From contig JANWYD010000004.1 in assembly GCA_025057155.1 (NCBI GenBank), forward strand, positions 1 to 64,000: a stretch of DNA of 64,000 bases. The letters are read 5' to 3'. Shown here piece by piece: positions 1-64,000 of this stretch (position 1 is its first letter; every line of letters begins with the position of its first letter). This DNA is from Chloroflexaceae bacterium. GTDB taxonomy: Bacteria > Chloroflexota > Chloroflexia > Chloroflexales > Chloroflexaceae. Position numbers and translations under genes: made by a program. The notes under the pieces are model-generated. The model worked only from the letters and a program-made list of their open reading frames with translations, searched no databases and was not told the DNA's origin.

Positions 1-595
1 CGTCGGACCATCTCGCAGCGCGCCAGAGACGGCCCTGCAACAGGGCCGTGACCTGCGGCGCAGCATCGCGTGTCGCCGGGACGTAGATGAGCTGGATTGC
101 ACTGCGGTCTGCAGACTGCACTCGCTGGCACTGCTCCCAATCGAACGTATCATCGAGCGTCGTAATCCAGCGCAGGTCTTCGTCAACCATGCCATCCAGC
201 GTGCCGTCATCGGTCCATGTCGCCTGCAGCCGCATCCGCGCCTTCAGCGGACCACCCGGCCCGGTAGCGGCCATGTGACGGAAGAATTCTGGAACTGCAT
301 CTCCCGTCCCTTCATCATCGGCTTCACCCAGCTCGGGAAATGAGAAGACAACCTCAATAATGAGGGTGGCGCCAGACGGAAGCTCCTGCGGGTCGGGAGG
401 CACATGGAAGTCCTGCTTGCGGACGCTGCGCTGGGCAGGGGTAACGCCAAAAAGCCGTGAAAGCGCCTGGAATGCGGCGGTCTTGCCGGAGCCATTCCCG
501 CCAACAAATGCAGTAACGCCCTTTTCCAGCTCGATCCTGACGCCACCAGGACCGAAACAGCGAAAGTTCTTTACAAAGATGCTTTCAATCTTCAT
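1..595 (-). CDS. OLD-family ATP-dependent endonuclease/AAA ATPase, 5' part
   Basis: The N-terminal 198 codons of an ABC/SMC-like ATPase; the gene runs off the left edge. Reading from the ATG at 595, the protein opens MKIESIFVKNFRCFG, the usual first strand of RecF/OLD ATPases. A Walker A loop GGNGSGKT follows at about residues 30-37. Further on is a segment LIYVPATRD, which fits the conserved 'YlPA.RD' stretch of OLD (overcoming lysogenization defect) nucleases. The C-terminal TOPRIM nuclease half would lie outside the window. OLD proteins act in DNA processing and sometimes in phage defence (for example Gabija GajA), but no partner gene is visible. The family assignment is fairly firm; the role is open. 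Confidence 0.75.
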   Translation of the reverse strand, partial: MKIESIFVKNFRCFGPGGVRIELEKGVTAFVGGNGSGKTAAFQALSRLFGVTPAQRSVRKQDFHVPPDPQELPSGATLIIEVVFSFPELGEADDEGTGDAVPEFFRHMAATGPGGPLKARMRLQATWTDDGTLDGMVDEDLRWITTLDDTFDWEQCQRVQSADRSAIQLIYVPATRDAAPQVTALLQGRLWRAARWSD

Positions 596-967
596 TGCCA
601 GCGCTTCCTCTACAATTTGTGTAGGCTCAACGCCAATAGTAAGCGGCGTTGATCGCCAAGCACAGACAGGACAAACTTTCAAGGCGGTTAGCGCTGCTTG
701 CTGACAGTCAATTGTTGCCAAGCCACTATAACCTCAACTTGCTATCACTGTTGAGATGTGAGTTCTTCGCTTTGGCAGTGCTCCAGATGCGCACAGAGAT
801 CGTTGTGAAAGTCGTGCGATCAATATGTCCGGGCGTTCCTTGGACGAATTCCTTTGCGCAGATTGTCGATCGTCGCAAAGGTGATCGTTGGAGGAACATA
901 GAGCGCCAGCCCCCTATTCCTCACGATAGTAGCATACACGTATTACGATCTCATCACTCTATAATAA

Positions 968-998
968 CGCCGCGGCAACCCTCAGGGTTGCCACGGCG
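968..998. repeat. Imperfect hairpin of the CAACCC/GGGTTG family
   Basis: Arms CGCCGCGGCAACCCT and AGGGTTGCCACGGCG pair with a single mismatch and leave almost no loop. It matches other palindromes in this window (for example 25335, 32971, 52069) in its CAACCC/GGGTTG core. It may act as a terminator or be a mobile REP-like unit. Confidence 0.6.
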
Positions 999-1231
999 TC
1001 TGCTATTAACCAGGACGGGCGTAGTGCGCGAGCATCGGCGCCGCCGCGCTGTGCGCCTTGCGGAAGAGGATTGACGTGAAGACGCAAAGACGCGAAGGTT
1101 GTGATGACACGGACTCGTACCGGCATTTGCGTCTCGGCGCCTTCGCGTCAGTCCGACGGCGCGCCTGCCGGCAGCGCCCCCGCTGCACGCGGCAAGCTCT
1201 CTGCTTTCACGCCCTCTGCTCCTTCGCGCCG

Positions 1232-1256
1232 TTGCGTCAACCTTTCTGAGAAATGC
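1232..1256 (+). repeat. Dispersed 25-bp repeat, copy 1
   Basis: A 25-base string from TTGCGTCAACC to GAGAAATGC recurs exactly at 44624-44648. In both places it is preceded by CTTCGCGCC plus one variable base, so the shared unit is at least 35 bp. No coding function is seen. Confidence 0.7.
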
Positions 1257-1363
1257 TCCGGCGTATTTGCTTGACGCGCAAGGTGGATACGCTATTCCAT
1301 CCGTTGTACGGCGGCGAGTTCCTCAAACTCATCGGCGCTCGCCTCAACTGCGACGTCCTGATG

Positions 1364-1582
1364 CTACAACTCGTATTCGCTCAAATCCATGTCATCATTC
1401 CACGAGATGCCATGGCCGCCAGGATCAACCCTGACCGCTTTGAAGAAGGCGTCGAACAACTGAAAGCGATCAAGATCGAGAAGTCACCGGCAATCGTATA
1501 TCTTCTGCACACCGTTGATAAAAGTTGCCAGTAAACGTTGCTCTGCTAAAGGCTTCACGGACTTGATGCGCGGTGTGTTCAT
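1364..1582 (-). pseudogene. DUF2442 protein gene interrupted by one in-frame stop
   Basis: From the ATG at 1582 the frame reads MNTPRIKSVKPLAEQRLL.TFINGVQKIYDCR, then meets TGA (1484-1486), and continues in the same frame with LLDLDRFQLFDAFFKAV, RVDPGGHGISWNDDMDLS and EYEL before TAG at 1364-1366. The joined 72-codon frame matches the small DUF2442 family, with its typical 'VkPl...L...F.nG', 'F..VrVDPGG' and 'WndDiDLs' stretches. These proteins often sit beside a DUF4160 partner in toxin-antitoxin-like pairs; no intact partner is visible. One base substitution explains the break, so this is either a recent pseudogene or a sequencing error. Nothing suggests stop readthrough. Confidence 0.7.
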
Positions 1583-1644
1583 CGTTTTACTCCAATCCGG
1601 GAAGGCGCGCATCATCGCCAGGTCCCATCGAGACGCTATATGCG

Positions 1645-1672
1645 GAAATCCAAAATCCATAATCCGAAATCC
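1645..1672 (+). repeat. AATCCAA heptad repeat, copy 1
   Basis: Tandem degenerate heptads (AAATCC, AAAATCC, ATAATCC, GAAATCC). The 25 bases to the left (catcatcgccaggtc, then cgagacgc and atatg) are shared with the copy at 31465, so the full element is longer than the heptads. Confidence 0.75.
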
Positions 1673-1777
1673 TCTGCTGCTCCCCCTTGCTCCGCGCTCT
1701 CTCGTCGCGCCACGCGCCGTGGTTCGGTGCGCCCGGCGAACGGCGGCGGCGCATTGGCATTGCGGTTCGACGTCCCG

Positions 1778-1946
1778 GTGGCGCGACGCGCGACGCGCGT
1801 GACCATGGGTGGCCTGCATCGGCGTATTCGGCGGCCTGGCCGGGTGGCGCGACGCGCGACGCGCGTGACCATGGGTGTCTCGGCCTCGGACGCGGCCCAC
1901 ACCCCCCGCGACGTGGCGCAACGCGCCACATGCGTGACCATGGGTG
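1778..1946 (+). repeat. Three 34-bp direct repeats with 32- and 35-bp gaps
   Basis: A 34-base unit beginning gtggcgcgacgcgcgacg and ending gtgaccatgggtg lies at 1778-1811 and 1844-1877 (identical) and, with several differences, at 1913-1946. The gaps are 32 and 35 bases and unrelated to each other. The layout looks like a minimal CRISPR array, but there are only three copies, the third is diverged, the period is unequal (66 and 69) and the unit is built from internal gcgacgc repetition. It is therefore listed as a repeat. Confidence 0.65.
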
Positions 1947-1999
1947 TCTGGCGTCCCGGTGGCCCGGCGGGCCGTCTCTACGTGCGGCGCGCGGGCGCA

Positions 2000-2028
2000 T
2001 TGACAAATTGGCCCGGATCGGGCATCCT
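2000..2028 (+). promoter_or_regulatory. Possible sigma-70 promoter for pheS
   Basis: A perfect -35 TTGACA (2000-2005) is followed after 17 bases by CATCCT, a weak -10. It lies about 115 bases ahead of the pheS start. The poor -10 keeps this tentative. Confidence 0.3.
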
Positions 2029-2141
2029 AACGTGCACATGGTTTCTGGAGGGGTTTGCAGAAATCGGATTCCCCCGTCCTCCTGACCGTGGGCGGGTGTG
2101 GTGCGCGGCGACGCCGCGTGATTCTCGCTGAGGAACGTGCG

Positions 2142-3188
2142 ATGACCCTGACCGACGAACTTTCCAGCCTGGAGCAGGAGGCGACCGCCGCTCTGGCCGC
2201 CGTGCGCGATCTCGCCGGTCTGGCCGAGTGGAAGAGCCGGTATATCGGCAAGACCGGGGCGCTTACCCGTCTCAGCCGCGGCCTCGGGGCCCTGCCCGCC
2301 GAGCAGCGCCCCGAGGCGGGCCGGCGCGTCAATGCGCTGCGGGAGCAACTCGAAGCCGCTTATGCCGCTGCCGAGGCCGAGCTCAAGCGCGCCGCCATCG
2401 CCAGCGAACTGGCCGCCGACCGAGTGGATGTCACCCTCCCCGGACGCCGGCCGGCCCTGGGGTATGCCCATCTGACCAACCAGGTGCTGGCCCAGGTGCA
2501 GGAGATCTTCAGTGAAATGGGCTTCCAGGTCTGGGAAAGCCCCGAGGTGGAGCTGGACGAGTTTAACTTCGGGCTGCTCAACTTCCCTGAGGATCATCCG
2601 GCCCGCGATATGCAGGACACCTTCTACGTAGAGATGCCTCCGGGCGCGCCGTCGGTGTTGCTGCGCACCCATACCTCCCCCGGCCAGATCCACGCCATGC
2701 GCCGCTACGCGCCCCAGCCATTGCGCGTGCTGCTCCCCGGCAAGGTCTACCGCAATGAACAGGTGACCGTGCGCTCCGAGATGATGTTCCACCAGTTCGA
2801 GTTTCTGGCGGTTGGCCGGCACGTCACCATGGCCGACCTCAAGGGCGCCCTGGTCTATTTCGCCGAGCGGATGTACGGGGTCGGCACGCAGGTGCGCCTG
2901 CGCCCGAGTTTTTTCCCCTTCACAGAGCCCAGCGCCGAAATGGACGTGAGTTGCTTCCTCTGCGATGGCAAAGGCTGCCGCGTCTGCAAGTACGCCGGCT
3001 GGCTGGAGATCGGCGGTTGTGGCATGGTGCATCCGGTGGTGCTGCGCAACGGCGGTTACGACCCCGCGCACTTCAGCGGCTTCGCGGGCGGTTTCGGTCC
3101 CGAACGGATCGCGATGCTCAAGTACGGCATTGATGATATTCGCGGCTTTTATTCGGGCGATGCCCGCTTCGTGGAGCAGTTCGGCTAG
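2142..3188 (+). CDS. pheS: Phenylalanine-tRNA ligase alpha subunit
   Basis: Cytoplasmic class II aminoacyl-tRNA synthetase alpha chain (348 aa, the usual length), which charges tRNA-Phe as part of an alpha2beta2 enzyme. The N-terminal ~85 residues are the coiled-coil tRNA-binding arm. The catalytic domain carries motif 2 around LLPGKVYRNEQVT, a FHQFEF stretch and the terminal motif 3 GGFGPERIAMLKYGI followed by DDIRGFYSGD. An ATG at 2142 with GAGG about 10 bases upstream is preferred over earlier in-frame starts, which would add low-complexity sequence. A CFLCDGKGCRVC stretch near residue 270 resembles the Cys-rich insert common in this subfamily. pheT is not adjacent. The next gene starts one base after the stop, so the two are probably co-transcribed. 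Confidence 0.97.
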   Translation: MTLTDELSSLEQEATAALAAVRDLAGLAEWKSRYIGKTGALTRLSRGLGALPAEQRPEAGRRVNALREQLEAAYAAAEAELKRAAIASELAADRVDVTLPGRRPALGYAHLTNQVLAQVQEIFSEMGFQVWESPEVELDEFNFGLLNFPEDHPARDMQDTFYVEMPPGAPSVLLRTHTSPGQIHAMRRYAPQPLRVLLPGKVYRNEQVTVRSEMMFHQFEFLAVGRHVTMADLKGALVYFAERMYGVGTQVRLRPSFFPFTEPSAEMDVSCFLCDGKGCRVCKYAGWLEIGGCGMVHPVVLRNGGYDPAHFSGFAGGFGPERIAMLKYGIDDIRGFYSGDARFVEQFG

Positions 3189-3189
3189 C

Positions 3190-5106
3190 GTGCCGCTGGC
3201 GATCGCCGGGCGGCATGCCGGCCTCGCGCTGATCCTGGTCGCCTTTCTGGTCCTCCACGCGCTCTACAACTGGGCCGTGCCCCTTGGCGAGGGCCCTGAT
3301 GAGCCGGGCCACGTTGCCTATGTGTTATTTCTGGCGACAGAGCGACGCCTGCCCGTGCAGCGTGCCGCTCCCCAGGCGCCCGATGTGCCCGGCGAGGGGC
3401 ATCAGCCGCCCCTGGCCTACCTGATGGCCGTTCCCGCGCTGGCCTGGTTGCCCGCCGACCAGCGGCAGATCCGGCTCACCGCCAATCCTCGCTTCCTCTG
3501 GACCGGCGGTGATGAACCGGGGGCCTTTATGCGCGGCAGTTGGGAACGCTGGCCGTGGACGGGTCTGAGCCTGGGGTGGCACATCGCTCGCGCCGTGTCG
3601 GGCGTGTGGGGCGCGGTGGTGGTGCTCTGCACCTACCTGGCGGCGCGGCGCCTGGCGCCCGCGGAACCGCTCCTGGCCCTCATGGCGGCCTCCCTGGTGG
3701 CCTTTAATCCGCAGTTTCTCTTCATTAGCGCCCTGGTGTCCAACGATGCGCTGCTGGCCGCCCTCGGCGCCACCCTCCTCTGGTGGTGCCTGACGCCCCC
3801 GTCGTCCGTCGCTGCGCAACGCTGGGCAGTGGGCGCGGGGGCGCTGTTTGGCCTGGCGTTGCTCACCAAGCAGAGCGCACTGCTCTTCGGGCCGCTGCTG
3901 CTCTGGGGGGCCTGGCGCGCGGCCGAGAGGCGGGCCGGCCGGTTCGTGGTCCTCACATTGCTCTGGGGGGGCGTGGCCCTGCTCATCGCCGGCTGGTGGT
4001 TCGGGCGCAACGCGCTGCTCTACGGCGATCCCTTCGCTCTGGCCTCCTTCCGGGCCGAGTTCGCCGGTCAGCCCTTCGCCTGGCGCGACCCTCTGGCCTG
4101 GAGTGGGGCCCTGCGCCAGCTTGCCGCCTCGTTCTGGGCCCGTTTCGGGTGGATGAGCCTGCGCCCCCCGGACTGGACGCTCTGGCTCTACGCGGCGCTG
4201 TGTGTTCTGGCGGTGGCAGGCTGGCTGCTCAGGCTGGCGCGGGGCGCGCCCGACCCTGCCTGGAGCGGGCCGCTCCTTGCCCTGGTGATGGCCGGCGTCT
4301 GGACGCTGGCTTTCGCCCTCGCCGCCGGTCTGGTCGCCTGGCAGGGGCGTATGCTCTTCCCGGCGCTGGCCGCCACGGGCGTGCTGCTGGCCGCCGGGCT
4401 GGCCGCGCCGTCGCAGCCAACCGTCCCGGAAGCGGCGCAGCCGCTATCGGGAATGTTCGCAAATGCCGGGCGCGCTCCGTTCGTGGCATTACGCGCTGCC
4501 ACAACCGTCCTCCTCGTATCAATGCTGTTCCTGCTGGCCGCGGCGATGCCCCTGGCGGTGATCCGGCCCGCCTACCCCTGGACGGCCCTGGCGCCGCGGG
4601 AGGCCCTGGCTGAACTGGGCGCGCCGGTCGAGGCGCGCTTTGCCGCAGCGTGGGAGCGAGGGGTGGTGCTGCGTGGATGGCGTCTGGACACTCCGGCGCG
4701 CCCCGGCCAACCTCTGGCGGTAACCCTGACCTGGAACAGCCTGGAACCGATCCCGCGCAACTGGATGGTCTTCGTGCACCTGGTGGATGGCGCCGGGACG
4801 ATTGTCGCCAAGAGCGACAGCGCGCCACGAGGCGGCGCGCTGCCGTTTCCCCTGTGGACGCCGGGCGACTGGGTGCGTGACACCCACGCCCTGCCGTTGC
4901 CCGCGGAGCTGCCTCCGGGACGCTACCGGCTCCGGGTGGGCCTCTTCAGCCCTGAACACAACGGCCAGCGCCAGCCGGTCTGGTTCGCCGACGGGCGCGA
5001 GGGCGGCGATTATGCCGAGGTGGGCGTGGTTGAAGTGACTAATTCGATTTCGGATTTTGGATTTTGGATTGTGGATTGCGGTATATGGCGTCCTGAAGGG
5101 AGTTGA
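3190..5106 (+). CDS. Multi-pass membrane glycosyltransferase (PMT/ArnT-like or DUF2142-like)
   Basis: A 638-residue integral membrane protein, started by GTG immediately after the pheS stop. The first segment is a TM helix, followed by GEGPDEPGHVAYV; this resembles the first-loop acidic motif (DE/EDE) of GT-C enzymes and DUF2142 proteins, which use polyprenyl-phosphate sugars outside the membrane. About ten further hydrophobic helices follow to about residue 440. The C-terminal ~170 residues form a soluble beta-rich domain (VFVHLVDGAGTIVAKSDS, RVGLFSPEHNG) seen in related Chloroflexota proteins. The last ~20 residues (ISDFGFWIVDCG...) are translated from an AATCCAA heptad repeat, so the present C-terminus was probably set by insertion of the repeat at the old stop. 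Substrate unknown. Confidence 0.75.
   Translation: MPLAIAGRHAGLALILVAFLVLHALYNWAVPLGEGPDEPGHVAYVLFLATERRLPVQRAAPQAPDVPGEGHQPPLAYLMAVPALAWLPADQRQIRLTANPRFLWTGGDEPGAFMRGSWERWPWTGLSLGWHIARAVSGVWGAVVVLCTYLAARRLAPAEPLLALMAASLVAFNPQFLFISALVSNDALLAALGATLLWWCLTPPSSVAAQRWAVGAGALFGLALLTKQSALLFGPLLLWGAWRAAERRAGRFVVLTLLWGGVALLIAGWWFGRNALLYGDPFALASFRAEFAGQPFAWRDPLAWSGALRQLAASFWARFGWMSLRPPDWTLWLYAALCVLAVAGWLLRLARGAPDPAWSGPLLALVMAGVWTLAFALAAGLVAWQGRMLFPALAATGVLLAAGLAAPSQPTVPEAAQPLSGMFANAGRAPFVALRAATTVLLVSMLFLLAAAMPLAVIRPAYPWTALAPREALAELGAPVEARFAAAWERGVVLRGWRLDTPARPGQPLAVTLTWNSLEPIPRNWMVFVHLVDGAGTIVAKSDSAPRGGALPFPLWTPGDWVRDTHALPLPAELPPGRYRLRVGLFSPEHNGQRQPVWFADGREGGDYAEVGVVEVTNSISDFGFWIVDCGIWRPEGS
5047..5080 (-). 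repeat. AATCCAA heptad repeat, copy 2, inside a gene's 3' end
   Basis: The minus strand reads CCGCAATCC, ACAATCC, AAAATCC, AAAATCC, GAAATCG, preceded by gacgccatat, as in the copies at 1645 and 31465. The repeat is translated as the tail of the membrane glycosyltransferase. Confidence 0.8.
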
Positions 5107-5134
5107 AGCGGACTTCGGGTTTTCGATTATAGCC

Positions 5135-5884
5135 CTACGCTTCCCGCAGGGGGCGCTGCGCCACGACAATCATACGAGGGGAGTCGATGGTGAGGGCGTG
5201 CAACTGGGTGCTCCCGTACCAGGCCGTCGGAGTCAGGCCGGCGGCGCGGAGCATGGCGGCAAGCTCGGTAGCGGTGTAGATGCGGATGCGGTGGAACCGT
5301 TCCTGCTCCTCGCCATCGGGGGTGCGCCAGCGGTCGAGGGAGGTCAGCAGGCCGCGGATCGGGTCAAAGTGATGACGGCGCCAGATGATGGCGCCGTCTT
5401 CGAGTTCGTACCAATCGGTCTCCTGGAAGCTACGCACGACCCGGTCGCGGTGCGCCAGTTCCATAACCAGGCGCCCGCCGGGCTTGAGGGCGCGGGCGAT
5501 GCCGGTCAGAACGGTCTGATTGTCTTCCTCGGCGTCGAAGTAGCCAAAGGCGGTAAACATATTGATCGCGGCGTCGAAACAGGCCACGTAAGGCAGAGCG
5601 CGCATATCGGCGGCGACAAACTCGACTTCCTCGATCCGCTCCGCCGCCGCCGCAGCGCGGGCCAGAGCCAGCAGCGGCTCCGAGATGTCCACCCCCACTA
5701 CGTGGAAGCCGGCCCTGGCAAGGGCCAGGCTGTGCCGCCCGCTGCCGCAGGCGACATCGAGGATGTCGGCAGGCGGCTCGGGCAGCAGATCGCGGAGCAT
5801 CAACACCTCGGCGACTGTCTCCTCTGGTTCGATATGGTAGCGACGAGGGTAGGTCTCGTCGAAATAGGCGCGCCACCATTCCAT
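5135..5884 (-). CDS. Class I SAM-dependent methyltransferase
   Basis: A 249-residue cytosolic methyltransferase. SAM-binding motif I is ILDVACGSGRHSLALARAG at about residues 45-63, with the acidic post-I residue in VVGVDIS and a later LKPGGRLVMELAH (post-III region). This is the Methyltransf_25/11 fold; the substrate cannot be told. The start at 5884 (MEWWRAYFDETYPRRYH) is preferred to an alternative 13 codons earlier, because that extension would run through a 16-bp parS site (5888-5903). The gene converges with the membrane glycosyltransferase on the left; the MutL-like gene lies upstream on the same strand. The N-terminus resembles other small-molecule methylases of Chloroflexota. Confidence 0.8.
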   Translation of the reverse strand: MEWWRAYFDETYPRRYHIEPEETVAEVLMLRDLLPEPPADILDVACGSGRHSLALARAGFHVVGVDISEPLLALARAAAAAERIEEVEFVAADMRALPYVACFDAAINMFTAFGYFDAEEDNQTVLTGIARALKPGGRLVMELAHRDRVVRSFQETDWYELEDGAIIWRRHHFDPIRGLLTSLDRWRTPDGEEQERFHRIRIYTATELAAMLRAAGLTPTAWYGSTQLHALTIDSPRMIVVAQRPLREA

Positions 5885-5887
5885 ACA

Positions 5888-5903
5888 TGTTCCACGTGAA
5901 ACA
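5888..5903. promoter_or_regulatory. parS centromere-like site (ParB binding)
   Basis: TGTTCCACGTGAAACA is an exact match to the bacterial chromosomal parS consensus TGTTNCACGTGAAACA. It lies just before the start codon of the methyltransferase. ParB spreads from such sites to organise and segregate the origin region. A 16-bp exact match is not expected by chance in a 64-kb window. No parA or parB gene is in the window. Confidence 0.88.
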
Positions 5904-5916
5904 GCTATCCGTTCAG

Positions 5917-5949
5917 GTTGCAAGGCAACTCTCAGCGTTGCCCTGCAAC
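5917..5949. terminator. Hairpin downstream of the MutL-like gene
   Basis: Thirteen-base arms GTTGCAAGGCAAC and GTTGCCCTGCAAC pair with one mismatch around a 7-base loop, about 45 bases past the end of the MutL-like gene and next to parS. The core relates to the CAACCC/GGGTTG family. No T-tract follows, so it is a weak terminator candidate. Confidence 0.45.
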
Positions 5950-5991
5950 TCCATCGGCGCCGGAAGCGAAAAGCCGGAAAAACCAGGTCCC

Positions 5992-8091
5992 CTACTTCCG
6001 CCCGAACCAGCGGCCCTTCTTCGGCGGCTCTATCGTCTTTCGCAGCGCCTCCAGATCGTCCTCGGCTGGCAGGGGATTGGAAGGTGGCCGGGCCGTTCCG
6101 CCCGGCTCTGCGGGCAGTGCATCGAGCGCGATACGCTGCCCGCCGGTCGCGCCAGCGGCCACTTCGCTGGTTCCGGCGAGCGGTGCATTCAGCGCCAGCC
6201 CTTCGCCGACGAGGGCCAGGGCCAGCGAGCCGTTGGTCGCCGATGCCGATTCAACCGATCGGGGTGCGCCCATGGCATCCAGACCATCTCCTCGCTCGAC
6301 CCCTAGCGCCGCGAGCCATTCCCAGAGGCGGGCGCGCCGGATCGCGGCATCCTCGGGCAGGTGCAGGGGCCTCCCGCGCGCGTCAATCACCAGACCCAGC
6401 AGACTGCCGGCGATATCGCCGCCTTCGGACGAAACCGTTTCACCTGGCGCCGCCAGACCAACTCGCACTGCCGGCCCGGGCCGCACCGTCAATTGTCCGA
6501 AGTGCTTCGGAGGCAGCGGTAGCCGGGCGATATCGCCGTGACGCACCACCAGGCGCTGGGTAGCGCCGCCGACAGTGGTCAGTTCCACCTCGGCTGCCGG
6601 GGCGCCGACGGTTCCTTCACCCAGCAGCACCAGCACTGCCGCGAGGGGGGTGTTGCGCAGCAGATCGCGATCAATCAGCGAAACCGCTGCCGCGGGACTC
6701 AGCCCGGCCAACGCTGCGCTGGCCGGAACCAATCCCAGAGCGTCCAGATAGACATCTATCACAGGATGATCGTGCGCGCCGTCAGGTTCCAGGCCATCAA
6801 GCAGCGTCAGCAGGGCCAGCCCCGGCTCAGGCGCGTGGATCATGCTCCCGCCCGTAGCTATCAGCCAGTCATAGTCAGCGGAGCGAATCTCGTCCAGCAG
6901 CGTGTCGCGGGCCAGCCGCAGCGCCTCGCGAAGCAGCGCGTGCTCGATGTACCGGTCCTCGCGAGTGGAGGGCAGCACCTGCGGGCGGAGAGCGCGATTG
7001 AGCAGCCGGTCGGTCAGCGTCTCGGTCGTAATCGGGAACGGCAGCCAGCGCGCGATAGATTCAACTCCGCGCTGCGCCAGCAGTTCGGTCAACCCGTACC
7101 CGACGCCCGCTGTGCCAAGGATTGCCGGGTGAAAGCGCCCCGGCGCGGCGTACAGCATGGCGCTGGAGCTGGCGCCAATATCTACGGTCAGCACCCGCCG
7201 TCCCGTCCGCTCGGCCAGAAAGCGGGTCAGCAACCCCTCTGCCTCGCAGACCGTGCGCGTCGGCGCGGCGGAGATGCGCCGCAGATCGGACCAGCCGGGC
7301 AGCCGCGGCAGGATCATATTCTCGTAGAGGCGCGCCAGTTCCTGGCGCGCGGGATCGAGCCGTTCGTGATCGAGGGCGGGGCGCAGGTTGTCAACCACGA
7401 AGATCTCGGCTCGATCGGAGAGCGCTGCAATCACCTGCTCGCGGACGGCGCTATTGCCGGCATAGATCACCGGGTGGGCCGTCATCGGTCGCCCCTGCGG
7501 GCCTGGCTGATCAATCCTCGCTCGGAGCGCCGTTAGCCCCGCCAGATGGGCCAGCCGCCTCACGGCATCGCTGGCGCCGGCTTCAAGTCCCCCTGCGATC
7601 AGCACCGCATCAGGCTGCAGACGCAGCAATTCCTCCACCTGGCGCTCGGCCCGGGATCGATCGTCTGGTTTCTGAACCATCCTGCCTTGCGCGTCATCGA
7701 GGGTCACGATCTGGCGCACGGCAGTGTAGGTCGCGCGGCTGGCGCGAAGGGCGCTACGGCCCGAGAACGCGCTGGAAATCGCCATAACGACCAGCGTCAA
7801 CGGACCGGCGGCGCTGGTCACTGCTATAACGTGGTTAACGCCGTTGCCTTCACTGTTCTGAGGCATAATAAGTTGACCTTCGCGCAGCAACTGGCGCCCG
7901 GTCATCTCCGAAATCCGCTTTACGGCCTCCAGCACGCCGTAAAGCACATTCTGGTAGGGTGGTTCGGCGCTGCTGATCGCTTCCGCGCGCCCAACCATAC
8001 GGCTTTCGCCGTCTACCTCATCAACCAGGGTTACGCGGGTGATCAGGCTGCCGATTTCGGCCACCAGCACCGCCCCCAGGTCGTCTGTCAT
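5992..8091 (-). CDS. MutL/GlmL-family ASKHA ATPase-like protein
   Basis: A 699-residue protein of the GlmL/MutL family (unrelated to the mismatch-repair MutL), named for the protein beside glutamate mutase and thought to be an activator of cobalamin mutases. It has the actin/Hsp70-type nucleotide fold: an N-terminal VAEIGSLITRVTLVDEV strand pair, LIAGGLEAGASD near residue 160, VDIGASSSAMLY near residue 345 and WLIATGGSMIHAP near residue 430 correspond to the phosphate and adenosine loops. The ATG at 8091 is chosen because GGAGG sits six bases upstream; 14 earlier codons lack a site. It is the last gene of a five-gene minus-strand cluster with membrane proteins and a WLR-repeat protein. No mutase is nearby, so its partner may be this cluster. 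Confidence 0.75.
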   Translation of the reverse strand: MTDDLGAVLVAEIGSLITRVTLVDEVDGESRMVGRAEAISSAEPPYQNVLYGVLEAVKRISEMTGRQLLREGQLIMPQNSEGNGVNHVIAVTSAAGPLTLVVMAISSAFSGRSALRASRATYTAVRQIVTLDDAQGRMVQKPDDRSRAERQVEELLRLQPDAVLIAGGLEAGASDAVRRLAHLAGLTALRARIDQPGPQGRPMTAHPVIYAGNSAVREQVIAALSDRAEIFVVDNLRPALDHERLDPARQELARLYENMILPRLPGWSDLRRISAAPTRTVCEAEGLLTRFLAERTGRRVLTVDIGASSSAMLYAAPGRFHPAILGTAGVGYGLTELLAQRGVESIARWLPFPITTETLTDRLLNRALRPQVLPSTREDRYIEHALLREALRLARDTLLDEIRSADYDWLIATGGSMIHAPEPGLALLTLLDGLEPDGAHDHPVIDVYLDALGLVPASAALAGLSPAAAVSLIDRDLLRNTPLAAVLVLLGEGTVGAPAAEVELTTVGGATQRLVVRHGDIARLPLPPKHFGQLTVRPGPAVRVGLAAPGETVSSEGGDIAGSLLGLVIDARGRPLHLPEDAAIRRARLWEWLAALGVERGDGLDAMGAPRSVESASATNGSLALALVGEGLALNAPLAGTSEVAAGATGGQRIALDALPAEPGGTARPPSNPLPAEDDLEALRKTIEPPKKGRWFGRK

Positions 8092-8129
8092 GCCAACCTC
8101 CGCCGCATCCGGAACGGCTCTCATGTGCT

Positions 8130-8792
8130 TCATCCCAGCGGCGCCCGCAGCCAGTTCACGATGAACTCCAGCCGTGTATTAAGCGCCGTGAGATAGGTCA
8201 ACAGCACTCCCGCGAAGAAGAAGCCAAAAGCGATCATCAGCAGCCAGCGCCCGGCGCGCGCGCTCAGGGCCAGCAACCGCCCCCCGGCGCGTTCACGAGC
8301 AACGGTGAAGTAAAAGGAGCTTAGCGTCAACACTACCCCGATAACCAGCGCCAGCGCCCCGACGATCTGCAGCGGGTCGTTGCCGAGCGGCCGCGCAGTA
8401 TCCAGGAGTTGCGGCATAATTGTGCCTGCCAGGGCGCCGGCCGCCGCCAGCGCCATCGCGACTCCAAAGAGCAGCGCCAGCGGAATGTTCGCCAGCCACG
8501 AAAGCGTCTGGCGCCGGGTCAGGCGCGTGAGCAGCAACAGACCGAGCAGCCAGGGCGCCAGCCGCAGGCCGAATAGTAGCGGATCGGCTACGCTCGCCAG
8601 CAGGGCCAGCGCCTCGGGGCGCAGCACCTGATGGTACACCACCACGAAGGCATAGCCCAGCGACGCGCCGACGAAAAGGTACTGCACGGCGCGAAAGGCG
8701 GGATTATCGCCCAGCAGGCGGCTGAAGACCAGCAGGGTTAGCACCACGGCAATCAGCCCGACGCTCAACGTGGTAAGAGGGTCGTCGGTCAC
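8130..8792 (-). CDS. Seven-helix membrane protein of the WLR/MutL-like cluster
   Basis: A 220-residue very hydrophobic protein with about seven predicted TM helices (first: LSVGLIAVVLTLLVFSRLLG; last: LMIAFGFFFAGVLLTYLTAL). I do not recognise a named family. Initiation is at GTG 8792, preceded by GGGAGG, and the start overlaps the stop of the upstream WLR-repeat gene by four bases (GTGA), so the two are translationally coupled. The 38-bp gap to the MutL-like gene downstream also indicates one operon. No catalytic motif is visible. The longer open frame upstream to 9086 is a shadow of the WLR gene. Confidence 0.75.
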   Translation of the reverse strand: MTDDPLTTLSVGLIAVVLTLLVFSRLLGDNPAFRAVQYLFVGASLGYAFVVVYHQVLRPEALALLASVADPLLFGLRLAPWLLGLLLLTRLTRRQTLSWLANIPLALLFGVAMALAAAGALAGTIMPQLLDTARPLGNDPLQIVGALALVIGVVLTLSSFYFTVARERAGGRLLALSARAGRWLLMIAFGFFFAGVLLTYLTALNTRLEFIVNWLRAPLG

Positions 8793-11467
8793 CTCGCACC
8801 TCCCGAAGCGGCGCGCTGGCGCATGAACGCGCTCGCGCTGGCGCCAAGCAGCAGCAGAACCAGAAACGCTGCCACTGCAAATGCCAGTTGTCCGGTGGCG
8901 CGGCTCAACGCGGACGGATCGGCCGTAGGATCGCTGGCGAGGAGCGCCAGCGCGCCCTGTTGTCCGGCAATAGCGTAGACATTGGGCAGGCGCAAATAGG
9001 GTTGGGCGAGAGGCTGGGCGTCCTGGGGCAAGAGAAACGCAATCGGCACTTGATCGCGCACCTGTTGATGCACCTGCTCCATCCACACCTGAACGTCCTG
9101 GGGCTGGTCGGCCAGCACTACGATCAGCGCCAGATCCTCGATCCCCCTGATCCGGGGCGTGCCGTCAGGGTAATTGGCCACCAGGCCCTGCGAAGCATCT
9201 TGCCCGTCAAAATCCGATGCCAGGGCGCCGCGCAGGTCCTGGGCCAGGCCCCGCACCGCCAGATCGCCGCCGGGACGGTAGCCGAGCAACACATAGTCGC
9301 GACCGCCGAACGACACTCCGTTCTCATTGTTGTAGCCGGCCGCCCGTAGCGGTTCGATCAGGTCGAACGAGAGCAAGGCGCCCTGGAGATCGGTGCTGAC
9401 CAGGATCAGTTTGGTGCGGTTGGCAATGAGCCGGCGCGTGACAGCTTCTTCCAGGGGGCGCAGTTCACCGCTTCGCTGGGCGGCCCACTCATACGCCATG
9501 AGCACCACATCATCGTCGTTCAAACCGTCGAGCAGCGCTCCAAGAGCCGTGGCGTTCTCCGTGACCGGCGCGCTTGAACGGAACGGGAGCGTGATCTGAG
9601 GCGCCAGCAGAGCGATGAGCAATGCCAGTGCCAGCAGAGCGTAGAGAAGGCGGTGCAGATCAAGGCGTCGTCGAGTCTCCTCGACGGGAGCGGTTGCCGG
9701 CGCCGGGGTTGGATAGGGCGTCGCGGCAAGTTGCTCAAGCAGCCGCATCGCTCCGAGTTGCTCGGCGGTTGGCTGGTACATTCGACGCGAGCGCGTCACT
9801 ACCGCAGCGGCTACTGGCGTTTCTATCTCGCTCTCTTCTGCCTCTATGCCGCCCAGGCGCCGCAACCAGTCGAGTTGCTGGCCGGCGGCGGTTTCAGCAG
9901 GCAATTCAGGCTCTGGCACCCGCAACCAGCCTGGCAATTCAGCGCCGCGCAGGAACCCGCCGCTATCTCCTTCCTCAACGCCAGGCTCAACCCTGCCCGG
10001 GGACTCCGGAGCAGAGGCGACTGGCGACGGGGCAGGCTCGGCGGGCGCATCATGCAACCAGGCTGGCAGATCGAGCTTCGCACCGCCTGTAGCCGCAGGA
10101 ACCTGATCGGCGCTTTCCGCCGCGAGGAGCCAGGGAGGTACATCATCACCAGGAACCGACGGCTCTTCAGTTGCCGGCGTCTGAGCTGCAGGCGTCTCAT
10201 ATAGCCAAGGCGGAACCTCCTGGACTGCGGGTTGGGGTGGAGGCTCGACGGCGTCTTGGAGCCAGGCGGGGATCTCCTGGCCCTCCACGGCAGGCGGTGT
10301 CTCAGCGGTCTCGGCAGCCTCCCGCAGCCAGGCGGGAACCTTCTGGCCCGCGGGTTGGGATGGAGGCTCGGCAGCGTCTTGAAGCCAGGCCGGGATCTCC
10401 TCCCGGCCCTCCGCCACAGGCGGCCTCTCAGCGGTCTCGGCAGCTTCCCGCAGCCACGTCGGAAGCTCGTCGCCGGAGGCCGGGGGCCTGGCCGGCTCAG
10501 CCTCCCGCAGCCAGGCGGGAAGTTCCTGCCCCTCCGCTGGCGCCGATGTATCGCTGGTCTGAGCAACTTCCCGCAGCCAGGCAGGGAGTTCTTGATCCGC
10601 CATCGGCGCTGCCGCGGGGTTCTCGGCCTGCAATGCGTCCCGGGACGCATCAGTGATTTCACGCAGCCATGTGGGGACTTCGGCTTCTGCGGCGAGATCA
10701 GCCTGAGCTTCGAGGGTTGGCGCAACCTTTTGCTCTTCGGGCGTCACAAACTCGCGCAGCCAGTCAGGCTCTTCGGGGAGCGGCTCTGAGGGTTGAGCAA
10801 GCGGCGACGATGGTCTTTGCTGAGCAGGAACCGTACTGACATCGGCGGAAGGTTTCTCCGTAGGAAGGGCACCGGTCTGTTCACGCTCTAGAGGTGGCGG
10901 CGACTCGCCTTCAACCGCCCGGTCAAGCTCATCGACGTGCAACTCGCGCAGCCAGTCAGGCAAACCGCTCGGATCGAGGGGTTCGGAGACTGGCCCGGAG
11001 ACCGGCTCCGACGGCGCGTCAGGGTCGTCGCCAATTGACCGGAGCCAGTCGGTTACTCCCTCAGGCATCTTGATGCGCGAACTGGTCGTTGGTTGATCGG
11101 CAGGAGGAGGTGCTTCCTGCGGCGCAGCCGGCTCGTCGCTGCCAAGACTGCTGAGCCAGGAAGTCGCTCCGAGCGGCGGCGTGCGCGGGGAAGGCTCAAC
11201 GGGCGGAGCGGGCTGATCAAGATCGCGCAGCCACTCAGGGGTTTCGGCAGGGCCGGTTTCGGCCTCCTCGCGCACCTCACGGCGCAGATCGCGCAGCCAC
11301 TCAGGGGTTTCGGCAGGGCCGGTTCCGGCCTCCTCGCGCACCTCACGGCGCAGATCATGCAGCCACTCGGGGACGCCCTCATCCTCCGCGGGCGACCCTG
11401 GCTGATCGCGACTGGTTGGTGGAGAGGGGAGCGGCAGATTACGGAGCCAGGGGGGAAGGTGTTCCAT
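8789..11467 (-). CDS. Large membrane-anchored protein with 20 PxWLR repeats
   Basis: An 892-residue protein with an unusual plan. Residues 1 to ~535 are Pro/Ala/Glu-rich and hold 20 copies of a short motif, mostly P-[EDAT]-W-L-[RQH]-[ED] (for example PEWLRDL, PDWLREL, PAWLREA), 10-60 residues apart. A TM helix at about 605-625 (LLYALLALALLIALLAP) is followed by a ~230-residue globular domain (DVVLMAYEW, LILVSTDLQGALL, RDYVLLGYRPGG), then a second TM helix near 860-882 and a basic tail. The N-terminus is probably cytosolic, offering an array of short Trp-Leu docking sites; this is inference. The ATG at 11467 follows the upstream stop by one base. No enzymatic motif is seen. Disordered arrays of such peptides suggest a scaffold that recruits partners to the membrane. 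Confidence 0.75.
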   Translation of the reverse strand: MEHLPPWLRNLPLPSPPTSRDQPGSPAEDEGVPEWLHDLRREVREEAGTGPAETPEWLRDLRREVREEAETGPAETPEWLRDLDQPAPPVEPSPRTPPLGATSWLSSLGSDEPAAPQEAPPPADQPTTSSRIKMPEGVTDWLRSIGDDPDAPSEPVSGPVSEPLDPSGLPDWLRELHVDELDRAVEGESPPPLEREQTGALPTEKPSADVSTVPAQQRPSSPLAQPSEPLPEEPDWLREFVTPEEQKVAPTLEAQADLAAEAEVPTWLREITDASRDALQAENPAAAPMADQELPAWLREVAQTSDTSAPAEGQELPAWLREAEPARPPASGDELPTWLREAAETAERPPVAEGREEIPAWLQDAAEPPSQPAGQKVPAWLREAAETAETPPAVEGQEIPAWLQDAVEPPPQPAVQEVPPWLYETPAAQTPATEEPSVPGDDVPPWLLAAESADQVPAATGGAKLDLPAWLHDAPAEPAPSPVASAPESPGRVEPGVEEGDSGGFLRGAELPGWLRVPEPELPAETAAGQQLDWLRRLGGIEAEESEIETPVAAAVVTRSRRMYQPTAEQLGAMRLLEQLAATPYPTPAPATAPVEETRRRLDLHRLLYALLALALLIALLAPQITLPFRSSAPVTENATALGALLDGLNDDDVVLMAYEWAAQRSGELRPLEEAVTRRLIANRTKLILVSTDLQGALLSFDLIEPLRAAGYNNENGVSFGGRDYVLLGYRPGGDLAVRGLAQDLRGALASDFDGQDASQGLVANYPDGTPRIRGIEDLALIVVLADQPQDVQVWMEQVHQQVRDQVPIAFLLPQDAQPLAQPYLRLPNVYAIAGQQGALALLASDPTADPSALSRATGQLAFAVAAFLVLLLLGASASAFMRQRAASGGAR

Positions 11468-11468
11468 A

Positions 11469-12134
11469 TTACCGATCAAGGTAAGGCGCGTCGAAGCCGA
11501 GCAGCACCCGCAACCCCGCCACGAACGCGCCGATGGAGGCGCCGATTACCAGGCCCCGCGCGCCTGCAAGCGCCACATAGTCGTTGATCCACTGGAGGGT
11601 CGCCCCGACGCCGGGCAGCGCTGTCACGGGCGGCAACTGCGCTACCAGCACGAGCGCCGCGACACCGATAATAACCAGCGCCTCGGCGCTACCGCGCCCC
11701 AGGGCGCGCAGGGCGGCGCTGAGGCTGAAAAAGGCTAGCAATGCGAGCAGGCTGCTGGCAACAGGCTCATACAGCGCCCGAAAGACCATGCGGATCGGCA
11801 CCTCGGCCAGACTGCCGGGCAACACAAAGCCTGCGCGGCCAGGCAGCGGAAAGAAGATCCCGGCAACAATCATCACCAGCAGACCCGCAATCAGGATCAA
11901 ACTGTAAGGCCAGTCGGCGCTTCGTGCGCGCACGCGCTGCACATGCGCGCCGGTGACGCTGATCACGCCGAGCAACAGGCCAACGGCAGTGATGACCGCC
12001 GCCCAATCAACCAGCACCCTGGCCAGCACTGCCAGCGGACCGCCTGCGCCGGCAAAATCGAGCAGGACAATCAACCCGGCAACCCCGGCGATGAGGATGG
12101 CAAGCAGGCGTTTGGGATCGCGAAATAACACCAT
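11469..12134 (-). CDS. Six-helix membrane protein of the WLR cluster
   Basis: A 221-residue protein with roughly six TM helices (LLAILIAGVAGLIVLLDFA, VITAVGLLLGVISVTGA, LILIAGLLVMIVAGIFF, LLALLAFFSLSAALRAL, LVIIGVAALVLVAQLPP and LVIGASIGAFVAGLRVLLG). I do not recognise its family. It starts 21 bases after the DUF6754-like gene ends and stops one base before the WLR protein starts, so it belongs to the same transcription unit. The PGSLAEVPIRMVFRALYEP loop between helices 3 and 4 is its most polar part and could be a contact surface. Confidence 0.7.
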   Translation of the reverse strand: MVLFRDPKRLLAILIAGVAGLIVLLDFAGAGGPLAVLARVLVDWAAVITAVGLLLGVISVTGAHVQRVRARSADWPYSLILIAGLLVMIVAGIFFPLPGRAGFVLPGSLAEVPIRMVFRALYEPVASSLLALLAFFSLSAALRALGRGSAEALVIIGVAALVLVAQLPPVTALPGVGATLQWINDYVALAGARGLVIGASIGAFVAGLRVLLGFDAPYLDR

Positions 12135-12155
12135 GTCAGTCCGGGGCCGCGCGGC

Positions 12156-12962
12156 CTACAATCCCGGGAGCGGCGGCAGTCCCAGGTAGGAATGGATCAG
12201 GCTGTAGCACAGGCCGCCAATCAGCACCACAATCACCGCCGTGCGCAGCGCGTCCTGCGTCAGCAGACGCGCCTGAGCCGGGCCTGAGGGGGCCAGATAG
12301 GCTTCGCTGGCATAGATCTCTTCGCCGATCAGCGTCGCCGGGGCGGTCAACAGCATCAGCGGCAGGCCGGCGGTGCTGGTCGTGCCGGCGACCTGCGGCA
12401 GCCCCCGTTGGGCGCCGTCTTCGCCCACGAGCAAGAACTCCTGCCCGAAGCCGCCAAGCATGGCGCTGGCTTCCAGAGGTTCGCGCCCATACAGGGTGAT
12501 CGCCCCGGTCGCATAGGCCATCTCATCGTGATGGGCCAGCAACTGTACCTGCGCTGGCTTAAAATCCTGGGCCTGGCCCGCCTCTTGAAACGCCCGGCGC
12601 ACCCCGCCGCGCAGCGCGAGATGAGCCACCGCATCACCTGAACTGACCAGGATCGGCGCGCCATTGAGAGCCGCCTGCGACGCTGCCCGTTCGGTCATCA
12701 ACAATCCGGCCACCAGTTCAGTAGAGGCGGAACGCACACCGCTTCCCGCACCCAGCACACTCGCGCCAGGCGACAGATGCACCGCGCGCCCAGTCTCCGC
12801 CGCCCGGTCAATAGCGGCGCGCAACGTATCGAGAGCGGGAAGCGGGCGCTGTGGCCGGATGCCCTGCTTCAAGGCCCAGGCGTGATGCAGCCAGATCAGC
12901 CCGATTGTCACCAGGATAACCATCAGCATCAGGATGATAGCGAGGTTCAACCCGGGTAACAT
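12156..12962 (-). CDS. DUF6754-like membrane-anchored protein, first gene of the WLR cluster
   Basis: A 268-residue protein with one N-terminal TM helix (LNLAIILMLMVILVTIGLIWL), a soluble domain of about 190 residues and a C-terminal TM helix (TAVIVVLIGGLCYSLIHSYLG). The soluble part begins with LSPGASVLGAGSG and has LLTERAASQAALNGAPILVSS and LLAHHDEMAYATGA. This resembles a family I tentatively place as DUF6754, which is found in Chloroflexota and other bacteria beside membrane proteins. Both termini being membrane-bound suggests a loop facing one side. GGAG lies about nine bases before the ATG. It is the promoter-proximal gene of the cluster. Function is unknown. Confidence 0.65.
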   Translation of the reverse strand: MLPGLNLAIILMLMVILVTIGLIWLHHAWALKQGIRPQRPLPALDTLRAAIDRAAETGRAVHLSPGASVLGAGSGVRSASTELVAGLLMTERAASQAALNGAPILVSSGDAVAHLALRGGVRRAFQEAGQAQDFKPAQVQLLAHHDEMAYATGAITLYGREPLEASAMLGGFGQEFLLVGEDGAQRGLPQVAGTTSTAGLPLMLLTAPATLIGEEIYASEAYLAPSGPAQARLLTQDALRTAVIVVLIGGLCYSLIHSYLGLPPLPGL

Positions 12963-13237
12963 AGGCTGGCTCCAGGTGAAGAGGTCAGGACAATTCTTTA
13001 CAACAGCGATGCGTTTCCTGGCAATGAGTGTAACTCAGCCGATAGGCTTTGTCAACCGATGCGTTCGGTAGAGTGTGCTACAGGGTTCGTGAACCCGGAT
13101 TCAACGCTCTATGCGCCGAACGGATCACCGTCAGGAGATGTGTGCCTGGGAAGGCATCAATGTCCCTGATTGATCCGCCAGGACCTGTCTCAGGGTTGGG
13201 GAGGCTGACGGTCGCCCTCAGGATGTTACACCGCTCC

Positions 13238-13477
13238 TCAGCGGGCGTCGAGCAGCCGGCGCAGGTCGCGCCAGGCGTCCGGTTCACCAAGGGCGGCCAC
13301 ATAGACTTCGGCGCGGGTGCCTCCCAGGAAGGGCAGGCTGAAGCGCGCCACCTGGCTGCTGATCACGTCAATTGGGCTGAGGATGTCCAGGAGCAGCGCC
13401 ACGGGAGCGCGCAACCCCGCGCGTTCCACGCCGGCAGCGAGCCGTTGCAGTACCTGGCCGGTGTTGTCCATAACCAT
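13238..13477 (-). CDS. Small hypothetical protein in the RemA-like/SRPBCC operon
   Basis: A 79-residue protein, no family recognised. It reads as a compact helical chain (TGQVLQRLAAGVERAGL, APVALLLDILSPID) ending LRRLLDAR, with no membrane segment. It lies 36 bases after the SRPBCC gene on the same strand, and codon use and composition are like its neighbours. Two ATGs compete (13477 and 13471) without a clear ribosome site, so the start is uncertain. The central hydrophobic stretch could be the buried strand of an alpha/beta domain. It may be a structural partner of the SRPBCC protein, but that is only context. Confidence 0.5.
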   Translation of the reverse strand: MVMDNTGQVLQRLAAGVERAGLRAPVALLLDILSPIDVISSQVARFSLPFLGGTRAEVYVAALGEPDAWRDLRRLLDAR

Positions 13478-13513
13478 CCAGTAAGCCCTGGAGAACAGGC
13501 GCCGCTCTCTCTG

Positions 13514-13987
13514 TCATGTAGAGGGCGCCGACGATCCATTGGAAGACTCACCCTCGACCTGCTGCTTGAGCGCCGACAGGAATTCGCCCGCCAGATGGAT
13601 GAACCGTTCGCGCTGGCGTGGGCCGATCAGCCCGACCACGAACTCAGGCAGATTGAGGGAGTCGATCCGTTCAATCCGAAAACGGCCATCCTCCAGCGGT
13701 ACGACCTGGCAGCGGTTCACACCGGTGAGAGGCGGAAAACTGATACGAAACGCCGTCGCCCGTGACAGAGGGGTGTAGTCCACTACCTCCATATCGGCGT
13801 GAACGATAGCCGCCCGCAGCCGAAAGCGATAGCCCGGGCCCGGAGCGCCTTCAGCGGGCAACTCCACGCGCACGCGTTCCAGTGAGGGCATCCAGCCGGG
13901 CCAGTTGCCGAAATCGTCGAGCACGGCGAAGATCCGTTCTGGCGGCGCAGTGGTGATCGCGCTCACACTGATCTCGAAGCTTACCAT
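13514..13987 (-). CDS. SRPBCC (START/Bet v 1-like) ligand-binding protein
   Basis: A 157-residue member of the polyketide cyclase/SRPBCC fold. The opening FEISVSAITTAPPERIFAVL and DDFGNWPGWMPSLERVRVE are the diagnostic first strand, helix and 'D...W..W.p.l..v' pattern of this family; a second pattern, GPGYRFRLRAAIVHADMEV, follows. Such proteins bind hydrophobic small molecules or lipids in a long pocket; the ligand here is unknown. The start at 13987 leaves a 22-base gap after the RemA-like gene; an ATG at 14020 would overlap it. Neither start has a good ribosome site. A Ser/Pro-rich C-terminal tail of ~10 residues is likely disordered. Confidence 0.75.
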   Translation of the reverse strand: MVSFEISVSAITTAPPERIFAVLDDFGNWPGWMPSLERVRVELPAEGAPGPGYRFRLRAAIVHADMEVVDYTPLSRATAFRISFPPLTGVNRCQVVPLEDGRFRIERIDSLNLPEFVVGLIGPRQRERFIHLAGEFLSALKQQVEGESSNGSSAPST

Positions 13988-14009
13988 ACCAGGTGACTCA
14001 GACAGCCCG

Positions 14010-14240
14010 CTATGGGCCATCCCTGCGCCAGCCGGCCCAGCGCCGGCGCAGAGTCTCTGCCGGCAAGCGGGCCGGCAGATATGCTCCCGTTCCTGTCACG
14101 ACCACTGATCGCACGCCGTGCGGCACGCGCCCGTAGGTTCGCATGATCTGACCATCGAGGGCAGGTTGGTAGCGCAGGACGGCGACAATCTCGTCGAAGG
14201 GCAGATCCAGGCCATGGTAGCCAAGCCAGAGCGTATCCAT
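14010..14240 (-). CDS. Divergent RemA/DUF370-like protein
   Basis: A 76-residue basic protein. The pattern LWLGYHGLDLPFDEIVAVL, then MRTYGRVPHGVRSVVVTGTG, then LPAETLRRRW parallels DUF370/RemA proteins: an N-terminal beta strand, 'd.IvAi', 'T.Gr..rsvI.t' and a C-terminal 'eTl..R'. RemA of Bacillus is a DNA-binding regulator of matrix genes. The similarity is by eye and weak in the first strand, so it is marked as likely rather than certain. It precedes the SRPBCC gene by 22 bases. The ATG at 14240 is used; 20 earlier codons would run into the duplicated 24-bp sequence. A LytTR-type or other short DNA-binding protein is an alternative. Confidence 0.5.
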   Translation of the reverse strand: MDTLWLGYHGLDLPFDEIVAVLRYQPALDGQIMRTYGRVPHGVRSVVVTGTGAYLPARLPAETLRRRWAGWRRDGP

Positions 14241-14270
14241 GCGTCCGGGCCGGGGGGCTGCACAAACCTG

Positions 14271-14318
14271 CGGCATCTTCGTGGTCCAGCTTGACGGCAT
14301 CTTCGTGGTCCAGCTTGA
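14271..14318 (+). repeat. Exact tandem duplication of a 24-bp unit
   Basis: The unit from cggcatcttcgtgg to ccagcttga occurs twice in a row (14271-14294 and 14295-14318). It sits upstream of the RemA-like gene, in its possible control region, and looks like a recent slippage event. Confidence 0.85.
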
Positions 14319-14365
14319 CCGTTGCTCCGCAACGGGGCGGTACGCTGATTATACCACTCGTATGC

Positions 14366-15244
14366 TTAGATTGGCTTGTTTTCCAGGCGTGTTCGCAGCG
14401 CCTCCAGAAAGTCCAGCGCCTGCCGTTGATCAAGCGCGCGCGCGTCGTAGCTCAGGGTAAGGGTTGCTATCGGGCGCATGCTCAGACCGCTGTCCACAGC
14501 CACCACCCGGCGCTGCGGAGCGCCGAGGATCAGCGCCGCGACGGTGCCGGGCAGGGGTGGCGGCGCGCTCCACCAGCTTTTCCCCGCCGCCAGGCTCACC
14601 AGGGCGAAGGTTGCCGCGCCTCGGGCAGGGCGGCCTGCCAGGGCGCGCGCCAGACCGCGCAGACCTAGATCGCCTGCGTCGGGCAGAACGCTCCAGCGCA
14701 GGCCCTCCGGGGTTAGCTCGGCCACAGCCAGGTGCACCGCGCGCTGTAGAGCGAGCGTGTCGCCCAGCCAGCCCCCGTTCAGGTGTGGATGGGCCGGCAG
14801 CAGTTCCACTGCTGCCGCGGCCACGGCGATCCCCAGGTGCAGGGGCCAGCCCTGGCGCGCGAACTCCTCGCCCAGCTCGGCGACTCGCGCCAGGGCCGGC
14901 CCGGCGTCGAACTCCAGCATGACCGTTGCTACTGGGGCGACGCCGCTCACCTCCCGCCAGGCAAGCCCGTCTGTGTCGCGGGCAACTTCTTGTTGGGCGC
15001 TCGCAGTCGCTGCGCCTGAGGAGGACATCGGCGACGGTACGGCGCCGGGTGGCGCGAGCGCCGTGGTCGGCGCCTCCGGGGCGGCGCGCGCGCGCACGTC
15101 CCGCGCCATCACCCGCCCGTCCGGCCCGCTGCCAGCCAGGGCTGCCAGATCAATCCCGTGGATGCGGGCCAGCGCCCGCGCCAGGGGCGTCGCCCGGAGA
15201 GGAGCCGCGGCGCTTGTCGTTGGTGCGCGCTCTTCGCGTAGCAT
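14366..15244 (-). CDS. Lipoyl-less E2-type acyltransferase homologue lacking the catalytic His
   Basis: A 292-residue relative of the 2-oxoacid dehydrogenase E2 component. Residues ~15-52 (TPLARALARIHGIDLAAL, GSGPDGRVMARDV) are a clear peripheral subunit-binding domain, which normally docks E3 or E1. An Ala/Pro linker leads to a C-terminal acyltransferase-like domain from about residue 95. The usual DHRxxDG active site is replaced by DARALDQ: the catalytic His is Ala and the Gly is Gln. The N-terminal lipoyl domain is absent, so this cannot be a working E2. It may be a structural or regulatory pseudo-E2 (compare E3BP/protein X). It is not close to pdh or other 2-oxoacid dehydrogenase genes. 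The ATG at 15244 is preceded by an AGG. Confidence 0.7.
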   Translation of the reverse strand: MLREERAPTTSAAAPLRATPLARALARIHGIDLAALAGSGPDGRVMARDVRARAAPEAPTTALAPPGAVPSPMSSSGAATASAQQEVARDTDGLAWREVSGVAPVATVMLEFDAGPALARVAELGEEFARQGWPLHLGIAVAAAAVELLPAHPHLNGGWLGDTLALQRAVHLAVAELTPEGLRWSVLPDAGDLGLRGLARALAGRPARGAATFALVSLAAGKSWWSAPPPLPGTVAALILGAPQRRVVAVDSGLSMRPIATLTLSYDARALDQRQALDFLEALRTRLENKPI

Positions 15245-15362
15245 GGCGATCCTGGAGTGAAGCTGCCTGGTTCATCCGCCAGACAACCCATTACCCACAA
15301 CGCCAGTCTGGCGATTGACATCGCGCTTGCAAGGGCTGAGGCCGTCTGTCTCCGTGAGGTGA

Positions 15363-17897
15363 TCAGCCCGCCGGGGCGGCCTCGACCCAGAAGCGTTCCA
15401 CCTTTTGCCGCAGCAGGGCGTGCTCGTCTCGCGCCAGATGCGGGTCACTCGCCAGGATGTGCTCGGCTTCGACCCGGGCCGTGTGGAGCAGGCGCGTATC
15501 GGCGAGCCGGGCCACCTTAAGGTCGGGCGTGCCGCTCTGCCGCGTGCCGAAAAACTCCCCCGGCCCCCGCAGTTGCAGGTCAATCTCGGCCAGTTTGAAA
15601 CCGTCGGCGGTTTGCTCCATGGCTTCCAGCCGCTGGCGTGTCACGTCATTATCGTCCTTGTCGGAGATGAGGATGCAATAACTCTGATGCGCGCCCCGAC
15701 CGACTCGCCCGCGGAACTGGTGCAGTTGGGCCAGTCCGAAGCGCTCGGCGCCCTCGATAACGATCGTCGAGGCATTGGGAATGTCGATGCCCACCTCGAT
15801 GACGGCGGTGCTGACCAGGATGTCGTACTGGTGGTCGCGGAAGGCGCGCATCACCTCGTCTTTTTCGCGCGGGAGCATGCGCCCGTGCAGCAGCGCCACG
15901 CGCAGGTCAGGAAAGACATCGTTCTGGAGCGTCGCGTACACTTCCTCGGCGGAGGGCAGGTCCACTTCTTCACTCTCTTCGACCAGCGGGCAGATGACGA
16001 AGGCCTGGCGCCCTCTGGCGATCTCGCGGCGGATATGGCGGTAGGCTTTCTCGCGTTCGGTCTTCTTGATCCACCGGGTGCGAATGGCCTGGCGCCCCGG
16101 CGGCAGTTCATCGAGCACCGAGACATCAAGATCGCCGTAGATTGTCAGGGTGAGAGTGCGGGGAATGGGTGTGGCGGTCATCACCAGCATGTGGGGGTTG
16201 AACCCTTTGTCGCGCAGGCGCTGGCGCTGTTCCACGCCGAAGCGATGCTGTTCATCCACCACCACCAGGCCCAGCGAACGGAAGCGCACGTGCTCGGTGA
16301 GCAGGGCATGGGTGCCGACAACCAGGTCAATCTCGCCCTCGGCGATGCCGTCGAGCACGCGGCGGCGCTCGCGCGCCCCCAGGCTGCCGGTGAGGAGGGC
16401 CACGCGAATGCCCTTTCCGCCCATATCGTCGGCGTCGGTCATGCCGAGGATGGCCTTGATCTCGGCCAGGCGGGCCGCCTCGGCGGGGTCGAGGCGCTCC
16501 TTCCAATCTTCGCCCTCGGCGGCGACTCTGGTCTCTCGTGGCACGGGAACACGGCCCAGGAGCTTTTTCAGACCCTTGTAGTGCTGCTCGGCAAGGATCT
16601 CGGTCGGGGCCATCATCGCTCCTTGAAAGCCGTTGCCGATGGCCTGGGCCAGGGCCGCGGCGGCGACGACGGTCTTGCCTGAGCCGACGTCGCCCTGCAA
16701 CAGGCGCGCCATTGGCACGGGCCGGGCCATGTCGGCGAAGATCTCCCCCAGCGCCCGCTGCTGCGCTCCGGTGAGACTGAAGGGCAGGGCCGCCAGCAGC
16801 TCCTGCTGCACCTCGGGCAGGAAGCGCATGGCGTAGCCCATCTCGCTCTGCCAGAGCATCCGGCGCTGCAACACGCCGATTTGAATGAAGAGAAACTCGT
16901 CGAAAGCCAGCCGCCGGCGGGCCTGGTCGAGGCGCTCCTGGTTGTCGGGGTAGTGGATCTGGGCCAGGGCTTCGCCCAGCGGCAGCAGGTCGGCGCGCTC
17001 GCGCACCGCCTCCGGCAGGTGATCGGGCACGGTTGGCGTAACTGCGTCTACAACCTGTTTGATGATCCGGCGCGCGTTGCGGTCAATTAACCCCCTGGTC
17101 AGCCGGTGGACGGGCACGAGCCGTCCGGTGTGGATGGTGTTGCCGTCAGGAGTGTAGGGTTCCCACTTCGGGCTGGCGAACTGGCGCATGCCGTTGTAGG
17201 TGCTCACCTTGCCGCTGAGCACAATCATGCGCCCGATAGTCAGTTGTCTGGTGAGCCAGGGCTGGTTAAAAAAGACGGCCCGCACCGAGCCGCTGGCGTC
17301 GCTCACCAGCGCCTCGACCCGGCTGCGCGCGCCGCCGATCAGGCGCACATCGGTCACTTCGCCGACGATGGTTTCGGTGGCGCCGATGCTCAGATTGGCG
17401 ATGGTCTTGCGGGCGCTGTAGTCGTCGTAGCGGTGGGGGAAGTGATAGAGCATATCTTCGACGGTGCGAAGACCGAGGCGCCGGAAGGCGCGCACATCGC
17501 GCTGACTCACTCCGGGCAGGGCCTCCAGCGGGGCGGCGAGGCTCAGCGTATGGTTGCCGGGGTTCGCTGTGGCTGCCGTTGGACGCGCCTTTCGGCGCTG
17601 CGGAGCGGGGGAGGCTGGCGGCGCAGCAGGGGGAGGAGGCTGGCGGAAGAGCGCTCGCAGCAACTCGAGGGCCTGGGTGACGCGCTGGCGCCGTTCGAGC
17701 ACCGGCTGGCGCCCATAGTCGGCGAGCAATTCAAGGGCGGAGCGCACCGCCGGCTCGGCCAGATCCCCATCGGCGGCGGCCCGCCAGGCGGCGAGAAACT
17801 GTTCCATGCCGCCCTCCGCCGCCCTATCATCGCAGCCACGGCGCAGTTCGGCGGCCAGGGTCTTCCCGAGGCGAATGATGTGCTCACGATTGCGCAT
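15363..17897 (-). CDS. recG: ATP-dependent DNA helicase RecG
   Basis: Superfamily 2 helicase (844 aa) that remodels stalled forks and Holliday junctions. From the N-terminus: an alpha-helical extension of about 90 residues with a Pro/Ala linker, a wedge/OB domain (VLRLGLRTVEDMLYHFPHRYDD; FFNQPWLTRQLTIG), then helicase motifs I (LLQGDVGSGKT), II as DEQH in VVVDEQHRFGVEQRQRL, III (MTATPIPRTL), and IV-VI (STAVIEVGIDIPNASTI; QFRGRVGRG). The family TRG-like C-terminal region ends near residue 840. Length and motif order are typical; the extended N-terminus fits Chloroflexota. An internal start (17897) is preferred to one ten codons earlier, though neither has a strong ribosome site. It stands 52 bases after the degV gene and is probably co-transcribed. 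Confidence 0.95.
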   Translation of the reverse strand: MRNREHIIRLGKTLAAELRRGCDDRAAEGGMEQFLAAWRAAADGDLAEPAVRSALELLADYGRQPVLERRQRVTQALELLRALFRQPPPPAAPPASPAPQRRKARPTAATANPGNHTLSLAAPLEALPGVSQRDVRAFRRLGLRTVEDMLYHFPHRYDDYSARKTIANLSIGATETIVGEVTDVRLIGGARSRVEALVSDASGSVRAVFFNQPWLTRQLTIGRMIVLSGKVSTYNGMRQFASPKWEPYTPDGNTIHTGRLVPVHRLTRGLIDRNARRIIKQVVDAVTPTVPDHLPEAVRERADLLPLGEALAQIHYPDNQERLDQARRRLAFDEFLFIQIGVLQRRMLWQSEMGYAMRFLPEVQQELLAALPFSLTGAQQRALGEIFADMARPVPMARLLQGDVGSGKTVVAAAALAQAIGNGFQGAMMAPTEILAEQHYKGLKKLLGRVPVPRETRVAAEGEDWKERLDPAEAARLAEIKAILGMTDADDMGGKGIRVALLTGSLGARERRRVLDGIAEGEIDLVVGTHALLTEHVRFRSLGLVVVDEQHRFGVEQRQRLRDKGFNPHMLVMTATPIPRTLTLTIYGDLDVSVLDELPPGRQAIRTRWIKKTEREKAYRHIRREIARGRQAFVICPLVEESEEVDLPSAEEVYATLQNDVFPDLRVALLHGRMLPREKDEVMRAFRDHQYDILVSTAVIEVGIDIPNASTIVIEGAERFGLAQLHQFRGRVGRGAHQSYCILISDKDDNDVTRQRLEAMEQTADGFKLAEIDLQLRGPGEFFGTRQSGTPDLKVARLADTRLLHTARVEAEHILASDPHLARDEHALLRQKVERFWVEAAPAG

Positions 17898-17949
17898 TTG
17901 GTGATCACGCGAGGAGGGCCGAAGCACTGGCGTAGCCGGTGCTTCGGCC

Positions 17950-18798
17950 CTACTCTTCCAACCCCTCGAACACTACCACCCCCATGGCCCCCGGCCCCAG
18001 ATGCGCGGCCACGGCAGGGCCGAAGCGCATGCACTGCACCTGCTCGCGCGGGAACACCGGGGCGATCTTCTCGAGCAACTTCTCAACGTCCTCGGGGGTC
18101 GTGGCGTAGAGCACCGTCACCTCCTGGACGCGGGGGAAGTCCTCAACGAAGGTGAAGAGACCCTCAAGAGCTTTGGCGCGGGTGCGGGTGCGCTCGTAGG
18201 GCACGATTTCGCCTTCATCCAGGATCATGAGCGGCTTGATCCGTTGCATCGAGCCGAGCACCGAGCCGGCAATCGTCAGCCGGCCGCTCTGCTCAAGGTA
18301 CTCCATCGTATCTACGAAGAAGACCGCATGAGTATGGCGGATGGTTGCATGGATCAGCCGGCTGACCTCCTCCGGCGTGGCGCCTTCCCGCGCGGCGCGG
18401 GCCGCGGCAATCGCTACCGAGCCGACGCCAATCGAGGCCGATTTGCTGTCAATCACCTCCAGGCGCGTGGTGCTGGCCGGCAAACGGCTGCGGGCCGCCA
18501 CCGCATTCGCCATGCAATCGCCCAGCCGCGCGCCCAGGTGGATGGAAAAAATATGATCCACCTCGCTGATCCACCGCCGATAGACCTGCTCGAACTGCAT
18601 GGCCGAAGGTGAAGACACCTTGAAGCGCTGCCAGCCTGCCAGGGACTCGTAGAGCAGATCATCGCTGACATCAATGCCGATGCGGTAGGCGCGATCATTG
18701 ACATGGGCGATGAGCGGCACTACTTCAATGTCAAGCTCCCGCGCCACATCGGGCGGAATGTCGGCGGAACCATCGGTAATAATTTTGATCTTCGCCAT
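17950..18798 (-). CDS. degV: DegV family fatty-acid-binding protein
   Basis: A 282-residue two-domain cytosolic protein. The opening IKIITDGSADIPPDVA and the stretch FKVSSPSAMQFEQVYRRW match DegV, whose TSxPS-like loop and C-terminal domain bind fatty acids (fatty acid kinase FakB partners). No FakA-type kinase is in the window. The ATG at 18798 has GCAGG about ten bases upstream; a TTG two codons earlier is less likely. The gene is divergent from rpmB across a short promoter region and upstream of recG. Whether it feeds lipid synthesis here is unknown. Confidence 0.88.
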   Translation of the reverse strand: MAKIKIITDGSADIPPDVARELDIEVVPLIAHVNDRAYRIGIDVSDDLLYESLAGWQRFKVSSPSAMQFEQVYRRWISEVDHIFSIHLGARLGDCMANAVAARSRLPASTTRLEVIDSKSASIGVGSVAIAAARAAREGATPEEVSRLIHATIRHTHAVFFVDTMEYLEQSGRLTIAGSVLGSMQRIKPLMILDEGEIVPYERTRTRAKALEGLFTFVEDFPRVQEVTVLYATTPEDVEKLLEKIAPVFPREQVQCMRFGPAVAAHLGPGAMGVVVFEGLEE

Positions 18799-18813
18799 GC
18801 TCAAACCTGCCGG

Positions 18814-18842
18814 TTGCCAAAGAGGCCGCGGTATGGTATAGT
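18814..18842 (+). promoter_or_regulatory. Sigma-70 promoter of rpmB
   Basis: TTGCCA (18814-18819), 17 bases, then TATAGT (18837-18842). The leader contains a small hairpin ATCTC/GAGAT just before the AGGAG ribosome site, a position where L28 or another protein could act on translation. Confidence 0.7.
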
Positions 18843-18884
18843 CTCGCGGAGAGAAAATGCTAATCTCTGTGGAGATCAGGAGCC

Positions 18885-19070
18885 ATGGCCACGTGTGAAA
18901 TGTGTGGAAAAAAGCCGTCTTTTGGTCATAACGTCAGCTTCTCCAAGCGCCGAACCAACCGCATGTGGCGCCCGAATGTGCAGAAGACGACCATTGTAAC
19001 TGCTGATGGCACGACGGTTCAGATCCGTGTGTGCACCCGGTGCATGCGCACGATGACCAAGGCGCGCTAG
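18885..19070 (+). CDS. rpmB: 50S ribosomal protein L28
   Basis: A 61-residue ribosomal protein of the large subunit. It begins MATCEMCGKKPSFGHNVSFS, continues with KRRTNRMWRPNVQ, and ends VQIRVCTRCMRTMTKAR. Two CxxC pairs (Cys4/Cys7 and Cys51/Cys54) make it the zinc-binding form (C+), which is lost in many other bacteria. AGGAG lies four bases before the ATG. It is a single-gene unit with its own promoter and a strong terminator 33 bases past the stop. Confidence 0.97.
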   Translation: MATCEMCGKKPSFGHNVSFSKRRTNRMWRPNVQKTTIVTADGTTVQIRVCTRCMRTMTKAR

Positions 19071-19102
19071 GGGCGATGTTCGACGGGTAAGGTGCACTAC
19101 AA

Positions 19103-19135
19103 AAGGCCAGTGTCCCGCCAGAGGACACTGGCCTT
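19103..19135. terminator. Bidirectional hairpin terminator between rpmB and ilvE
   Basis: Thirteen-base perfect arms AAGGCCAGTGTCC and GGACACTGGCCTT around a 7-base loop. It ends with AAAA on the left and TT on the right, and separates the convergent rpmB and ilvE. Confidence 0.85.
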
Positions 19136-19171
19136 GCATATTATAGCCGAACGGCAAGAGGGGCGCAACTG

Positions 19172-20098
19172 CTATTCCACGACATACTCTAACCAGCCGT
19201 AGCGATCTTCCCGTTCACCCTGCACCACGCCGAAGAAGGCCGCCTGCACTGCGGCGGTGACCGGCCCACGCCGTCCCTGTCCCACCGGAATGCGATCAAC
19301 GGAGCGGATCGGCGTCACTTCAGCGGCGGTGCCCGTGAAGAACAACTCGTCGGCAATGTACAGCATTTCGCGGGGGATGGCTTCCTGGCGCACATGGATG
19401 CCCAGTTCGCCCAGCAGGGTGATCACCGTGTCGCGCGTAATGCCACTGAGGATGGACGAGGCCACCGGCGGGGTGTACACTACCCCGTCGCGCACCAGGA
19501 AGAGGTTCTCGCCGCTGCCCTCGCTCACCTGCCCCTGATGATCCAGGGCAATGCCTTCGGCATAGCCGTTGGCCAGAGCCTCCATCTTGATTAACTGGGA
19601 GTTGAGATAGTTGCCGCCCGCCTTGGAGAGTGCCGGCATGGTATTGGGGGCGAAGCGGTTCCAGGAGGACACGCACACGTCCACGCCCTGTTCCATGGCC
19701 TCGGCCCCGAGGTATTTGCCCCACTCGATGGTGGCGATGGCCACTTCCACCGGGTTGCGCTGCGGATTGACGCCAATCTCGCCCAGGCCGCGGTAGACTA
19801 CAGGCCGAATATAGCCGGACTTGAGACGATTGGCGCGCACGGTCTCTTTCACCGCCGCGACCAGTTGCTCGAGCGTGTAGGGCACTTCGGTGCGGTAGAT
19901 CCGCGCTGAGTCGAGCAGACGCCGGATGTGCGGCGTCAGCCGAAAGATCGCCGGACCGCGCGGCGTCTCGTAGCAGCGGATGCCCTCAAAGAAGCTCGAA
20001 CCGTAGTGCACCACGTGCGCCATCACGTGGATGCGCGCTTCGTTCCACGGCACCAGTTTTCCATTGAACCAGATGAACTCCATCGGTTGAATAGCCAT
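19172..20098 (-). CDS. ilvE: Branched-chain amino acid aminotransferase
   Basis: PLP-dependent fold type IV transaminase (308 aa, normal length), which makes or degrades Ile, Leu and Val with 2-oxoglutarate/glutamate. The N-terminus ([19 protein letters not shown], then [15 protein letters not shown]) and the Schiff-base lysine region [15 protein letters not shown] are diagnostic, as is the [19 protein letters not shown] phosphate-site stretch. The gene converges on rpmB and overlaps no other gene. Its right neighbour, the WalJ-like hydrolase, is 17 bases away on the same strand, so the two are probably one unit. It is not in an ilv biosynthetic operon here. Confidence 0.93.
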
Positions 20099-20115
20099 AC
20101 CCGCCCCCTGCGTGG

Positions 20116-20940
20116 TTAAAACATGCTTCGCTGCACCAGCAACCGCTCTTCAGCGCACCAGGTCGGCGCCCCGCCGGCCCCGCGCGCGGCTCGCCGGGGC
20201 AGGACTCTCAGCCGCGGCCCGCTGACGCCGGCCAGTTCCAGCACGCGCTGCACTCCTGCCAGAGCCACCTGCGGCGAGTTGGTCTGCGCCGATAGGTGGG
20301 CCAGCCACACATCGCAAACGGCGCCGGCGCAGGCCCGTGCCAGCAATGCGCCGCACTGCACGTTGTCGAGATGCCCGCGGGCGCCGCAGATCCGCTGCTG
20401 GATCGCCAGCGGATAGGGAGCGGTGCGCAGCAGCTCCCGGTCGTGGTTGGCTTCCACTACCAGCAGGTCGGCGCCGCGCAGGGCCGTCACCGTCGTCTCG
20501 TCCCAACTGCCCAGATCCACGGCGATGGCCACGGTCGCGCCGCTGGCGCTCAGGCGCAGCCCCACCGGGTCAGCGGCGTCGTGGGCCACAGGGAAGCTGC
20601 GCACCTCGAAAGGGCCGATCGCCGCCAGTTCGCCGACCGGCAACACTTCGACGGCCACACCTTCCAGCGCCGGGCCAAGGGCCTCGCGCGTGGCGAGGTT
20701 GCAGACCACGGGGACGCCGTGGCGCCGCGCCAGGGCCGCCGCGCCCAGGCTGTGGTCACCGTGCTCATGAGTGAGGAGCACGGCGCCAATCTGGCCGACG
20801 CTTACTCCCTGGTAGCGAAGCAGGTTCTCCAGAGTCCGCAGCGGGATGCCGCAATCAATGAGCAGTGCGGCGTCGCCGTGGCGCGCCAGCAGGGCGTTGC
20901 CGCTGCTCCCCGAAGCCAGCGCGGTTATGCTCAAGGTCAT
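20116..20940 (-). CDS. WalJ/YycJ-like MBL-fold metallo-hydrolase
   Basis: A 274-residue beta-lactamase-fold hydrolase. The first strand [20 protein letters not shown] and the metal site [12 protein letters not shown] (HxHxDH) are those of YycJ/WalJ-type exonuclease-like proteins; further metal ligands are visible in VAHDAAD and [10 protein letters not shown]. The YycJ family is linked to the WalRK system and to DNA end processing, but no walRK genes are here. The C-terminal ~75 residues are Ala/Arg-rich with [14 protein letters not shown], typical of the family. Start at 20940. Confidence 0.85.
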
Positions 20941-21332
20941 ACGCTACCCCAGAGGTGCGGATCGCGTCTCGCATGCGGGCCGATTAGCATAGTTTTTCGC
21001 TATATCCCCGCCCCCTCCCCAACCCTCCCCCGCTGGGGGAGGGCTCCGGCTCCTCCCCCCAACGGCGGGAGGCTGGGAGGGGGGCAAAATGCCAGGAAAC
21101 TTGCTTCTACTGGTTGGTGCATCCGGCAAGTTCTCGAACGGGAGGGTCTGGGAGGGCTTTGCCCTCCCAGAAACCCGACTCCCAACCCTTTCGTGTATCA
21201 GGACTTGCCGATGCACCACTGTCCGTGAACGAAGTTTTCTGCCACCCAGATGCGTCTGGGCCGCGGCTGGCGCGGCCCCAAACCGATTCCGCTGTTCTCT
21301 GCGCCTCTGCGGTAAATATCAGAAACCGTCGT
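20941..21332. other. Non-coding interval with repeat fragments
   Basis: About 390 bases between the WalJ-like gene and rdgB, both on the minus strand. It contains C-rich runs around 21000-21090, a perfect stem-loop at 21148-21170, and a broader inverted pairing between ggtgcatccggcaag (21117) and cttgccgatgcacc (21204). No gene is supported. Confidence 0.5.
21148..21170. repeat. CTGGGAGGGC hairpin
   Basis: Perfect 10-bp arms CTGGGAGGGC and GCCCTCCCAG with a TTT loop. Related hairpins occur at 34736-34758 and 55562-55584. Confidence 0.75.
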
Positions 21333-21941
21333 TCACAGATGCGGATCATCTTCGAGCATCCAGCGCTCGAGGATGTTCCGCGCGGCGCGAGCGGCGATGG
21401 CCCGATGGCTGATGCGATTCTTGCGTTCGGGAGGCAACTCGGCCAGGGTGCAGTTCTCGTCGAGCACGTAGAACAGCGGATCGTAGCCAAAGCCGCCCGA
21501 CCCCCGCGGCTCGAACTCGATCACGCCGGGGAGCGTACCTTCCACCAGTTCCGGCGGATGCCCGGGACGGACCAGGGCAATTACACAGACGAAGCGGGCC
21601 AGGCGGGCGTGCCAGGGCACGTCCTTAAGCTGATCGAGCAAGTAGCGCAACTGCGCCTCACCCTTCACGCCTCCATAGTGCGCCGAGTGGATGCCGGGCG
21701 CTCCGTGCAGGGCGGCCACTTCCAGCCCGCTATCGTCGGCCAGGGTGGGTAAGCCGCTCAGGGCCATATAGCCCTGGGCCTTGAGGATCGCGTTGGCAGC
21801 GAACGTCTCGCCCGTCTCGGCGATCTCCTCGGTGATCCCCAGTTCGTCCAGCGACCGCAGCGTCAGGTTCAGGCCGTTGAAGATCGCCGCGAATTCGCGT
21901 AGCTTGCCGGGGTTATGGGTGGCAATCAACAATTCGCGCAT
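21333..21941 (-). CDS. rdgB: XTP/dITP (non-canonical purine NTP) pyrophosphatase
   Basis: A 202-residue Ham1/RdgB family enzyme that hydrolyses ITP, dITP and XTP to the monophosphate, protecting DNA and RNA. The N-terminus (LLIATHNPGKLREFAAIF), the active-site loop LADDSGLEVAALHGAPG, and the stretch GFGYDPLFYV all match. Length is typical. It stands alone on the minus strand, with no co-transcribed neighbour, 392 bases downstream of other genes and with the ubiA promoter region divergent on its 5' side. Confidence 0.95.
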   Translation of the reverse strand: MRELLIATHNPGKLREFAAIFNGLNLTLRSLDELGITEEIAETGETFAANAILKAQGYMALSGLPTLADDSGLEVAALHGAPGIHSAHYGGVKGEAQLRYLLDQLKDVPWHARLARFVCVIALVRPGHPPELVEGTLPGVIEFEPRGSGGFGYDPLFYVLDENCTLAELPPERKNRISHRAIAARAARNILERWMLEDDPHL

Positions 21942-22301
21942 AAGCAGGAGTGTACGTCGGATAGCGGGAGTCTGTCAAGACAAAATGGTGTTCAATAGCG
22001 TTTACATTAACCGAACACGTTCGCGCCGCAGCGAGGCGCAAAGGGCTTCAAAAAGCGCCTTCTCTACTCCTACGTTCCTCTGCGCGCTCTGCGGTAAACG
22101 TACATGGCGTTCACATCTGCCGAATGCGCGTCCACTGCAAAGAGCATGGCGAGCGCCAGACCTGCGTGCTCCGCAGTCAGCTTGAACCCATACTTAACCA
22201 TCCGCCTTTGAAGTTGACGTTCGCCTGACCCATCGGGTACAATCAGGCGGTTCTTCCGCCTCCAGATGGTGAGCGATGTCTCACCCCGACAACTGAGATC
22301 T
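21942..22301. other. Divergent interval between rdgB and the UbiA gene
   Basis: About 360 bases carrying the ubiA-side promoter at 22214-22243 and a fragment 'ctctgcgcgctctgcggtaa' (near 22080) that recurs with small changes at 21299 and 33767. No gene is supported. Confidence 0.5.
22214..22243 (+). promoter_or_regulatory. Sigma-70 promoter of the UbiA prenyltransferase gene
   Basis: TTGACG (22214-22219), 18 bases, then TACAAT (22238-22243), about 60 bases ahead of the ATG at 22302. Confidence 0.65.
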
Positions 22302-23270
22302 ATGAGCAAGGTGTCCATCGAAGGCGCAATCAGCGCCGCGCCAGCGACCAGCGTTGCGATGCTGCGCGAACTGGTGCGCGCGATGCGCCCGCGCCAGTGG
22401 GTCAAGAACGTCTTCGTCTTCGCGGCGCTGGCCTTTTCCGAAGAGCGACTCTGGCGCTTCTGGGACGCCGGGATAGGGCCGGCGCCGCTGCTGCGCGTGG
22501 TCGGCGCATTCGTGGCCTTTTGCCTGGCCGCGAGCGCGATCTATATCGTCAACGATCTGGTTGACATCGAGAAGGACCGCGCCCATCCGAAGAAGCGCCA
22601 CCGGCCCTTCGCCTCGGGGCGCCTCAGTCCGACAGTCGGCATTATCGCCGCCACGGTGCTGATCGTCGCCGCCATACCCCTCGCCTATGTCGTCGGTGAC
22701 GGCACGGCCTTTCTGGGAGTGCTGGCGGCCTATGTGGCGATCCAGGGCTTTCTCTACTCCTACTGGCTCAAGAACGTGGTCATTCTGGACATCCTCGTCC
22801 TGGCCGCGGGCTTCGTCTTGCGGGCAGTGGGCGGAGCGGTGGTGCTTAACGTGCTGATCACCCCCTGGCTGCTGCTCTGCATGCTGCTCCTGGCGCTCTT
22901 CCTGGGCATCGGCAAGCGCCGCCACGAGTTGATCCTGCTGGAGAACGGCGCGGGCGAGCACCGGCGCATCCTCGCCGAGTACTCGGTGCCTATGCTCGAC
23001 CAGATGATGGCCATCGTCACCGCCAGCATCATCATGGCCTACAGCGTCACGGCCTTCCTCGCCCCCGTCGCGCCGCAGGAGCCGTACCCGATGCTGATGC
23101 TGACCATTCCGTTCGTTATCTACGCGATCTTTCGCTATCTCTATCTGATCTACATCCGTGGGGAGGGCGGCGCGCCTGACGAGTTGATCCTCAAGGATCC
23201 GCTGCTCGCCGGGAGCGTGGCGCTCTGGGGGTTGACCGTGCTCGGAGTGTTGCTGCTCTTTCCGAACTGA
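22302..23270 (+). CDS. UbiA-family prenyltransferase, decaprenyl-phosphate phosphoribosyltransferase-like
   Basis: A 322-residue integral membrane prenyltransferase with about nine TM helices. The first motif AMRPRQWVKNVFVFAALAF and the Mg-pyrophosphate motif IVNDLVDIEKDRAHPKK (NDxxDxxxD) are typical of the branch that transfers phosphoribose to polyprenyl phosphate in arabinan synthesis; a second Asp region (VILDILVLAAGFVLRAVGG) also matches. The substrate assignment is by resemblance; another UbiA enzyme is possible. The ATG at 22302 is taken because upstream codons are not protein-like. It is followed after 58 bases by isopentenyl phosphate kinase, which makes an isoprenoid precursor, so the pair fits prenyl-lipid supply. 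Confidence 0.8.
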   Translation: MSKVSIEGAISAAPATSVAMLRELVRAMRPRQWVKNVFVFAALAFSEERLWRFWDAGIGPAPLLRVVGAFVAFCLAASAIYIVNDLVDIEKDRAHPKKRHRPFASGRLSPTVGIIAATVLIVAAIPLAYVVGDGTAFLGVLAAYVAIQGFLYSYWLKNVVILDILVLAAGFVLRAVGGAVVLNVLITPWLLLCMLLLALFLGIGKRRHELILLENGAGEHRRILAEYSVPMLDQMMAIVTASIIMAYSVTAFLAPVAPQEPYPMLMLTIPFVIYAIFRYLYLIYIRGEGGAPDELILKDPLLAGSVALWGLTVLGVLLLFPN

Positions 23271-23328
23271 GCATACGCCCTGAAGGCGCGAAGATCGCGA
23301 GCACGGCGCACTGCCAGGCTGGAAATGC

Positions 23329-24138
23329 ATGTACACCTTCGTAAAACTCGGCGGCTCGGTGATCACCGACAAGGCCGGACGCGAGGCCGCCGACCTTCCC
23401 GTGATTGCCCGGCTGGCCGCCGAAGTGGCCGCCGCTCTCCGCGCCCGCCCCGATCTGCGGCTGATCCTCGGTCACGGCAGCGGCTCATTCGGTCACCACT
23501 ACGCTGCGCGCTATGGCGTCCACCGCGGCCTGCCGCGGGGCGGCGATTACACCGGCTTTGCCCTGACCGCCGCCGCCGCGCTGCGCCTTAATCGCATCGT
23601 GGTTGACGCGCTGCTCGAGGCCGGGGTGCCGGCCCTGTCGCTGCAACCCTCCGCCGCGTTGCAGGCCGCCAGCGGGCGCATCGCCGCCTGGGAGACCGCG
23701 CCTGTTGCCGAGGCCCTCGACCGCGGTCTGGTTCCCGTGGTTCACGGAGACGTGGCCTTTGATCGCCTCCAGGGCAGCGCGATCATCTCCACCGAGGCCC
23801 TGCTGGCCCACCTGGCCCTGGCGACTCCCCTGCGCCCGGCGCGCATCGTGCTCGTTGGCGAGGCCGCGGTCTACACCGCCGATCCCCGCGTCAATCCCGC
23901 TGCCGAACGGGTGCCGCTGATCACCGCTGCCAATCTCGACGCGGTGCTCCACGGCGCTGGCGGTTCCCATGCCGTGGATGTCACCGGCGGGATGCGCAGC
24001 AAGCTGGAGTTGATGTGGCGCCTCATCGAGGCCATTCCGGAACTGGAGGTGCGTCTGATCGGGCCGGATCCGGGCAACCTCGTCGCTGTGCTTTGCGGCG
24101 ACGAGGTTGATGTGGGCACAACGATGCGGCTGAGCTAG
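23329..24138 (+). CDS. Isopentenyl phosphate kinase
   Basis: A 269-residue amino-acid-kinase-fold enzyme that phosphorylates isopentenyl phosphate to isopentenyl diphosphate. The start FVKLGGSVITDKAGREA and the loop LILGHGSGSFGHHYAARYG (with the substrate His that marks IPK) are clear, and TGGMRSKLELMWRLIE near the C-terminus matches the family. IPK is the last step of the alternative mevalonate pathway known in archaea and in Roseiflexus relatives, where a phosphomevalonate decarboxylase acts first. That gene is not in this window. Upstream is a UbiA prenyltransferase. The organism would thus make isoprenoids, such as carotenoids and bacteriochlorophyll tails, by this route; that is inference. 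Confidence 0.92.
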   Translation: MYTFVKLGGSVITDKAGREAADLPVIARLAAEVAAALRARPDLRLILGHGSGSFGHHYAARYGVHRGLPRGGDYTGFALTAAAALRLNRIVVDALLEAGVPALSLQPSAALQAASGRIAAWETAPVAEALDRGLVPVVHGDVAFDRLQGSAIISTEALLAHLALATPLRPARIVLVGEAAVYTADPRVNPAAERVPLITAANLDAVLHGAGGSHAVDVTGGMRSKLELMWRLIEAIPELEVRLIGPDPGNLVAVLCGDEVDVGTTMRLS

Positions 24139-24349
24139 AGCGCTGAATGATTGGCTCACCGAGGCCCCTGCTCCGTGTGCCTCGCCGCGCTCGCGCCGTC
24201 ATGGTTGCGGGGCAATCGTTTCGAGAAACGCTATAGATGAGTTGATTGCCTCCTGCTCCCCCGTTCCCCGCTCTGCTATACTGCCCATGCACGTGGACGG
24301 ATCGCCTGTCCGCCATCGCTATACTTCATAGCATAGCCGCCTTCGAACG

Positions 24350-25306
24350 ATGCGCCCTGACGAGTTTATTGCCCGCCGGCGCGACCGCTGGGAGCGCCTC
24401 GAGGCGCTCCTTGATCGCGCTGGCGCCGGTCTGGATGGCCTTTCCGCGAGCGAGTTGCGCGACCTCGGCCGTCTCTACCGCCAGGCTGCCGCCGATCTGG
24501 CCGTGGCCCGCCGCGATCTATCCGAACACCCCGTTGCTCGCTATTTGAACGCGCTGGTGGCCCGCGGGCACGGGGCTATCTACCGCGAGAGCGGCGCGGG
24601 CGGCGCGGCTCGCGTTCGCGCCTTTTTTGTCGCCGACTTCCCTCGTGCCTTCCGCGAGACCTGGCCCGCCACCCTCGCTGCCTGTCTCATGTTCCTTATC
24701 CCTGCGATTTTTGCCTTCGTGACGACCTATAACGACCCGTCTCTGGCCGGCGCGCTCGTGCCCGGCGCCGAGGCGGTGGTGGAGCAGGTGCGGGACGGCG
24801 AGGAGTGGTGGCAGCGCATTAATGAACAGGGCGCCGGTATCGCCGCGGCCGAAATTATGACCAACAACATCGGTGTGGCCTTTCGCGCCTTCGCTGGCGG
24901 GGTGACGCTGGGGATCTACACCCTCTTTGTACTGGTAACGAATGGGATCTTCCTGGGGGTAGTGGCGGGCGCGGCGCAACGCTTCGATTTCGCCGACAAT
25001 CTCTGGGGCTTCGTGGCGGCCCATGGGGCGATCGAGTTCAGTGTGATATTCCTCGCCGGGGGCGCCGGCCTGCAACTGGGCTGGGCCATCCTCCGCCCGG
25101 GGCTGCTCAGCCGCCGCGCGGCCCTGGTAGTCGCCGCCCGGCGCGCCCTGCTGATCATCCTCGGATGCGTGCCGCTGCTGGTCGTCGCCGGGCTGATCGA
25201 GGGCTTTATTTCGCCCTCGGCCCTGCCACTGGAGGTCAAGTTCGCCGTGGCGGCGCTGTCAGGCGCAGCGCTGTGGTTGTACCTGCTCGGCGTGGGCCGC
25301 CGGTAG
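24350..25306 (+). CDS. SpoIIM-like (DUF95) membrane protein
   Basis: A 318-residue membrane protein. The soluble N-terminus (MRPDEFIARRRDRWERLEAL) and RQAAADLAVARRDLSEHPV form the characteristic helical front of the 'stage II sporulation protein M' family. Five or six TM helices follow (LAACLMFLIPAIFAFVTT; AFAGGVTLGIYTLFVLVTNG; FVAAHGAIEFSVIFLAGGAG). The family is widespread in non-sporulating bacteria and is not evidence of sporulation here. It often accompanies an RDD-domain protein and MoxR ATPase, not seen nearby. A TATACT 75 bases upstream may be a -10 box without a good -35. Confidence 0.85.
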   Translation: MRPDEFIARRRDRWERLEALLDRAGAGLDGLSASELRDLGRLYRQAAADLAVARRDLSEHPVARYLNALVARGHGAIYRESGAGGAARVRAFFVADFPRAFRETWPATLAACLMFLIPAIFAFVTTYNDPSLAGALVPGAEAVVEQVRDGEEWWQRINEQGAGIAAAEIMTNNIGVAFRAFAGGVTLGIYTLFVLVTNGIFLGVVAGAAQRFDFADNLWGFVAAHGAIEFSVIFLAGGAGLQLGWAILRPGLLSRRAALVVAARRALLIILGCVPLLVVAGLIEGFISPSALPLEVKFAVAALSGAALWLYLLGVGRR

Positions 25307-25334
25307 AGGATTCACCGCGGTTCCGGGTGCAGCC

Positions 25335-25353
25335 CGCAACCCGGAGGGTTGCG
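25335..25353. repeat. CAACCC/GGGTTG hairpin
   Basis: CGCAACCC-gga-GGGTTGCG, a perfect 8-bp stem with a 3-base loop, between the convergent SpoIIM-like and glycosyltransferase genes. It probably ends transcription from one or both. Confidence 0.75.
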
Positions 25354-25372
25354 CTACCGTCGTCGTCGGCGG

Positions 25373-27343
25373 TCAGCGCGGTTCCAGGCGCAGCCATTCC
25401 ACTACCACGGTTCCGCCGTCGCCGACGCTGACCGGATCGAGGCGCAGGCCGGTAATCACGCCTTCCCAGCCGGGAGCGGCGCGCAGATTGAGGCGGTAGG
25501 TATGCGCCGCGGGGCCGGGTTCGAGCGTCCAGCGCAGCGAGCGCGACTCGTCGGCACGGCCGTTGCTGTCCAGGAAAAAGAGTTGCGCGTCGCGGGCGGC
25601 GGTGTCGGCGGCCAGGCGCACCTCCAGGGCGGCGAAGCGCGCCGGGTCCAGCCGCAGCGGCGGGCTGGTCAGCGCCGGGTCGCGCTCCGGGCGCAGCGCC
25701 AATCCCGGCAGCGGGCTGCTGACCGGGGCCGCGCCGCTGACACGCCAGCCCCAGCGCCCGCGGGTGAAGTCCCAGCCGGGGCCTTCGGCCAGTTCCTGAG
25801 CCGCGGGGAGACGGTAGTAGGCGGGCAGTCCTGGACCCAGGTCCAGCGGCGCCAGCGCCGGTTGCAGCGGCGCGTAGCACTCCGCCACCGTCTCCGGGTC
25901 AACGCCCATGCGCTCAGCGGGAGTGGGCGGTTCGCCCGGAGGGGCGGGGAGGGGCCGGATGGCATCGGCGGCGATCAGCACGGCATACCCGGCGCCCTGG
26001 GCGGTCTCGATGCGCGCGCGGAGCCAGGCGCAGGCGGCGGGCCAGACGCCGGCGGCGGTCATGGCCTGGTTCAGCGAGATGGCCTGCGGGCGCTCGACAT
26101 AGAACGGCAGGTACAACTCCAGTACGCCGTCGGGGACAATCAGCAGATCGCCCGGCGTGCTGTGAGCCGCCAGAGCCTCCGCCGTCACCCGTTGCAGGTC
26201 GCGGCTGGCGTCGCCGCGACGGATAATGGCGATGCCATTGAGCGGTAGCAGCGCCAGCCCGCATACCAGCAGCACCGCCGGCCAGAAACGGGGCAGAGGT
26301 TGGTCTGCGACGGGCAGATATGCCGCCAGAACGACGAGCAGGTAGAACGGGGGCAGGCTGGCGATCCAGAACTCGATATTCTCAGGCTCCCACCAGAGGA
26401 AGAAAGCTCCGTAGATGGCCAGCCAGGTCACGGTGATTGCCAGCGCCCCCTGTGGCGCGCAGGCCAGGCGGCGGGCGTTCAGCGCCAGCGTCGCCAGCAA
26501 AGCCAGGCCGATCAGCGCGCCGCCAGGATGGGCGATGGTACGGGCCAGCCCCTGCCCCAGCAGGGCGAGTCGCGCCCCGTCCACCGGGCCGCCCCAGTAG
26601 CCCGTGGTCGTATAGCCCGCTGCCCAGCGGAAAAGCGCCTCCCAGGAGCGGAAGCCGCTCACCCCCAGCCCGACCCAGAGGTACGCGCCGCCCGCCAGCA
26701 GCGCCAGCGGCGCCGCGTAGGCCAGCAGCAGCGCCAGGGCGGCCCGCGAGCGCGTGCTCGTGGCGGGAACGGCTCGGAGACCCATGCCCAGCGCCACCAG
26801 CGCCGGGAGGCTTAACAGCGCATTGGTCTGGTGGAACAATACTGCCAGGCCCTGGATCGCGCCCAACCCGAGCGCAAGGAGCGGCGCGGCGGGCCGCCGC
26901 GCAAGTTCTAGCATCAGCCACAGCGCGGCAATAAGGAACAGCGCCGCGATGGTGTAGACCTCGACCTCCACGGCGTAGTACCAGTAGGCGTAACTGGCGC
27001 CGAGCAACAGCGCGCCCGGCGCCGCCGCCTGCCAGCGCCCGGTGAGGCGCGCCAGGAGCGCGGCGAACAGGCCCACGCCGAGGCCGCCAGCCACGGCATT
27101 AGTCGCCTGCAACAGCCACTCTGCGCTCCCCTCCCATCCCAGATACAGAGCAACCTGGCGTATGGCCGCTCCCAACGGCCCATACGCCAGATGGTGGGGA
27201 TGAAACAACTCGCGCCAGGGCTTGCGATCAACGTCGAGAATGTACGAGAGGGCGTCGAAGGTATGGACCCTGGTGAGCGTCAGCAGGTAGAGGGCGGCAA
27301 AGAGCAGCGCGGGGATCAGCAGAATGGTCGTGTAGCGGCGCAT
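25373..27343 (-). CDS. Membrane glycosyltransferase (DUF2723/PMT-like)
   Basis: A 656-residue multi-spanning protein. Ten or more TM helices fill the first ~380 residues. An early HTFDALSYILDVDRKPWREL then FHPHHLAYGPLGAA resembles the luminal loop of DUF2723 GT-C enzymes, with acidic residues after TM1. The C-terminal ~250 residues are soluble (LPDGVLELYLPFYVERPQAIS; WRVSGAAPV...). The ATG at 27343 is chosen because the longer frame runs through a repeat. Its 5' side abuts the heptad repeat downstream of bchZ. It may belong to lipid-linked sugar transfer to the cell surface; no other cell-wall gene is beside it. Confidence 0.7.
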   Translation of the reverse strand: MRRYTTILLIPALLFAALYLLTLTRVHTFDALSYILDVDRKPWRELFHPHHLAYGPLGAAIRQVALYLGWEGSAEWLLQATNAVAGGLGVGLFAALLARLTGRWQAAAPGALLLGASYAYWYYAVEVEVYTIAALFLIAALWLMLELARRPAAPLLALGLGAIQGLAVLFHQTNALLSLPALVALGMGLRAVPATSTRSRAALALLLAYAAPLALLAGGAYLWVGLGVSGFRSWEALFRWAAGYTTTGYWGGPVDGARLALLGQGLARTIAHPGGALIGLALLATLALNARRLACAPQGALAITVTWLAIYGAFFLWWEPENIEFWIASLPPFYLLVVLAAYLPVADQPLPRFWPAVLLVCGLALLPLNGIAIIRRGDASRDLQRVTAEALAAHSTPGDLLIVPDGVLELYLPFYVERPQAISLNQAMTAAGVWPAACAWLRARIETAQGAGYAVLIAADAIRPLPAPPGEPPTPAERMGVDPETVAECYAPLQPALAPLDLGPGLPAYYRLPAAQELAEGPGWDFTRGRWGWRVSGAAPVSSPLPGLALRPERDPALTSPPLRLDPARFAALEVRLAADTAARDAQLFFLDSNGRADESRSLRWTLEPGPAAHTYRLNLRAAPGWEGVITGLRLDPVSVGDGGTVVVEWLRLEPR

Positions 27344-27422
27344 AACGCCGGTAGTGTACCACGGTTCCGCCCGTCCAGGCATACTCGCAAAACCGGCGTC
27401 GTCCCGACGCGCCACGCCCATC

Positions 27423-27465
27423 CGCAATCCGCAATCCGCAATCCAAAATCCAAAATCCAAAATCG
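27423..27465 (+). repeat. AATCCAA heptad repeat, copy 3
   Basis: Repeats CGCAATCC, CGCAATCC, CGCAATCC, AAAATCC, AAAATCC, AAAATCG directly abut the bchZ stop codon. Confidence 0.8.
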
Positions 27466-27467
27466 CC

Positions 27468-28976
27468 CTACCCGCCGTGGGCAATCGCCGCCTCGACGAG
27501 ATCCACCGTCACCTCGGCGACGCCGCGGGCGCGGGCAGCCTGCTCGGCAGCCAGGCGCAGCGAACGGCTGGCGCTGATGCGCGCCAGGTAGGGCACCTGC
27601 TCCAGCGCGGCATTCAGGCGCTCGGTGGCCTCCTTCGTCCAGGGCATCGTCTCTGCTGAGGCCGGCGCGGGCGGGCCGGCAGTGGCGCCCTGGGGCGGGC
27701 CGCCGGGACCGGCGGGCGTCTTCACCTGCTCGACCGGCAGGAAGTTGAAGACCATCTCGTAGAACCGGTTGACCAGTTCCTGGATGATGTTCGCCGCCCC
27801 GGCGTAGCCCATAAACGGCGTGCCGGTGGTCCGGCGCACCACCGGACCGGGGAAGGTGGCGGGGATGTAGTGGGTGCCGCGGGCATTGGCCTCGGCCAGG
27901 TAGATCTTCTCATTGATGCTGCCAAACACAAAGGCGGGGGCCTTCGCGTGGATGCGGCGGCGGATCTCGATATTGTCCGGCTCGTCGGGCCGGCGGGGGC
28001 GCCCGGAGGTCCAGGCGATCTTCATGCCCAGTTCGTCCCTCAGCAGGGCGGTCAGGCCCTCGACATAGCTCCGCCCGGCCACGATGGCGCAGTCCACCGT
28101 GGCGAACCAGTCGCTCTGCGGACCGCGCCACAGATCCCAGACCGGCTGGAGAGTCGTGCGCTTCTCGCGGGCGATGAAGTCCTCGACGCGCGCCGGGTCG
28201 GCGCCGATCAGGCGCCCCAGGTCGCGCAGAAAGGCGGTGGTGCCAAAGACGCCGAAGGGCGCGAAGAGGAAGGGGCGCCCGAGGGCCTCGGCGAGAGGCG
28301 CGCCGAACTCGCGGTACAGCACCACGTTCACCGCGGCATCGGCCAGGCGCGGGGTGCTGGCGACGCTGCCCTCGTAGGGATAGACCAGGTTCACCACTCC
28401 GCCGATGCCCTCAATCAGCCGGCGCACCTCGTGGAGATCTGCCGGCGCATTGAAGCAGCCCAGGGAGGGGCCGATAATGTTCACCAGGTCGGGCGCCTTT
28501 GGCGCGGCAGCGGGATCGGCGAAGGGCCGCCCGTACTCCTCCCAGGCGAAGAGCAGCGCCCGGTCACGCCCGGTCCACTCGTCTTGCTCCAGCGAGCGGC
28601 TCCAGAAGAAGCGCGCCTGCGGATCGATCTGAGCCACCAGGCGGGTATGGTCGGCGCTGATCATCTCGCTCTCAGCAGTGGAGATCACCAGCAGCCGTCT
28701 GCCCTCCAGACTGCCGAGGCTGCGCAGATCGTCAATCGTGCGCACCAGGGCGCCGGCGGTGCCGTTGATCACGTCCTCCTCGCGGATGGACGTGGGGGTC
28801 AGATTGGCCATCTGCGGCAGCGCGTCGGTATAGTCGGTCACCGCCACGCCCAGCAGGTTGTAGCAGCCAATCGGCGCGTCACAAACGATGTGCAGATCGG
28901 GGAAGCAGCCAAAGACCCACGCCGCGCCCCAGAAGGAACTCGTATCCGAAATGTCGCGAATGAGTTGGATGGTCAT
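27468..28976 (-). CDS. bchZ: Chlorophyllide a reductase subunit Z
   Basis: A nitrogenase-like 502-residue subunit which, with BchY, forms the catalytic component of chlorophyllide a reductase. It reduces ring B on the way to bacteriochlorophyll a, using electrons from BchX. The start DTSSFWGAAWVFGCFPDLH and CDAPIGCYNLLGVAVTDYTD show the Cys residues and 'IGC' motif typical of BchZ. A long central GTP/nitrogenase-like fold follows. The C-terminal ~70 residues after MPWTKEATERLNAALEQVP are a PCP_red domain, as in many BchZ and BchB proteins. It follows bchY by 12 bases in one operon. bchX is not adjacent. This is strong evidence of phototrophy. Confidence 0.95.
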   Translation of the reverse strand: MTIQLIRDISDTSSFWGAAWVFGCFPDLHIVCDAPIGCYNLLGVAVTDYTDALPQMANLTPTSIREEDVINGTAGALVRTIDDLRSLGSLEGRRLLVISTAESEMISADHTRLVAQIDPQARFFWSRSLEQDEWTGRDRALLFAWEEYGRPFADPAAAPKAPDLVNIIGPSLGCFNAPADLHEVRRLIEGIGGVVNLVYPYEGSVASTPRLADAAVNVVLYREFGAPLAEALGRPFLFAPFGVFGTTAFLRDLGRLIGADPARVEDFIAREKRTTLQPVWDLWRGPQSDWFATVDCAIVAGRSYVEGLTALLRDELGMKIAWTSGRPRRPDEPDNIEIRRRIHAKAPAFVFGSINEKIYLAEANARGTHYIPATFPGPVVRRTTGTPFMGYAGAANIIQELVNRFYEMVFNFLPVEQVKTPAGPGGPPQGATAGPPAPASAETMPWTKEATERLNAALEQVPYLARISASRSLRLAAEQAARARGVAEVTVDLVEAAIAHGG

Positions 28977-28988
28977 GGCGGCCCCCTG

Positions 28989-30290
28989 TCATGCGCCATC
29001 GGCGGTGAAGAACTCGACCATGCGCTCGTAGAGCGAGCGGCGGTTCAACAACTCGCGCACGAAGCTCAGTGAGGCGATCATCCCCCCGGCGAGGAAGAGG
29101 GGGCGCACACTGAGAATGTTGGTGTAGTAGACCGAGGGAATGCCGCGCTCCTTGGCATAGGCCGCCAGAGTGGTAGTGCCGATCACCAGGTCGAAGCTCC
29201 AGTGCCGCATGGCCGCCTGGTCGTCCTCGATCGCCTTGCGGTAGATCACCGCCTCGGTGCCGTGGGCCTTCAGCCAGGCCTCATCGGCGGCGGTGAGGGC
29301 GCTCTGGCCGATGCTAGTGCTGACATACGGCACGTGGGCGCCGCCTTCGATCAGCAGGCGGGCGTAGAGCATCTCATTGCCCTCGTACCCCGACACCAGG
29401 ATGGTCGCTCCCTTGAGCGGCCGGGCCGCAAGGAAGCCGCGCGCGGTCTCTTCCTCCTCGGCGGCGACGCGCTCGACGACCTCCTCATCAAGGGCGAGCG
29501 CCGCGCCCACGGCCCGCAGCCAGGCCGCGCTGCCCGCCGCGCCGATAGGCGCCCCGGTGACCACGCCAACGCCTCGTTCGCGCAGCACGTTCACTGTCTC
29601 GCGGTAGAAGGGGTGCAGGGCGGCCACGGCGGCGCCGCGTCCGGCCAGGCGCAACTCGTCCACGTGGCGCCCGGGCAGGGTGGCGAGCACCCGTGCGCCC
29701 ATCTTGCGCAGCACGCCGTCAATCAGCAGCGGGTCGGCGGGAAAGACCTCGCCCACCAGCACCAGGGCGCCAGGTTCGTGCTCGCTCTGGCGATCAACGA
29801 AGCGCCGCAGCACCGCCGCCAGAGCGATGTCCTTGGCTTCAGGATGCGAGTGAATGGCATAGGCCGGCACGCGCACCAGCACCACCGGCTTGCCGTCAAC
29901 CTCGGTGGGCAGCAACTCCTCGGCCAGGCCGGCCGTCTCGGCCACGCAGAGCGAGATCACCGGGATCACCGAGACATGCTGTTCCCTGGCCGCTTCGACA
30001 ATGGCCGCGTTGGCCGCCTCCTGCACCTTCCCGCCCGACAACTCGGCGGTGCCCAGGGCCGGCGCGACAATGCTCTTGCGCGCGGCGTAGAAGTGGGTCA
30101 CGAACGTCAGTCCATAGAGACAGCCCGTATCAGTGACCATAGCCGGCTGCGCCCCTTCGATGCGCGACAGGACGCGCAGAGCGCCAAAGGCCGGGCACAT
30201 CGTCTGGGGATGCAGTTTGCATGCTCCGGGCTTGAACGGCTCCTGCGGGGCGCTGGCCTCGCCAGCCGTCAGGGGAATAATCTCGGTCAT
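28989..30290 (-). CDS. bchY: Chlorophyllide a reductase subunit Y
   Basis: A 433-residue nitrogenase-like subunit that pairs with BchZ. Metal-site cysteines are in KPGACKLHPQTMCPAFGALR and VTDTGCLYGLTFVTHFYAA, which match BchY. The middle holds a Rossmann-like Gly-rich stretch (GATILVSGYEGNEMLYARL), and the end has FLAGGMIASLSFVRELLNRRS. Length is typical. A TATAAT -10 box at 30325-30330 on the minus strand, without a clear -35, lies about 35 bases before the start. The two genes form the promoter-proximal part of a bchYZ unit. Oxygen or light control cannot be read from the sequence. Confidence 0.95.
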   Translation of the reverse strand: MTEIIPLTAGEASAPQEPFKPGACKLHPQTMCPAFGALRVLSRIEGAQPAMVTDTGCLYGLTFVTHFYAARKSIVAPALGTAELSGGKVQEAANAAIVEAAREQHVSVIPVISLCVAETAGLAEELLPTEVDGKPVVLVRVPAYAIHSHPEAKDIALAAVLRRFVDRQSEHEPGALVLVGEVFPADPLLIDGVLRKMGARVLATLPGRHVDELRLAGRGAAVAALHPFYRETVNVLRERGVGVVTGAPIGAAGSAAWLRAVGAALALDEEVVERVAAEEEETARGFLAARPLKGATILVSGYEGNEMLYARLLIEGGAHVPYVSTSIGQSALTAADEAWLKAHGTEAVIYRKAIEDDQAAMRHWSFDLVIGTTTLAAYAKERGIPSVYYTNILSVRPLFLAGGMIASLSFVRELLNRRSLYERMVEFFTADGA

Positions 30291-30324
30291 GGGTGGTTGC
30301 CTTTCCGCTAACCTGGGTAGCGGT

Positions 30325-30330
30325 ATTATA
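30325..30330 (-). promoter_or_regulatory. Candidate -10 box of the bchYZ operon
   Basis: The minus strand reads TATAAT (30330 down to 30325). No standard -35 stands 16-18 bases upstream, so the operon may rely on an activator or an unusual sigma factor. Confidence 0.4.
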
Positions 30331-30374
30331 CGACAGTTTGTTGTGTTTTTGCTTAAGAAACGGTTTCACACCTA

Positions 30375-31229
30375 TTATCGCGCCGCCAGCCGCTGGCTCT
30401 CCAGCCGCAGGAAGATCCCGTAGGCGACCAGCGCCGCTACTGCCAGGGACACGAAGGCGTACACCGCATCGAGTTCTGAGGCGATGAACAGGGAGCTTGC
30501 CGGCAACGCGCCGCCCTCGTACCCGGCGATAGCAAACGAAAAGAGGTTATTACCGGCGTGCATGCCCAGCGCATAGTCCAGGCTGCCGCTGCGGAGCGTG
30601 ACCAGGGTGAACAACACCCCGAAGGTGAACCACGATAGCGATGCTGAAAGCAACTGGCCCGCCGCTTCGGGGTTGGCGAGGTGGGGCAGGGTGAACAGCA
30701 CCCCGTTGATCACGCTCAAGAGGAGCGGATTGCGCGTCAGTCGCCCGGTGGCCTGTAACAGATAGCCGCGGACAAACACTTCCTCGGCGCTGGTTTGAAG
30801 CGGGAGCAGGAGCAATCCCACCAGCAACAGCGGCAAGTTCTCGACCAGCGCCGTATTCAGCGTATAGCGCCCCGGATACAGCAGCGCTTCGACGGCCACT
30901 GTCACACCTGCCAGCGCCGCCCATAGAGCGGCGCCCAGGCCGATCCGCCGCCAGTTGAGGCGCCCGTCGGGGCCGAGCAGCGTGGCGGCTGGCCGCTGAT
31001 GCAACCAGCGATTCACCAGCAACGTCATCAGCAGCATCGGCGCGAACGACAGCAGCAGCAGGGCCAGGCCGAGAGGCGAGTCCGGGGCGACGGCCTCGCT
31101 CGCGATCGGGATGAACATCAACGCTGAAGCGATGATCCAGACCAGCAGTATTAACAGCGTACCCAGAACGTAGCGCCACCAGGCGTTGCGGCCCTGATCA
31201 GCGAGGGCGAGGAATGAGGTGCTGTGCAT
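30375..31229 (-). CDS. CPBP-family intramembrane metalloprotease
   Basis: A 284-residue membrane protein with about eight helices of the CAAX-protease/bacteriocin-processing (CPBP, Abi) family. Motif 1 appears as SAEEVFVRGYLLQATGR (EExxxR), motif 2 as LFTLPHLA, and motif 3 as LGMHAGNNL (HxxxN). All three catalytic sets are intact, so it is probably active, with a membrane substrate unknown here. It stands alone, 85 bases from bchY and divergent from the ArsR-like repressor region. Confidence 0.85.
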   Translation of the reverse strand: MHSTSFLALADQGRNAWWRYVLGTLLILLVWIIASALMFIPIASEAVAPDSPLGLALLLLSFAPMLLMTLLVNRWLHQRPAATLLGPDGRLNWRRIGLGAALWAALAGVTVAVEALLYPGRYTLNTALVENLPLLLVGLLLLPLQTSAEEVFVRGYLLQATGRLTRNPLLLSVINGVLFTLPHLANPEAAGQLLSASLSWFTFGVLFTLVTLRSGSLDYALGMHAGNNLFSFAIAGYEGGALPASSLFIASELDAVYAFVSLAVAALVAYGIFLRLESQRLAAR

Positions 31230-31464
31230 AAAGACCCTCTTTCAAACTCAGATTACCTGTGCCAGACTGATCCGGCGGCTCAAGAGGCGGAGGCAGTACA
31301 TCCGCCCCCGAAGGCCGCTCGAAAGAGATCGTTCCGAAAACTGATGCGGCAGTCGGTTGCCGGTGCGCGCGCCTTGTCGAGGCGCATTGCCGGTTTACGG
31401 CGTATACCGGTTCCTGCGCGATGATGCACATCATCGCCAGGTCTTCTCGAGACGCCAGATATGG

Positions 31465-31499
31465 CAATCCAAAATCCGAAATCCGCAATCCAAAATCCC
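31465..31499 (+). repeat. AATCCAA heptad repeat, copy 4
   Basis: Heptads AATCC, AAAATCC, GAAATCC, GCAATCC, AAAATCC touch the stop codon of the ArsR-like gene. The upstream 'catcatcgccaggtc' and 'cgagacgcc' are shared with copy 1. Confidence 0.8.
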
Positions 31500-31500
31500 A

Positions 31501-32067
31501 TTACTCGTCGTGCTCCTTTCTATCATCCGTTGCGTCCACCATCGCGCTGAGCATCGGATGGGCCATCAGAAACAGCCGGCGCAGTGACCGCCCCGGCGCT
31601 GGCGGTTGTTGCTCGATTGAGGCAAGTAATTCGTAGATCGTCTCTCGCAGGTGCAGGAACTCCCCCTCGGTGGCATAGAACACATGGTCGCGAGCGGCAA
31701 TGTTGTTCAGATCGGGGGCGCCGTGCGCCAGCACGTGGCGCGCCAGTTCCTGGGCTACGACCGTGCCATAGATGGCAACATGATCGGCGAAGCTCTCCAG
31801 CCCGCCAGGGCGATACACCTCATCAGGGTCAATCAATTCGCTAACGGCGGTGTACAGACGCTCCTCAATGCCATGCACCAGGCGCGTAGCCGCAACTTCA
31901 ACTACGCCCGCCGCGAGCAGCTTGTGCATGTGCCGGTACAACGAAGGCCGCGGCACATCCGGCAACAGGCGCGCGAGCTGGTTGATGGACAACCGGGTAC
32001 GGTGCAGCAACTGGAAAATGCGCATCCGCACGGGGTGATTGATCACTTCGAACTGGCGTAGTGGCAT
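31501..32067 (-). CDS. ArsR/winged-helix transcriptional regulator
   Basis: A 188-residue regulator with a winged-helix DNA-binding domain in residues ~1-75 (MPLRQFEVINHPVRMRIFQL, with SINQLARLLPDVPRPSLYRHM as the recognition helix) and a C-terminal helical region of unknown ligand. It resembles ArsR-type or DUF2087-like regulators. The ATG at 32067 is used because the 25 earlier codons are A/T-rich intergenic sequence. No metal-binding Cys are evident. The A/T-rich patch upstream (32080-32130) is likely its own promoter/operator. Its target is not apparent. Confidence 0.75.
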   Translation of the reverse strand: MPLRQFEVINHPVRMRIFQLLHRTRLSINQLARLLPDVPRPSLYRHMHKLLAAGVVEVAATRLVHGIEERLYTAVSELIDPDEVYRPGGLESFADHVAIYGTVVAQELARHVLAHGAPDLNNIAARDHVFYATEGEFLHLRETIYELLASIEQQPPAPGRSLRRLFLMAHPMLSAMVDATDDRKEHDE

Positions 32068-32322
32068 TGTGTGCCGCCCTTCTATAGTAACGAAATTGAT
32101 AACATTATTGGAAATGATAATACCCTGAGACTGGCGCGTCAAGCCCGAGGTGTGTCATCGCTGACAATGCTGCTCCCCCATAGCACGGGGCTGCCGCAGA
32201 GCTTTCGGGGCAAGGCGCACCACCTCCTCTGCGGTCGCTGACCAGGGCGCCCAACGGACGCCCCATGCAGCCTCTGCTATAATGAAGCCCGGCAGGAGAC
32301 ACAGCGGGAGCATCGCCGCGCT

Positions 32323-32919
32323 ATGGCCAGTGAAGAAGCGCGCCTCATCGAAGCCGGGCAGCGGGGAGACGTCGAGGCGTTCAATCAGCTCGTGCGGCTG
32401 TACGAAGCGCGGGTCTACAACCTCTGCTACCGCATGCTCGGCGACGCCGACTCCGCCGCCGATGTCACCCAGGAAACCTTCATCGCTGCCTATCGCAACC
32501 TCCGGCGCTTTCGCGGCGGCGTTTTCCGCGCATGGCTGCTACGGATCGCCACCAATGCCTGCCACGACACCCTGCGCGCCCGCAAGCGCCGGCCCACCCT
32601 CTCCCTCGACGCCGCCGACGCGAGCGATAGCGGTCCGCTGTCCTACCTCGCCGACGCCGCCGAGTCGCCCGATGAGACCGCACTGCGCCATGAACTGGCC
32701 CGCGCCATCGAGCGGGGCCTGGCGCAACTGCCTGACGACCAGCGCGTCGTCGTAATCCTCAGCGATCTGCAGGGGCTGAGTTACGAGGAGATTGCCGAGG
32801 TCACCGGCGCTAACCTCGGCACGGTCAAGTCACGCTTGAGTCGCGGCCGCGCCAGGTTGCGCGACATTCTCCGCGCCGGGGAACTGCTTCCATCAAAATT
32901 TCGTCATGATGATGAATAG
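32323..32919 (+). CDS. RNA polymerase ECF-type sigma factor
   Basis: A 198-residue sigma-70 family factor of the ECF type. Region 2 (FNQLVRLYEARVYNLCYRML, with GDADSAADVTQETFIAAYRN) and region 4 (LSDLQGLSYEEIAEVTGAN, LGTVKSRLSRGRARLRDIL) are clear. A TATAAT (32278-32283) 40 bases upstream may be a -10 box. The downstream gene (33052) is an apparent membrane anti-sigma factor, 132 bases away across two hairpins. The pair fits an envelope-stress or signal-response system; the regulon is unknown. Confidence 0.9.
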   Translation: MASEEARLIEAGQRGDVEAFNQLVRLYEARVYNLCYRMLGDADSAADVTQETFIAAYRNLRRFRGGVFRAWLLRIATNACHDTLRARKRRPTLSLDAADASDSGPLSYLADAAESPDETALRHELARAIERGLAQLPDDQRVVVILSDLQGLSYEEIAEVTGANLGTVKSRLSRGRARLRDILRAGELLPSKFRHDDE

Positions 32920-32970
32920 CTGATACGGCGCTGGCGGATAAGCCTCCGCCCGCCCGGGAACATACAGTTA

Positions 32971-33013
32971 CGCAACCCTCCGGGTTGCGCACAGGAGCAA
33001 CCCGGAGGGTTGC
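32971..33013. repeat. Two CAACCC/GGGTTG hairpins in tandem
   Basis: CGCAACCC-tcc-GGGTTGCG at 32971-32989 and GCAACCC-gga-GGGTTGC at 32997-33013, between the sigma factor and anti-sigma genes. They may attenuate read-through and set the ratio of the two products. Confidence 0.75.
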
Positions 33014-33051
33014 GCATACCAATCGGCCACGAAGCCGCATACCTGACCGAT

Positions 33052-33717
33052 ATGCACCCGTCATTCCGCAACAACCTGTCCGATAGCGACCTGGAGTTGC
33101 TCTCGGCGTATATTGACAATGCGCTCAGCCCTGCCGAGCGCGCCAATCTGGAGCGCCGGCTCGCCGCCGATCCGCGCCTGCGCGCCGAGCTGGAGGAACT
33201 CCAGACGACGACGCGGCTCCTGCGGCAACTTGAACCTGTGCGCCCGCCCCGCTCCTTTACCCTCGACCCGGCTACCGCGCCGCGACCCGCGCCAGCCTTC
33301 CCCCTCAACTGGTTTATGCAACTGGGCAGCGGTCTGGCGGGTCTGGCGCTGGTGCTGCTGGCCACCATTCAGATCGTTGCCTCGACCTCCGGGGTGGCTG
33401 GCGTCGCTCCTGCGGCGGCCCCCGCGGCGTCGGAAGTCTCGACTAAGGGGGCGCAACCGACCCCGGCGGCTGATACGCGCTCGCCCGCAGCACTCCCCAC
33501 CGTCGAGGCCGGCGCGGCCTCCGCGCCGGTTGACCCGCCCCTCCCGCCAGACGCCGCGGTGCCGCAGACCGGCGCCACGGCCATTCCCGCTCAGGCGTCG
33601 CCGCTGGAGGCAAGCCCTGCTCCCGTAGTCCGCCCGGGCTTCCCCCCCGGATTAACCCTGGCTCTGGGCATCGCCCTCATCGCCCTGGCCCTCGGCTGGC
33701 GCTTCCTCGGGCGCTAG
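33052..33717 (+). CDS. Putative anti-sigma factor (membrane)
   Basis: A 221-residue protein. The N-terminal ~65 residues (DLELLSAYIDNALSPAERAN, LERRLAADPRLRAELEELQT) match the helical anti-sigma (zf-HC2-like) domain, though without the usual zinc HxxxCxxC. A TM helix is at about 90-110 (GSGLAGLALVLLATIQIVAS), then a Pro/Ala-rich extracytoplasmic linker, and a second helix at 200-218 (LALGIALIALALGWRFLG). The gene follows the ECF sigma gene. The ATG at 33052 begins MHPSFRNNLSDSDL; earlier codons are non-protein-like repeats. This is the likely partner that holds the sigma factor at the membrane. Confidence 0.75.
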   Translation: MHPSFRNNLSDSDLELLSAYIDNALSPAERANLERRLAADPRLRAELEELQTTTRLLRQLEPVRPPRSFTLDPATAPRPAPAFPLNWFMQLGSGLAGLALVLLATIQIVASTSGVAGVAPAAAPAASEVSTKGAQPTPAADTRSPAALPTVEAGAASAPVDPPLPPDAAVPQTGATAIPAQASPLEASPAPVVRPGFPPGLTLALGIALIALALGWRFLGR

Positions 33718-33718
33718 C

Positions 33719-34033
33719 GCGCTTCGCGCTCACCGCAGGGGGTGCGGCGAGACGGGCTGCTGCATCTCTCCGCGCCCTCTGCGGTGAATGTGTAGTTGTT
33801 GTGTAGTTGTTATCGAACAAGCGCAGGCTCATCGTTGCTGTAACGTGTTATCATTGGTGAGCATTTGTTGGTTCTGGAACGTTCATGTCAGTGTGGCCCC
33901 TGGCATCCTGAACTGACGCCTTGTAGGTCACGGGCGTGGCGCGGAAGGAGCTGGCAGGCAACGCCCGCGTCTCGCGCTTCCTCCACACTCAACCTTCAGG
34001 TCGTCAACCTAACTTCTGAGAGGAGCAGCGTTC
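33719..34033. other. Non-coding interval before the DUF4013 gene
   Basis: About 315 bases. It carries a 'cgccctctgcggtgaa' fragment shared with other intergenic regions and a short duplicated stretch gtgtagttgtt (33789-33810). No gene or firm promoter is seen. Confidence 0.5.
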
Positions 34034-34711
34034 ATGGACATCGGCAAGGCGTTCTCGTTCGTGTTCGAGGATGAGCAGTGGGTCGCCAGCATTCTGATCG
34101 GCGGTCTGATCCTTCTCATCCCCATCATCGGCCTGATCGTCCTTCTTGGCTACACTTTGGAGACAGCGCGGAACGTGGCCCAGGGCAATCCACGGCCCCT
34201 GCCGAAGTGGAACACCTTCGGCGAGAAGCTTGGTCTTGGTTTCGCCTACTTCGTTATTGGCCTGGTCTACTCGTTACCGCTGATTGTGTTAATAATGCTG
34301 ATTGTTTGCGTGCCGCTCTTCGCTGCCGGCGCCGGGAGCGACGAAGGGGCTGCGGCGGCTCTGGCGAGTTTTAGCTGTTTCTTGCCGCTGCTGATCATCG
34401 TAAGCTTGCTGCTGCAACCGGTGATCCTGGCCGCGGTGGCGCGCTACCTGCAAATGGGCAGCATTGGCGCGGCCCTGCAGGTAGGCGAGGTGATCACCAT
34501 GGTCCGGGCCGATCCGGGCGCCTGGGTGGTGCTCTGGCTGATTTTGCTGCTCTGTGGCATCATTGCTAATCTTGGAGCCATCATCATTATCGGCTTCATT
34601 TTCACCGTGCCCTACAGCCAGGCGGTTTTCGGCCACGCAATGGGGCAGACGCTGCAGCGCTTCAGCCCGGCGGCGGCTACCACCTATATGCCCCCGCCTC
34701 CGATGGTCTGA
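34034..34711 (+). CDS. DUF4013 membrane protein
   Basis: A 225-residue protein, DUF4013 by pattern: an N-terminal MDIGKAFSFVFEDEQWVASI, followed by helices ILIGGLILLIPIIGLIVLLG, then the soluble LETARNVAQGNPRPLPKW stretch with NTFGEKLGLGFAYFVIG, then four to five more helices. GAGAGGAG lies about ten bases upstream of the ATG. The family is common in Chloroflexota and archaea, with no known function. The TM arrangement suggests six helices. A hairpin (34736-34758) follows the stop. Confidence 0.8.
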   Translation: MDIGKAFSFVFEDEQWVASILIGGLILLIPIIGLIVLLGYTLETARNVAQGNPRPLPKWNTFGEKLGLGFAYFVIGLVYSLPLIVLIMLIVCVPLFAAGAGSDEGAAAALASFSCFLPLLIIVSLLLQPVILAAVARYLQMGSIGAALQVGEVITMVRADPGAWVVLWLILLLCGIIANLGAIIIIGFIFTVPYSQAVFGHAMGQTLQRFSPAAATTYMPPPPMV

Positions 34712-34735
34712 CCGCTTCTCGCCGGGCGAAAGAAC

Positions 34736-34758
34736 GCGGGAGGGCCTGGCCCTCCCGC
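34736..34758 (+). terminator. Hairpin after the DUF4013 gene
   Basis: Perfect 11-bp arms GCGGGAGGGCC and GGCCCTCCCGC around a single T, 24 bases past the stop, followed by a pyrimidine-rich stretch (ttccttctttc). It belongs to the GGGAGGGC hairpin group seen also at 21148 and 55562. Confidence 0.65.
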
Positions 34759-34823
34759 GAACTTCCTTCTTTCACGCAGCGTTGCGCGCCGCGCGACCGA
34801 CTATGGTGCAATAAGGTCATTCC

Positions 34824-35393
34824 ATGGCACTGCGGAAAGTTTCGGCGATTGTCGAGCCGCGGGAGTTCTGCTATCCGTCCAACTGGCTGACCCTGTTCCG
34901 GTTGCTGCTGGTGGCGCCAACGCTATACTTTCTGGCGCGTCCCGAGCGGCGGCGGGCGGCGCTGATCTGCTTTGGCCTGGGCATGCTCACCGACGCCATT
35001 GATGGCCCGATCGCCCGCGCCCGCGGCGAGGTCTCTCGGCTGGGCAAACTGATCGATCCAATCGCCGACAAACTCATGCTCAATGGGACGGCGATCATTC
35101 TATCGCGCACGCGGGGCTTTCCCTGGTGGATCACCGGCCTGTTGCTCTTTCGTGACCTGGGCATCCTGACCGCTGCGGCGGTCGTGCTGCGCCGCCGCTC
35201 CCATATCACCACCGCCGAGAGCGCGGGCAAACTGACCACCGCGCTCCTCGCCGCCGCCGCGCTACTCTACATCGCCGATGGGCCGCGCAGCGGCAAACCG
35301 GTGCTTTACCTGGCGCTCCTGCCCTTCACCCTGTCGTTTTTCCAGTACGGCCGGCGCTTCCTCGCCGTGATGCGCGCCCCGGAAGACACGTAA
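34824..35393 (+). CDS. CDP-alcohol phosphatidyltransferase
   Basis: A 189-residue integral membrane enzyme for phospholipid synthesis. The signature is intact in DAIDGPIARARGEVSRLG followed by KLIDPIADK (DGx2ARx8Gx3Dx3D). About five helices are visible. It could be PgsA (glycerol-3-phosphate) or a different CDP-alcohol transferase; substrate is not decidable from sequence by eye. The gene ends in a heptad repeat that touches its stop and converges with the NarL-type regulator. Confidence 0.88.
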   Translation: MALRKVSAIVEPREFCYPSNWLTLFRLLLVAPTLYFLARPERRRAALICFGLGMLTDAIDGPIARARGEVSRLGKLIDPIADKLMLNGTAIILSRTRGFPWWITGLLLFRDLGILTAAAVVLRRRSHITTAESAGKLTTALLAAAALLYIADGPRSGKPVLYLALLPFTLSFFQYGRRFLAVMRAPEDT

Positions 35394-35453
35394 TGCGATT
35401 TTGGATTTGATTTGAATGGCAATCCAAAATCTAAAATCCAAAATCCACAATCT
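35394..35453. repeat. AATCCAA heptad repeat pair, copies 5a/5b, inverted
   Basis: GATTTTGGATTTGATTTG on the left and AATCC, AAAATCT, AAAATCC, AAAATCC on the right face each other across GAATGGC. The array spans the whole gap between the stops of two convergent genes and could form a stem that ends both transcripts. Confidence 0.8.
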
Positions 35454-36198
35454 ATTCCGGTTCGCCGCCGCCCTGGCGGATCTCGCTGGGAGCTTCAATC
35501 CAGCCCCGGCGCAGGGCGAAGAGCACTGCCTGGGTGCGATCATTCAAAGAGAGTTTGCGCAAGATCGAAGAGATATGGTTCTTCACCGTCTGTGTGCTGA
35601 TGCCCAGGGCATCGGCGATTTCCTTATTGCTGCCCCCGGCGGCGATGCGTTCCAGCACCTCGATCTCCCGTTCGCTGAGGGGGGTGAAGATCGGAAAATC
35701 AACCGCTTCGGGGTCGGTGGTGGTAGCCTGGGGCAGATTGCGAAACTGGGTCAACACCCGGCTGGCCACACGAGGCTCCTCCAGCACCACGTCGTTGATC
35801 ACGTACTCGCCGCGGGCCACCCGCCGCAGGGTGTCGGCAAGCGCCTGCGGAGCCACGTCTTTGGAGCGATAGGCGGCGGCGCCCGCGCGCAATGCATTGA
35901 AGGCCCGCTCGTCGCTCTCGTGCATGCTCAGCATTACCACGCCGATATTGGGATACTGGCGCCGGACCTGGCGGGTCAGATCGCAGCCGTTCATCCCCGG
36001 CAGGTTCAGATCTACCAGCATGACATTCGGTTCCTGGTTCGAACCGGCGTTTTGCAGCCATTCAAGCGCAGCCTCGCCGCTCGCGGCCTCGCCGACAATC
36101 ACGATGTCTTCTTCGGCGGCGAGCGCCCAGCGCACCCCTTGACGGAAGAGCGGATGATCGTCAACGATCAGTAGCCTTATGGCAGGGTAGGCGGGCAT
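35452..36198 (-). CDS. NarL/LuxR-type response regulator
   Basis: A 248-residue two-component regulator. Receiver domain residues ~1-125: IRLLIVDDHPLFRQGVRWAL with the acidic pair, phospho-Asp in NVMLVDLNLPGMNG, Thr/Ser region VVMLSMHES, and Lys in YRSKDVAPQAL. A C-terminal LuxR HTH (LSEREIEVLERIAAGGSNKE, IADALGISTQTVKNHISSIL) follows. AAAGGAG nine bases upstream supports the ATG at 36198. It overlaps the end of maf by 22 bases on the same strand. No histidine kinase is adjacent. Confidence 0.92.
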   Translation of the reverse strand: MPAYPAIRLLIVDDHPLFRQGVRWALAAEEDIVIVGEAASGEAALEWLQNAGSNQEPNVMLVDLNLPGMNGCDLTRQVRRQYPNIGVVMLSMHESDERAFNALRAGAAAYRSKDVAPQALADTLRRVARGEYVINDVVLEEPRVASRVLTQFRNLPQATTTDPEAVDFPIFTPLSEREIEVLERIAAGGSNKEIADALGISTQTVKNHISSILRKLSLNDRTQAVLFALRRGWIEAPSEIRQGGGEPE

Positions 36199-36941
36199 GG
36201 GAGCGGCTCCTTTCCCTGTAGCTGTAACCATTCGCGATACGTTGCACCAGGATCGCGCAGGTCGGTGATGCCCGCGGCGGTCAGCATCCGATACACATCA
36301 GGAAGGGGCAAGCCCACCACAGCGGTGTAACTGCCGCGCACCTCGCGCACAAAGTCTCCGCCGGCGCCCTGCAATCCATACGCTCCCGCCTTGTCCAGCG
36401 GCTCTCCCGTGGCTACATACCCGGCGATCTCTCCGTCCGACAGGGGCCGAAACAGCACCTCCGCCGCCGCCACCGCCAGTTGGAGCGGCGGAGCAGGCGG
36501 CGGGCCGGGCGCCTCCTGGCGCGAGGCCCGGAGCACGCACACCCCTGTGTAAACAATGTGACGCCGCCCGGCGAGTCGGGCAAGCATGGCGCAGGCGTGT
36601 CCGGCGTTGGCGGGCTTGTTCAGCACTTCGCCATCGAGTACGACCACCGTATCGGCGCCGAGCACCACCGCATCACCCGCGTGAACCGCGGCGGCGTGAG
36701 CCTTGCGCCAGGCGCGCAGGGCCGGATGTTCGGCAAGGGGCAGATCAAGAACTGGCAGGGCAGCCAGCACCTCGGCGGGTGGGGTGGCGTTATCCTCCTC
36801 CGCATCGGTCGCGAGGATGTCGAAACGCGCCCCCAGGGCCGCCAGAAGTTCACGCCGGCGCGGCGAGGCGGAGGCCAGCACCAGCCGCGGCTGATCGGGC
36901 AGGCGTCGGCGCGCAGCGGGCGTGGAATGCTCAGGCGCCAT
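36177..36941 (-). CDS. maf: Maf-family nucleotide pyrophosphatase
   Basis: A 254-residue house-cleaning enzyme that hydrolyses dTTP/UTP or modified nucleotides. The core begins LVLASASPRRRELLAALGA and has VLGADTVVVLDGEVLNKPAN plus the stretch TGEPLDKAGAYGLQG with the typical DKAGAYxxQ. It is longer than most Maf proteins by ~20 N-terminal residues and a small C-terminal addition. Start ATG 36941 is likely; upstream frames go on to 37046 without a ribosome site. It shares a transcription unit with the response regulator. Confidence 0.88.
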   Translation of the reverse strand: MAPEHSTPAARRRLPDQPRLVLASASPRRRELLAALGARFDILATDAEEDNATPPAEVLAALPVLDLPLAEHPALRAWRKAHAAAVHAGDAVVLGADTVVVLDGEVLNKPANAGHACAMLARLAGRRHIVYTGVCVLRASRQEAPGPPPAPPLQLAVAAAEVLFRPLSDGEIAGYVATGEPLDKAGAYGLQGAGGDFVREVRGSYTAVVGLPLPDVYRMLTAAGITDLRDPGATYREWLQLQGKEPLPCPPTLP

Positions 36942-37211
36942 TGCAACCACAACCAGGCGAAAAGGCCATAGCGGCCCCGAATGGCTCACGGACAGGCTGG
37001 CTGACATAATCCGCCCGATCATAACACGCGGCCTTTGAAAGCGCAAGGTGGTTTGATCCCCACATCAGACGTGATGCAACGGCGCCGGTTGTGACGGTCC
37101 GATACCCCGACAGGGCAGAGAGGGATGTTGCTTGCCGGAGGACGCCATCGCGCTCCCGCGGTCTGACCCAAACCAGGAGCAACCAGGTTGCCATTCTAGC
37201 GCAAAGCGCCG

Positions 37212-37628
37212 TCAGGCCACCCGTGAGTGGCGCCACAAGCGCACCTGGCTGGACTGGATATGCTCGTGGGCGACCGCCCGGGCTACAACTTGCAGGAGAT
37301 CTTCGGACTCGACCGGCTTCGTCAGGAACACGTCAACTCCTGCTCTCTCGGCTCGAACCGCGTCGCTCTCCTTGCCGCTGGCGGTCACCACGATGATCGG
37401 CAGGTGATTGTATCGTGCATCGGCGCGCACGCGTTCAGCCAGCTCAAACCCGTTCAGGCGGGGCATTAGCAGATCAGTAATGATCACATCAACGGGCATC
37501 ATCTGGAGACACTCAAGCGCCTGCACACCATCCCGAGCGCAAATCACAGCGTAACCGTTCTGCTCAAGCACGAAACTCAACAGACGATTGTTGGGCGCGT
37601 AATCTTCAACAAGGAGCACGGTAGTCAT
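37212..37628 (-). CDS. Single-domain response regulator of the partner-switching operon
   Basis: A 138-residue receiver domain without an output domain. It shows TTVLLVEDYAPNNRL at the start, phospho-Asp in VDVIITDLLMPRLNGFELA, the Thr in IIVVTASGKESD, and the Lys in FLTKPVESEDL. The ATG at 37628 overlaps the stop of the RsbW-like gene by four bases (ATGA), and AGGAG is 12 bases upstream. It is the last gene of the SpoIIE/STAS operon and could be the input or a relay for that module. Confidence 0.85.
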   Translation of the reverse strand: MTTVLLVEDYAPNNRLLSFVLEQNGYAVICARDGVQALECLQMMPVDVIITDLLMPRLNGFELAERVRADARYNHLPIIVVTASGKESDAVRAERAGVDVFLTKPVESEDLLQVVARAVAHEHIQSSQVRLWRHSRVA

Positions 37629-38077
37629 ATGCTGTGACATCTCCTGACATAGAAGGTCTTGATCATCCGCCAGTGGTTGCGATCCGGCGCGGCGGTGTAG
37701 GTAACGGTATCCATGAGATGGCGGATCAAAAACAGGCCGTAGCCATGCACCCGAACCTGATCCAGATCTGGAGCGGGAACGCTGTCGAGATCAAACGCTG
37801 TTCCGGTATCGTAGAGATCAATCTGCAATAATCGCTTTTCAAAGTGTACGATCATCTCGACAAGAATGCGCCCCTGGTCAAAGCTCCTGTAAGCGTGATT
37901 GATAATATTCGTGCAGGCTTCGTGCGTCGCGAGTTGTACATTGTAAATCAGCGTCTCCAGATCAGCGACCCCTTCAGCCAGTTGCAGCATGTCGGCAAGA
38001 CTCTCGCTCACGAGATGGAGATAGGTGTAGCGGGCCGGAAGATCTAGACGGACGAATTCAGGGGACCGTAGCGTCAC
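37625..38077 (-). CDS. RsbW-like anti-sigma serine kinase (HATPase)
   Basis: A 150-residue GHKL-fold kinase/anti-sigma factor. The N-box is in QLATHEACTNIINHAYRS, the G1 box in LYDTGTAFDLDSVP, and the G2 box in HGYGLFLIRHLMDTV. In partner switching it binds a sigma factor or another target and phosphorylates the STAS protein. It overlaps its SpoIIE-type phosphatase gene by four bases at the start (ATGA, 38074-38077) and the response regulator at its end. Which sigma factor it controls is not evident; none is adjacent. Confidence 0.88.
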   Translation of the reverse strand: MTLRSPEFVRLDLPARYTYLHLVSESLADMLQLAEGVADLETLIYNVQLATHEACTNIINHAYRSFDQGRILVEMIVHFEKRLLQIDLYDTGTAFDLDSVPAPDLDQVRVHGYGLFLIRHLMDTVTYTAAPDRNHWRMIKTFYVRRCHSI

Positions 38078-39594
38078 ATTGCCGCTCCTTTGATCACTAC
38101 AATCGTCTGGTCATCGTCCTGTTCACGTCCCTGGCCAAAGCGTTCAACCTCTTCAAACAGTGCCAGGGCCAGCTCCCTGGGCGCGAGGTGGTGGAGGCGG
38201 TCTACCAATTCCAGCAAACGCTGAATGCCAAAGGTTGCCTCATTGGCGTCGCGCATATCGCTAAAGCCATCGGTCGCCACCACCAGCAGATCGCCGGGGA
38301 CCAGACGCAAGGATTGATTGCGACAGTGAGCCTCAGGCAAGATGCCAAGGGCGGTGCTTTCAGCGCGCAACAGGACGGCTTCGCCGTCCAGCGGGCGATA
38401 GATTACCGGCGCATGTCCTGCATTGGCATAGATGATCTGCTGACGTCCCACCTCATACTGGCCGACGAAGGCGGTTGCGAACACTCCGACCCGCGTGAAA
38501 TCGTCATACAGATCCTCGTTCGATTGCCGCATCACGCTCTCGGGGGTCGGAAAGGGCATAAACTGGGATTTGCTGTGGATGGCGGTGCGGGTCATTGTCA
38601 TCAACAGTGCCGCCGATATGCCTTTCCCGGTCACGTCTCCTACAACGAAGATGAAGGGCCTCCCCGGTTCAACAATAAAATCGTAGAAATCCCCCCCAAC
38701 CTGGCGGGCAGGCCGCGATTCGGCGTAGATCTCCAACCCGTCAATTCTGGGCAGGGTGCGTGGCAGGAGATCGACCTGCACACGTCGCGCCAGTTCCATC
38801 TCGGTGCGCAGGCGAGTCTGCTGGAACATCTCCTGGTAAAGCAGGGTGCGCTCGATCTGAACGCCGGCCTGCTCGGCCAGGGCGCCCGCCAGCTTGATAT
38901 CCGGCGCGGCGAACCCGCCAGAGCGGTTAACCACTGCCAGAGCAGCTATCACGTGGCCACGGATACGGATCGGCACGTGGAGCAGGCTATGCAGCCCTGG
39001 CAAGGCCGTATCCAGGTCGGTCTCGCCACGGATGATCGGGCGCTCACCGGTGCAGCATTGCCGATAGAGATCCCACGCCAGCGCCTCGGGCATTACAACG
39101 TCTGGTAGCTGGATGAGCAGCGGAGGCTCGGGCGCGAGCGACTCGAAGGCGGCGAAACCGCCCTGCGCCTTGAGCACGTGGATGGCTTCAGCCAGCGCCA
39201 CCCGCAGGATCTCTTCGACCGTAACCAGGTCGCGCATGCGCTGCGTAAGCCGGTAGAGCGCAAGTTGCTGATCCTGGCTGATCACTAGATCGGCAGTCAT
39301 TAACTGCAACTCCTCTTCCAGTTGCAGCACATAGGCGATCAGCGCTGCATCGGCGCGTAGTCGCTGCTGGAACGCCTCGCCCTGCACCCCTGTAACGCGA
39401 ATCTCGCCAAGCTCCTCGTCGCCAGACAGGATTGGCGCTGTCAAACTTGGTCGCATCAGCCGATGGCTCGCGGGCCAGTAGACCAGGGGACGACCATCCT
39501 GATAAATGCCAAAAGCGGTCGCTCCTAATAATAACCAGGACTCGGCCAGGGCTGCGAAGCGTGCATACTGCGAACTGAGCAGCGTCACGAGCAT
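38074..39594 (-). CDS. SpoIIE-type PP2C serine phosphatase with GAF domain
   Basis: A 506-residue protein. An N-terminal ~80-residue region is followed by coiled-coil and a GAF-like sensor (residues ~130-250: RMRDLVTVEEILRVALAEAI, LLHVPIRIRGHVIAALAVVN). The PP2C domain starts near residue 290, with metal-binding acids in QVGGDFYDFIVEPGR, VVGDVTGKGISAALLMTM and VVATDGFSDMRDANEATFG. Such phosphatases dephosphorylate STAS antagonists. The start at 39594 is favoured over an upstream start that overlaps the STAS gene. It is translationally coupled to the RsbW-like kinase. Confidence 0.9.
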   Translation of the reverse strand: MLVTLLSSQYARFAALAESWLLLGATAFGIYQDGRPLVYWPASHRLMRPSLTAPILSGDEELGEIRVTGVQGEAFQQRLRADAALIAYVLQLEEELQLMTADLVISQDQQLALYRLTQRMRDLVTVEEILRVALAEAIHVLKAQGGFAAFESLAPEPPLLIQLPDVVMPEALAWDLYRQCCTGERPIIRGETDLDTALPGLHSLLHVPIRIRGHVIAALAVVNRSGGFAAPDIKLAGALAEQAGVQIERTLLYQEMFQQTRLRTEMELARRVQVDLLPRTLPRIDGLEIYAESRPARQVGGDFYDFIVEPGRPFIFVVGDVTGKGISAALLMTMTRTAIHSKSQFMPFPTPESVMRQSNEDLYDDFTRVGVFATAFVGQYEVGRQQIIYANAGHAPVIYRPLDGEAVLLRAESTALGILPEAHCRNQSLRLVPGDLLVVATDGFSDMRDANEATFGIQRLLELVDRLHHLAPRELALALFEEVERFGQGREQDDDQTIVVIKGAAM

Positions 39595-39623
39595 GCCGTC
39601 TTTTGCAGAGCGGTCTGGATGAT

Positions 39624-39962
39624 CTATTTTGCGAATGCCCGCAGCGCACATTCCTTATCAGAGAAAATGTTGAAGGCTCTATCGAGCCGGGTGAGTTCGA
39701 AGATCATGTGGACGGGCCGGCGCATACCGCATAGATAGAGATCCCCCTGCATTTGCTGGCAGCGTTTCAGTGCCTGTACCAGCGTTGCCAGCGCCGTGGA
39801 GTCAACAAAGGTGGTGTCGGTCAAATTAATCAGCACCCGCGCGCCGGGAGTGGAAGTGGTCTGTTCTAGCCAGTTGGCGATGGGCTGAACCGTACTGGCG
39901 TCAAAGCGCCCGGCAATCTCAAGAACGTGTATCTCTCCGGTAACATAGGTTTTCATGTCCAT
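39624..39962 (-). CDS. STAS-domain anti-anti-sigma factor
   Basis: A 112-residue STAS protein (RsbV/SpoIIAA-like), the first gene of a four-gene unit. The key phospho-serine lies in LINLTDTTFVDSTALATLV (DST-A), and GEIHVLEIAGRFDASTVQPI is the first strand-turn. A GCAGGAG motif five bases upstream supports ATG 39962; ATG 39956 is an alternative. It would bind the HATPase when unphosphorylated and free its target. The longer open frame to 40178 is not protein-like. Confidence 0.9.
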   Translation of the reverse strand: MDMKTYVTGEIHVLEIAGRFDASTVQPIANWLEQTTSTPGARVLINLTDTTFVDSTALATLVQALKRCQQMQGDLYLCGMRRPVHMIFELTRLDRAFNIFSDKECALRAFAK

Positions 39963-41008
39963 ACGGTCTCCTGCGGTGAAGTCTGGCCAGTTGGCGAGAC
40001 GCGGAGAACCTGGAGGTTCATCGACTCGCTTCTCTGCCGGTGGAAAGGTTCTTCGCAGCCCGCCAACGAAGCCTGCTCGTACCGCGCCGAGAATAGCCCT
40101 GGCTCCCGCCGCGCGGGCATTGCCAGTGGGAATGGCATGTTTCATCAATCTCCCCAATGCACCGTAACCGGCAATCAAGCCCCGGCAATTTCAGGATCTA
40201 GAGAACTTCACCCTGTGACCCGGCGCGCCCCCGGTCTGACAGTTGCGTAGTAGCAATCTAACAGCGCCAGGAAACAATTCGCTTACAGGCTCCAGACAAG
40301 AGAATGACAGATCCGTCACCAGTGGTCGTACTGCCGGTCTGTTTATTCCTTGAGGCGGATCATCAGGGCCGGTGACGGGCCGTAGGTTCTGGTAACACGA
40401 ATGGCGGGGAAGAGGCCAGTTCCGCCATGCATGCTTTATTATGGTTGCTGTGTTGCAAGGCGGCACAATGTCGCGCCTATCGCGCTAAGGAGGGGCGAGC
40501 GGAACCGCTGGCGGGTCCGCCTCTCAGGGGGAGAGCGAAGCGCTGATAATCGGCAACCGGGTGAAGAAGATGTCATCTCGGCATGATACAATCGAAATCC
40601 GGGCCCCACTGCCGAACCGGAGTCCTGTGACGCGCTCGGGGCATCAGAAAGCCCTAAACGCTGGACGGCGCCGGCGATCTCTTGCGTCGTGGATGAAAGT
40701 TTATACACGGCGGCAATCATCGACCTGGTGATGCGGCTCAAAACCGCGTCAATCGGATTTCTGTCCTTCCATGGCCCGCCGTTTGTCGCGTGCATTGAAG
40801 CCCACACGTGGAGCGGCCTCGCAGTGTCCCTTTCGTCCTCCGCTCTGGCACAACCGGTTCATAGAGACTTGTGCCGCCGGGGAAGCGTTGAGGGCGCGCC
40901 GCCCCTCCAGACGAGGAACAGGAGTTTTCCACACTTATCCACACACGTATGTGGATAAGTGTGGAGGTTTGTAGTAGTCGTGGCGGGTTCAGGACACATC
41001 GAGGTGCC
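39963..41008. other. About 1 kb gene-free stretch with DnaA boxes
   Basis: No credible gene on either strand: the open frames are Arg/Pro-rich and unsupported. The stretch ends in a perfect inverted pair of DnaA boxes (40929-40964) and has a weaker box TTATACACG at 40701-40709. It is therefore a candidate for an origin-related or DnaA-titration region. Confidence 0.5.
40929..40964. promoter_or_regulatory. Inverted pair of perfect DnaA boxes
   Basis: Arms CCACACTTATCCACA and TGTGGATAAGTGTGG are a perfect 15-bp inverted repeat with a 6-base spacer (cacgta). Each arm contains an exact DnaA box TTATCCACA (40935-40943 on the plus strand and 40950-40958 on the minus strand). It lies 45 bases upstream of the next gene. 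Possible roles: part of oriC, DnaA reservoir (datA-like), or DnaA-controlled promoter. Confidence 0.7.
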
Positions 41009-41824
41009 ATGAAATGGTTTCAAGCGGGCCCGCGCCAACGGCGCGTCGCCGGTATGCTGCTGATGATTAGCGCCGCCCTGGGGTTGCTGATCAGCGTGGC
41101 GGGCGTCATCATCGTCAATTACGCCGGCATTGCGCTGCGATCCGGTCTGGGGCGGCAACTCGACGCGCTAGAACAGGCGCTTGACGCCACGAGCGAGGGG
41201 TTGGACCTTGCCGAGGCCTCGCTGGTAGAGGCCGAGCGCACCGTGGGCAACCTGAGCGCCACGGTTGCCAGCGCTTCGCGTGCAGTGAGCGATACTCAAC
41301 CCAGCCTGGCTGCCCTCGAAACGTTGAGCGGCACGCGGCTGCCGGCGACGATTGCCTCGACCCGTCAGGCGCTCTATAGCGCCGCGGAGACGGCCAGGGC
41401 CGTGGACGCAGTGCTGCGCGCCCTAAGCATCTTTGGTGTGCCCTACAATCCCGACGTTCCGTTAAATGTCGCCATCGAGGGCGTGGCGGAGACCCTTGAC
41501 GATATGCCGCCGGCGCTTGACGAGATCGCCTCCGGCATCAATACGGCCCGGAAAAACACCACTACGATTGCCGGCGATCTCAATGAAGTGGCGACCGGGT
41601 TGGAGGCGCTGAGCGCCAATTTAGGCGGCGCGCGCGGAGTGGTAGGCCAGTATCAGGAGGTGGTCGGGGAGCTTCAGCGCGCGGTTGCAGGTATTCGCAC
41701 CTCGGCGCCCTTCTGGATCGGCCTGTTTCAGGGGAGCGTCACCCTTTTGCTCATATGGCTGGTTCTGGTGCAACCGGGCCTGTTGCTCCAGGGATGGGAT
41801 CTCTACCAGCAGGGGCATGAATGA
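41009..41824 (+). CDS. Membrane-anchored coiled-coil protein
   Basis: A 271-residue protein not assigned to a family. One N-terminal TM helix (VAGMLLMISAALGLLISVAG), then ~200 residues of predicted coiled coil (LDALEQALDATSEGLDLAEA; LNEVATGLEALSANLGGAR), and a second TM helix near the C-terminus (FWIGLFQGSVTLLLIWLVLV) followed by a short tail. It may span the periplasm-like space as a rod. GAGG four bases before the ATG is close but acceptable. Its start lies just past the DnaA-box palindrome, and its stop overlaps the methyltransferase start by four bases. Confidence 0.75.
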   Translation: MKWFQAGPRQRRVAGMLLMISAALGLLISVAGVIIVNYAGIALRSGLGRQLDALEQALDATSEGLDLAEASLVEAERTVGNLSATVASASRAVSDTQPSLAALETLSGTRLPATIASTRQALYSAAETARAVDAVLRALSIFGVPYNPDVPLNVAIEGVAETLDDMPPALDEIASGINTARKNTTTIAGDLNEVATGLEALSANLGGARGVVGQYQEVVGELQRAVAGIRTSAPFWIGLFQGSVTLLLIWLVLVQPGLLLQGWDLYQQGHE

Positions 41825-42423
41825 TGGATCGCAGGACCATCGAGACCTACGACGCGCGGGCAGCGGAATATGCCGCAATGCAACGCGGCAAAACACCTGC
41901 AGCGCTCTACCGGTTGATCGAGCGCGTCTTTGTTCCCGGCGCGCCTACCGCCGACATCGGTTGCGGCAGCGGGCGCGACACGGCCTGGCTCGTGGCCCGC
42001 GGCTTCCCGGCGATCGGCTACGACGCCTCTCCGGGTATGCTGGCCCAGGCGCGGGCGAACTATCCGGGCCTCGATCTGCGCCAGGCCGCGCTCCCCGATC
42101 TGGAGGGGATCCCCGGCGGGGCCTTCACCAATGTGCTGTGCAGTGCGGTATTGATGCATCTGCCTGCGGAGTCCATCGAGAGGGCGCTGGCGGCCCTGTC
42201 CCGCATCGTCGCTCCGGGGGGGCGGTTGCTGATCACCTACCGCGCCAGCCAGACCGGCGATCCGCGCGAACCTGATGGGCGCCTGTATACCCCCATCGCC
42301 GCAGAGACCCTGGCGGCCGCCTGCGCCCGCCATGGCCTTCAGGTCTGGCAACAGACTGCCGAGGCCGACGGAGGCCGTCCCGGCGTGGTCTGGCGCGTCC
42401 TGGTCGCCGGACGGGCGGGGTAG
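41821..42423 (+). CDS. Class I SAM-dependent methyltransferase
   Basis: A 200-residue methyltransferase. Motif I is TADIGCGSGRDTAWLVARGF with GYDASPGMLAQARANYPG giving the post-I acid, and APGGRLLITYRAS the later strand. The start ATG (41821) overlaps the previous gene's stop (ATGA), so the two are coupled. Substrate unknown. The gene is abutted by a heptad repeat immediately after its stop. Confidence 0.8.
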   Translation: MMDRRTIETYDARAAEYAAMQRGKTPAALYRLIERVFVPGAPTADIGCGSGRDTAWLVARGFPAIGYDASPGMLAQARANYPGLDLRQAALPDLEGIPGGAFTNVLCSAVLMHLPAESIERALAALSRIVAPGGRLLITYRASQTGDPREPDGRLYTPIAAETLAAACARHGLQVWQQTAEADGGRPGVVWRVLVAGRAG

Positions 42424-42426
42424 TTG

Positions 42427-42452
42427 CATTTTGGATTTTGGATTTTGGATTG
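42427..42452 (-). repeat. AATCCAA heptad repeat, copy 6
   Basis: Plus strand reads ATTTTGGATTTTGGATTTTGGATT starting four bases after a stop codon, so the heptads read AATCC on the minus strand. Confidence 0.8.
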
Positions 42453-42554
42453 ATGTGCATGGTCAACAGGAATTGAGAGTGGGACGTGGGACAGAGGGTT
42501 TATCCACGCCCCTGTATGTTGGCGTCGTAGCGGGATCGGGGAACGACGCCGTCC

Positions 42555-44228
42555 TTACGGTTGCAGACGCCGCACCTGGGCGATTGCTTCCTGGATGCCC
42601 CAGAAAGCGGGGCGAGGCGACCAGTCGGCATTGACGATGCTGAACGACCCCTGTTCGTGGTTGGGGTCACGCCCGTTCTCGCGCTGCAAGACGCTGAAGT
42701 TCAGGTTCCAGAGGAACATGTTGCTGACCCAGGGGTAGTGGTTGAAGGTGTACCAGATCGCGCCAACAATATAGTCGCGCTGCAACTCGAAGGTGATCTG
42801 GTTGCCGAACTCATAGCCTGGCGTATTGTTGGGGGTGGCCCAGCCATACTCGGTGATCCACACCTGGTGATTGCCAAGCCCCGCCTCTTCCATGACCCGG
42901 CGCTGGTTCTCCACATGCCGGAAATAAAATGAAGGGTCATCCGTCCACCCCTGAGCGTTGCTGGGGTTTTCGGGGTAGAGCGTTTCGGGTGGGTTGGCCG
43001 AACCGCCGGGATGCAGCGCCTGGACATCGAAGTAGTCGCGGATCATCCCGCCTTTGTAGCTATACATGGCGCGCAGGTACGAAATCGTGTCCATCGCGAT
43101 GGCGGGGTTATTGGTGGCGGTGGAGGCCGGCGCGCCGGCGACCACGATGATGCGCGGGTCGGCGGCCTTGATGGCGGTGTAGGCAGCGGCCATAACCTCG
43201 ACGAAATGGCCGGGATCATCGGGGCCGATGCTGCCGCCATTCTCGTAGGCCAGGTTCTGCTCGTTCCAGATCAGAATGGCGTGCACGCGACCGCTGTAGC
43301 GCCCGGCCAGCGCCCCGGCGAAGCGCGCCAGCGTGGCCGGATCGCGGGGCAGTCCATCGCCGCCGTTGGCGGTATACCAGGCCGGGGAACGGGTGATGTT
43401 GATCATTAACAACATACCGGCGGCGTTGACATCGGCGACGATGTTGTCAAGCTCGCCCCAGAAGAAGGCCCCGCTGGCATCTTCAATGTCGCGCCAGTGG
43501 ATCTGCTGGCGAAACCAGGTGAAGCCGGCTTCACGCGCCTTACGCAGGGCGGTGACGCGGTCGGTGTAGTACAGGTGGCCGACGACGCCAAAGTTCAGCC
43601 GGGTAAGAGTAAGCGGGTAGGGCAGCCCTCCGGGACCGTCGCGAGGCGGAGCGACAGTCGGCAGCGGCGTCGAGGCCGCGGCGGCGCCGTCCAGCGGTGG
43701 CGGGGTGACGGTGGCGCCAGGAAAGGGAAGAGCAGTTGGAGGCGTGGACGCCGGGGGCAGGGTGGGCGCGCCCGGTGACGCAGGGCCAGGCGTGGGCAGG
43801 CGCACAACGATTTCGTCACCGGGGCCGGCGGGCGACGCTGGAGGCGCGCCTGGCCCTGTCTGCGCGCCGGCGCCCGGGCCGCGACGGCCCCAGGCCTCGT
43901 CAGGGAGGCCGCCACTGAGCGGGCCGGCAGCAGGGGCGCCGGGGAGCGCCGTGGCGGAGGCGTGCGCCGTGGCAGAGGCGCCTGGGCCGGCCGTGGCGGA
44001 GGCGCTTCCGGCGGCGGTGACAGAGCTGCCCCCCACGCCCGCATCGGGCGCGCCGTTGAGGCGCAGCGGCGGCAGCGGTTCAGGCTCAGGTTCGCGCAGG
44101 ATACGCGCCGTGGGCAGCGGCGCCGGCGCGGAGACGGCGACCGGCTGGCCGGCGCCGCAGGCGGTAAGGAAGAGCAACAGGATGGCGCAGGGCAACAGCA
44201 CCCAGCAACGAGCGAGTCTGACGCGCAT
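42555..44228 (-). CDS. Lipoprotein glycoside hydrolase (GH5/GH39-like TIM barrel)
   Basis: A 557-residue secreted enzyme. A signal peptide with lipobox (LLLFLTACGAG) puts it as a lipoprotein on the outer side of the membrane. A Pro/Ala/Gly-rich linker spans ~25-185. The catalytic barrel starts near residue 200 (GVVGHLYYTDRVTALRKARE), with acid/base Glu in HAILIWNEQNLAYENGG and nucleophile Glu in HQVWITEYGWATPNNTPG, the pattern of retaining clan A cellulase-like enzymes. The exact family and substrate are not resolved. GAGG seven bases upstream supports ATG 44228. It stands alone on its strand. Confidence 0.8.
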   Translation of the reverse strand: MRVRLARCWVLLPCAILLLFLTACGAGQPVAVSAPAPLPTARILREPEPEPLPPLRLNGAPDAGVGGSSVTAAGSASATAGPGASATAHASATALPGAPAAGPLSGGLPDEAWGRRGPGAGAQTGPGAPPASPAGPGDEIVVRLPTPGPASPGAPTLPPASTPPTALPFPGATVTPPPLDGAAAASTPLPTVAPPRDGPGGLPYPLTLTRLNFGVVGHLYYTDRVTALRKAREAGFTWFRQQIHWRDIEDASGAFFWGELDNIVADVNAAGMLLMINITRSPAWYTANGGDGLPRDPATLARFAGALAGRYSGRVHAILIWNEQNLAYENGGSIGPDDPGHFVEVMAAAYTAIKAADPRIIVVAGAPASTATNNPAIAMDTISYLRAMYSYKGGMIRDYFDVQALHPGGSANPPETLYPENPSNAQGWTDDPSFYFRHVENQRRVMEEAGLGNHQVWITEYGWATPNNTPGYEFGNQITFELQRDYIVGAIWYTFNHYPWVSNMFLWNLNFSVLQRENGRDPNHEQGSFSIVNADWSPRPAFWGIQEAIAQVRRLQP

Positions 44229-44416
44229 ACGGCACCTCGATCCGATGAGCACAGGATCCGTCTTGCGCTGACTCGAACGAGCGCGGCGCGCGCGACTGGC
44301 GTCTGGCTGATTACGGCGACATGATCGCCGGCTGAGGGGAAGCTGAGGGGAGGCTGAGAGGCATGGGAAAGCGGGGGATCAGGTTGCTGCGTTCCCCTGC
44401 AACTGGCCTCCTTGCC

Positions 44417-44436
44417 GGGCGAAAGGTATTTCGCCC
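44417..44436. terminator. Small perfect hairpin
   Basis: GGGCGAAA-ggta-TTTCGCCC, an 8-bp stem with a 4-base loop, in the non-coding interval. It could end a transcript, but no T-tract follows on the plus strand. Confidence 0.45.
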
Positions 44437-44623
44437 CACCAGACAGGGGGTGGGGAAGCCTGGTTGCCCCATATTCACGTCACTGGCGCATGGCGAAGCC
44501 GCATGCGCGCCTGCGGCATTGCTCGCATACCGCGAACCGCGGCTTCTCGCTCACCCGTAACCGCCGGCACGCAATGGCGCAGTGGCCTGGCATCACTACC
44601 AAGGACACTGCGCCTTCGCGCCT

Positions 44624-44648
44624 TTGCGTCAACCTTTCTGAGAAATGC
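44624..44648 (+). repeat. Dispersed 25-bp repeat, copy 2
   Basis: Exact copy of the sequence at 1232-1256, directly adjoining the stop codon of the pseudokinase gene. Confidence 0.7.
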
Positions 44649-44649
44649 G

Positions 44650-46542
44650 CTAACGCAGCCCGACGGCCCCGACGAACGCCAGGACGGCAAGCATCGCCAC
44701 GATGGCGATCACCACGACCAGGGCGATACGCTCGCGGTTATAGAGCGACCAGTCGCCGAAGAGTTGCGGCTCGAAGCCAACCAGGTGGAACTGGCGCGGC
44801 TGGTCATCGAGGAGACACTCCACCTCGGTAATCGGCGCGCCGCGGACCGTAAGCTCGGCATGGCGGATGCGCGTATCATCGCCGGCCGCGTCAATCACCG
44901 CCCGCAGCATCTCGGCGAGCGGCGCCACGCTGTACCAGGGACCCTTGTACGGATCAATCGGCCCCTCGAAGACCGGCTCGAGGCAGTTGCGGATGGCCAT
45001 CCGCGGCAGGTCCTCGACATCATCCGAGTTCTCGAACAGCATCGCCCGGCGGGACCAGGTAAAGACCAGCTCTTCCACCAGATTGCCGGCGCCCTCGCAT
45101 CTGGGGCAATCCTGCTTGCCATACCCGCGGCAGGTTGGGCACTCCGCCATTATCGTCTCTGGCGAACGGGTATGGTCACGGTTGGAGACGCGGCTGACCT
45201 TTTCGACGGCCCCCTGACCCTTGCAGGCAGCGCAGTAGACCTTGCCGGCGCCCAGGCACTCAGGGCAGGTATAAATGCGCTCCGAGCCGGGCAGCGCCAG
45301 CTCACGGGGCTGGACGCTCTCCAACGGCCCCATGTCAGGAACACGGACCTGCCACACGTCAGCAGGGGACTGGAAGGCGCGCGGCTGATCGGTAGGAGCC
45401 TGGGGACGAACGCGCGGCGTCGGTTCGGTGCGCGTCTCATACAGCACGCGCAGTTCATAGAAGTAGACGTTGTAGCTGACGATCTGCTCGAGTTGAACAA
45501 GCTGGCCAAGAGCGCGGCGGCGGAAGAAGCCGTCGCGGCTCCAGCGGTTCAAAAAGCGGCGGATGGCGTCGCGGCGGTGCAGCTCGTCGGCTCGCTTGCG
45601 AGCGCGCGAGAGATACTCCTGGAAGCGCTCGGGGAGGGCAGAATCGAGCGCCGTCTCAAAGGGGTTAGGCAGCCACTCGGCGTTCGGCTCCCAGCGCGAC
45701 TCCTCCATATCGGCGGTGGCCTGGTCAATCTGGCCGCGCAATGCCTGGCGCAGCGCGGCGGCGGCGGCCGAGGCGCTGGGAAAGCGAGCCTGCGGCTGTG
45801 GCAACAGCATGCGGCGCACGACCCGGTCGGCAGGGGCCAGGGCAGGATCAACCGCGGCCAGGCTGGGCAGGGGCGCGCCCGGCTCGGGCGGGACCTCGCC
45901 CGAGAGCATGTGGTAGGTCACGGCCCCTAGACCATAGACATCGAGCGCCGGGCTGGCCTCCCCTTCGGTGAAGCGCTGTTCGGGCGCGGAGTACGGCGTC
46001 AGATAATCCGCCTCCTCCAGGCTGCTCAGGTCGGGCGTATCAGGAGCGGCGGCGAGGCTAAGATTGGTGAGGTAGGCGACGCCCTCGGCGGTAACGAGAA
46101 TATTGGCCGGCTGCACATCGCGATGTACAATCTTCTGGGCATGGAGATAATCGAGAGCGGCGGCGATCTGCGTCACGACGCGCACGGTGAGCAGCGGCGC
46201 AAGGGGGCCGGCGGCGAGGAGCGCGCTGAGGGGCTGGGCATCGAGCTGGGGGGTCACCAGATAGTGGCCAAAGCGATCATCGTGGCCCGCGTCAATCACC
46301 GGCACCAGGTTGGGGTGATTGAGACGCGCCGCCAGGCGCGCGGCAAGCTGAAAGCGCCCCGAGGAGACCCAGTCGTTGCGGCGCAGGATGTGCACCTGCA
46401 CCGGACGTTCCAGGGTAAGGTGGCTGGCGCTGAAGACCGTCGCCAGTTCCTCCTGGGCCAGGCGCTGGATCAGCCGGTAGTTGCGCAACTCGGCGCCCTC
46501 GGCTGCCCGTTGTTCGGAGCGGGTGGTAGGGCGCGTGTTCAT
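44650..46542 (-). CDS. Pseudokinase fused to a DnaJ-type zinc region, membrane-anchored
   Basis: A 630-residue protein. Residues ~20-280 have the fold of a Ser/Thr protein kinase (HRDVQPANILVTAEG; YSAPEQRFTEGEASPALDV; DVYGLGAVTYHMLSGEVPPE). Key residues are lost: the VAIK lysine position reads VQVHIL, the HRDxKxxN lysine is Gln, and DFG is replaced by NLS. It is likely a pseudokinase. After a helical region (~300-430), four CxxC(x)G-type motifs (CPECLGAG, CAACKGQG, CPTCRGYG, CPRCEGAG) form a DnaJ-like zinc domain, and a TM helix (LVVVIAIVAMLAVLAFVGAV) ends the protein. A J-domain is absent. It may use peptide binding rather than phosphorylation. Start at 46542. Confidence 0.8.
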   Translation of the reverse strand: MNTRPTTRSEQRAAEGAELRNYRLIQRLAQEELATVFSASHLTLERPVQVHILRRNDWVSSGRFQLAARLAARLNHPNLVPVIDAGHDDRFGHYLVTPQLDAQPLSALLAAGPLAPLLTVRVVTQIAAALDYLHAQKIVHRDVQPANILVTAEGVAYLTNLSLAAAPDTPDLSSLEEADYLTPYSAPEQRFTEGEASPALDVYGLGAVTYHMLSGEVPPEPGAPLPSLAAVDPALAPADRVVRRMLLPQPQARFPSASAAAAALRQALRGQIDQATADMEESRWEPNAEWLPNPFETALDSALPERFQEYLSRARKRADELHRRDAIRRFLNRWSRDGFFRRRALGQLVQLEQIVSYNVYFYELRVLYETRTEPTPRVRPQAPTDQPRAFQSPADVWQVRVPDMGPLESVQPRELALPGSERIYTCPECLGAGKVYCAACKGQGAVEKVSRVSNRDHTRSPETIMAECPTCRGYGKQDCPRCEGAGNLVEELVFTWSRRAMLFENSDDVEDLPRMAIRNCLEPVFEGPIDPYKGPWYSVAPLAEMLRAVIDAAGDDTRIRHAELTVRGAPITEVECLLDDQPRQFHLVGFEPQLFGDWSLYNRERIALVVVIAIVAMLAVLAFVGAVGLR

Positions 46543-46967
46543 AGACCAGTAGTAACCGCAAGGCGGCCAGAGCACGGTGGGGCTAGTATATCACTTTGCC
46601 GCATCGCAATGCGACAGAAATAGATTATAGCACCTTTGTTCGGTGTGTTCAAGGGGCGTTCAATCGGTGAGCAAGACAGTGGCGCATTCGCAACAATCGG
46701 TACGTATTTCTTTTCTTACGCACAGCGTCAAAACAATTATACTGAGCGCTGTGAAGCGCGGTCGTGGCTGTCCCAACAGGAGCGAGTTCTCAGGGTTCTA
46801 GCCTGGGGCCGCTCACGCCGCACCAAACTGAACAACAGGTTCGCACACACCTCCTCTGTTCTCCTACGGCGGCGCCTGGAGGCGGGGTATCCCGCAGGGC
46901 CACCGGTTCGCCGGGCCGCCGTCCCCAATTTACCCCCTCTCTCAGCCAGCGACCGGGGCTTCGCAGG

Positions 46968-46992
46968 TCGGCCGCCCAGCCAGGGCGGCCGA
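46968..46992 (+). terminator. Hairpin with T-rich 3' side
   Basis: Perfect 10-bp arms TCGGCCGCCC and GGGCGGCCGA around agcca, followed by ttagtttt on the plus strand. No plus-strand gene lies immediately upstream, so its purpose is unclear. Confidence 0.45.
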
Positions 46993-47118
46993 TTAGTTTT
47001 GGAGCCGCTGTTCGCTCCTGAACAGCGCGCGGACTTCGGGTGATCCCGGAGCCTGTGAGCGGCAACAGGTTGATGGCAGGAAAGTGGGCCGCTTCACCGG
47101 TGATACCGGTGAATGAAC

Positions 47119-47154
47119 CACAATCCAAAATCCAAAATCGAAAATCCAAAATCG
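47119..47154 (+). repeat. AATCCAA heptad repeat, copy 7
   Basis: CACAATCC, AAAATCC, AAAATCG, AAAATCC, AAAATCG abut the stop codon of the ctp gene. Confidence 0.8.
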
Positions 47155-47155
47155 C

Positions 47156-48523
47156 TTACGCCGCTCTGAGCCGCGGCGTAAGGCGAACAAACACGCCGGT
47201 AGGGGGCGGCGGAGGAGCCATGCCGGCAAGCACGTTCAACCCCCAGGCCAGTTGGGCGTCGGCGCAGGTGGTTTGACCCTCGGCGGGTTGCCGGTCCGCA
47301 ACGCATGGCACGGCATACTGCGGATCTTCCGAAGCGGCCACTTCGTACTGGGGCGTAATCCCGACGCGGTGAATGGCCGTCCGGTCAGGCGTGAGCCAGT
47401 GGGCGATGGTGATACGGGCGCTGCTGCCATCGCTCAGGTGGTGGATGTTCTGCACCGACCCTTTGCCAAAGCTCTTCTCGCCGAGCAGCACGGTGTTCGG
47501 GCGGCGGTCGCGCAGGGCGCCGGCGACGATCTCGGCGGCGCTGGCTGAGCCGCCGTTGATCAGCACCACCATAGGCGCCTCGTAGAGGCGCGTGTCGGCG
47601 GGGCCGACGATGGTGCGCAGTTCTTTCTCCACTCCGCCGTTTTCGCGCTCGTAGAGCGCCACGCCGTCATAAAAGCGCCCGAGCACCTCCTGGGCGGTGG
47701 TAAGGAAGCCGCCGGGATTATTCCGCAGGTCGAGTACGACACTGCGGGGACGCTGGGGGATCAACTGGCGCAGCGCCTCGTCAAGCAACTGGGTGGTGGT
47801 GGCCTTGAACTCGGTGATCTGGATATAGGCCACTCCGTTGTCGAGCATCTGCGCATTGACGGTAATGATTGGCACCTCGTCGCGGGTGATGGCCACGTCG
47901 AAGGTCTGGGTGTCGGGAGGGCGGCGCAGAGTGAGGGTCACCACGGTGCCCTTGGGGCCGCGGATGCGCGCCGCAGCCCTGGCGGTGGCCTCGCTGTCGG
48001 GCAGACCGGCGATCACCTCGGCGAGGGGCACGCCATCAACTGCCACCACGACATCGCCCGAACGGAGCCCGGCCCGTTCGGCTGGCGAGCCGGGGAAGGG
48101 GCGGTCAATGACAATCGCTCCGTCCTGGACCCGCAGGTAGGCGCCAATGCCTTCGAAGCGTCCCTGCATCGACTCGCGGTTCTGGGCCGCCAGGTCCGGT
48201 TCCTGAAAGGTGGTGTACTCGTCACCGAGAGAGGCAAGCATCCCCTGAATAGCACCGTAGACCATCTTGCGCTGATCAAGCGGCTCCTGGCGGTAGAACT
48301 CGGCCTGCACCAGGTCCCACACCTCCCAGAAGACGGCGAAATCCGCGCGGGCGTTTTCCGGCGTCTCGCGGCGGAGGTCACGGTTGGCGACGCGGGCGAT
48401 GAGGGTGTCTATGGGGGTCGTTCCAACGATGCGCGCGCTAACCCAGCCGGCGGCGAAGGCTGCGACGCCGACGAGGATGGCAACCAGCGCTCCCAGGGTG
48501 ACCGCGCGAGAGGTGCGAATCAT
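47156..48523 (-). CDS. ctpA: S41 C-terminal processing protease
   Basis: A 455-residue secreted serine protease with one N-terminal TM/signal helix (LGALVAILVGVAAFAAGW). A PDZ domain lies at about 110-200 (IDRPFPGSPAERAGLRSGD; VVVAVDGVPLAEV), and the catalytic Ser/Lys pair is in INGGSASAAEIVAGALRD and LLGEKSFGKGSVQ. Such enzymes clip the C-termini of envelope proteins, and in phototrophs sometimes of photosystem parts. Length is typical. rsmE lies seven bases upstream, so the two are probably co-transcribed. Confidence 0.93.
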   Translation of the reverse strand: MIRTSRAVTLGALVAILVGVAAFAAGWVSARIVGTTPIDTLIARVANRDLRRETPENARADFAVFWEVWDLVQAEFYRQEPLDQRKMVYGAIQGMLASLGDEYTTFQEPDLAAQNRESMQGRFEGIGAYLRVQDGAIVIDRPFPGSPAERAGLRSGDVVVAVDGVPLAEVIAGLPDSEATARAAARIRGPKGTVVTLTLRRPPDTQTFDVAITRDEVPIITVNAQMLDNGVAYIQITEFKATTTQLLDEALRQLIPQRPRSVVLDLRNNPGGFLTTAQEVLGRFYDGVALYERENGGVEKELRTIVGPADTRLYEAPMVVLINGGSASAAEIVAGALRDRRPNTVLLGEKSFGKGSVQNIHHLSDGSSARITIAHWLTPDRTAIHRVGITPQYEVAASEDPQYAVPCVADRQPAEGQTTCADAQLAWGLNVLAGMAPPPPPTGVFVRLTPRLRAA

Positions 48524-48530
48524 AGGCGGC

Positions 48531-49280
48531 TTACTCTATTTCATACAGCACCATCGCAATGGCGGCGATGGGCGCGGTTTCAGCGCGCAGAACCCGCGCG
48601 CCAAGCGATACGGGTATGATACCACGCTCGCGGGCGCATGTCAGTTCATCGGGAGTGATACCGCCTTCGGGGCCGCTGAGGACGTGGATGGCCCGCCCGT
48701 CCCACTCGCCGCGATGGGCGCGCAGGACGGAGCGCAGGTGGGGCGCCTGGCCTTCCCAGAGCAGCAGGGCCAGATCGGCGCCCGCAGCGGCCTCCGTGGC
48801 GGCGGCGAAGGAGAGAGTGGCGCTCACCTCGGGCAAGATCCCGCGGCAGGATTGTTCGGCAGCTTCGCGGGCGATGCGCCGCCAGCGCTCCAGCTTGCGC
48901 GCATCGCTCCGGTCGGCGGGTAGGGAACGGGCGCAGTGCGTCGGTGTCAGCCGCCGCGCGCCCAGCTCGACGCCCTTCTGCACGGCCCACTCGAAGCGTT
49001 CAGCGCGGATGAGGGGCAGATAGAGCGTCAGGTGGACGGGAGGTTCGCCGCCGGCCGCTTCGCGGCGCACCACCACGCCAGTCACTCCGTCGCGATTGAC
49101 GGCGGTCAGTTCTACTTCCGCGGCCATCCCCAGCCCATCGAGCAGCAGCACGTGATCGCCGGGAACCAGGCGCAGCACCCGCCCGATCTGGCGGGCCAGG
49201 TCGGGATCGCTCAGGCGCACCTGCTCATCGCGCAGCGCCTCAGGGGCGACAAAGAAGCGGCGGGTGTTGGGGAGAGACAT
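48531..49280 (-). CDS. rsmE: 16S rRNA (uracil-1498-N3)-methyltransferase
   Basis: A 249-residue SPOUT-fold methyltransferase that acts on helix 44 of 16S rRNA. The N-terminus (RRFFVAPEALRDEQVRLSD) and the trefoil-knot motif LSGPEGGITPDELTCARE, with SLGARVLRAETAPIAAIAM, are diagnostic. ATG 49280 is used; earlier codons are repeat-like. It forms a unit with ctpA downstream. Confidence 0.93.
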   Translation of the reverse strand: MSLPNTRRFFVAPEALRDEQVRLSDPDLARQIGRVLRLVPGDHVLLLDGLGMAAEVELTAVNRDGVTGVVVRREAAGGEPPVHLTLYLPLIRAERFEWAVQKGVELGARRLTPTHCARSLPADRSDARKLERWRRIAREAAEQSCRGILPEVSATLSFAAATEAAAGADLALLLWEGQAPHLRSVLRAHRGEWDGRAIHVLSGPEGGITPDELTCARERGIIPVSLGARVLRAETAPIAAIAMVLYEIE

Positions 49281-49391
49281 GGCGGTTGGAGATTTTTGAC
49301 GGCGGATTCTGGATTGCCCGCGCCCCACCTGTCAACCTTCAGGATTGTAAGCCAGGCGTCGTCCTTCCAACAGGGCCAACGTGACAAACGA

Positions 49392-50453
49392 CTACCCCGG
49401 CTGTAGCACCTCGGCGATGCGCTCCTCGGCGTGGCCGGCAGCGCGGGCCGTGGCGCTCAGTTCCTCCAGGTCGGGGATGCTGGCGCGCAGCACGGTCATA
49501 GCGCCGCGCAGGCTACACGCGCCGAGGCTGGCGGGCAACACGGCCGAGTCGCCGCGCCGCAGAGCCAGGGGCGCGTGCCGGGGGTCCCGGGGTTCGATAG
49601 CGCCGGCGCCGTCAATCACCGTCAGGATCTCGAAACTGCCTGGATGCACCGTGAGATCGGCCCGCTCCGCCACGCGCCAGCGTTCCAGAGCAAAGGAGAG
49701 GCAGGCCACGAGCAGGTCGCGGCCGGGCGCCAGGGCGAGAGGGCGAATGACCCCCCGCGGCGCCGGGGCGAAGATGCTTACGTCGAGAGCCTTCTCCAGG
49801 TGCAACTCGCGCGGCCGGCCGGTCTTCGGGTCGCGGCGGCCATAGTCGTACACCCGATAGGTCAGGTCGGATTTCTGCTGGATCTCGAAGAGCATGATCC
49901 CGGCATTGATGGCGTGGAGCGTGCCGGCGGGCACGAAGATGACATCGCCGGGGGCTACGGAGAGGTGGGCCATCAGATCTTCAACTGTGCCGGCCACGAC
50001 CGCGGCGGCGAATTCGGCGCGGGTGCAGGGGCGTTTGAGGCCGTAGGTGACGGTCGCGCCCGGCGCGGCATCCAGGATGTACCAGGCCTCGGTTTTGCCG
50101 TGAAAGCCGGTGTGGGCCTCGACGCGATGGGCGTAGGCGTCGTCGGGATGGACCTGGATGGAGAGGCGATCAGCGGCGTCAATGAATTTGGCCAGGAGGG
50201 GCACATCGGCGCCGTAGCGGGCGACGGCGCGCGTACCTACCAGCGCCGGCCCGTAAGCCTGCGCCAGGTCGGCCAGGGTGCGCCCGGCGAATGGCCCGTC
50301 TACTACCGGATTGCTGTCGAAGACCTGCCAGCTTTCGCCGAGGCGCGTGGGTCGCGGCTCCGGCAACTCCAGCCATGCGGCGAGGCGCGTACCGCCCCAC
50401 AGCGGTTCGACGAGTTTGCGCCTGGTGATCAGGGGGGGGAGAGAGGTGGTCAT
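49392..50453 (-). CDS. manA: Type I mannose-6-phosphate isomerase
   Basis: A 353-residue zinc cupin isomerase which interconverts fructose-6-phosphate and mannose-6-phosphate. The zinc ligands are visible: Gln/His in LSIQVHPDDAYAH, Glu in GKTEAWYILDA, and His in PAGTLHAINAG. A second cupin with LQ-rich strands follows; length is typical of the short ManA form. ATG 50453 is preferred because the 35 codons before it translate intergenic sequence. The left neighbour rsmE is 111 bases away. It could supply mannose for GDP-mannose or surface glycans made by the glycosyltransferases nearby. Confidence 0.92.
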   Translation of the reverse strand: MTTSLPPLITRRKLVEPLWGGTRLAAWLELPEPRPTRLGESWQVFDSNPVVDGPFAGRTLADLAQAYGPALVGTRAVARYGADVPLLAKFIDAADRLSIQVHPDDAYAHRVEAHTGFHGKTEAWYILDAAPGATVTYGLKRPCTRAEFAAAVVAGTVEDLMAHLSVAPGDVIFVPAGTLHAINAGIMLFEIQQKSDLTYRVYDYGRRDPKTGRPRELHLEKALDVSIFAPAPRGVIRPLALAPGRDLLVACLSFALERWRVAERADLTVHPGSFEILTVIDGAGAIEPRDPRHAPLALRRGDSAVLPASLGACSLRGAMTVLRASIPDLEELSATARAAGHAEERIAEVLQPG

Positions 50454-50477
50454 GGGGATTTGGGATTTGGGATTGGG
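50454..50477 (-). repeat. Degenerate heptad repeat, copy 8, at manA start
   Basis: Plus strand GGGGATTTGGGATTTGGGATTGG is a variant of the heptad repeat (minus strand CAAATCC/CAATCC), directly upstream of the manA ATG. Confidence 0.65.
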
Positions 50478-50562
50478 CGCGGTGTTGCTTAACGGGCGGG
50501 CGAAGAAAAACGGGGTTTTCCGGGCCCAACCCGGAGCGTTGTGCCAGCATTGGTTCACCCGT

Positions 50563-51972
50563 CTATCCGCGCGGAGCGATCACCCTGGCGCCTGGAGGCG
50601 GCGTCACGCCGGGGCCGTAGAGGAAGAAATCCTCCCAGGGCGTGTACCGGGTGATGTACGGGTCCATCCGCGTCCGCCCATCGGGGAAGGTCACGATGCG
50701 CCGCAGGGTCACATCAACGCCGGGGCGCCCGTGGACGAGCTGGCGCACAGCGCCCCGGGGCAGGCCGGGGTCGAATTGCCAGACCGGCGGGCCGGGCTGA
50801 GTCCAGTTGGCTTTGAACGGCCCTTCGTAGCGCACGCTACGCCCATCGCTCTCGCCGAAGAGTTGAAAGGTCAGGCGTTCGCGGGCCAGATCAACGGTTC
50901 CGATAATATACACCGGACCGCCGGTGTCGTTGCGCCAGCGGAAGTCGACTCCAGGGACGAACACGGTGGCGTCGAAGCCAATAATATCATCGTAGAAATA
51001 GACGATGTGACTGTGAGGCGCGCGGCGGGTCACGCTCAGCCCGGCGTTGGAGACGGCGCGAAAGAGGGTGGTGGAGACCTGGCACAGCCCGCCGCCGATC
51101 ACCTTTTCGAGTCTGCCACCGACAATGGCGTAGCCATCCACGAACCCGTTGGCCTCGGAGAAGTCGCCAATGCTGATGAAGGAGAACTCTGCCCCGGCGG
51201 GCACCACATAGCCGTCAACCATGGCAGTGGCGCGCTGGATGTTGGTCACCCGCGAGGCGGAGGAGGTGGAGAAGCCGGTGGAGGCCTCGCCGAGGAGCGT
51301 GATGGGCCGGGCCGGGGCGGTGGCTGCGAGGGCGATAGGATCGCGTTGCAGCAACTGGCGCCCCAGGGGGCTGAGCATCACCTCATTGTCGGCGCCCATG
51401 CGCTCTGGATAATAGACAAAGCGGGCGCGCTCGAAGTACTGTACAAGCCGTTCCTGACCGGAGTCGGGGTCGAACTCGTAGAACTCCTCGGAAATAGGGT
51501 AGCCAAAGATGGGGAGACCCCCGCGGGTCTGCCAGAACCAGCCGAAGGCCCCGCCGAGGGTATGGCCCGACTCGGGAAAGAATGTTCGCGCCGGATCGGG
51601 AGAGCTGGCAAGCCAGGCGAAGGCGGGGTCGCCGCGGCCCTCGGTCAGCAGCGCGCCAGCCCGGGTGATGCTGATGCGCCCCTCTGGCGGAGCGGCGGGG
51701 CGAAACTCCAGCCTGGCCCGTTCGAAGTACTGCACCTGCAAGCCGTCGGCGCCGACGATCAGTTCAGTGAGCGGCATGCCGAAGGTGGCGACGCCGCCAT
51801 AGGCGTCGAAGAAGCGCTTGAGTTGCATGGCGACGTTGTGGCCGGTTTCGGGAAAGTAGACCGCACTGCCTGGGGGGAGACCACGGGCGCCGGATGCCTC
51901 AGCAGGAGCGGCAAGGGCCGAGGCGGGCGCGAGGGCCAGTCCGATCACGAGCGCCAGCAGCCAGCGGTACAT
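50563..51972 (-). CDS. Secreted VanW-family protein
   Basis: A 469-residue protein with a signal peptide (residues ~1-22, LLALVIGLALAPASALAA). Two copies of a ~60-residue motif follow (FPETGHNVAMQLKRFFDAY...YFERARLEF, then FPESGHTLGGAFGWFW...YFERARFVY), a pattern common in Chloroflexota exported proteins. From about residue 225 comes the VanW domain: LGEASTGFSTSSASRVTNIQ, RATAMVDGYVVPAGAEFSF and GGGLCQVSTTLFRAVSNAGL with its conserved Cys. VanW function is unknown; it was first seen beside vancomycin resistance genes, which are not present here. The start has ggtttc only, so the SD is weak. Confidence 0.85.
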   Translation of the reverse strand: MYRWLLALVIGLALAPASALAAPAEASGARGLPPGSAVYFPETGHNVAMQLKRFFDAYGGVATFGMPLTELIVGADGLQVQYFERARLEFRPAAPPEGRISITRAGALLTEGRGDPAFAWLASSPDPARTFFPESGHTLGGAFGWFWQTRGGLPIFGYPISEEFYEFDPDSGQERLVQYFERARFVYYPERMGADNEVMLSPLGRQLLQRDPIALAATAPARPITLLGEASTGFSTSSASRVTNIQRATAMVDGYVVPAGAEFSFISIGDFSEANGFVDGYAIVGGRLEKVIGGGLCQVSTTLFRAVSNAGLSVTRRAPHSHIVYFYDDIIGFDATVFVPGVDFRWRNDTGGPVYIIGTVDLARERLTFQLFGESDGRSVRYEGPFKANWTQPGPPVWQFDPGLPRGAVRQLVHGRPGVDVTLRRIVTFPDGRTRMDPYITRYTPWEDFFLYGPGVTPPPGARVIAPRG

Positions 51973-52068
51973 AGAAACCTCTTTTTTTGAGTTGTCAGCG
52001 GGTAGTATTCCTGATGGAGGCGCCCGGACCTCCCGCAGAAAGGAATGGCGAAACCGGATTTCCTCCGG

Positions 52069-52107
52069 CTACAACCCGAAGGGTTGTAGCACAACCCTTC
52101 GGATTGT
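52069..52107. repeat. Two CAACCC/GGGTTG hairpins
   Basis: CTACAACCC-gaa-GGGTTGTAG (52069-52089), perfect, followed by ACAACCC-ttc-GGATTGT (52091-52107), upstream of VanW and LysR. Confidence 0.7.
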
Positions 52108-52280
52108 AGTCCGCCCGGAGGGTTGGGCTGCAACTATGCCAGACGCCGCCATTATAGCACGACACCTATATCCAATCTGTTATACTTGAATCAGCTACGA
52201 CAGGATTTTCGTAGGGAAGCGGGCAGAGCCGTTGCTGTCACGTGCCATCGAACCGGAACACGGAGTCTGGGGAGGCGTTT

Positions 52281-53162
52281 ATGGAACTACGACACCTGCG
52301 GTACTTCGAAGCGGTGGCGCGCCATTCCCACGTGACCCGCGCGGCGGCCGAGTTGCACATCGCCCAGCCGGCGCTGAGCAAGCAGATCAGCCAGCTTGAG
52401 CAGGAGTTGGGAGTGGCGCTATTCGACCGGGTGGGCCGTAATGTGCGCCTGACCGAAGCGGGTGAGGCGTTGCTGCCCCACGCGCGCGCGGTGATGGCCC
52501 AGGTCGAGGCGGCGCGGGCAGAGATGGCCGAACGCATCGGGCTGCGGCGAGGCCGGGCGACGGTGGGCGCCCCGCCGACAGTGGGCATGCAACTGCTGCC
52601 CCCGGTGTTGACGGCCTTTAACCGGCAGTATCCCGGGATCGAGCTGCGGCTGCACGAGTCGGGCGTGCAGACACTGCTCGATTTGCTGGAAACGGGGCTG
52701 ACCGACATCGCCGTGGTGACGTTGCCGGTCGAAGATGAGCATCTCACGGTAGTGCCCTTGTTCACCGAGGAGATGGTGATCGCCGTGTGGCGCGAGCATC
52801 CCCTGGCGAGCCGCGAGACGGTGGCCTTCACCGAATTGCGTGACGAACCCTGGGTGCTCTCGCCCCAGAACTATGAACTGCGCGAGGCGACCCTGAGCGC
52901 CTGTCAGGTCGCCGGGTTCACGCCGCGGGTGGTGCTCGATGGCGGCGAGACCGACACGCTGCTGCGCTTCGTCGCCGCGGGCATCGGCATCGCCCTGGTG
53001 CCGCGCCTGGCCGTGCAGAACACCGGCGATCTCGTGGCGCTCAGGGTCTCCGATCAGCATCTCACCCGCAGTCTGGGTCTGGTCTGGCGCGGGGATCGGG
53101 TGGCCTCGCCAGCGGCGCGGGCGTTGCGGGAGTTCCTGGTGGAGCGGCTGCGCCAGGAGTAG
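52281..53162 (+). CDS. LysR-family transcriptional regulator
   Basis: A 293-residue regulator. The winged HTH occupies residues ~1-65 (LRHLRYFEAVARHSHVTRAA, LHIAQPALSKQISQLEQELG), with the periplasmic-binding-like effector domain after a linker helix (VGAPPTVGMQLLPPVLTAFN; RFVAAGIGIALVPRLAVQNT). GGAGG five bases before the ATG is a good ribosome site, so the 13-codon longer frame is rejected. The gene diverges from VanW, a possible target. It ends against a heptad repeat. Confidence 0.93.
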   Translation: MELRHLRYFEAVARHSHVTRAAAELHIAQPALSKQISQLEQELGVALFDRVGRNVRLTEAGEALLPHARAVMAQVEAARAEMAERIGLRRGRATVGAPPTVGMQLLPPVLTAFNRQYPGIELRLHESGVQTLLDLLETGLTDIAVVTLPVEDEHLTVVPLFTEEMVIAVWREHPLASRETVAFTELRDEPWVLSPQNYELREATLSACQVAGFTPRVVLDGGETDTLLRFVAAGIGIALVPRLAVQNTGDLVALRVSDQHLTRSLGLVWRGDRVASPAARALREFLVERLRQE

Positions 53163-53184
53163 CGGATTTCGGATTTTGGATTGG
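53163..53184 (-). repeat. AATCCAA heptad repeat, copy 9
   Basis: Plus strand GGATTTCGGATTTTGGATT directly follows the LysR stop, in the convergent gap before pcrA. Confidence 0.75.
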
Positions 53185-53213
53185 TCGGGGCGAAGCCGTC
53201 TGAGTAACTGGCA

Positions 53214-55421
53214 TCAGCCGACCCGTTCGAGGCGGGCGAAGCTGGCGAGCAGGCGCCGTTCGCGGTCGGCGAAGCTAACCGTGACTTCTTCGTCGCCCTC
53301 CACCAGGCGGCTGCTGACCACCACGCCCTCGCCGAAGGCGTGATGGCGCACACGCTGGCCGGGGAAGAAGCTCACCTCGACCGGTCCGCTGGCGGCGCGT
53401 GATGGAGCAGGGGCGCGCCAGGAATCGCGAGGGCGGGCGGGGCGCTGCCGGATCGGAGCGGCGATCGCTGCTCGCTGGTGGGGCAGTTTCAACAACTCGC
53501 GAGGAATGTCGGCCAGAAAGCGGGAGGGCGTGCTCAGGCTGGTGCGGTTAAAGCTCTCGCGGCGGAAGGCATGGCAGAGGTAGAGGCGCCGCCTGGCCCG
53601 CGTGATGCCCACGTAGAGCAGGCGCCGTTCCTCCTCCAGCCGTTCGCGGTCGTCAGTAGAGCGGCTGTGGGGCAGCAGGCCCTCCTCAAGCCCCACCAGA
53701 AACACCACCGCGTACTCCAGCCCCTTGGCCTGGTGCAGGGTGATACAGGTCACCGCGTCGGCCTGGGGGTCAATCCGGTCCACATCGGCGACCAGGGCCG
53801 CCTCTTCGAGAAACCGGGGCAGTTGCTGGTCGCGAGGCAGACCGGCGTAGCGTCCGGCGAAAGCGGCAAGCTCCTGAATATTGGCCCAGCGCTCATCGGC
53901 CTCCTCCTCGCCATACTCGCGGATCAGCGTCTCGCGCAGCTCGATGCGCGAGATGAGCATTTCAAGCAACTCGAGCAGGGGCAACTCCCGGCGCGCGGCG
54001 ATCAGGCCGTCAACCAGGCCCAGGAAGCCGCGCAGCGCGGCGGCGGCGCGGGGGGCGAACGGCGAGGGGGCGTCTTCATCCTCGAGTTCCTTGAGCGCCT
54101 GGTAGAGCGGCACGCCGAGGGAGGCCGCCCAGCGGATCAACTCGGCCTCGGTGCGCTCGCCAATGCCGCGGGCGGGCCAGTTCAGCACCCGCGTGAGGCT
54201 GATGCTGTCGTAGGGGTTGGCGGCCAGACGCAGGTAGGCCAGGGCGTCCTTCACCTCTTTGCGCTCCCAGAAGCGCAGGCCGCCGATCAGTTGGTAGGGA
54301 ACGCCGCGACGCGAGAGAGCCTCTTCCAGTGCGCGCGACTGGGCATTGGTGCGATACATCACGGCGCAGTCGCGGTAGCTCGCCTCGCCAGCGGCGACCA
54401 GGCGGGCAATCTCATCAGCGACGAAGGACGCCTCGGCGTCCTGGTCGCGGCCCTCGTGGAGCGTCACCTGCGGCCCGGCGCCGTTGGCCGTCCAGAGTTT
54501 CTTGACGTGCTTGCGCTTCTCGCTGGCGGCGATCACCGCCTGGGCTATGTCGAGAATGCTCTGGGTGGAGCGATAGTTCTGCTCGAGCAGAATGACCCGG
54601 GCATCGGGATAGTCCTGCTCGAACTGGAGGATGTTGCGCACATCCGCGCCCCGCCAGCCGTAGATGCTCTGGTCGGCGTCGCCAACAACGAAGAGGTTGC
54701 GGCGCCTGGCGGCCAGTTGCTTGATCAACACATACTGGGCGTGGTTAGTGTCCTGATACTCGTCCACCAGCAGAAAGACATAGCGTTCCTGATACGTTGC
54801 CAGGACATCGGGGTGCTGGTCGAAGAGGTGCACCGTCTCGACGAGCAAGTCGTCGAAATCGAGGGCGTTAGCCTCGCGCAGGAGAGCCTGATAGCGCTCG
54901 TAACAGCGGGTGACGATCTCATCGAAGTACGAGCGGTTGCGGCGGGCATACTCCTGAGGGGTGATCAACTCATTCTTGGCGCTGGAGATGCGGGCGTGGA
55001 TGGCGCGGGGCGGGTTCTGCTTCTCGTCGAGATTGAGATCGCGGAGCACGCGGCGCATCAGGCGTTCCTGGTCGTCGCTGTCGTAGATGACGAAATCCCG
55101 TTCGCGCCCAAGGTGCACGATATCACGGCGGAGGAAGCGCGCGCAGAGACCGTGGAAGGTGCCGACGGTCAGGGCCTGAGCCTGGGCGGGGCCGATCAGC
55201 GCATCGAGGCGCTCCTGCATCTCGCGGGCGGCCTTGTTGGTGAAGGTCACGGCGAGAATGTTCAGAGGATCAACGCCCTGGGCGGCGATGAGATAGGCGA
55301 TGCGATGGGTGAGCACGCGCGTCTTGCCGCTGCCGGGGCCGGCGACCACCAGCACCGGGCCGGCGACGGTCTCCACCGCGCGCCGCTGAGCGGGATTTAA
55401 GCCTGCGAGGAGATCGGACAT
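53214..55421 (-). CDS. pcrA: ATP-dependent DNA helicase UvrD/PcrA
   Basis: A 735-residue superfamily 1A helicase for repair and plasmid-type replication. Motifs in order: Q and I (LNPAQRRAVETVAGPVLV; AGPGSGKTRVLTHRIAYL), Ia (VTFTNKAAREMQERL), II (LLVDEYQDTNHAQY), III (GDADQSIYGWRGAD), IV (VILLEQNYRSTQSILDIA), V (LHQAKGLEYAVVFLVG) and VI (LYVGITRARRRLYL). Length is typical. A ~75-residue C-terminal extension contains the PcrA-type end (VSFFPGQRVRHHAFGEGVV). It stands alone on its strand. Confidence 0.96.
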   Translation of the reverse strand: MSDLLAGLNPAQRRAVETVAGPVLVVAGPGSGKTRVLTHRIAYLIAAQGVDPLNILAVTFTNKAAREMQERLDALIGPAQAQALTVGTFHGLCARFLRRDIVHLGRERDFVIYDSDDQERLMRRVLRDLNLDEKQNPPRAIHARISSAKNELITPQEYARRNRSYFDEIVTRCYERYQALLREANALDFDDLLVETVHLFDQHPDVLATYQERYVFLLVDEYQDTNHAQYVLIKQLAARRRNLFVVGDADQSIYGWRGADVRNILQFEQDYPDARVILLEQNYRSTQSILDIAQAVIAASEKRKHVKKLWTANGAGPQVTLHEGRDQDAEASFVADEIARLVAAGEASYRDCAVMYRTNAQSRALEEALSRRGVPYQLIGGLRFWERKEVKDALAYLRLAANPYDSISLTRVLNWPARGIGERTEAELIRWAASLGVPLYQALKELEDEDAPSPFAPRAAAALRGFLGLVDGLIAARRELPLLELLEMLISRIELRETLIREYGEEEADERWANIQELAAFAGRYAGLPRDQQLPRFLEEAALVADVDRIDPQADAVTCITLHQAKGLEYAVVFLVGLEEGLLPHSRSTDDRERLEEERRLLYVGITRARRRLYLCHAFRRESFNRTSLSTPSRFLADIPRELLKLPHQRAAIAAPIRQRPARPRDSWRAPAPSRAASGPVEVSFFPGQRVRHHAFGEGVVVSSRLVEGDEEVTVSFADRERRLLASFARLERVG

Positions 55422-55993
55422 GGGGTGTTTCCTGAGGGGTGCTCGCCCCTACCCGCCTCGCTGCGCTCGGCGCCCCCTCCCTCTCCACCGCCGGTAGAGA
55501 GGGAGGGGGTCAGGGGGAGGGTGAGGAACGACGCCTCTGCTCAATGGAAATAATCAACAATCTGGGAGAGCCGTGCCCTCCCAGGAACATTCATATCTGC
55601 ACTGCGCCGGTGCCGCACGTGTCGAACAGCCGACATGGTAGAGTACCGGCGGATGCCTGTCAAGGAATAGGCGGCGCAGGGCAACGCCACCCCCGGGCTC
55701 TCAGGTGTAGGGTTTTTCGAGCGAGAAGGGGTTTTCGGCATTCCAATGCGCTTACGGTCCTCACCCCCCGCCCCTCTCCCGCTCGCGGGAGAGGGGGGCG
55801 TTGGGCGTCTCGATGCCCCCGATGGCGCGTGCGACGCGAGCATGCGCCGGAAAAACCCTACACTTGAGAACACCTCTGGGGGAGGTTTGGAGGCCCTGCT
55901 TCCAGTGCGCCGCAAAAGGTTTCAACAAGCCCTGCCTCTGCGCCCGCTGCGGCGAGGATATGGCTGGTCCGGGAGGGCCGCGCCTCACGATGG
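55422..55993. other. Non-coding interval before the repeat array
   Basis: About 570 bases of G/C-rich sequence with no gene. It has a CTGGGAG/CTCCCAG hairpin (55562-55584), a C-rich block (55760-55800) with a CTCTCCCGC/GCGGGAGAG palindrome, and then the 61-bp array. The part next to the array is the likely leader if the array is CRISPR. Confidence 0.5.
55562..55584. repeat. CTGGGAG hairpin
   Basis: Arms CTGGGAGAGC and GCCCTCCCAG, one mismatch, loop cgt. Relates to 21148 and 34736. Confidence 0.65.
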
Positions 55994-56204
55994 TCTGTTC
56001 CCTCTCCCGCGGGGGCGAGTCCCGCGCATGGACGCCGCGGGCGATCTGCCGCCCTCTGTTCCCTCTCCCGCGGGGGCGAGTCGGGGGCGACCAAGGGCGA
56101 CCAGCGCGCAAGCTCTCTGTTCCCTCTCCCGCGGGGGCGAGTCGGGAGCGTCGGGGCGGGTCCGGGCGATGATCGCTCTGTTCCCTCTCCCGCGGGGGCG
56201 AGTC
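55994..56204 (+). CRISPR. Four-repeat CRISPR-like array with exact 61-bp period
   Basis: A 28-base repeat (tctgttccctctcccg plus cgggggcgagtc) is identical at 55994-56021, 56055-56082, 56116-56143 and 56177-56204. Each start is 61 bases after the last, and the three 33-base spacers share no sequence. In copies 2-4 the base before is also c, giving a 29-base repeat with 32-base spacers, the geometry of type I-E. The TGTTCCC front and GCGGGG palindrome middle loosely resemble I-E repeats. No cas gene lies in the window, and the spacers' G/C richness matches the host, so a non-CRISPR repeat is possible. The last repeat overlaps the amidase stop. Confidence 0.6.
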
Positions 56205-57786
56205 ACACAGAAGCCTGGAGATCCCGTTCGATCACTGCGGCGGCGCGGAGCAGGGTGGCTTCCTGCCAGGGGCGCGCCACCAGTTGCACGGCGAGCGGCA
56301 GCCCGTCGCCGCTCCGCCCGGCGGGCAGGCTGAGGGCCGGCCACCCCAGGCAGTTGAAGGGGATGGCCAGGCTATTGTTGGCCGGCGCGCCACGGGCCGG
56401 TATCGGCCCCGGATGGATGGGCAGCACGAGCACATCCAGGCTGGACAGCCGCTCGCTGACCGCCCGGCGCAAGACGGCCCGGCCCTGCTGCGCCCTGATA
56501 AAGTCCCCTGGCGCATACGCGAAGTTGGCCAGCAGCCGCTGGCGCGGAAACTCGCCATAGGCGTCGAGGCGCGTTCGTAGCCAGGGCAGGTGAAAGGCCG
56601 ACGCCTCCATCCCCAGAATGGCCGTGCCGAGCACCCGCAGCCGGTCGAGTTCGGGCACGTCGAGTTCAATTACCTCGGCGCCCGCTGCGGCCAGGATTGC
56701 GGCTCCGCGTCGGGCCGCCGCGCACTGCTCCTCTTCGGCGAGAGGCTTTCCCGAGCCGTCATCTCCCACCAATCCCACTCGCAGCCCGCGCGCGTCCGCC
56801 GCTGGTCCTGCGGAAGTGAAGGGCGGGGCCGGGCGCAGGGTGCGCCCGTCGCGTGGATCAGGGCCGGCCAGCAGCGCCAGAAGCACGGCGGCGTCGGCGA
56901 CGCTGCGGGTGAGCGGGCCGAGATGGTCGAGCGACCAGGAGAGGGGGATCGTCCCGGCCAGACTGGTGCGGCCCCAGGTGGGTTTCAGGCCCACCAGCCC
57001 GCAGAAGGCCGCAGGGATGCGGATCGAGCAGCCCGTGTCAGTGCCCAGAGCGGCCAGGGCCATGCCGGTGGCCACCGCCACCGCCGAGCCGCTGCTGGAG
57101 CCGCCCGAGTCGCGCGTGGGATCGAAGGGGTTGGCGGTGGAGCCGTAGTGGGCGTTGTTGGAACCAGGCGAGTAGGCGAACTCAGCCAGGCGCGTCTTGC
57201 CGATGATGATCGCGCCGGCGGCACGCAGGCGCGCCACTGCGGTGGCGTCGGCGGCGGCGAGGTTGTGGGCCAGGATCGTCGAGCCGGCAGTGGTGGGCAA
57301 ACCGGCCATATCCAGCAGATCCTTCACTGCCACCGGGAGGCCATGGAGCGGGCCGCGATCCTGCCCTGCGGCCAGTTCAGCCTCGGCGCGACGGGCGTCG
57401 GCCAGGGCCTGCTCGGCCAGGACAAGTTGAAAGGCGTTCAGCGAGCTGTCCAGGGCGGCGATCCGCGCCAGGGCCGCCTCGACCAGCGCCGTAGGCGTGG
57501 TGGCGCCCGCGCGGATCGCCGCAGCGGCGCCGAGCAGCGTCTCGGCAGACGGTAGCGTCGAGCCGGCAGGCGCCTCCAGCGCCGGGGCCTCCTCGGTTGG
57601 CGCAGGAAGGCTGCCGGCGTCCAGGTGGTCGGGCAACGTCTCGGCGGGTACGCTGGCGGCAATGCGCTCAAAATCCGCCAGCCGCTGCAAAAAGCCCCTG
57701 GCCTGAATGCCCGCCAGGTCGTCTTCGACGGCGGGAATGGCCGCGGCGCGCAGGTTGGCCCGCAGCCGGTCGATGGGGTCAGTCAT
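56203..57786 (-). CDS. Amidase-signature hydrolase
   Basis: A 527-residue amidase-family enzyme. The Ser-cisSer-Lys triad is visible: Lys in LPVAVKDLLDMAG, and the serines in RDSGGSSSGSAVAVATGMA. The substrate loop DTGCSIRIPAAFCGLVGLKP follows. It could be an amide/urethane hydrolase or an Asp/Glu-tRNA amidotransferase-like protein, but no gatB or gatC is close. An N-terminal ~90-residue helical extension (DDLAGIQARGFLQRLADFER) fits small-molecule amidases. The ATG at 57786 is used rather than an upstream frame that reads through the heptad repeat. Its stop is within the first base of the CRISPR-like array. Confidence 0.85.
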   Translation of the reverse strand: MTDPIDRLRANLRAAAIPAVEDDLAGIQARGFLQRLADFERIAASVPAETLPDHLDAGSLPAPTEEAPALEAPAGSTLPSAETLLGAAAAIRAGATTPTALVEAALARIAALDSSLNAFQLVLAEQALADARRAEAELAAGQDRGPLHGLPVAVKDLLDMAGLPTTAGSTILAHNLAAADATAVARLRAAGAIIIGKTRLAEFAYSPGSNNAHYGSTANPFDPTRDSGGSSSGSAVAVATGMALAALGTDTGCSIRIPAAFCGLVGLKPTWGRTSLAGTIPLSWSLDHLGPLTRSVADAAVLLALLAGPDPRDGRTLRPAPPFTSAGPAADARGLRVGLVGDDGSGKPLAEEEQCAAARRGAAILAAAGAEVIELDVPELDRLRVLGTAILGMEASAFHLPWLRTRLDAYGEFPRQRLLANFAYAPGDFIRAQQGRAVLRRAVSERLSSLDVLVLPIHPGPIPARGAPANNSLAIPFNCLGWPALSLPAGRSGDGLPLAVQLVARPWQEATLLRAAAVIERDLQASV

Positions 57787-57802
57787 GGCGCTACGCTTAC
57801 TC

Positions 57803-57858
57803 GATTTTGGATTTTGGATTCTCATTGACCGCAATCCAAAATCCAAAATCCAAAATCC
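57803..57858. repeat. AATCCAA heptad repeat pair, copy 10, inverted
   Basis: GATTTTGGATTTTGGATT on the left faces AATCC, AAAATCC, AAAATCC, AAAATCC on the right across ctcattgaccgc. A long stem could form. It lies upstream of the amidase start. Confidence 0.8.
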
Positions 57859-57966
57859 TAGACCGGGTTACTGGAAGGTATTGTACCCTGTATGCCGCAA
57901 TCCCGGTTAGCGCTTGACGCCCGTCGCGATGAAATTTCAGGCGGCGTCCTATCGGCTATCGGCTAT

Positions 57967-59088
57967 CTAGCGCGCCGGATCCTCCAGCGCTTCGGCGTAC
58001 ACGGCCTCCATGCGGTCGAGCATGCGCTCCAGGCTGAACTCACGTTGCGCGCGGGCGCGGCCCGCGGCGCCGAGGGCGCGCGCCAGCTCGGGGTTGGCGA
58101 TGAGTACGCGCAGCGCGCGCGCCAGCGCAGGCACGTCGTCGGGCGGCACCACAAAGCCGGTCCGCCCGTGGAGCGTCACGAAGCTGGTGCCAGTGCCCAC
58201 CTCGGTGGTGACCACCGGCAACCCGGCGGCCTGGGCTTCCACCTGGGCCATGCCGAAGGCTTCGCTCCGCTCCACGGCGGGCAGGGCGAAGACATCAGCG
58301 GCATGGTACCAGGCGCGCAATGCCTCTTCGGATTGTTCGCCGACGAAGTGGACGCGCTCCGCAAGGCCCAGAGCAGCGGCAAGGGCCTCCAGATCGGCGC
58401 GGCGCACCGAGGCGTCGCCGCCGACAAAGACGGCTCGCGCCGGCACGTGGGCCATTGCCCGCACCAGTCGGTCGGCGCCCTTGTAGTAGCGCAGCCGCCC
58501 GACGAAAAGCACCAGCGGCCCCGGAAAGCGCGCTCGCAGCGCCGCCACTCGTTCCGGGTCGGCCGTGGCGAAGCGTTCCAGCGGCATCCCGAAGGGCGCC
58601 ACCCGACAGCGGGAGGCCAGCGGCGCCAGCATCGGCGAGGTGCGGATGTACGCCGGGCTGCTCGCCACGATGCGCGCCGCTCGCCGCAGGGTCTGTCGAA
58701 ACAGCGGGGACAGGGTTCGCGCCAGACGGCGCTGGCGCACGATATCGCTGTGGTAGGTCACCACCAGCGGCACGCCCGGCGCGGCAATGAGGGTCGCCAG
58801 GTCGCCGGGGGGAAAAGGGTGGTGCAGGTGGATCAGGTCAGGCCGGGCGCGAGCCAGCAGCAGCGGCAGAGCCGGGCTGAGGGGGGTCGAGGCCAGGGTT
58901 GCCAGACGACCGGCCCGGATCACGCGCACGCCGCCCTCCTCCGTCACGCGGGTGCGGCCCGTGGCGCTGCTCACCAGCACCGTAACGGCGTATCCCCGCG
59001 CCGCCAGACCCTCGGCGAGGAGTCGCAGGTGGTTCTCAATGCCCCCGATGACCGGGGGATAGTCTTTGTAGAGCAACAGCAGACGCAT
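57967..59088 (-). CDS. Glycosyltransferase family 4
   Basis: A 373-residue GT-B fold glycosyltransferase. The N-terminal donor-independent loop reads YKDYPPVIGGIENHLRLLAE, with the GG(I/V)xxH signature of GT4; the C-terminal nucleotide-sugar site has VPARAVFVGGDASVRRADLE and RSEAFGMAQVEAQAAGLPVV (E-x7-E) followed by TTEVGTGTSFV. Donor and acceptor are unknown. The start MRLLLLYKDYPP is at 59088, just after a heptad repeat. It is 104 bases from the amidase region and not in a clear cluster. Confidence 0.9.
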   Translation of the reverse strand: MRLLLLYKDYPPVIGGIENHLRLLAEGLAARGYAVTVLVSSATGRTRVTEEGGVRVIRAGRLATLASTPLSPALPLLLARARPDLIHLHHPFPPGDLATLIAAPGVPLVVTYHSDIVRQRRLARTLSPLFRQTLRRAARIVASSPAYIRTSPMLAPLASRCRVAPFGMPLERFATADPERVAALRARFPGPLVLFVGRLRYYKGADRLVRAMAHVPARAVFVGGDASVRRADLEALAAALGLAERVHFVGEQSEEALRAWYHAADVFALPAVERSEAFGMAQVEAQAAGLPVVTTEVGTGTSFVTLHGRTGFVVPPDDVPALARALRVLIANPELARALGAAGRARAQREFSLERMLDRMEAVYAEALEDPAR

Positions 59089-59095
59089 TTGATCG

Positions 59096-59121
59096 CGGAT
59101 TTTAGATTTCGGATTGTGGAT
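59096..59121 (-). repeat. AATCCAA heptad repeat, copy 11
   Basis: Plus strand GGATTTTAGATTTCGGATTGTGGATC lies immediately upstream of the GT4 start; the heptads read AATCC on the minus strand. Confidence 0.7.
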
Positions 59122-59242
59122 CGGGCCTGTCAGATCTCGACGGGACAGGCGTCGTGCCAATGTTGAACAGGTCGCCTGGAACTGCATTATATCTGCCGCG
59201 GCGTGATACAATGAAAGCCGGTGCAGGATGCCGGGCAAGCTA

Positions 59243-59263
59243 GTGCAATCCTTAGGATTGCAC
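59243..59263. repeat. GTGCAATCC/GGATTGCAC hairpin before carA
   Basis: A perfect 9-bp inverted repeat with a 3-base loop (tta), 18 bases before the carA start. It has the geometry of the CAACCC/GGGTTG family and could equally be a regulatory stem in the leader. Confidence 0.7.
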
Positions 59264-59280
59264 CTACAAGAAACACAGAC

Positions 59281-60399
59281 ATGGACGCAGTGCTTGTGCT
59301 TGAGGATGGCCGGGTCTTTCCGGGGCGTTCATTCGGAGCGCCGGGCCAGTGCATTGGCGAAGTGGTCTTCCATACCGGCATGACGGGGTACCAGGAGATC
59401 CTGACCGATCCCTCGTACTGCGGGCAATTAGTGACCATGACCGCGCCGCACATCGGCAATACCGGGGTCAACGATTTCGATCCCGAGTCGCTCCGGCCCC
59501 AGGTGGCCGGCTTCATCGTGCGCTCCTACAGCGAGAACTTCAGTTCCTGGCGCGCCCGCGGCAGTCTGGCCCAGTTGTTGCGCGAGCACCGCATCGTCGC
59601 CATCAGCGAGGTGGACACGCGGGCGCTCACCCGGCACATTCGCACCGCCGGGGCCATGCGCGGCATCATCTCCACCACCGGCGAGCCGATAGAGACGCTG
59701 CTGGCGAAGGCCCGTCAGGCCCCGCCGATGGAGGGCCTCGACCTGACCCATGCGGTCACCTGTGAAGAACCCTACCACTGGGCCGAAGGCTCAGCTCCCT
59801 TCGGCCCGGTGTACCCCGGCGGCACGCCGCCGCTAACCTATCACGTCGTCGCCTATGACTTTGGCCTCAAGCGCACCATCCTGCGCCGACTGGTGGACCA
59901 CGGCTGCCGGGTGACCGTGGTGCCGGCAGGCACTCCGGCGAGCGAGGCCCTGGCGCTGCGGCCCGACGGCATCTTCTACTCTAACGGCCCCGGCGACCCC
60001 GCCGCCGCAACCTACGCCTTCGAGACCCTGCGCGACCTGCTGGGGCGTGTGCCGGTGTTTGGCATCTGCCTGGGCCACCAGTTGATGGGCCTGGCCCTCG
60101 GCGCGCGGACCTACAAGCTGCCCTTCGGCCACCACGGCGCCAACCACCCCGTGCGCCATCTCCCGACGGGCCGGGTGGAGATCACCTCGCAAAACCATGG
60201 CTTCGCCGTGGACCCCGACACCCTCCCCCCGGAAGTGGAGGTGACCCACATCAATCTGAACGACCAGACGGTGGAGGGTTTACGTCACGCCGGCCTCGGC
60301 TGCTTCAGCGTGCAGTACCATCCCGAAGCCGGCCCTGGCCCTCACGACGCGACCTACCTGTTCCGCGAGTTCACGGCGCTTATGGCCAACTGGCGGTAG
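59281..60399 (+). CDS. carA: Carbamoyl-phosphate synthase small subunit
   Basis: A 372-residue glutamine amidotransferase subunit, which gives ammonia to CarB for carbamoyl phosphate in arginine and pyrimidine synthesis. The N-terminal domain ([39 protein letters not shown]) and the GATase triad (Cys in [18 protein letters not shown]; His/Glu in [12 protein letters not shown]) are intact. The ATG at 59281 begins [13 protein letters not shown]. carB is not adjacent in the window. A hairpin lies just upstream. Confidence 0.96.
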
Positions 60400-60491
60400 G
60401 AGCCGGTTTCGCAACGTGGCCCGTTGCGTAGGACAGGGTTTCGCAGCGGGTGTCAACCACCGGCGCGCCCACCCTGAACAAGCCCCGCACA

Positions 60492-61343
60492 ATGAACGAC
60501 CCTGCCAACACCCCTGGCGTAGATCCGCGCAACCGCCTGAATGATCTGACCGGTCGCGAGTGGACCTATGCGCTGCGCTCGGTGATCAGCACGCGCTATC
60601 CAACCAGAGGGCCGGAGAGTTACGCCCACGAGTTGCGGCGCGTCCATCCCTCGCCCAAGCCTCCGCAACTGCTGGCCGAACTGGTGCGTTTCTTCACTCG
60701 TCGCGGCGGCCACGTGCTCGACCCCTTCGCTGGCGTCGGCGGCACATTGATCGCCTGCTCGCTGGAGGGCCGCACGGCGCTGGGCGTGGACCTTTCACCG
60801 GAGTACGCCGGGATCTACCAGGCCGTCTGCGAGCGCATCGGGATCGCCCCCCAGCCCTACCTCGTGGCCGATGCGCGGGAGGTGGCGCGCCTGGAACAGG
60901 CGCGTGAGCGCCCCTTCGATCTGATCCTTACCGACCCGCCCTATGCGACGATGCAGGCTCGCGAGAAGACCGGCGAGCGCAAGAAGCGCGGCGCGAGCGC
61001 CCCGACCCCCTTCACCGCCTCCCCCGCCGATCTGGGGAACCTGGACTACTGGGAGTTCCTGCGCGAGTTGCGCCGGGTGCTGGAGGGCGCGCTCCCGCTG
61101 CTCAAGCCCGGCGGCCACCTGGTGCTCTTTGCCAAGGATCTGCAACCAACCGCCGAGCATCACAACATGCTGCACGCCGACATTGTGGTCTCACTGAGCC
61201 AGACGCCAGGACTGGAGTTCCGCGGGTATCGCATCTGGCATGACCAGAGCCTCAATCTGTATCCGTTTGGCTATCCCTTTGCCTTTGTGGCCAATCAGGT
61301 GCATCAGTTTATTCTGATCTTTCGCTATATGCCGCGGGGGTGA
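60492..61343 (+). CDS. DNA methyltransferase-like protein (N4/N6 class)
   Basis: A 283-residue SAM-dependent methylase. The first motif, VLDPFAGVGGTLIACSLEG, and the catalytic motif, LILTDPPYATMQ (DPPY), mark N6-adenine/N4-cytosine methylases or related TRM11/TRMG10 RNA methylases. The front (HPSPKPPQLLAELVRFF) resembles motif X of such enzymes, before the SAM motif. No restriction gene is adjacent, so it would be an orphan methylase. The ATG at 60492 is used. Confidence 0.8.
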   Translation: MNDPANTPGVDPRNRLNDLTGREWTYALRSVISTRYPTRGPESYAHELRRVHPSPKPPQLLAELVRFFTRRGGHVLDPFAGVGGTLIACSLEGRTALGVDLSPEYAGIYQAVCERIGIAPQPYLVADAREVARLEQARERPFDLILTDPPYATMQAREKTGERKKRGASAPTPFTASPADLGNLDYWEFLRELRRVLEGALPLLKPGGHLVLFAKDLQPTAEHHNMLHADIVVSLSQTPGLEFRGYRIWHDQSLNLYPFGYPFAFVANQVHQFILIFRYMPRG

Positions 61344-61450
61344 AAAACGCCGCCAGATCAAGATCGTTCCGAGCAGGCACAGCTCTCCCGGACCATCCTG
61401 CGCAGCGGGGAAGGCCAGCGAGCGCCAGTTCCGCGGTTTGAGGGTGCTCC

Positions 61451-61813
61451 ATGCCCGATGAACAGCGCCCTGTGGCTACATCCGACACGCCGCCATGTTC
61501 GCCGCAGACCTATGCAGCCTGGCCGCTGGGTTGCGTTGTGGCCGGGCTAAGTCTGCTGGTAATGGTGAACGCCTTCGGGCTGTTCGGCATCATGGCTGCC
61601 GCAGGGGGCGCGCCCCGCTGGCTGGAACTGGGCGCCCCCTTATGCTTCGGCCTGCTGCCGCTGCTGGCGCAGATCGTCGGGTGGTGGTTCGCCCGCCGCC
61701 GCAACCGCTACGCTGCCCGTGTGCTGCTCTGGAGCGTTGCTCTTACCCTGGCGTTCGGGGCAATTGTCACCGTCGTGTTGAATGTGATAGACATTTTGAC
61801 CCTGCGACGGTGA
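61451..61813 (+). CDS. Small membrane protein, hypothetical
   Basis: A 120-residue protein with about three TM helices (LGCVVAGLSLLVMVNAFGLF; GAPLCFGLLPLLAQIVGWWF; LLWSVALTLAFGAIVTVVLN). No family recognised. The basic loop FARRRNRYAAR fits a cytosolic side between helices. The ATG at 61451 is close to the upstream methylase end but with a 107-base gap. Confidence 0.6.
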   Translation: MPDEQRPVATSDTPPCSPQTYAAWPLGCVVAGLSLLVMVNAFGLFGIMAAAGGAPRWLELGAPLCFGLLPLLAQIVGWWFARRRNRYAARVLLWSVALTLAFGAIVTVVLNVIDILTLRR

Positions 61814-61832
61814 CCTTTGGGTGAGGCCCCGC

Positions 61833-61855
61833 GCGCAACCTGGAAGATTGTGCGC
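61833..61855. repeat. GCGCAACCT hairpin-like element
   Basis: Arms GCGCAACCT and AGATTGTGCGC pair imperfectly around gga, 20 bases after a gene end, a degenerate member of the CAACCC/GGGTTG group. Confidence 0.45.
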
Positions 61856-62008
61856 CCGTGGTTTCTACAGGGGAGATAAGCAAACCAGGATTCCCGATTG
61901 TGCTACAGGACCATGGTACTATTCACGGTCGCAACCGCCCCAAAGGTCCTTTTAAAGCAGCAGAATCGGTAAATTTAGTACTCACGCATGCACAGTACCT
62001 TCTGACTA

Positions 62009-62037
62009 TTGTCGTATTGCATCGTACGACCTATACT
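62009..62037 (+). promoter_or_regulatory. Sigma-70 promoter of the flp pilin genes
   Basis: TTGTCG (62009-62014), 17 bases, then TATACT (62032-62037), 60 bases before the first flp start, which has GGGAGGTG as ribosome site. Confidence 0.65.
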
Positions 62038-62096
62038 GCCAACGCGTAGAGCAAAACCTCTACCAACAACACTCGTACCTGAAGGGAGGTGAAACG

Positions 62097-62255
62097 ATGC
62101 TTCGCAGCTTCTTCGCCAAGGAAGAGGGTCAGGGTCTGGTCGAGTACGCGCTCATTCTCGTGCTGATCGCCATTGTTGTTATCGGTGTTCTGACGCTGCT
62201 CGGCCGCCAGGTCTCGACCGTCTTCTCGCAGATCAACAGCGGTCTCAGCCGCTAG
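62097..62255 (+). CDS. flp: Flp-family type IVb pilin, copy 1
   Basis: A 52-residue prepilin. The leader MLRSFFAKEEG is followed by QGLVEYALILVLIAIVVIGV, matching the Flp cleavage motif G-xxxx-EY, so prepilin peptidase (TadV/PilD-like) would cut after Gly11. The rest is a hydrophobic helix and a short tail ending VFSQINSGLSR. It assembles thin Tad pili used for attachment or surface motility. The gene has a strong ribosome site (GGGAGG) and a clear promoter. No tad assembly genes are in the window. Confidence 0.9.
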   Translation: MLRSFFAKEEGQGLVEYALILVLIAIVVIGVLTLLGRQVSTVFSQINSGLSR

Positions 62256-62345
62256 TCCGCTATCCGCGACACCTGTTCAACTAATGTACGCCTGTCGGTT
62301 CAACGTTCTACTCAGCAATCTAGCCAGCACACAGGAGTACAACCA

Positions 62346-62504
62346 ATGCTTCGCAGCTTCTTCGCCAAGGAAGAGGGTCAGGGTCTGGTCGAGTACGCGC
62401 TCATTCTCGTGCTGATCGCCATTGTTGTTATCGGTGTTCTGACGCTGCTCGGCCGCCAGGTCTCGACCGTCTTCTCGCAGATCAACAGCGGTCTCAGCCG
62501 CTAA
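62346..62504 (+). CDS. flp: Flp-family type IVb pilin, copy 2 (identical)
   Basis: Encodes exactly the same 52 residues as the gene 90 bases upstream; the nucleotide sequence is identical over 158 bases, and only the stop differs (TAG in copy 1, TAA here). The gap between them and the flanks are unrelated, so the identity is kept by recent duplication or gene conversion. The ribosome site of this copy is weaker (caggag further away). A hairpin terminator follows at 62528. Confidence 0.9.
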   Translation: MLRSFFAKEEGQGLVEYALILVLIAIVVIGVLTLLGRQVSTVFSQINSGLSR

Positions 62505-62527
62505 CCTCTTCACCTCGGCTCAATGCC

Positions 62528-62558
62528 AAGCGCCTCGCCAGCATTCGGCGGGGCGCTT
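62528..62558 (+). terminator. Terminator of the flp genes
   Basis: AAGCGCCTCGCC and GGCGGGGCGCTT pair with one G-T wobble around a 7-base loop, 24 bases after the second flp stop. Confidence 0.7.
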
Positions 62559-62621
62559 CGCGTTGGGACGCGCCGGTGCTACAATACGGCAATCTGGCCC
62601 TGCAACGACGAGGGAGCACCG

Positions 62622-64000
62622 GTGAACGACGATTCACGCAAGTGGTGGGCGCTGGCGGCGGTGGGCAGCGGCGTGTTGCTGTCAACGATAGACGGTTCGA
62701 TTGTCAACATTGCTCTGGGCGCCCTCGTTGCCGCGTTCAACGCTAATCTCAACGTGGTCGAGTGGGTGATGCTGGCCTACCTGCTGACCATTTCATGTTT
62801 GCTGCTGCTGATGGGCCGGCTGGGGGATATGTTCGGTAAACGCCGGGTGTACTACGCTGGTCTGGGGATCTTCACCCTGGCATCGGCGTTGTGCGGGCTG
62901 GCCCCCACTATCGGCGCGTTGATCGGCTTTCGGGTGCTACAGGGGGTGGGCGCGGCGATGATCCAGGCAGTGGGGCCGGCCCTGCTGGTTATGGCGTTTC
63001 CACCGCGCGAGCGGGGCACGGCGCTGGGCGCGATCGGCTCGTTTGTGGCGGCGGGGATTCTGATTGGCCCGGCTCTCGGCGGCGTACTGCTGCGCTATGT
63101 CGGCTGGGAAGCGATCTTTTTCGTTAATGTGCCTGTGGGTATGGCAGGGATGTGGCTCACGTTGCGCAGTATCGCTCCCGACCGGGCGCCAGCGGGCGGG
63201 CAGGTGTTCGATGTGGCGGGCGCGCTGCTGTTGATGGTCACCCTGCTGGGCTTACTCCTCGCACTCACCGAGGGGCCGGTCTGGGGGTGGAACGATCCGC
63301 GCATCGCCGCGCTGTTCGCGCTCTCTGGCGCGGCGGGGGCGGCCTTTCTGGTCTGGGAGTGGCGCTTCCCCCAGCCGATGATCAGGCCGACCATGTTTCG
63401 CGCGCCCGCCTTTTCCCTCAACCTGCTGGCGAGCTTTTTGCTGTTTCTCGGACTGTCCTTCAATCTGCTGCTGACCCCCCTGTTGCTGCAATTCGTGCTC
63501 AACCTCGATTTGCAGACCACTGGACTGGCGCTGATGGGCCTGCCGCTGGCGCTTTCGCTGGTCGCGCCGATCAGCGGGCGCCTCTCCGACCGTATCGGGC
63601 CGCAGGTCCTCACCCTGGCCGGTCTGCTAATCGCGGCAGCCAGTCTGATCGCGATGAGTTTTGCCGGGGTAGGTACGCCGCTGGTCTATCTGATCGGGTG
63701 CTTGCTCGCGCTCGGGGTGGGGGTGGGTCTGTTCCAGAGCCCCAATAACAGCACCGTGCTGGGCAACGCGCCGCCCGAAGCCCTGGGGGTGGCCAGCAGC
63801 CTGCTGGCGATTATGCGCAATCTGGGCCAGACGGCGGGCGTGGCGATAGCCGGAGCGGTCTGGGCTTCGCGCGTGTTCGCCCTCCACGGCGGCCCGATCA
63901 GCCCGATCACTGCCGCGCCGCCCGCGACCCTGGCCGCAGGCTTCGATCTGGCGATGCGCGTGGCGGCGGGTCTGGTGCTGCTGGCGCTTGCGCCCTCCCT
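62622..64000 (+). CDS. MFS multidrug exporter (DHA2/EmrB-like), 5' part
   Basis: The first 459 codons of a 14-TM DHA2-family drug:H+ antiporter that continues past the window edge. GTG start at 62622 with GAGGGAG about seven bases upstream. TM1 holds the motif LLSTIDGSIVNIALGALVA; MGRLGDMFGKRRVYYAGLG is loop motif A; RVLQGVGAAMIQAVGPALLV is motif C-like; NVPVGMAGMWLTLRSIAPD follows. At least eleven helices are visible. It would export amphiphilic compounds; no regulator is adjacent. Confidence 0.9.
   Translation, partial: MNDDSRKWWALAAVGSGVLLSTIDGSIVNIALGALVAAFNANLNVVEWVMLAYLLTISCLLLLMGRLGDMFGKRRVYYAGLGIFTLASALCGLAPTIGALIGFRVLQGVGAAMIQAVGPALLVMAFPPRERGTALGAIGSFVAAGILIGPALGGVLLRYVGWEAIFFVNVPVGMAGMWLTLRSIAPDRAPAGGQVFDVAGALLLMVTLLGLLLALTEGPVWGWNDPRIAALFALSGAAGAAFLVWEWRFPQPMIRPTMFRAPAFSLNLLASFLLFLGLSFNLLLTPLLLQFVLNLDLQTTGLALMGLPLALSLVAPISGRLSDRIGPQVLTLAGLLIAAASLIAMSFAGVGTPLVYLIGCLLALGVGVGLFQSPNNSTVLGNAPPEALGVASSLLAIMRNLGQTAGVAIAGAVWASRVFALHGGPISPITAAPPATLAAGFDLAMRVAAGLVLLALAPS

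Follow-up and report, generated by a model that had tools for sequence, protein, structure and literature searches.

A conserved array of short Trp-Leu motifs in a five-gene operon of Chloroflexota: a candidate membrane-anchored docking scaffold

A protein of a Chloroflexaceae bacterium carries in its N-terminal part an array of short Trp-Leu motifs that is conserved among orthologues, is under selection, changes its copy number with tandem duplication, and is encoded in a conserved operon. The gene lies in the window, by which we mean the whole stretch of 64,000 nucleotides that was analysed. The best reading of this arrangement, which we hold with moderate confidence, is a multivalent docking scaffold, anchored in the membrane, that would serve one cytosolic partner. 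Two transmembrane (TM) helices would anchor the protein, with a predicted Rossmann-like domain outside, and a 540-residue disordered acidic N-terminus would extend into the cytosol, displaying about 20 [DE]-[LVI]-P-x-W-L-[RQ] peptides about 24 residues apart. Each copy may fit a pocket on the soluble partner, and weak single contacts would then sum and concentrate that partner beside a putative complex formed with the other products of the operon: a DUF6754 protein, two polytopic membrane proteins (TM221 and TM228), and a MutL-type ATPase.

The array gene is held by a minus-strand open reading frame, and its likely start is an ATG one base past the stop of the upstream gene (Table 1). There are 20 tryptophans within residues 1-540, and all 20 are followed by leucine. 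An earlier note made from the sequence had counted 20 PxWLR motifs in a Pro/Glu-rich chain. The 20 WL motifs are present, and the chain is indeed rich in Pro, Glu, and Ala, but the count for the full form was slightly too high: the motif list holds 17 PxWL, 13 WLR, and 11 strict PxWLR. When the sequence was shuffled 20,000 times with its composition preserved, the mean number of PxWL was 0.31 and the maximum 4, against the actual 17. The composition of the chain suggests that it is disordered. Its net charge is about -69, and a chain so strongly acidic argues against simple membrane binding.

Hydropathy shows two TM helices with the globular domain between them, where the earlier note had described a domain tethered by one helix. 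Basic residues precede the first helix and follow the second. By the positive-inside rule, this arrangement puts the array probably in the cytosol and the enclosed domain on the extracytoplasmic side. An AlphaFold2 model built from 13 related sequences gives this C-terminal domain an alternating alpha/beta structure (pLDDT 76), whose top structural neighbours are mixed Rossmann-type domains (Z <= 8.7); Foldseek returned no significant match (no E below 0.001), and sequence searches found no convincing relative of solved structure. The fold class is therefore modelled as likely Rossmann-like. Neither Pfam nor NCBIfam contains a family that matches the array protein or its array at E <= 1, and 20 homologues of the C-terminal part gave stray single weak matches to family models only. 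A search for viral relatives found none. The window gene is the only array gene found in its own genome; a pattern match elsewhere in that genome (G000:C30) was rejected as a spurious reading frame of low complexity.

Table 1. Features of the array locus and of related loci. Positions refer to the window unless a locus name precedes them.
Feature	Position	Strand	Basis
Array protein, 892 aa	8789..11467	minus	ORF 8789-11479; ATG at 11467; orthologues
Disordered Pro/Glu/Ala-rich region, probably cytosolic, 20 WL motifs	9848..11461	minus	residues 3-540
TM helix 1	9593..9649	minus	residues 607-625 (ATG numbering); hydropathy, model
TM helix 2	8831..8887	minus	residues 861-879 (ATG numbering); hydropathy, model
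Predicted extracytoplasmic Rossmann-like alpha/beta domain	8894..9550	minus	residues 640-858; AlphaFold2 pLDDT 76, fold comparison, alignment
66-bp tandem duplication, 2.3 copies, 95%, over motifs 2-4	11220..11372	minus	tandem repeat in window DNA
DUF6754 protein, first of five genes, conserved operon partner	12156..12962	minus	PF20539, 6e-30
Conserved operon partner TM221, with six predicted TM helices	11469..12134	minus	hydropathy, operon comparison
TM228, polytopic membrane protein, GTG start	8130..8792	minus	hydropathy, operon comparison
MutL-type (PF13941) ATPase, last gene	5992..8133	minus	PF13941, 4.7e-59
TPR - PxWL array - TPR protein	L221:4749-7883	minus	
TPR - PxWL array - TPR protein	L222:4809-9032	minus	
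TPR - PxWL array - TPR protein	L223:1-2127	plus	
TPR - PxWL array - TPR protein	L224:5370-8537	minus	
About 350-aa operon continuation protein	L162:3257-4318	minus	
About 350-aa operon continuation protein	L167:4065-5120	minus	
About 350-aa operon continuation protein	L181:11193-12293	plus	

Searched with the C-terminal part, 70 of the 158 genomes of the class have an orthologue (36 genera), and the array is kept in nearly all of these orthologues as well as in many outside the class. The earlier note had named two outcomes that would speak against it, poor conservation of the motifs in orthologues and a known domain covering them; the motifs proved conserved and no known domain covers the array. 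Over 946 motifs, a count inflated by near-identical copies inside single arrays, [DE]-[LVI]-P-x-W-L-[RQ] emerges as the consensus (P in 89%, L in 97%, R or Q in 68%); the median spacing is 24 residues, and the information is limited to positions -4 to +3 with little beyond. The motif is not constant from class to class: Chloroflexia commonly have R at +2, and K, S, and A are frequent in Anaerolineae-type loci (the label, here and below, is a reading from gene content of genomes outside the class). This drift makes a single fixed pocket uncertain. When the window gene is compared with four relatives, pN/pS is 0.11-0.23 for motif codons, 0.38-0.52 for linkers, and 0.16-0.34 for the C-terminal part, a contrast between motif and linker that is somewhat helped by the W-anchored alignment. 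It follows from this contrast that the motif array is under purifying selection, and the linkers far less so.

Copy number varies strongly, as the earlier note had raised, even inside one genus (about 26 versus 70 WL motifs in congeners of genus g4). Across the phylum the counts run from a few to about sixty. Among 39 recovered orthologues, some of which have very low counts because contig ends or assembly breaks truncate the gene, the N-terminal part holds a median of 19 PxW[LIVM] motifs and at most 63; PxWL itself reaches about 63 copies in one protein. Tandem repeats at the DNA level accompany the change in copy number while the motif itself is retained; examples are the window gene and L059, a relative with 52 copies of a 48-bp unit.

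The same motif recurs in other proteins. Anaerolineae-type genomes encode a protein, unrelated to the array protein, in which 10-21 PxW motifs lie between two TPR domains; this protein also bears repeated 'ALAWLESLAAKQGA' blocks. In six loci (L074, L075, L077, L078, L084, and L060) the MutL has a disordered C-terminal tail with one to three PxW[LM] motifs. Because unrelated proteins, MutL tails included, share the motif, it is reasoned that the receptor is probably common to the motif-bearing proteins and is probably not the MutL ATPase. The docking-peptide array proposed in the earlier note thus gains indirect support: the motif core is conserved, is constrained above the linkers, and recurs in unrelated proteins.

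The gene order DUF6754 - TM221 - array - TM228 - MutL is found in essentially every complete locus of the class and also in other classes of the phylum. The first gene product matches PF20539 with 104.6 bits and the last matches PF13941 with 200.8 bits (gathering score 27 for each). In the window, the GTG start of TM228 (8792) runs into the stop codon of the array gene, and the ATG of MutL (8133) likewise into that of TM228. None of the operon genes was recognised as a mutase, and the literature library searched held no paper on DUF6754. For the MutL-type protein, sequence searches gave no convincing relative of solved structure, and a structure model (pLDDT 50) is too poor for fold assignment. 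Chloroflexia MutL homologues, that of the window among them, often end in a conserved basic/aromatic tail like LRQTVE-PKKRGLFGRK, with a basic end such as KRGLFGRK, and this tail is possibly a membrane anchor. Outside the class, the operon may continue with a protein of about 350 residues, in some cases weakly like barrel-sandwich (RnfC_N) domains, and with a small TM protein, which in L162 and L167 is DUF4064-like.

The core protein itself occurs in several forms: without N-terminal extension (L176, L178, L179), with zinc ribbons and no array (L161, L163, L174, L177, L185), with zinc ribbon and array (most Anaerolineae-type loci, as well as L075 from the same taxonomic order as the window), and with array alone, as in the window family. 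Since the core occurs bare, with ribbon, with both, and with array, the comparison of sequences points to the array as a cytosolic module added to a conserved membrane core and not as the core. Several lineages that have no array (for example L161, L176, L177, and L179) retain MutL together with the other operon genes, and because the same operon occurs there without it, docking would be dispensable for the core function in some lineages.

Two of the alternatives to be weighed keep the scaffold and propose a partner for it, and their probabilities therefore overlap with that of the docking scaffold. The earlier note had suggested the MutL-type ATPase, which shares the operon with the array phylum-wide; in the window, start codons of this operon overlap preceding stop codons. 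This partner is improbable, as MutL tails bear the motif themselves in several lineages and lineages that have no array still retain MutL. In the other, which we regard as speculative and rather unlikely, the array motif is a look-alike of the FtsZ C-terminal peptide that recruits, or competes for, a binder of the FtsZ tail (FtsA being the candidate), linking the complex to the division machinery. The FtsZ tail of the window's own genome, DDLDIPPFLRNRHRK (core DIPPFLRNR), can be compared with HLPPWLRNL, the first motif of the array. In genomes that bear the array most FtsZ tails read D[IV]PxFLR, outside the class typically D[IV]P[AT]FLR[NR]R; a few array motifs have F in place of W (for example DDIPDFLRAAG and ELPDFLRNI); and when the array matrix is applied with the central residue unscored, just 2 of 8,781 aromatic-centred background windows exceed the genome's own FtsZ tail. 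Both of these are phosphofructokinase loops, that is, unrelated enzymes, and the likeness spans 6-7 residues and was noticed post hoc. The charge of the flank is opposite, basic after FtsZ tails and acidic after array motifs, and R at +2, nearly invariant in FtsZ tails, is often lost in Anaerolineae-type arrays. In favour of a shared receptor stand the position of ftsA directly upstream of ftsZ and the precedent of GpsB, a single receptor that reads the same tail motif on FtsZ and PBP4 (PMC11062636). SepF, considered as an alternative receptor of the FtsZ tail, was not found in 20 genomes, with control genomes positive. The presence of FtsA was rejected as a discriminating marker: it is nearly universal (372 of 400 genomes), so its co-occurrence says little. 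Compared by eye, FtsZ tails and arrays show no clear matching variation at positions -1 or +2. Strongly altered FtsZ tails (for example AILRFLRER) come from genomes of families without the operon, and some of these genomes, where checked, also lack FtsA; the association of deviating tail and missing operon is phylogenetically confounded. Sampled genomes of families f13 and f14 (L131 among them) have neither a detectable FtsA SHS2 domain nor the operon, and their FtsZ tails, where read, are altered in this way. The window's own genome has two FtsZ paralogues (L117 and L118), of which L117 only has the canonical DIPPFLR tail, and a pair of FtsZ genes is frequent in the family. Carried further, a five-gene membrane complex in much of Chloroflexota would display tens of FtsZ-tail-like peptides and compete for or recruit FtsA or another FtsZ-tail receptor, acting as a tunable organiser of division or of the cell filament with copy number as its tuning knob; this extension we consider doubtful, slightly more so than the look-alike itself.

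The remaining alternatives dispense with a specific pocket. Regular W spacing, low complexity, and a high and variable copy number would also suit a sticker-and-spacer condensate, attached to the membrane, in which tryptophans stick to each other and acidic spacers tune the assembly. We consider this quite improbable: P, L, and the acidic/hydrophobic flank are constrained along with W, and aromatic stickers alone would need no fixed PxWL order. Neutral repeat expansion in a disordered spacer, to which the DNA tandem repeats in the window and in one relative might be ascribed, is very unlikely indeed, given the strong purifying selection on motif codons, much weaker on linkers, and the persistence across the phylum of motifs with unrelated linkers.

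A docking scaffold of this kind would matter for two reasons. A phylum-wide conserved gene set without described function contains an extreme short-motif array, and this motif is selected, portable between proteins, and quick to change its number between close relatives, so that the array lends itself naturally to the study of multivalent docking in bacteria. Were the resemblance to the FtsZ tail functional, it would in addition point to a new division regulator in filamentous Chloroflexota.

As for known systems, the last gene of the operon belongs to the same Pfam family (PF13941) as the MutL/GlmL accessory proteins of B12-dependent mutases; in contrast to these, it scores far below the equivalog cut-offs (62.5 bits versus 600 for GlmL, 49.8 versus 475 for OR-4) and sits in an operon of membrane proteins. 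The first gene is a member of DUF6754 (PF20539), with no detectable homology to the domain of the array protein: homology between the two was rejected, since hhalign aligned just 30 TM columns. The core of the FtsZ C-terminal peptide, D-[IV]-P-x-aromatic-L-R, is similar to that of the array motif, which has W for F, but the peptide is a single copy at the end of FtsZ with a basic flank, and the likeness meant here is one of motif. The GpsB recognition motif of Firmicutes, read on FtsZ and PBP4 by one adaptor (PMC11062636), is likewise a short motif common to a cytoskeletal and a membrane protein, although it is another motif and occurs in single copies. EPYC1 and PYCO1-type proteins are the linkers of Rubisco in algal pyrenoids and carry repeated sticker motifs (PMC6265248, PMC10288592). 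They are described as disordered chains in which short motifs at even intervals allow multivalent binding to a partner, and it is with this description, not with their sequences, that the array was compared. Their partner is Rubisco, whereas the array protein is bacterial, membrane anchored, and encoded in a five-gene operon; what the array has in common with EPYC1 is a repeated short motif under selection in a chain that, judging from its composition, would be disordered.
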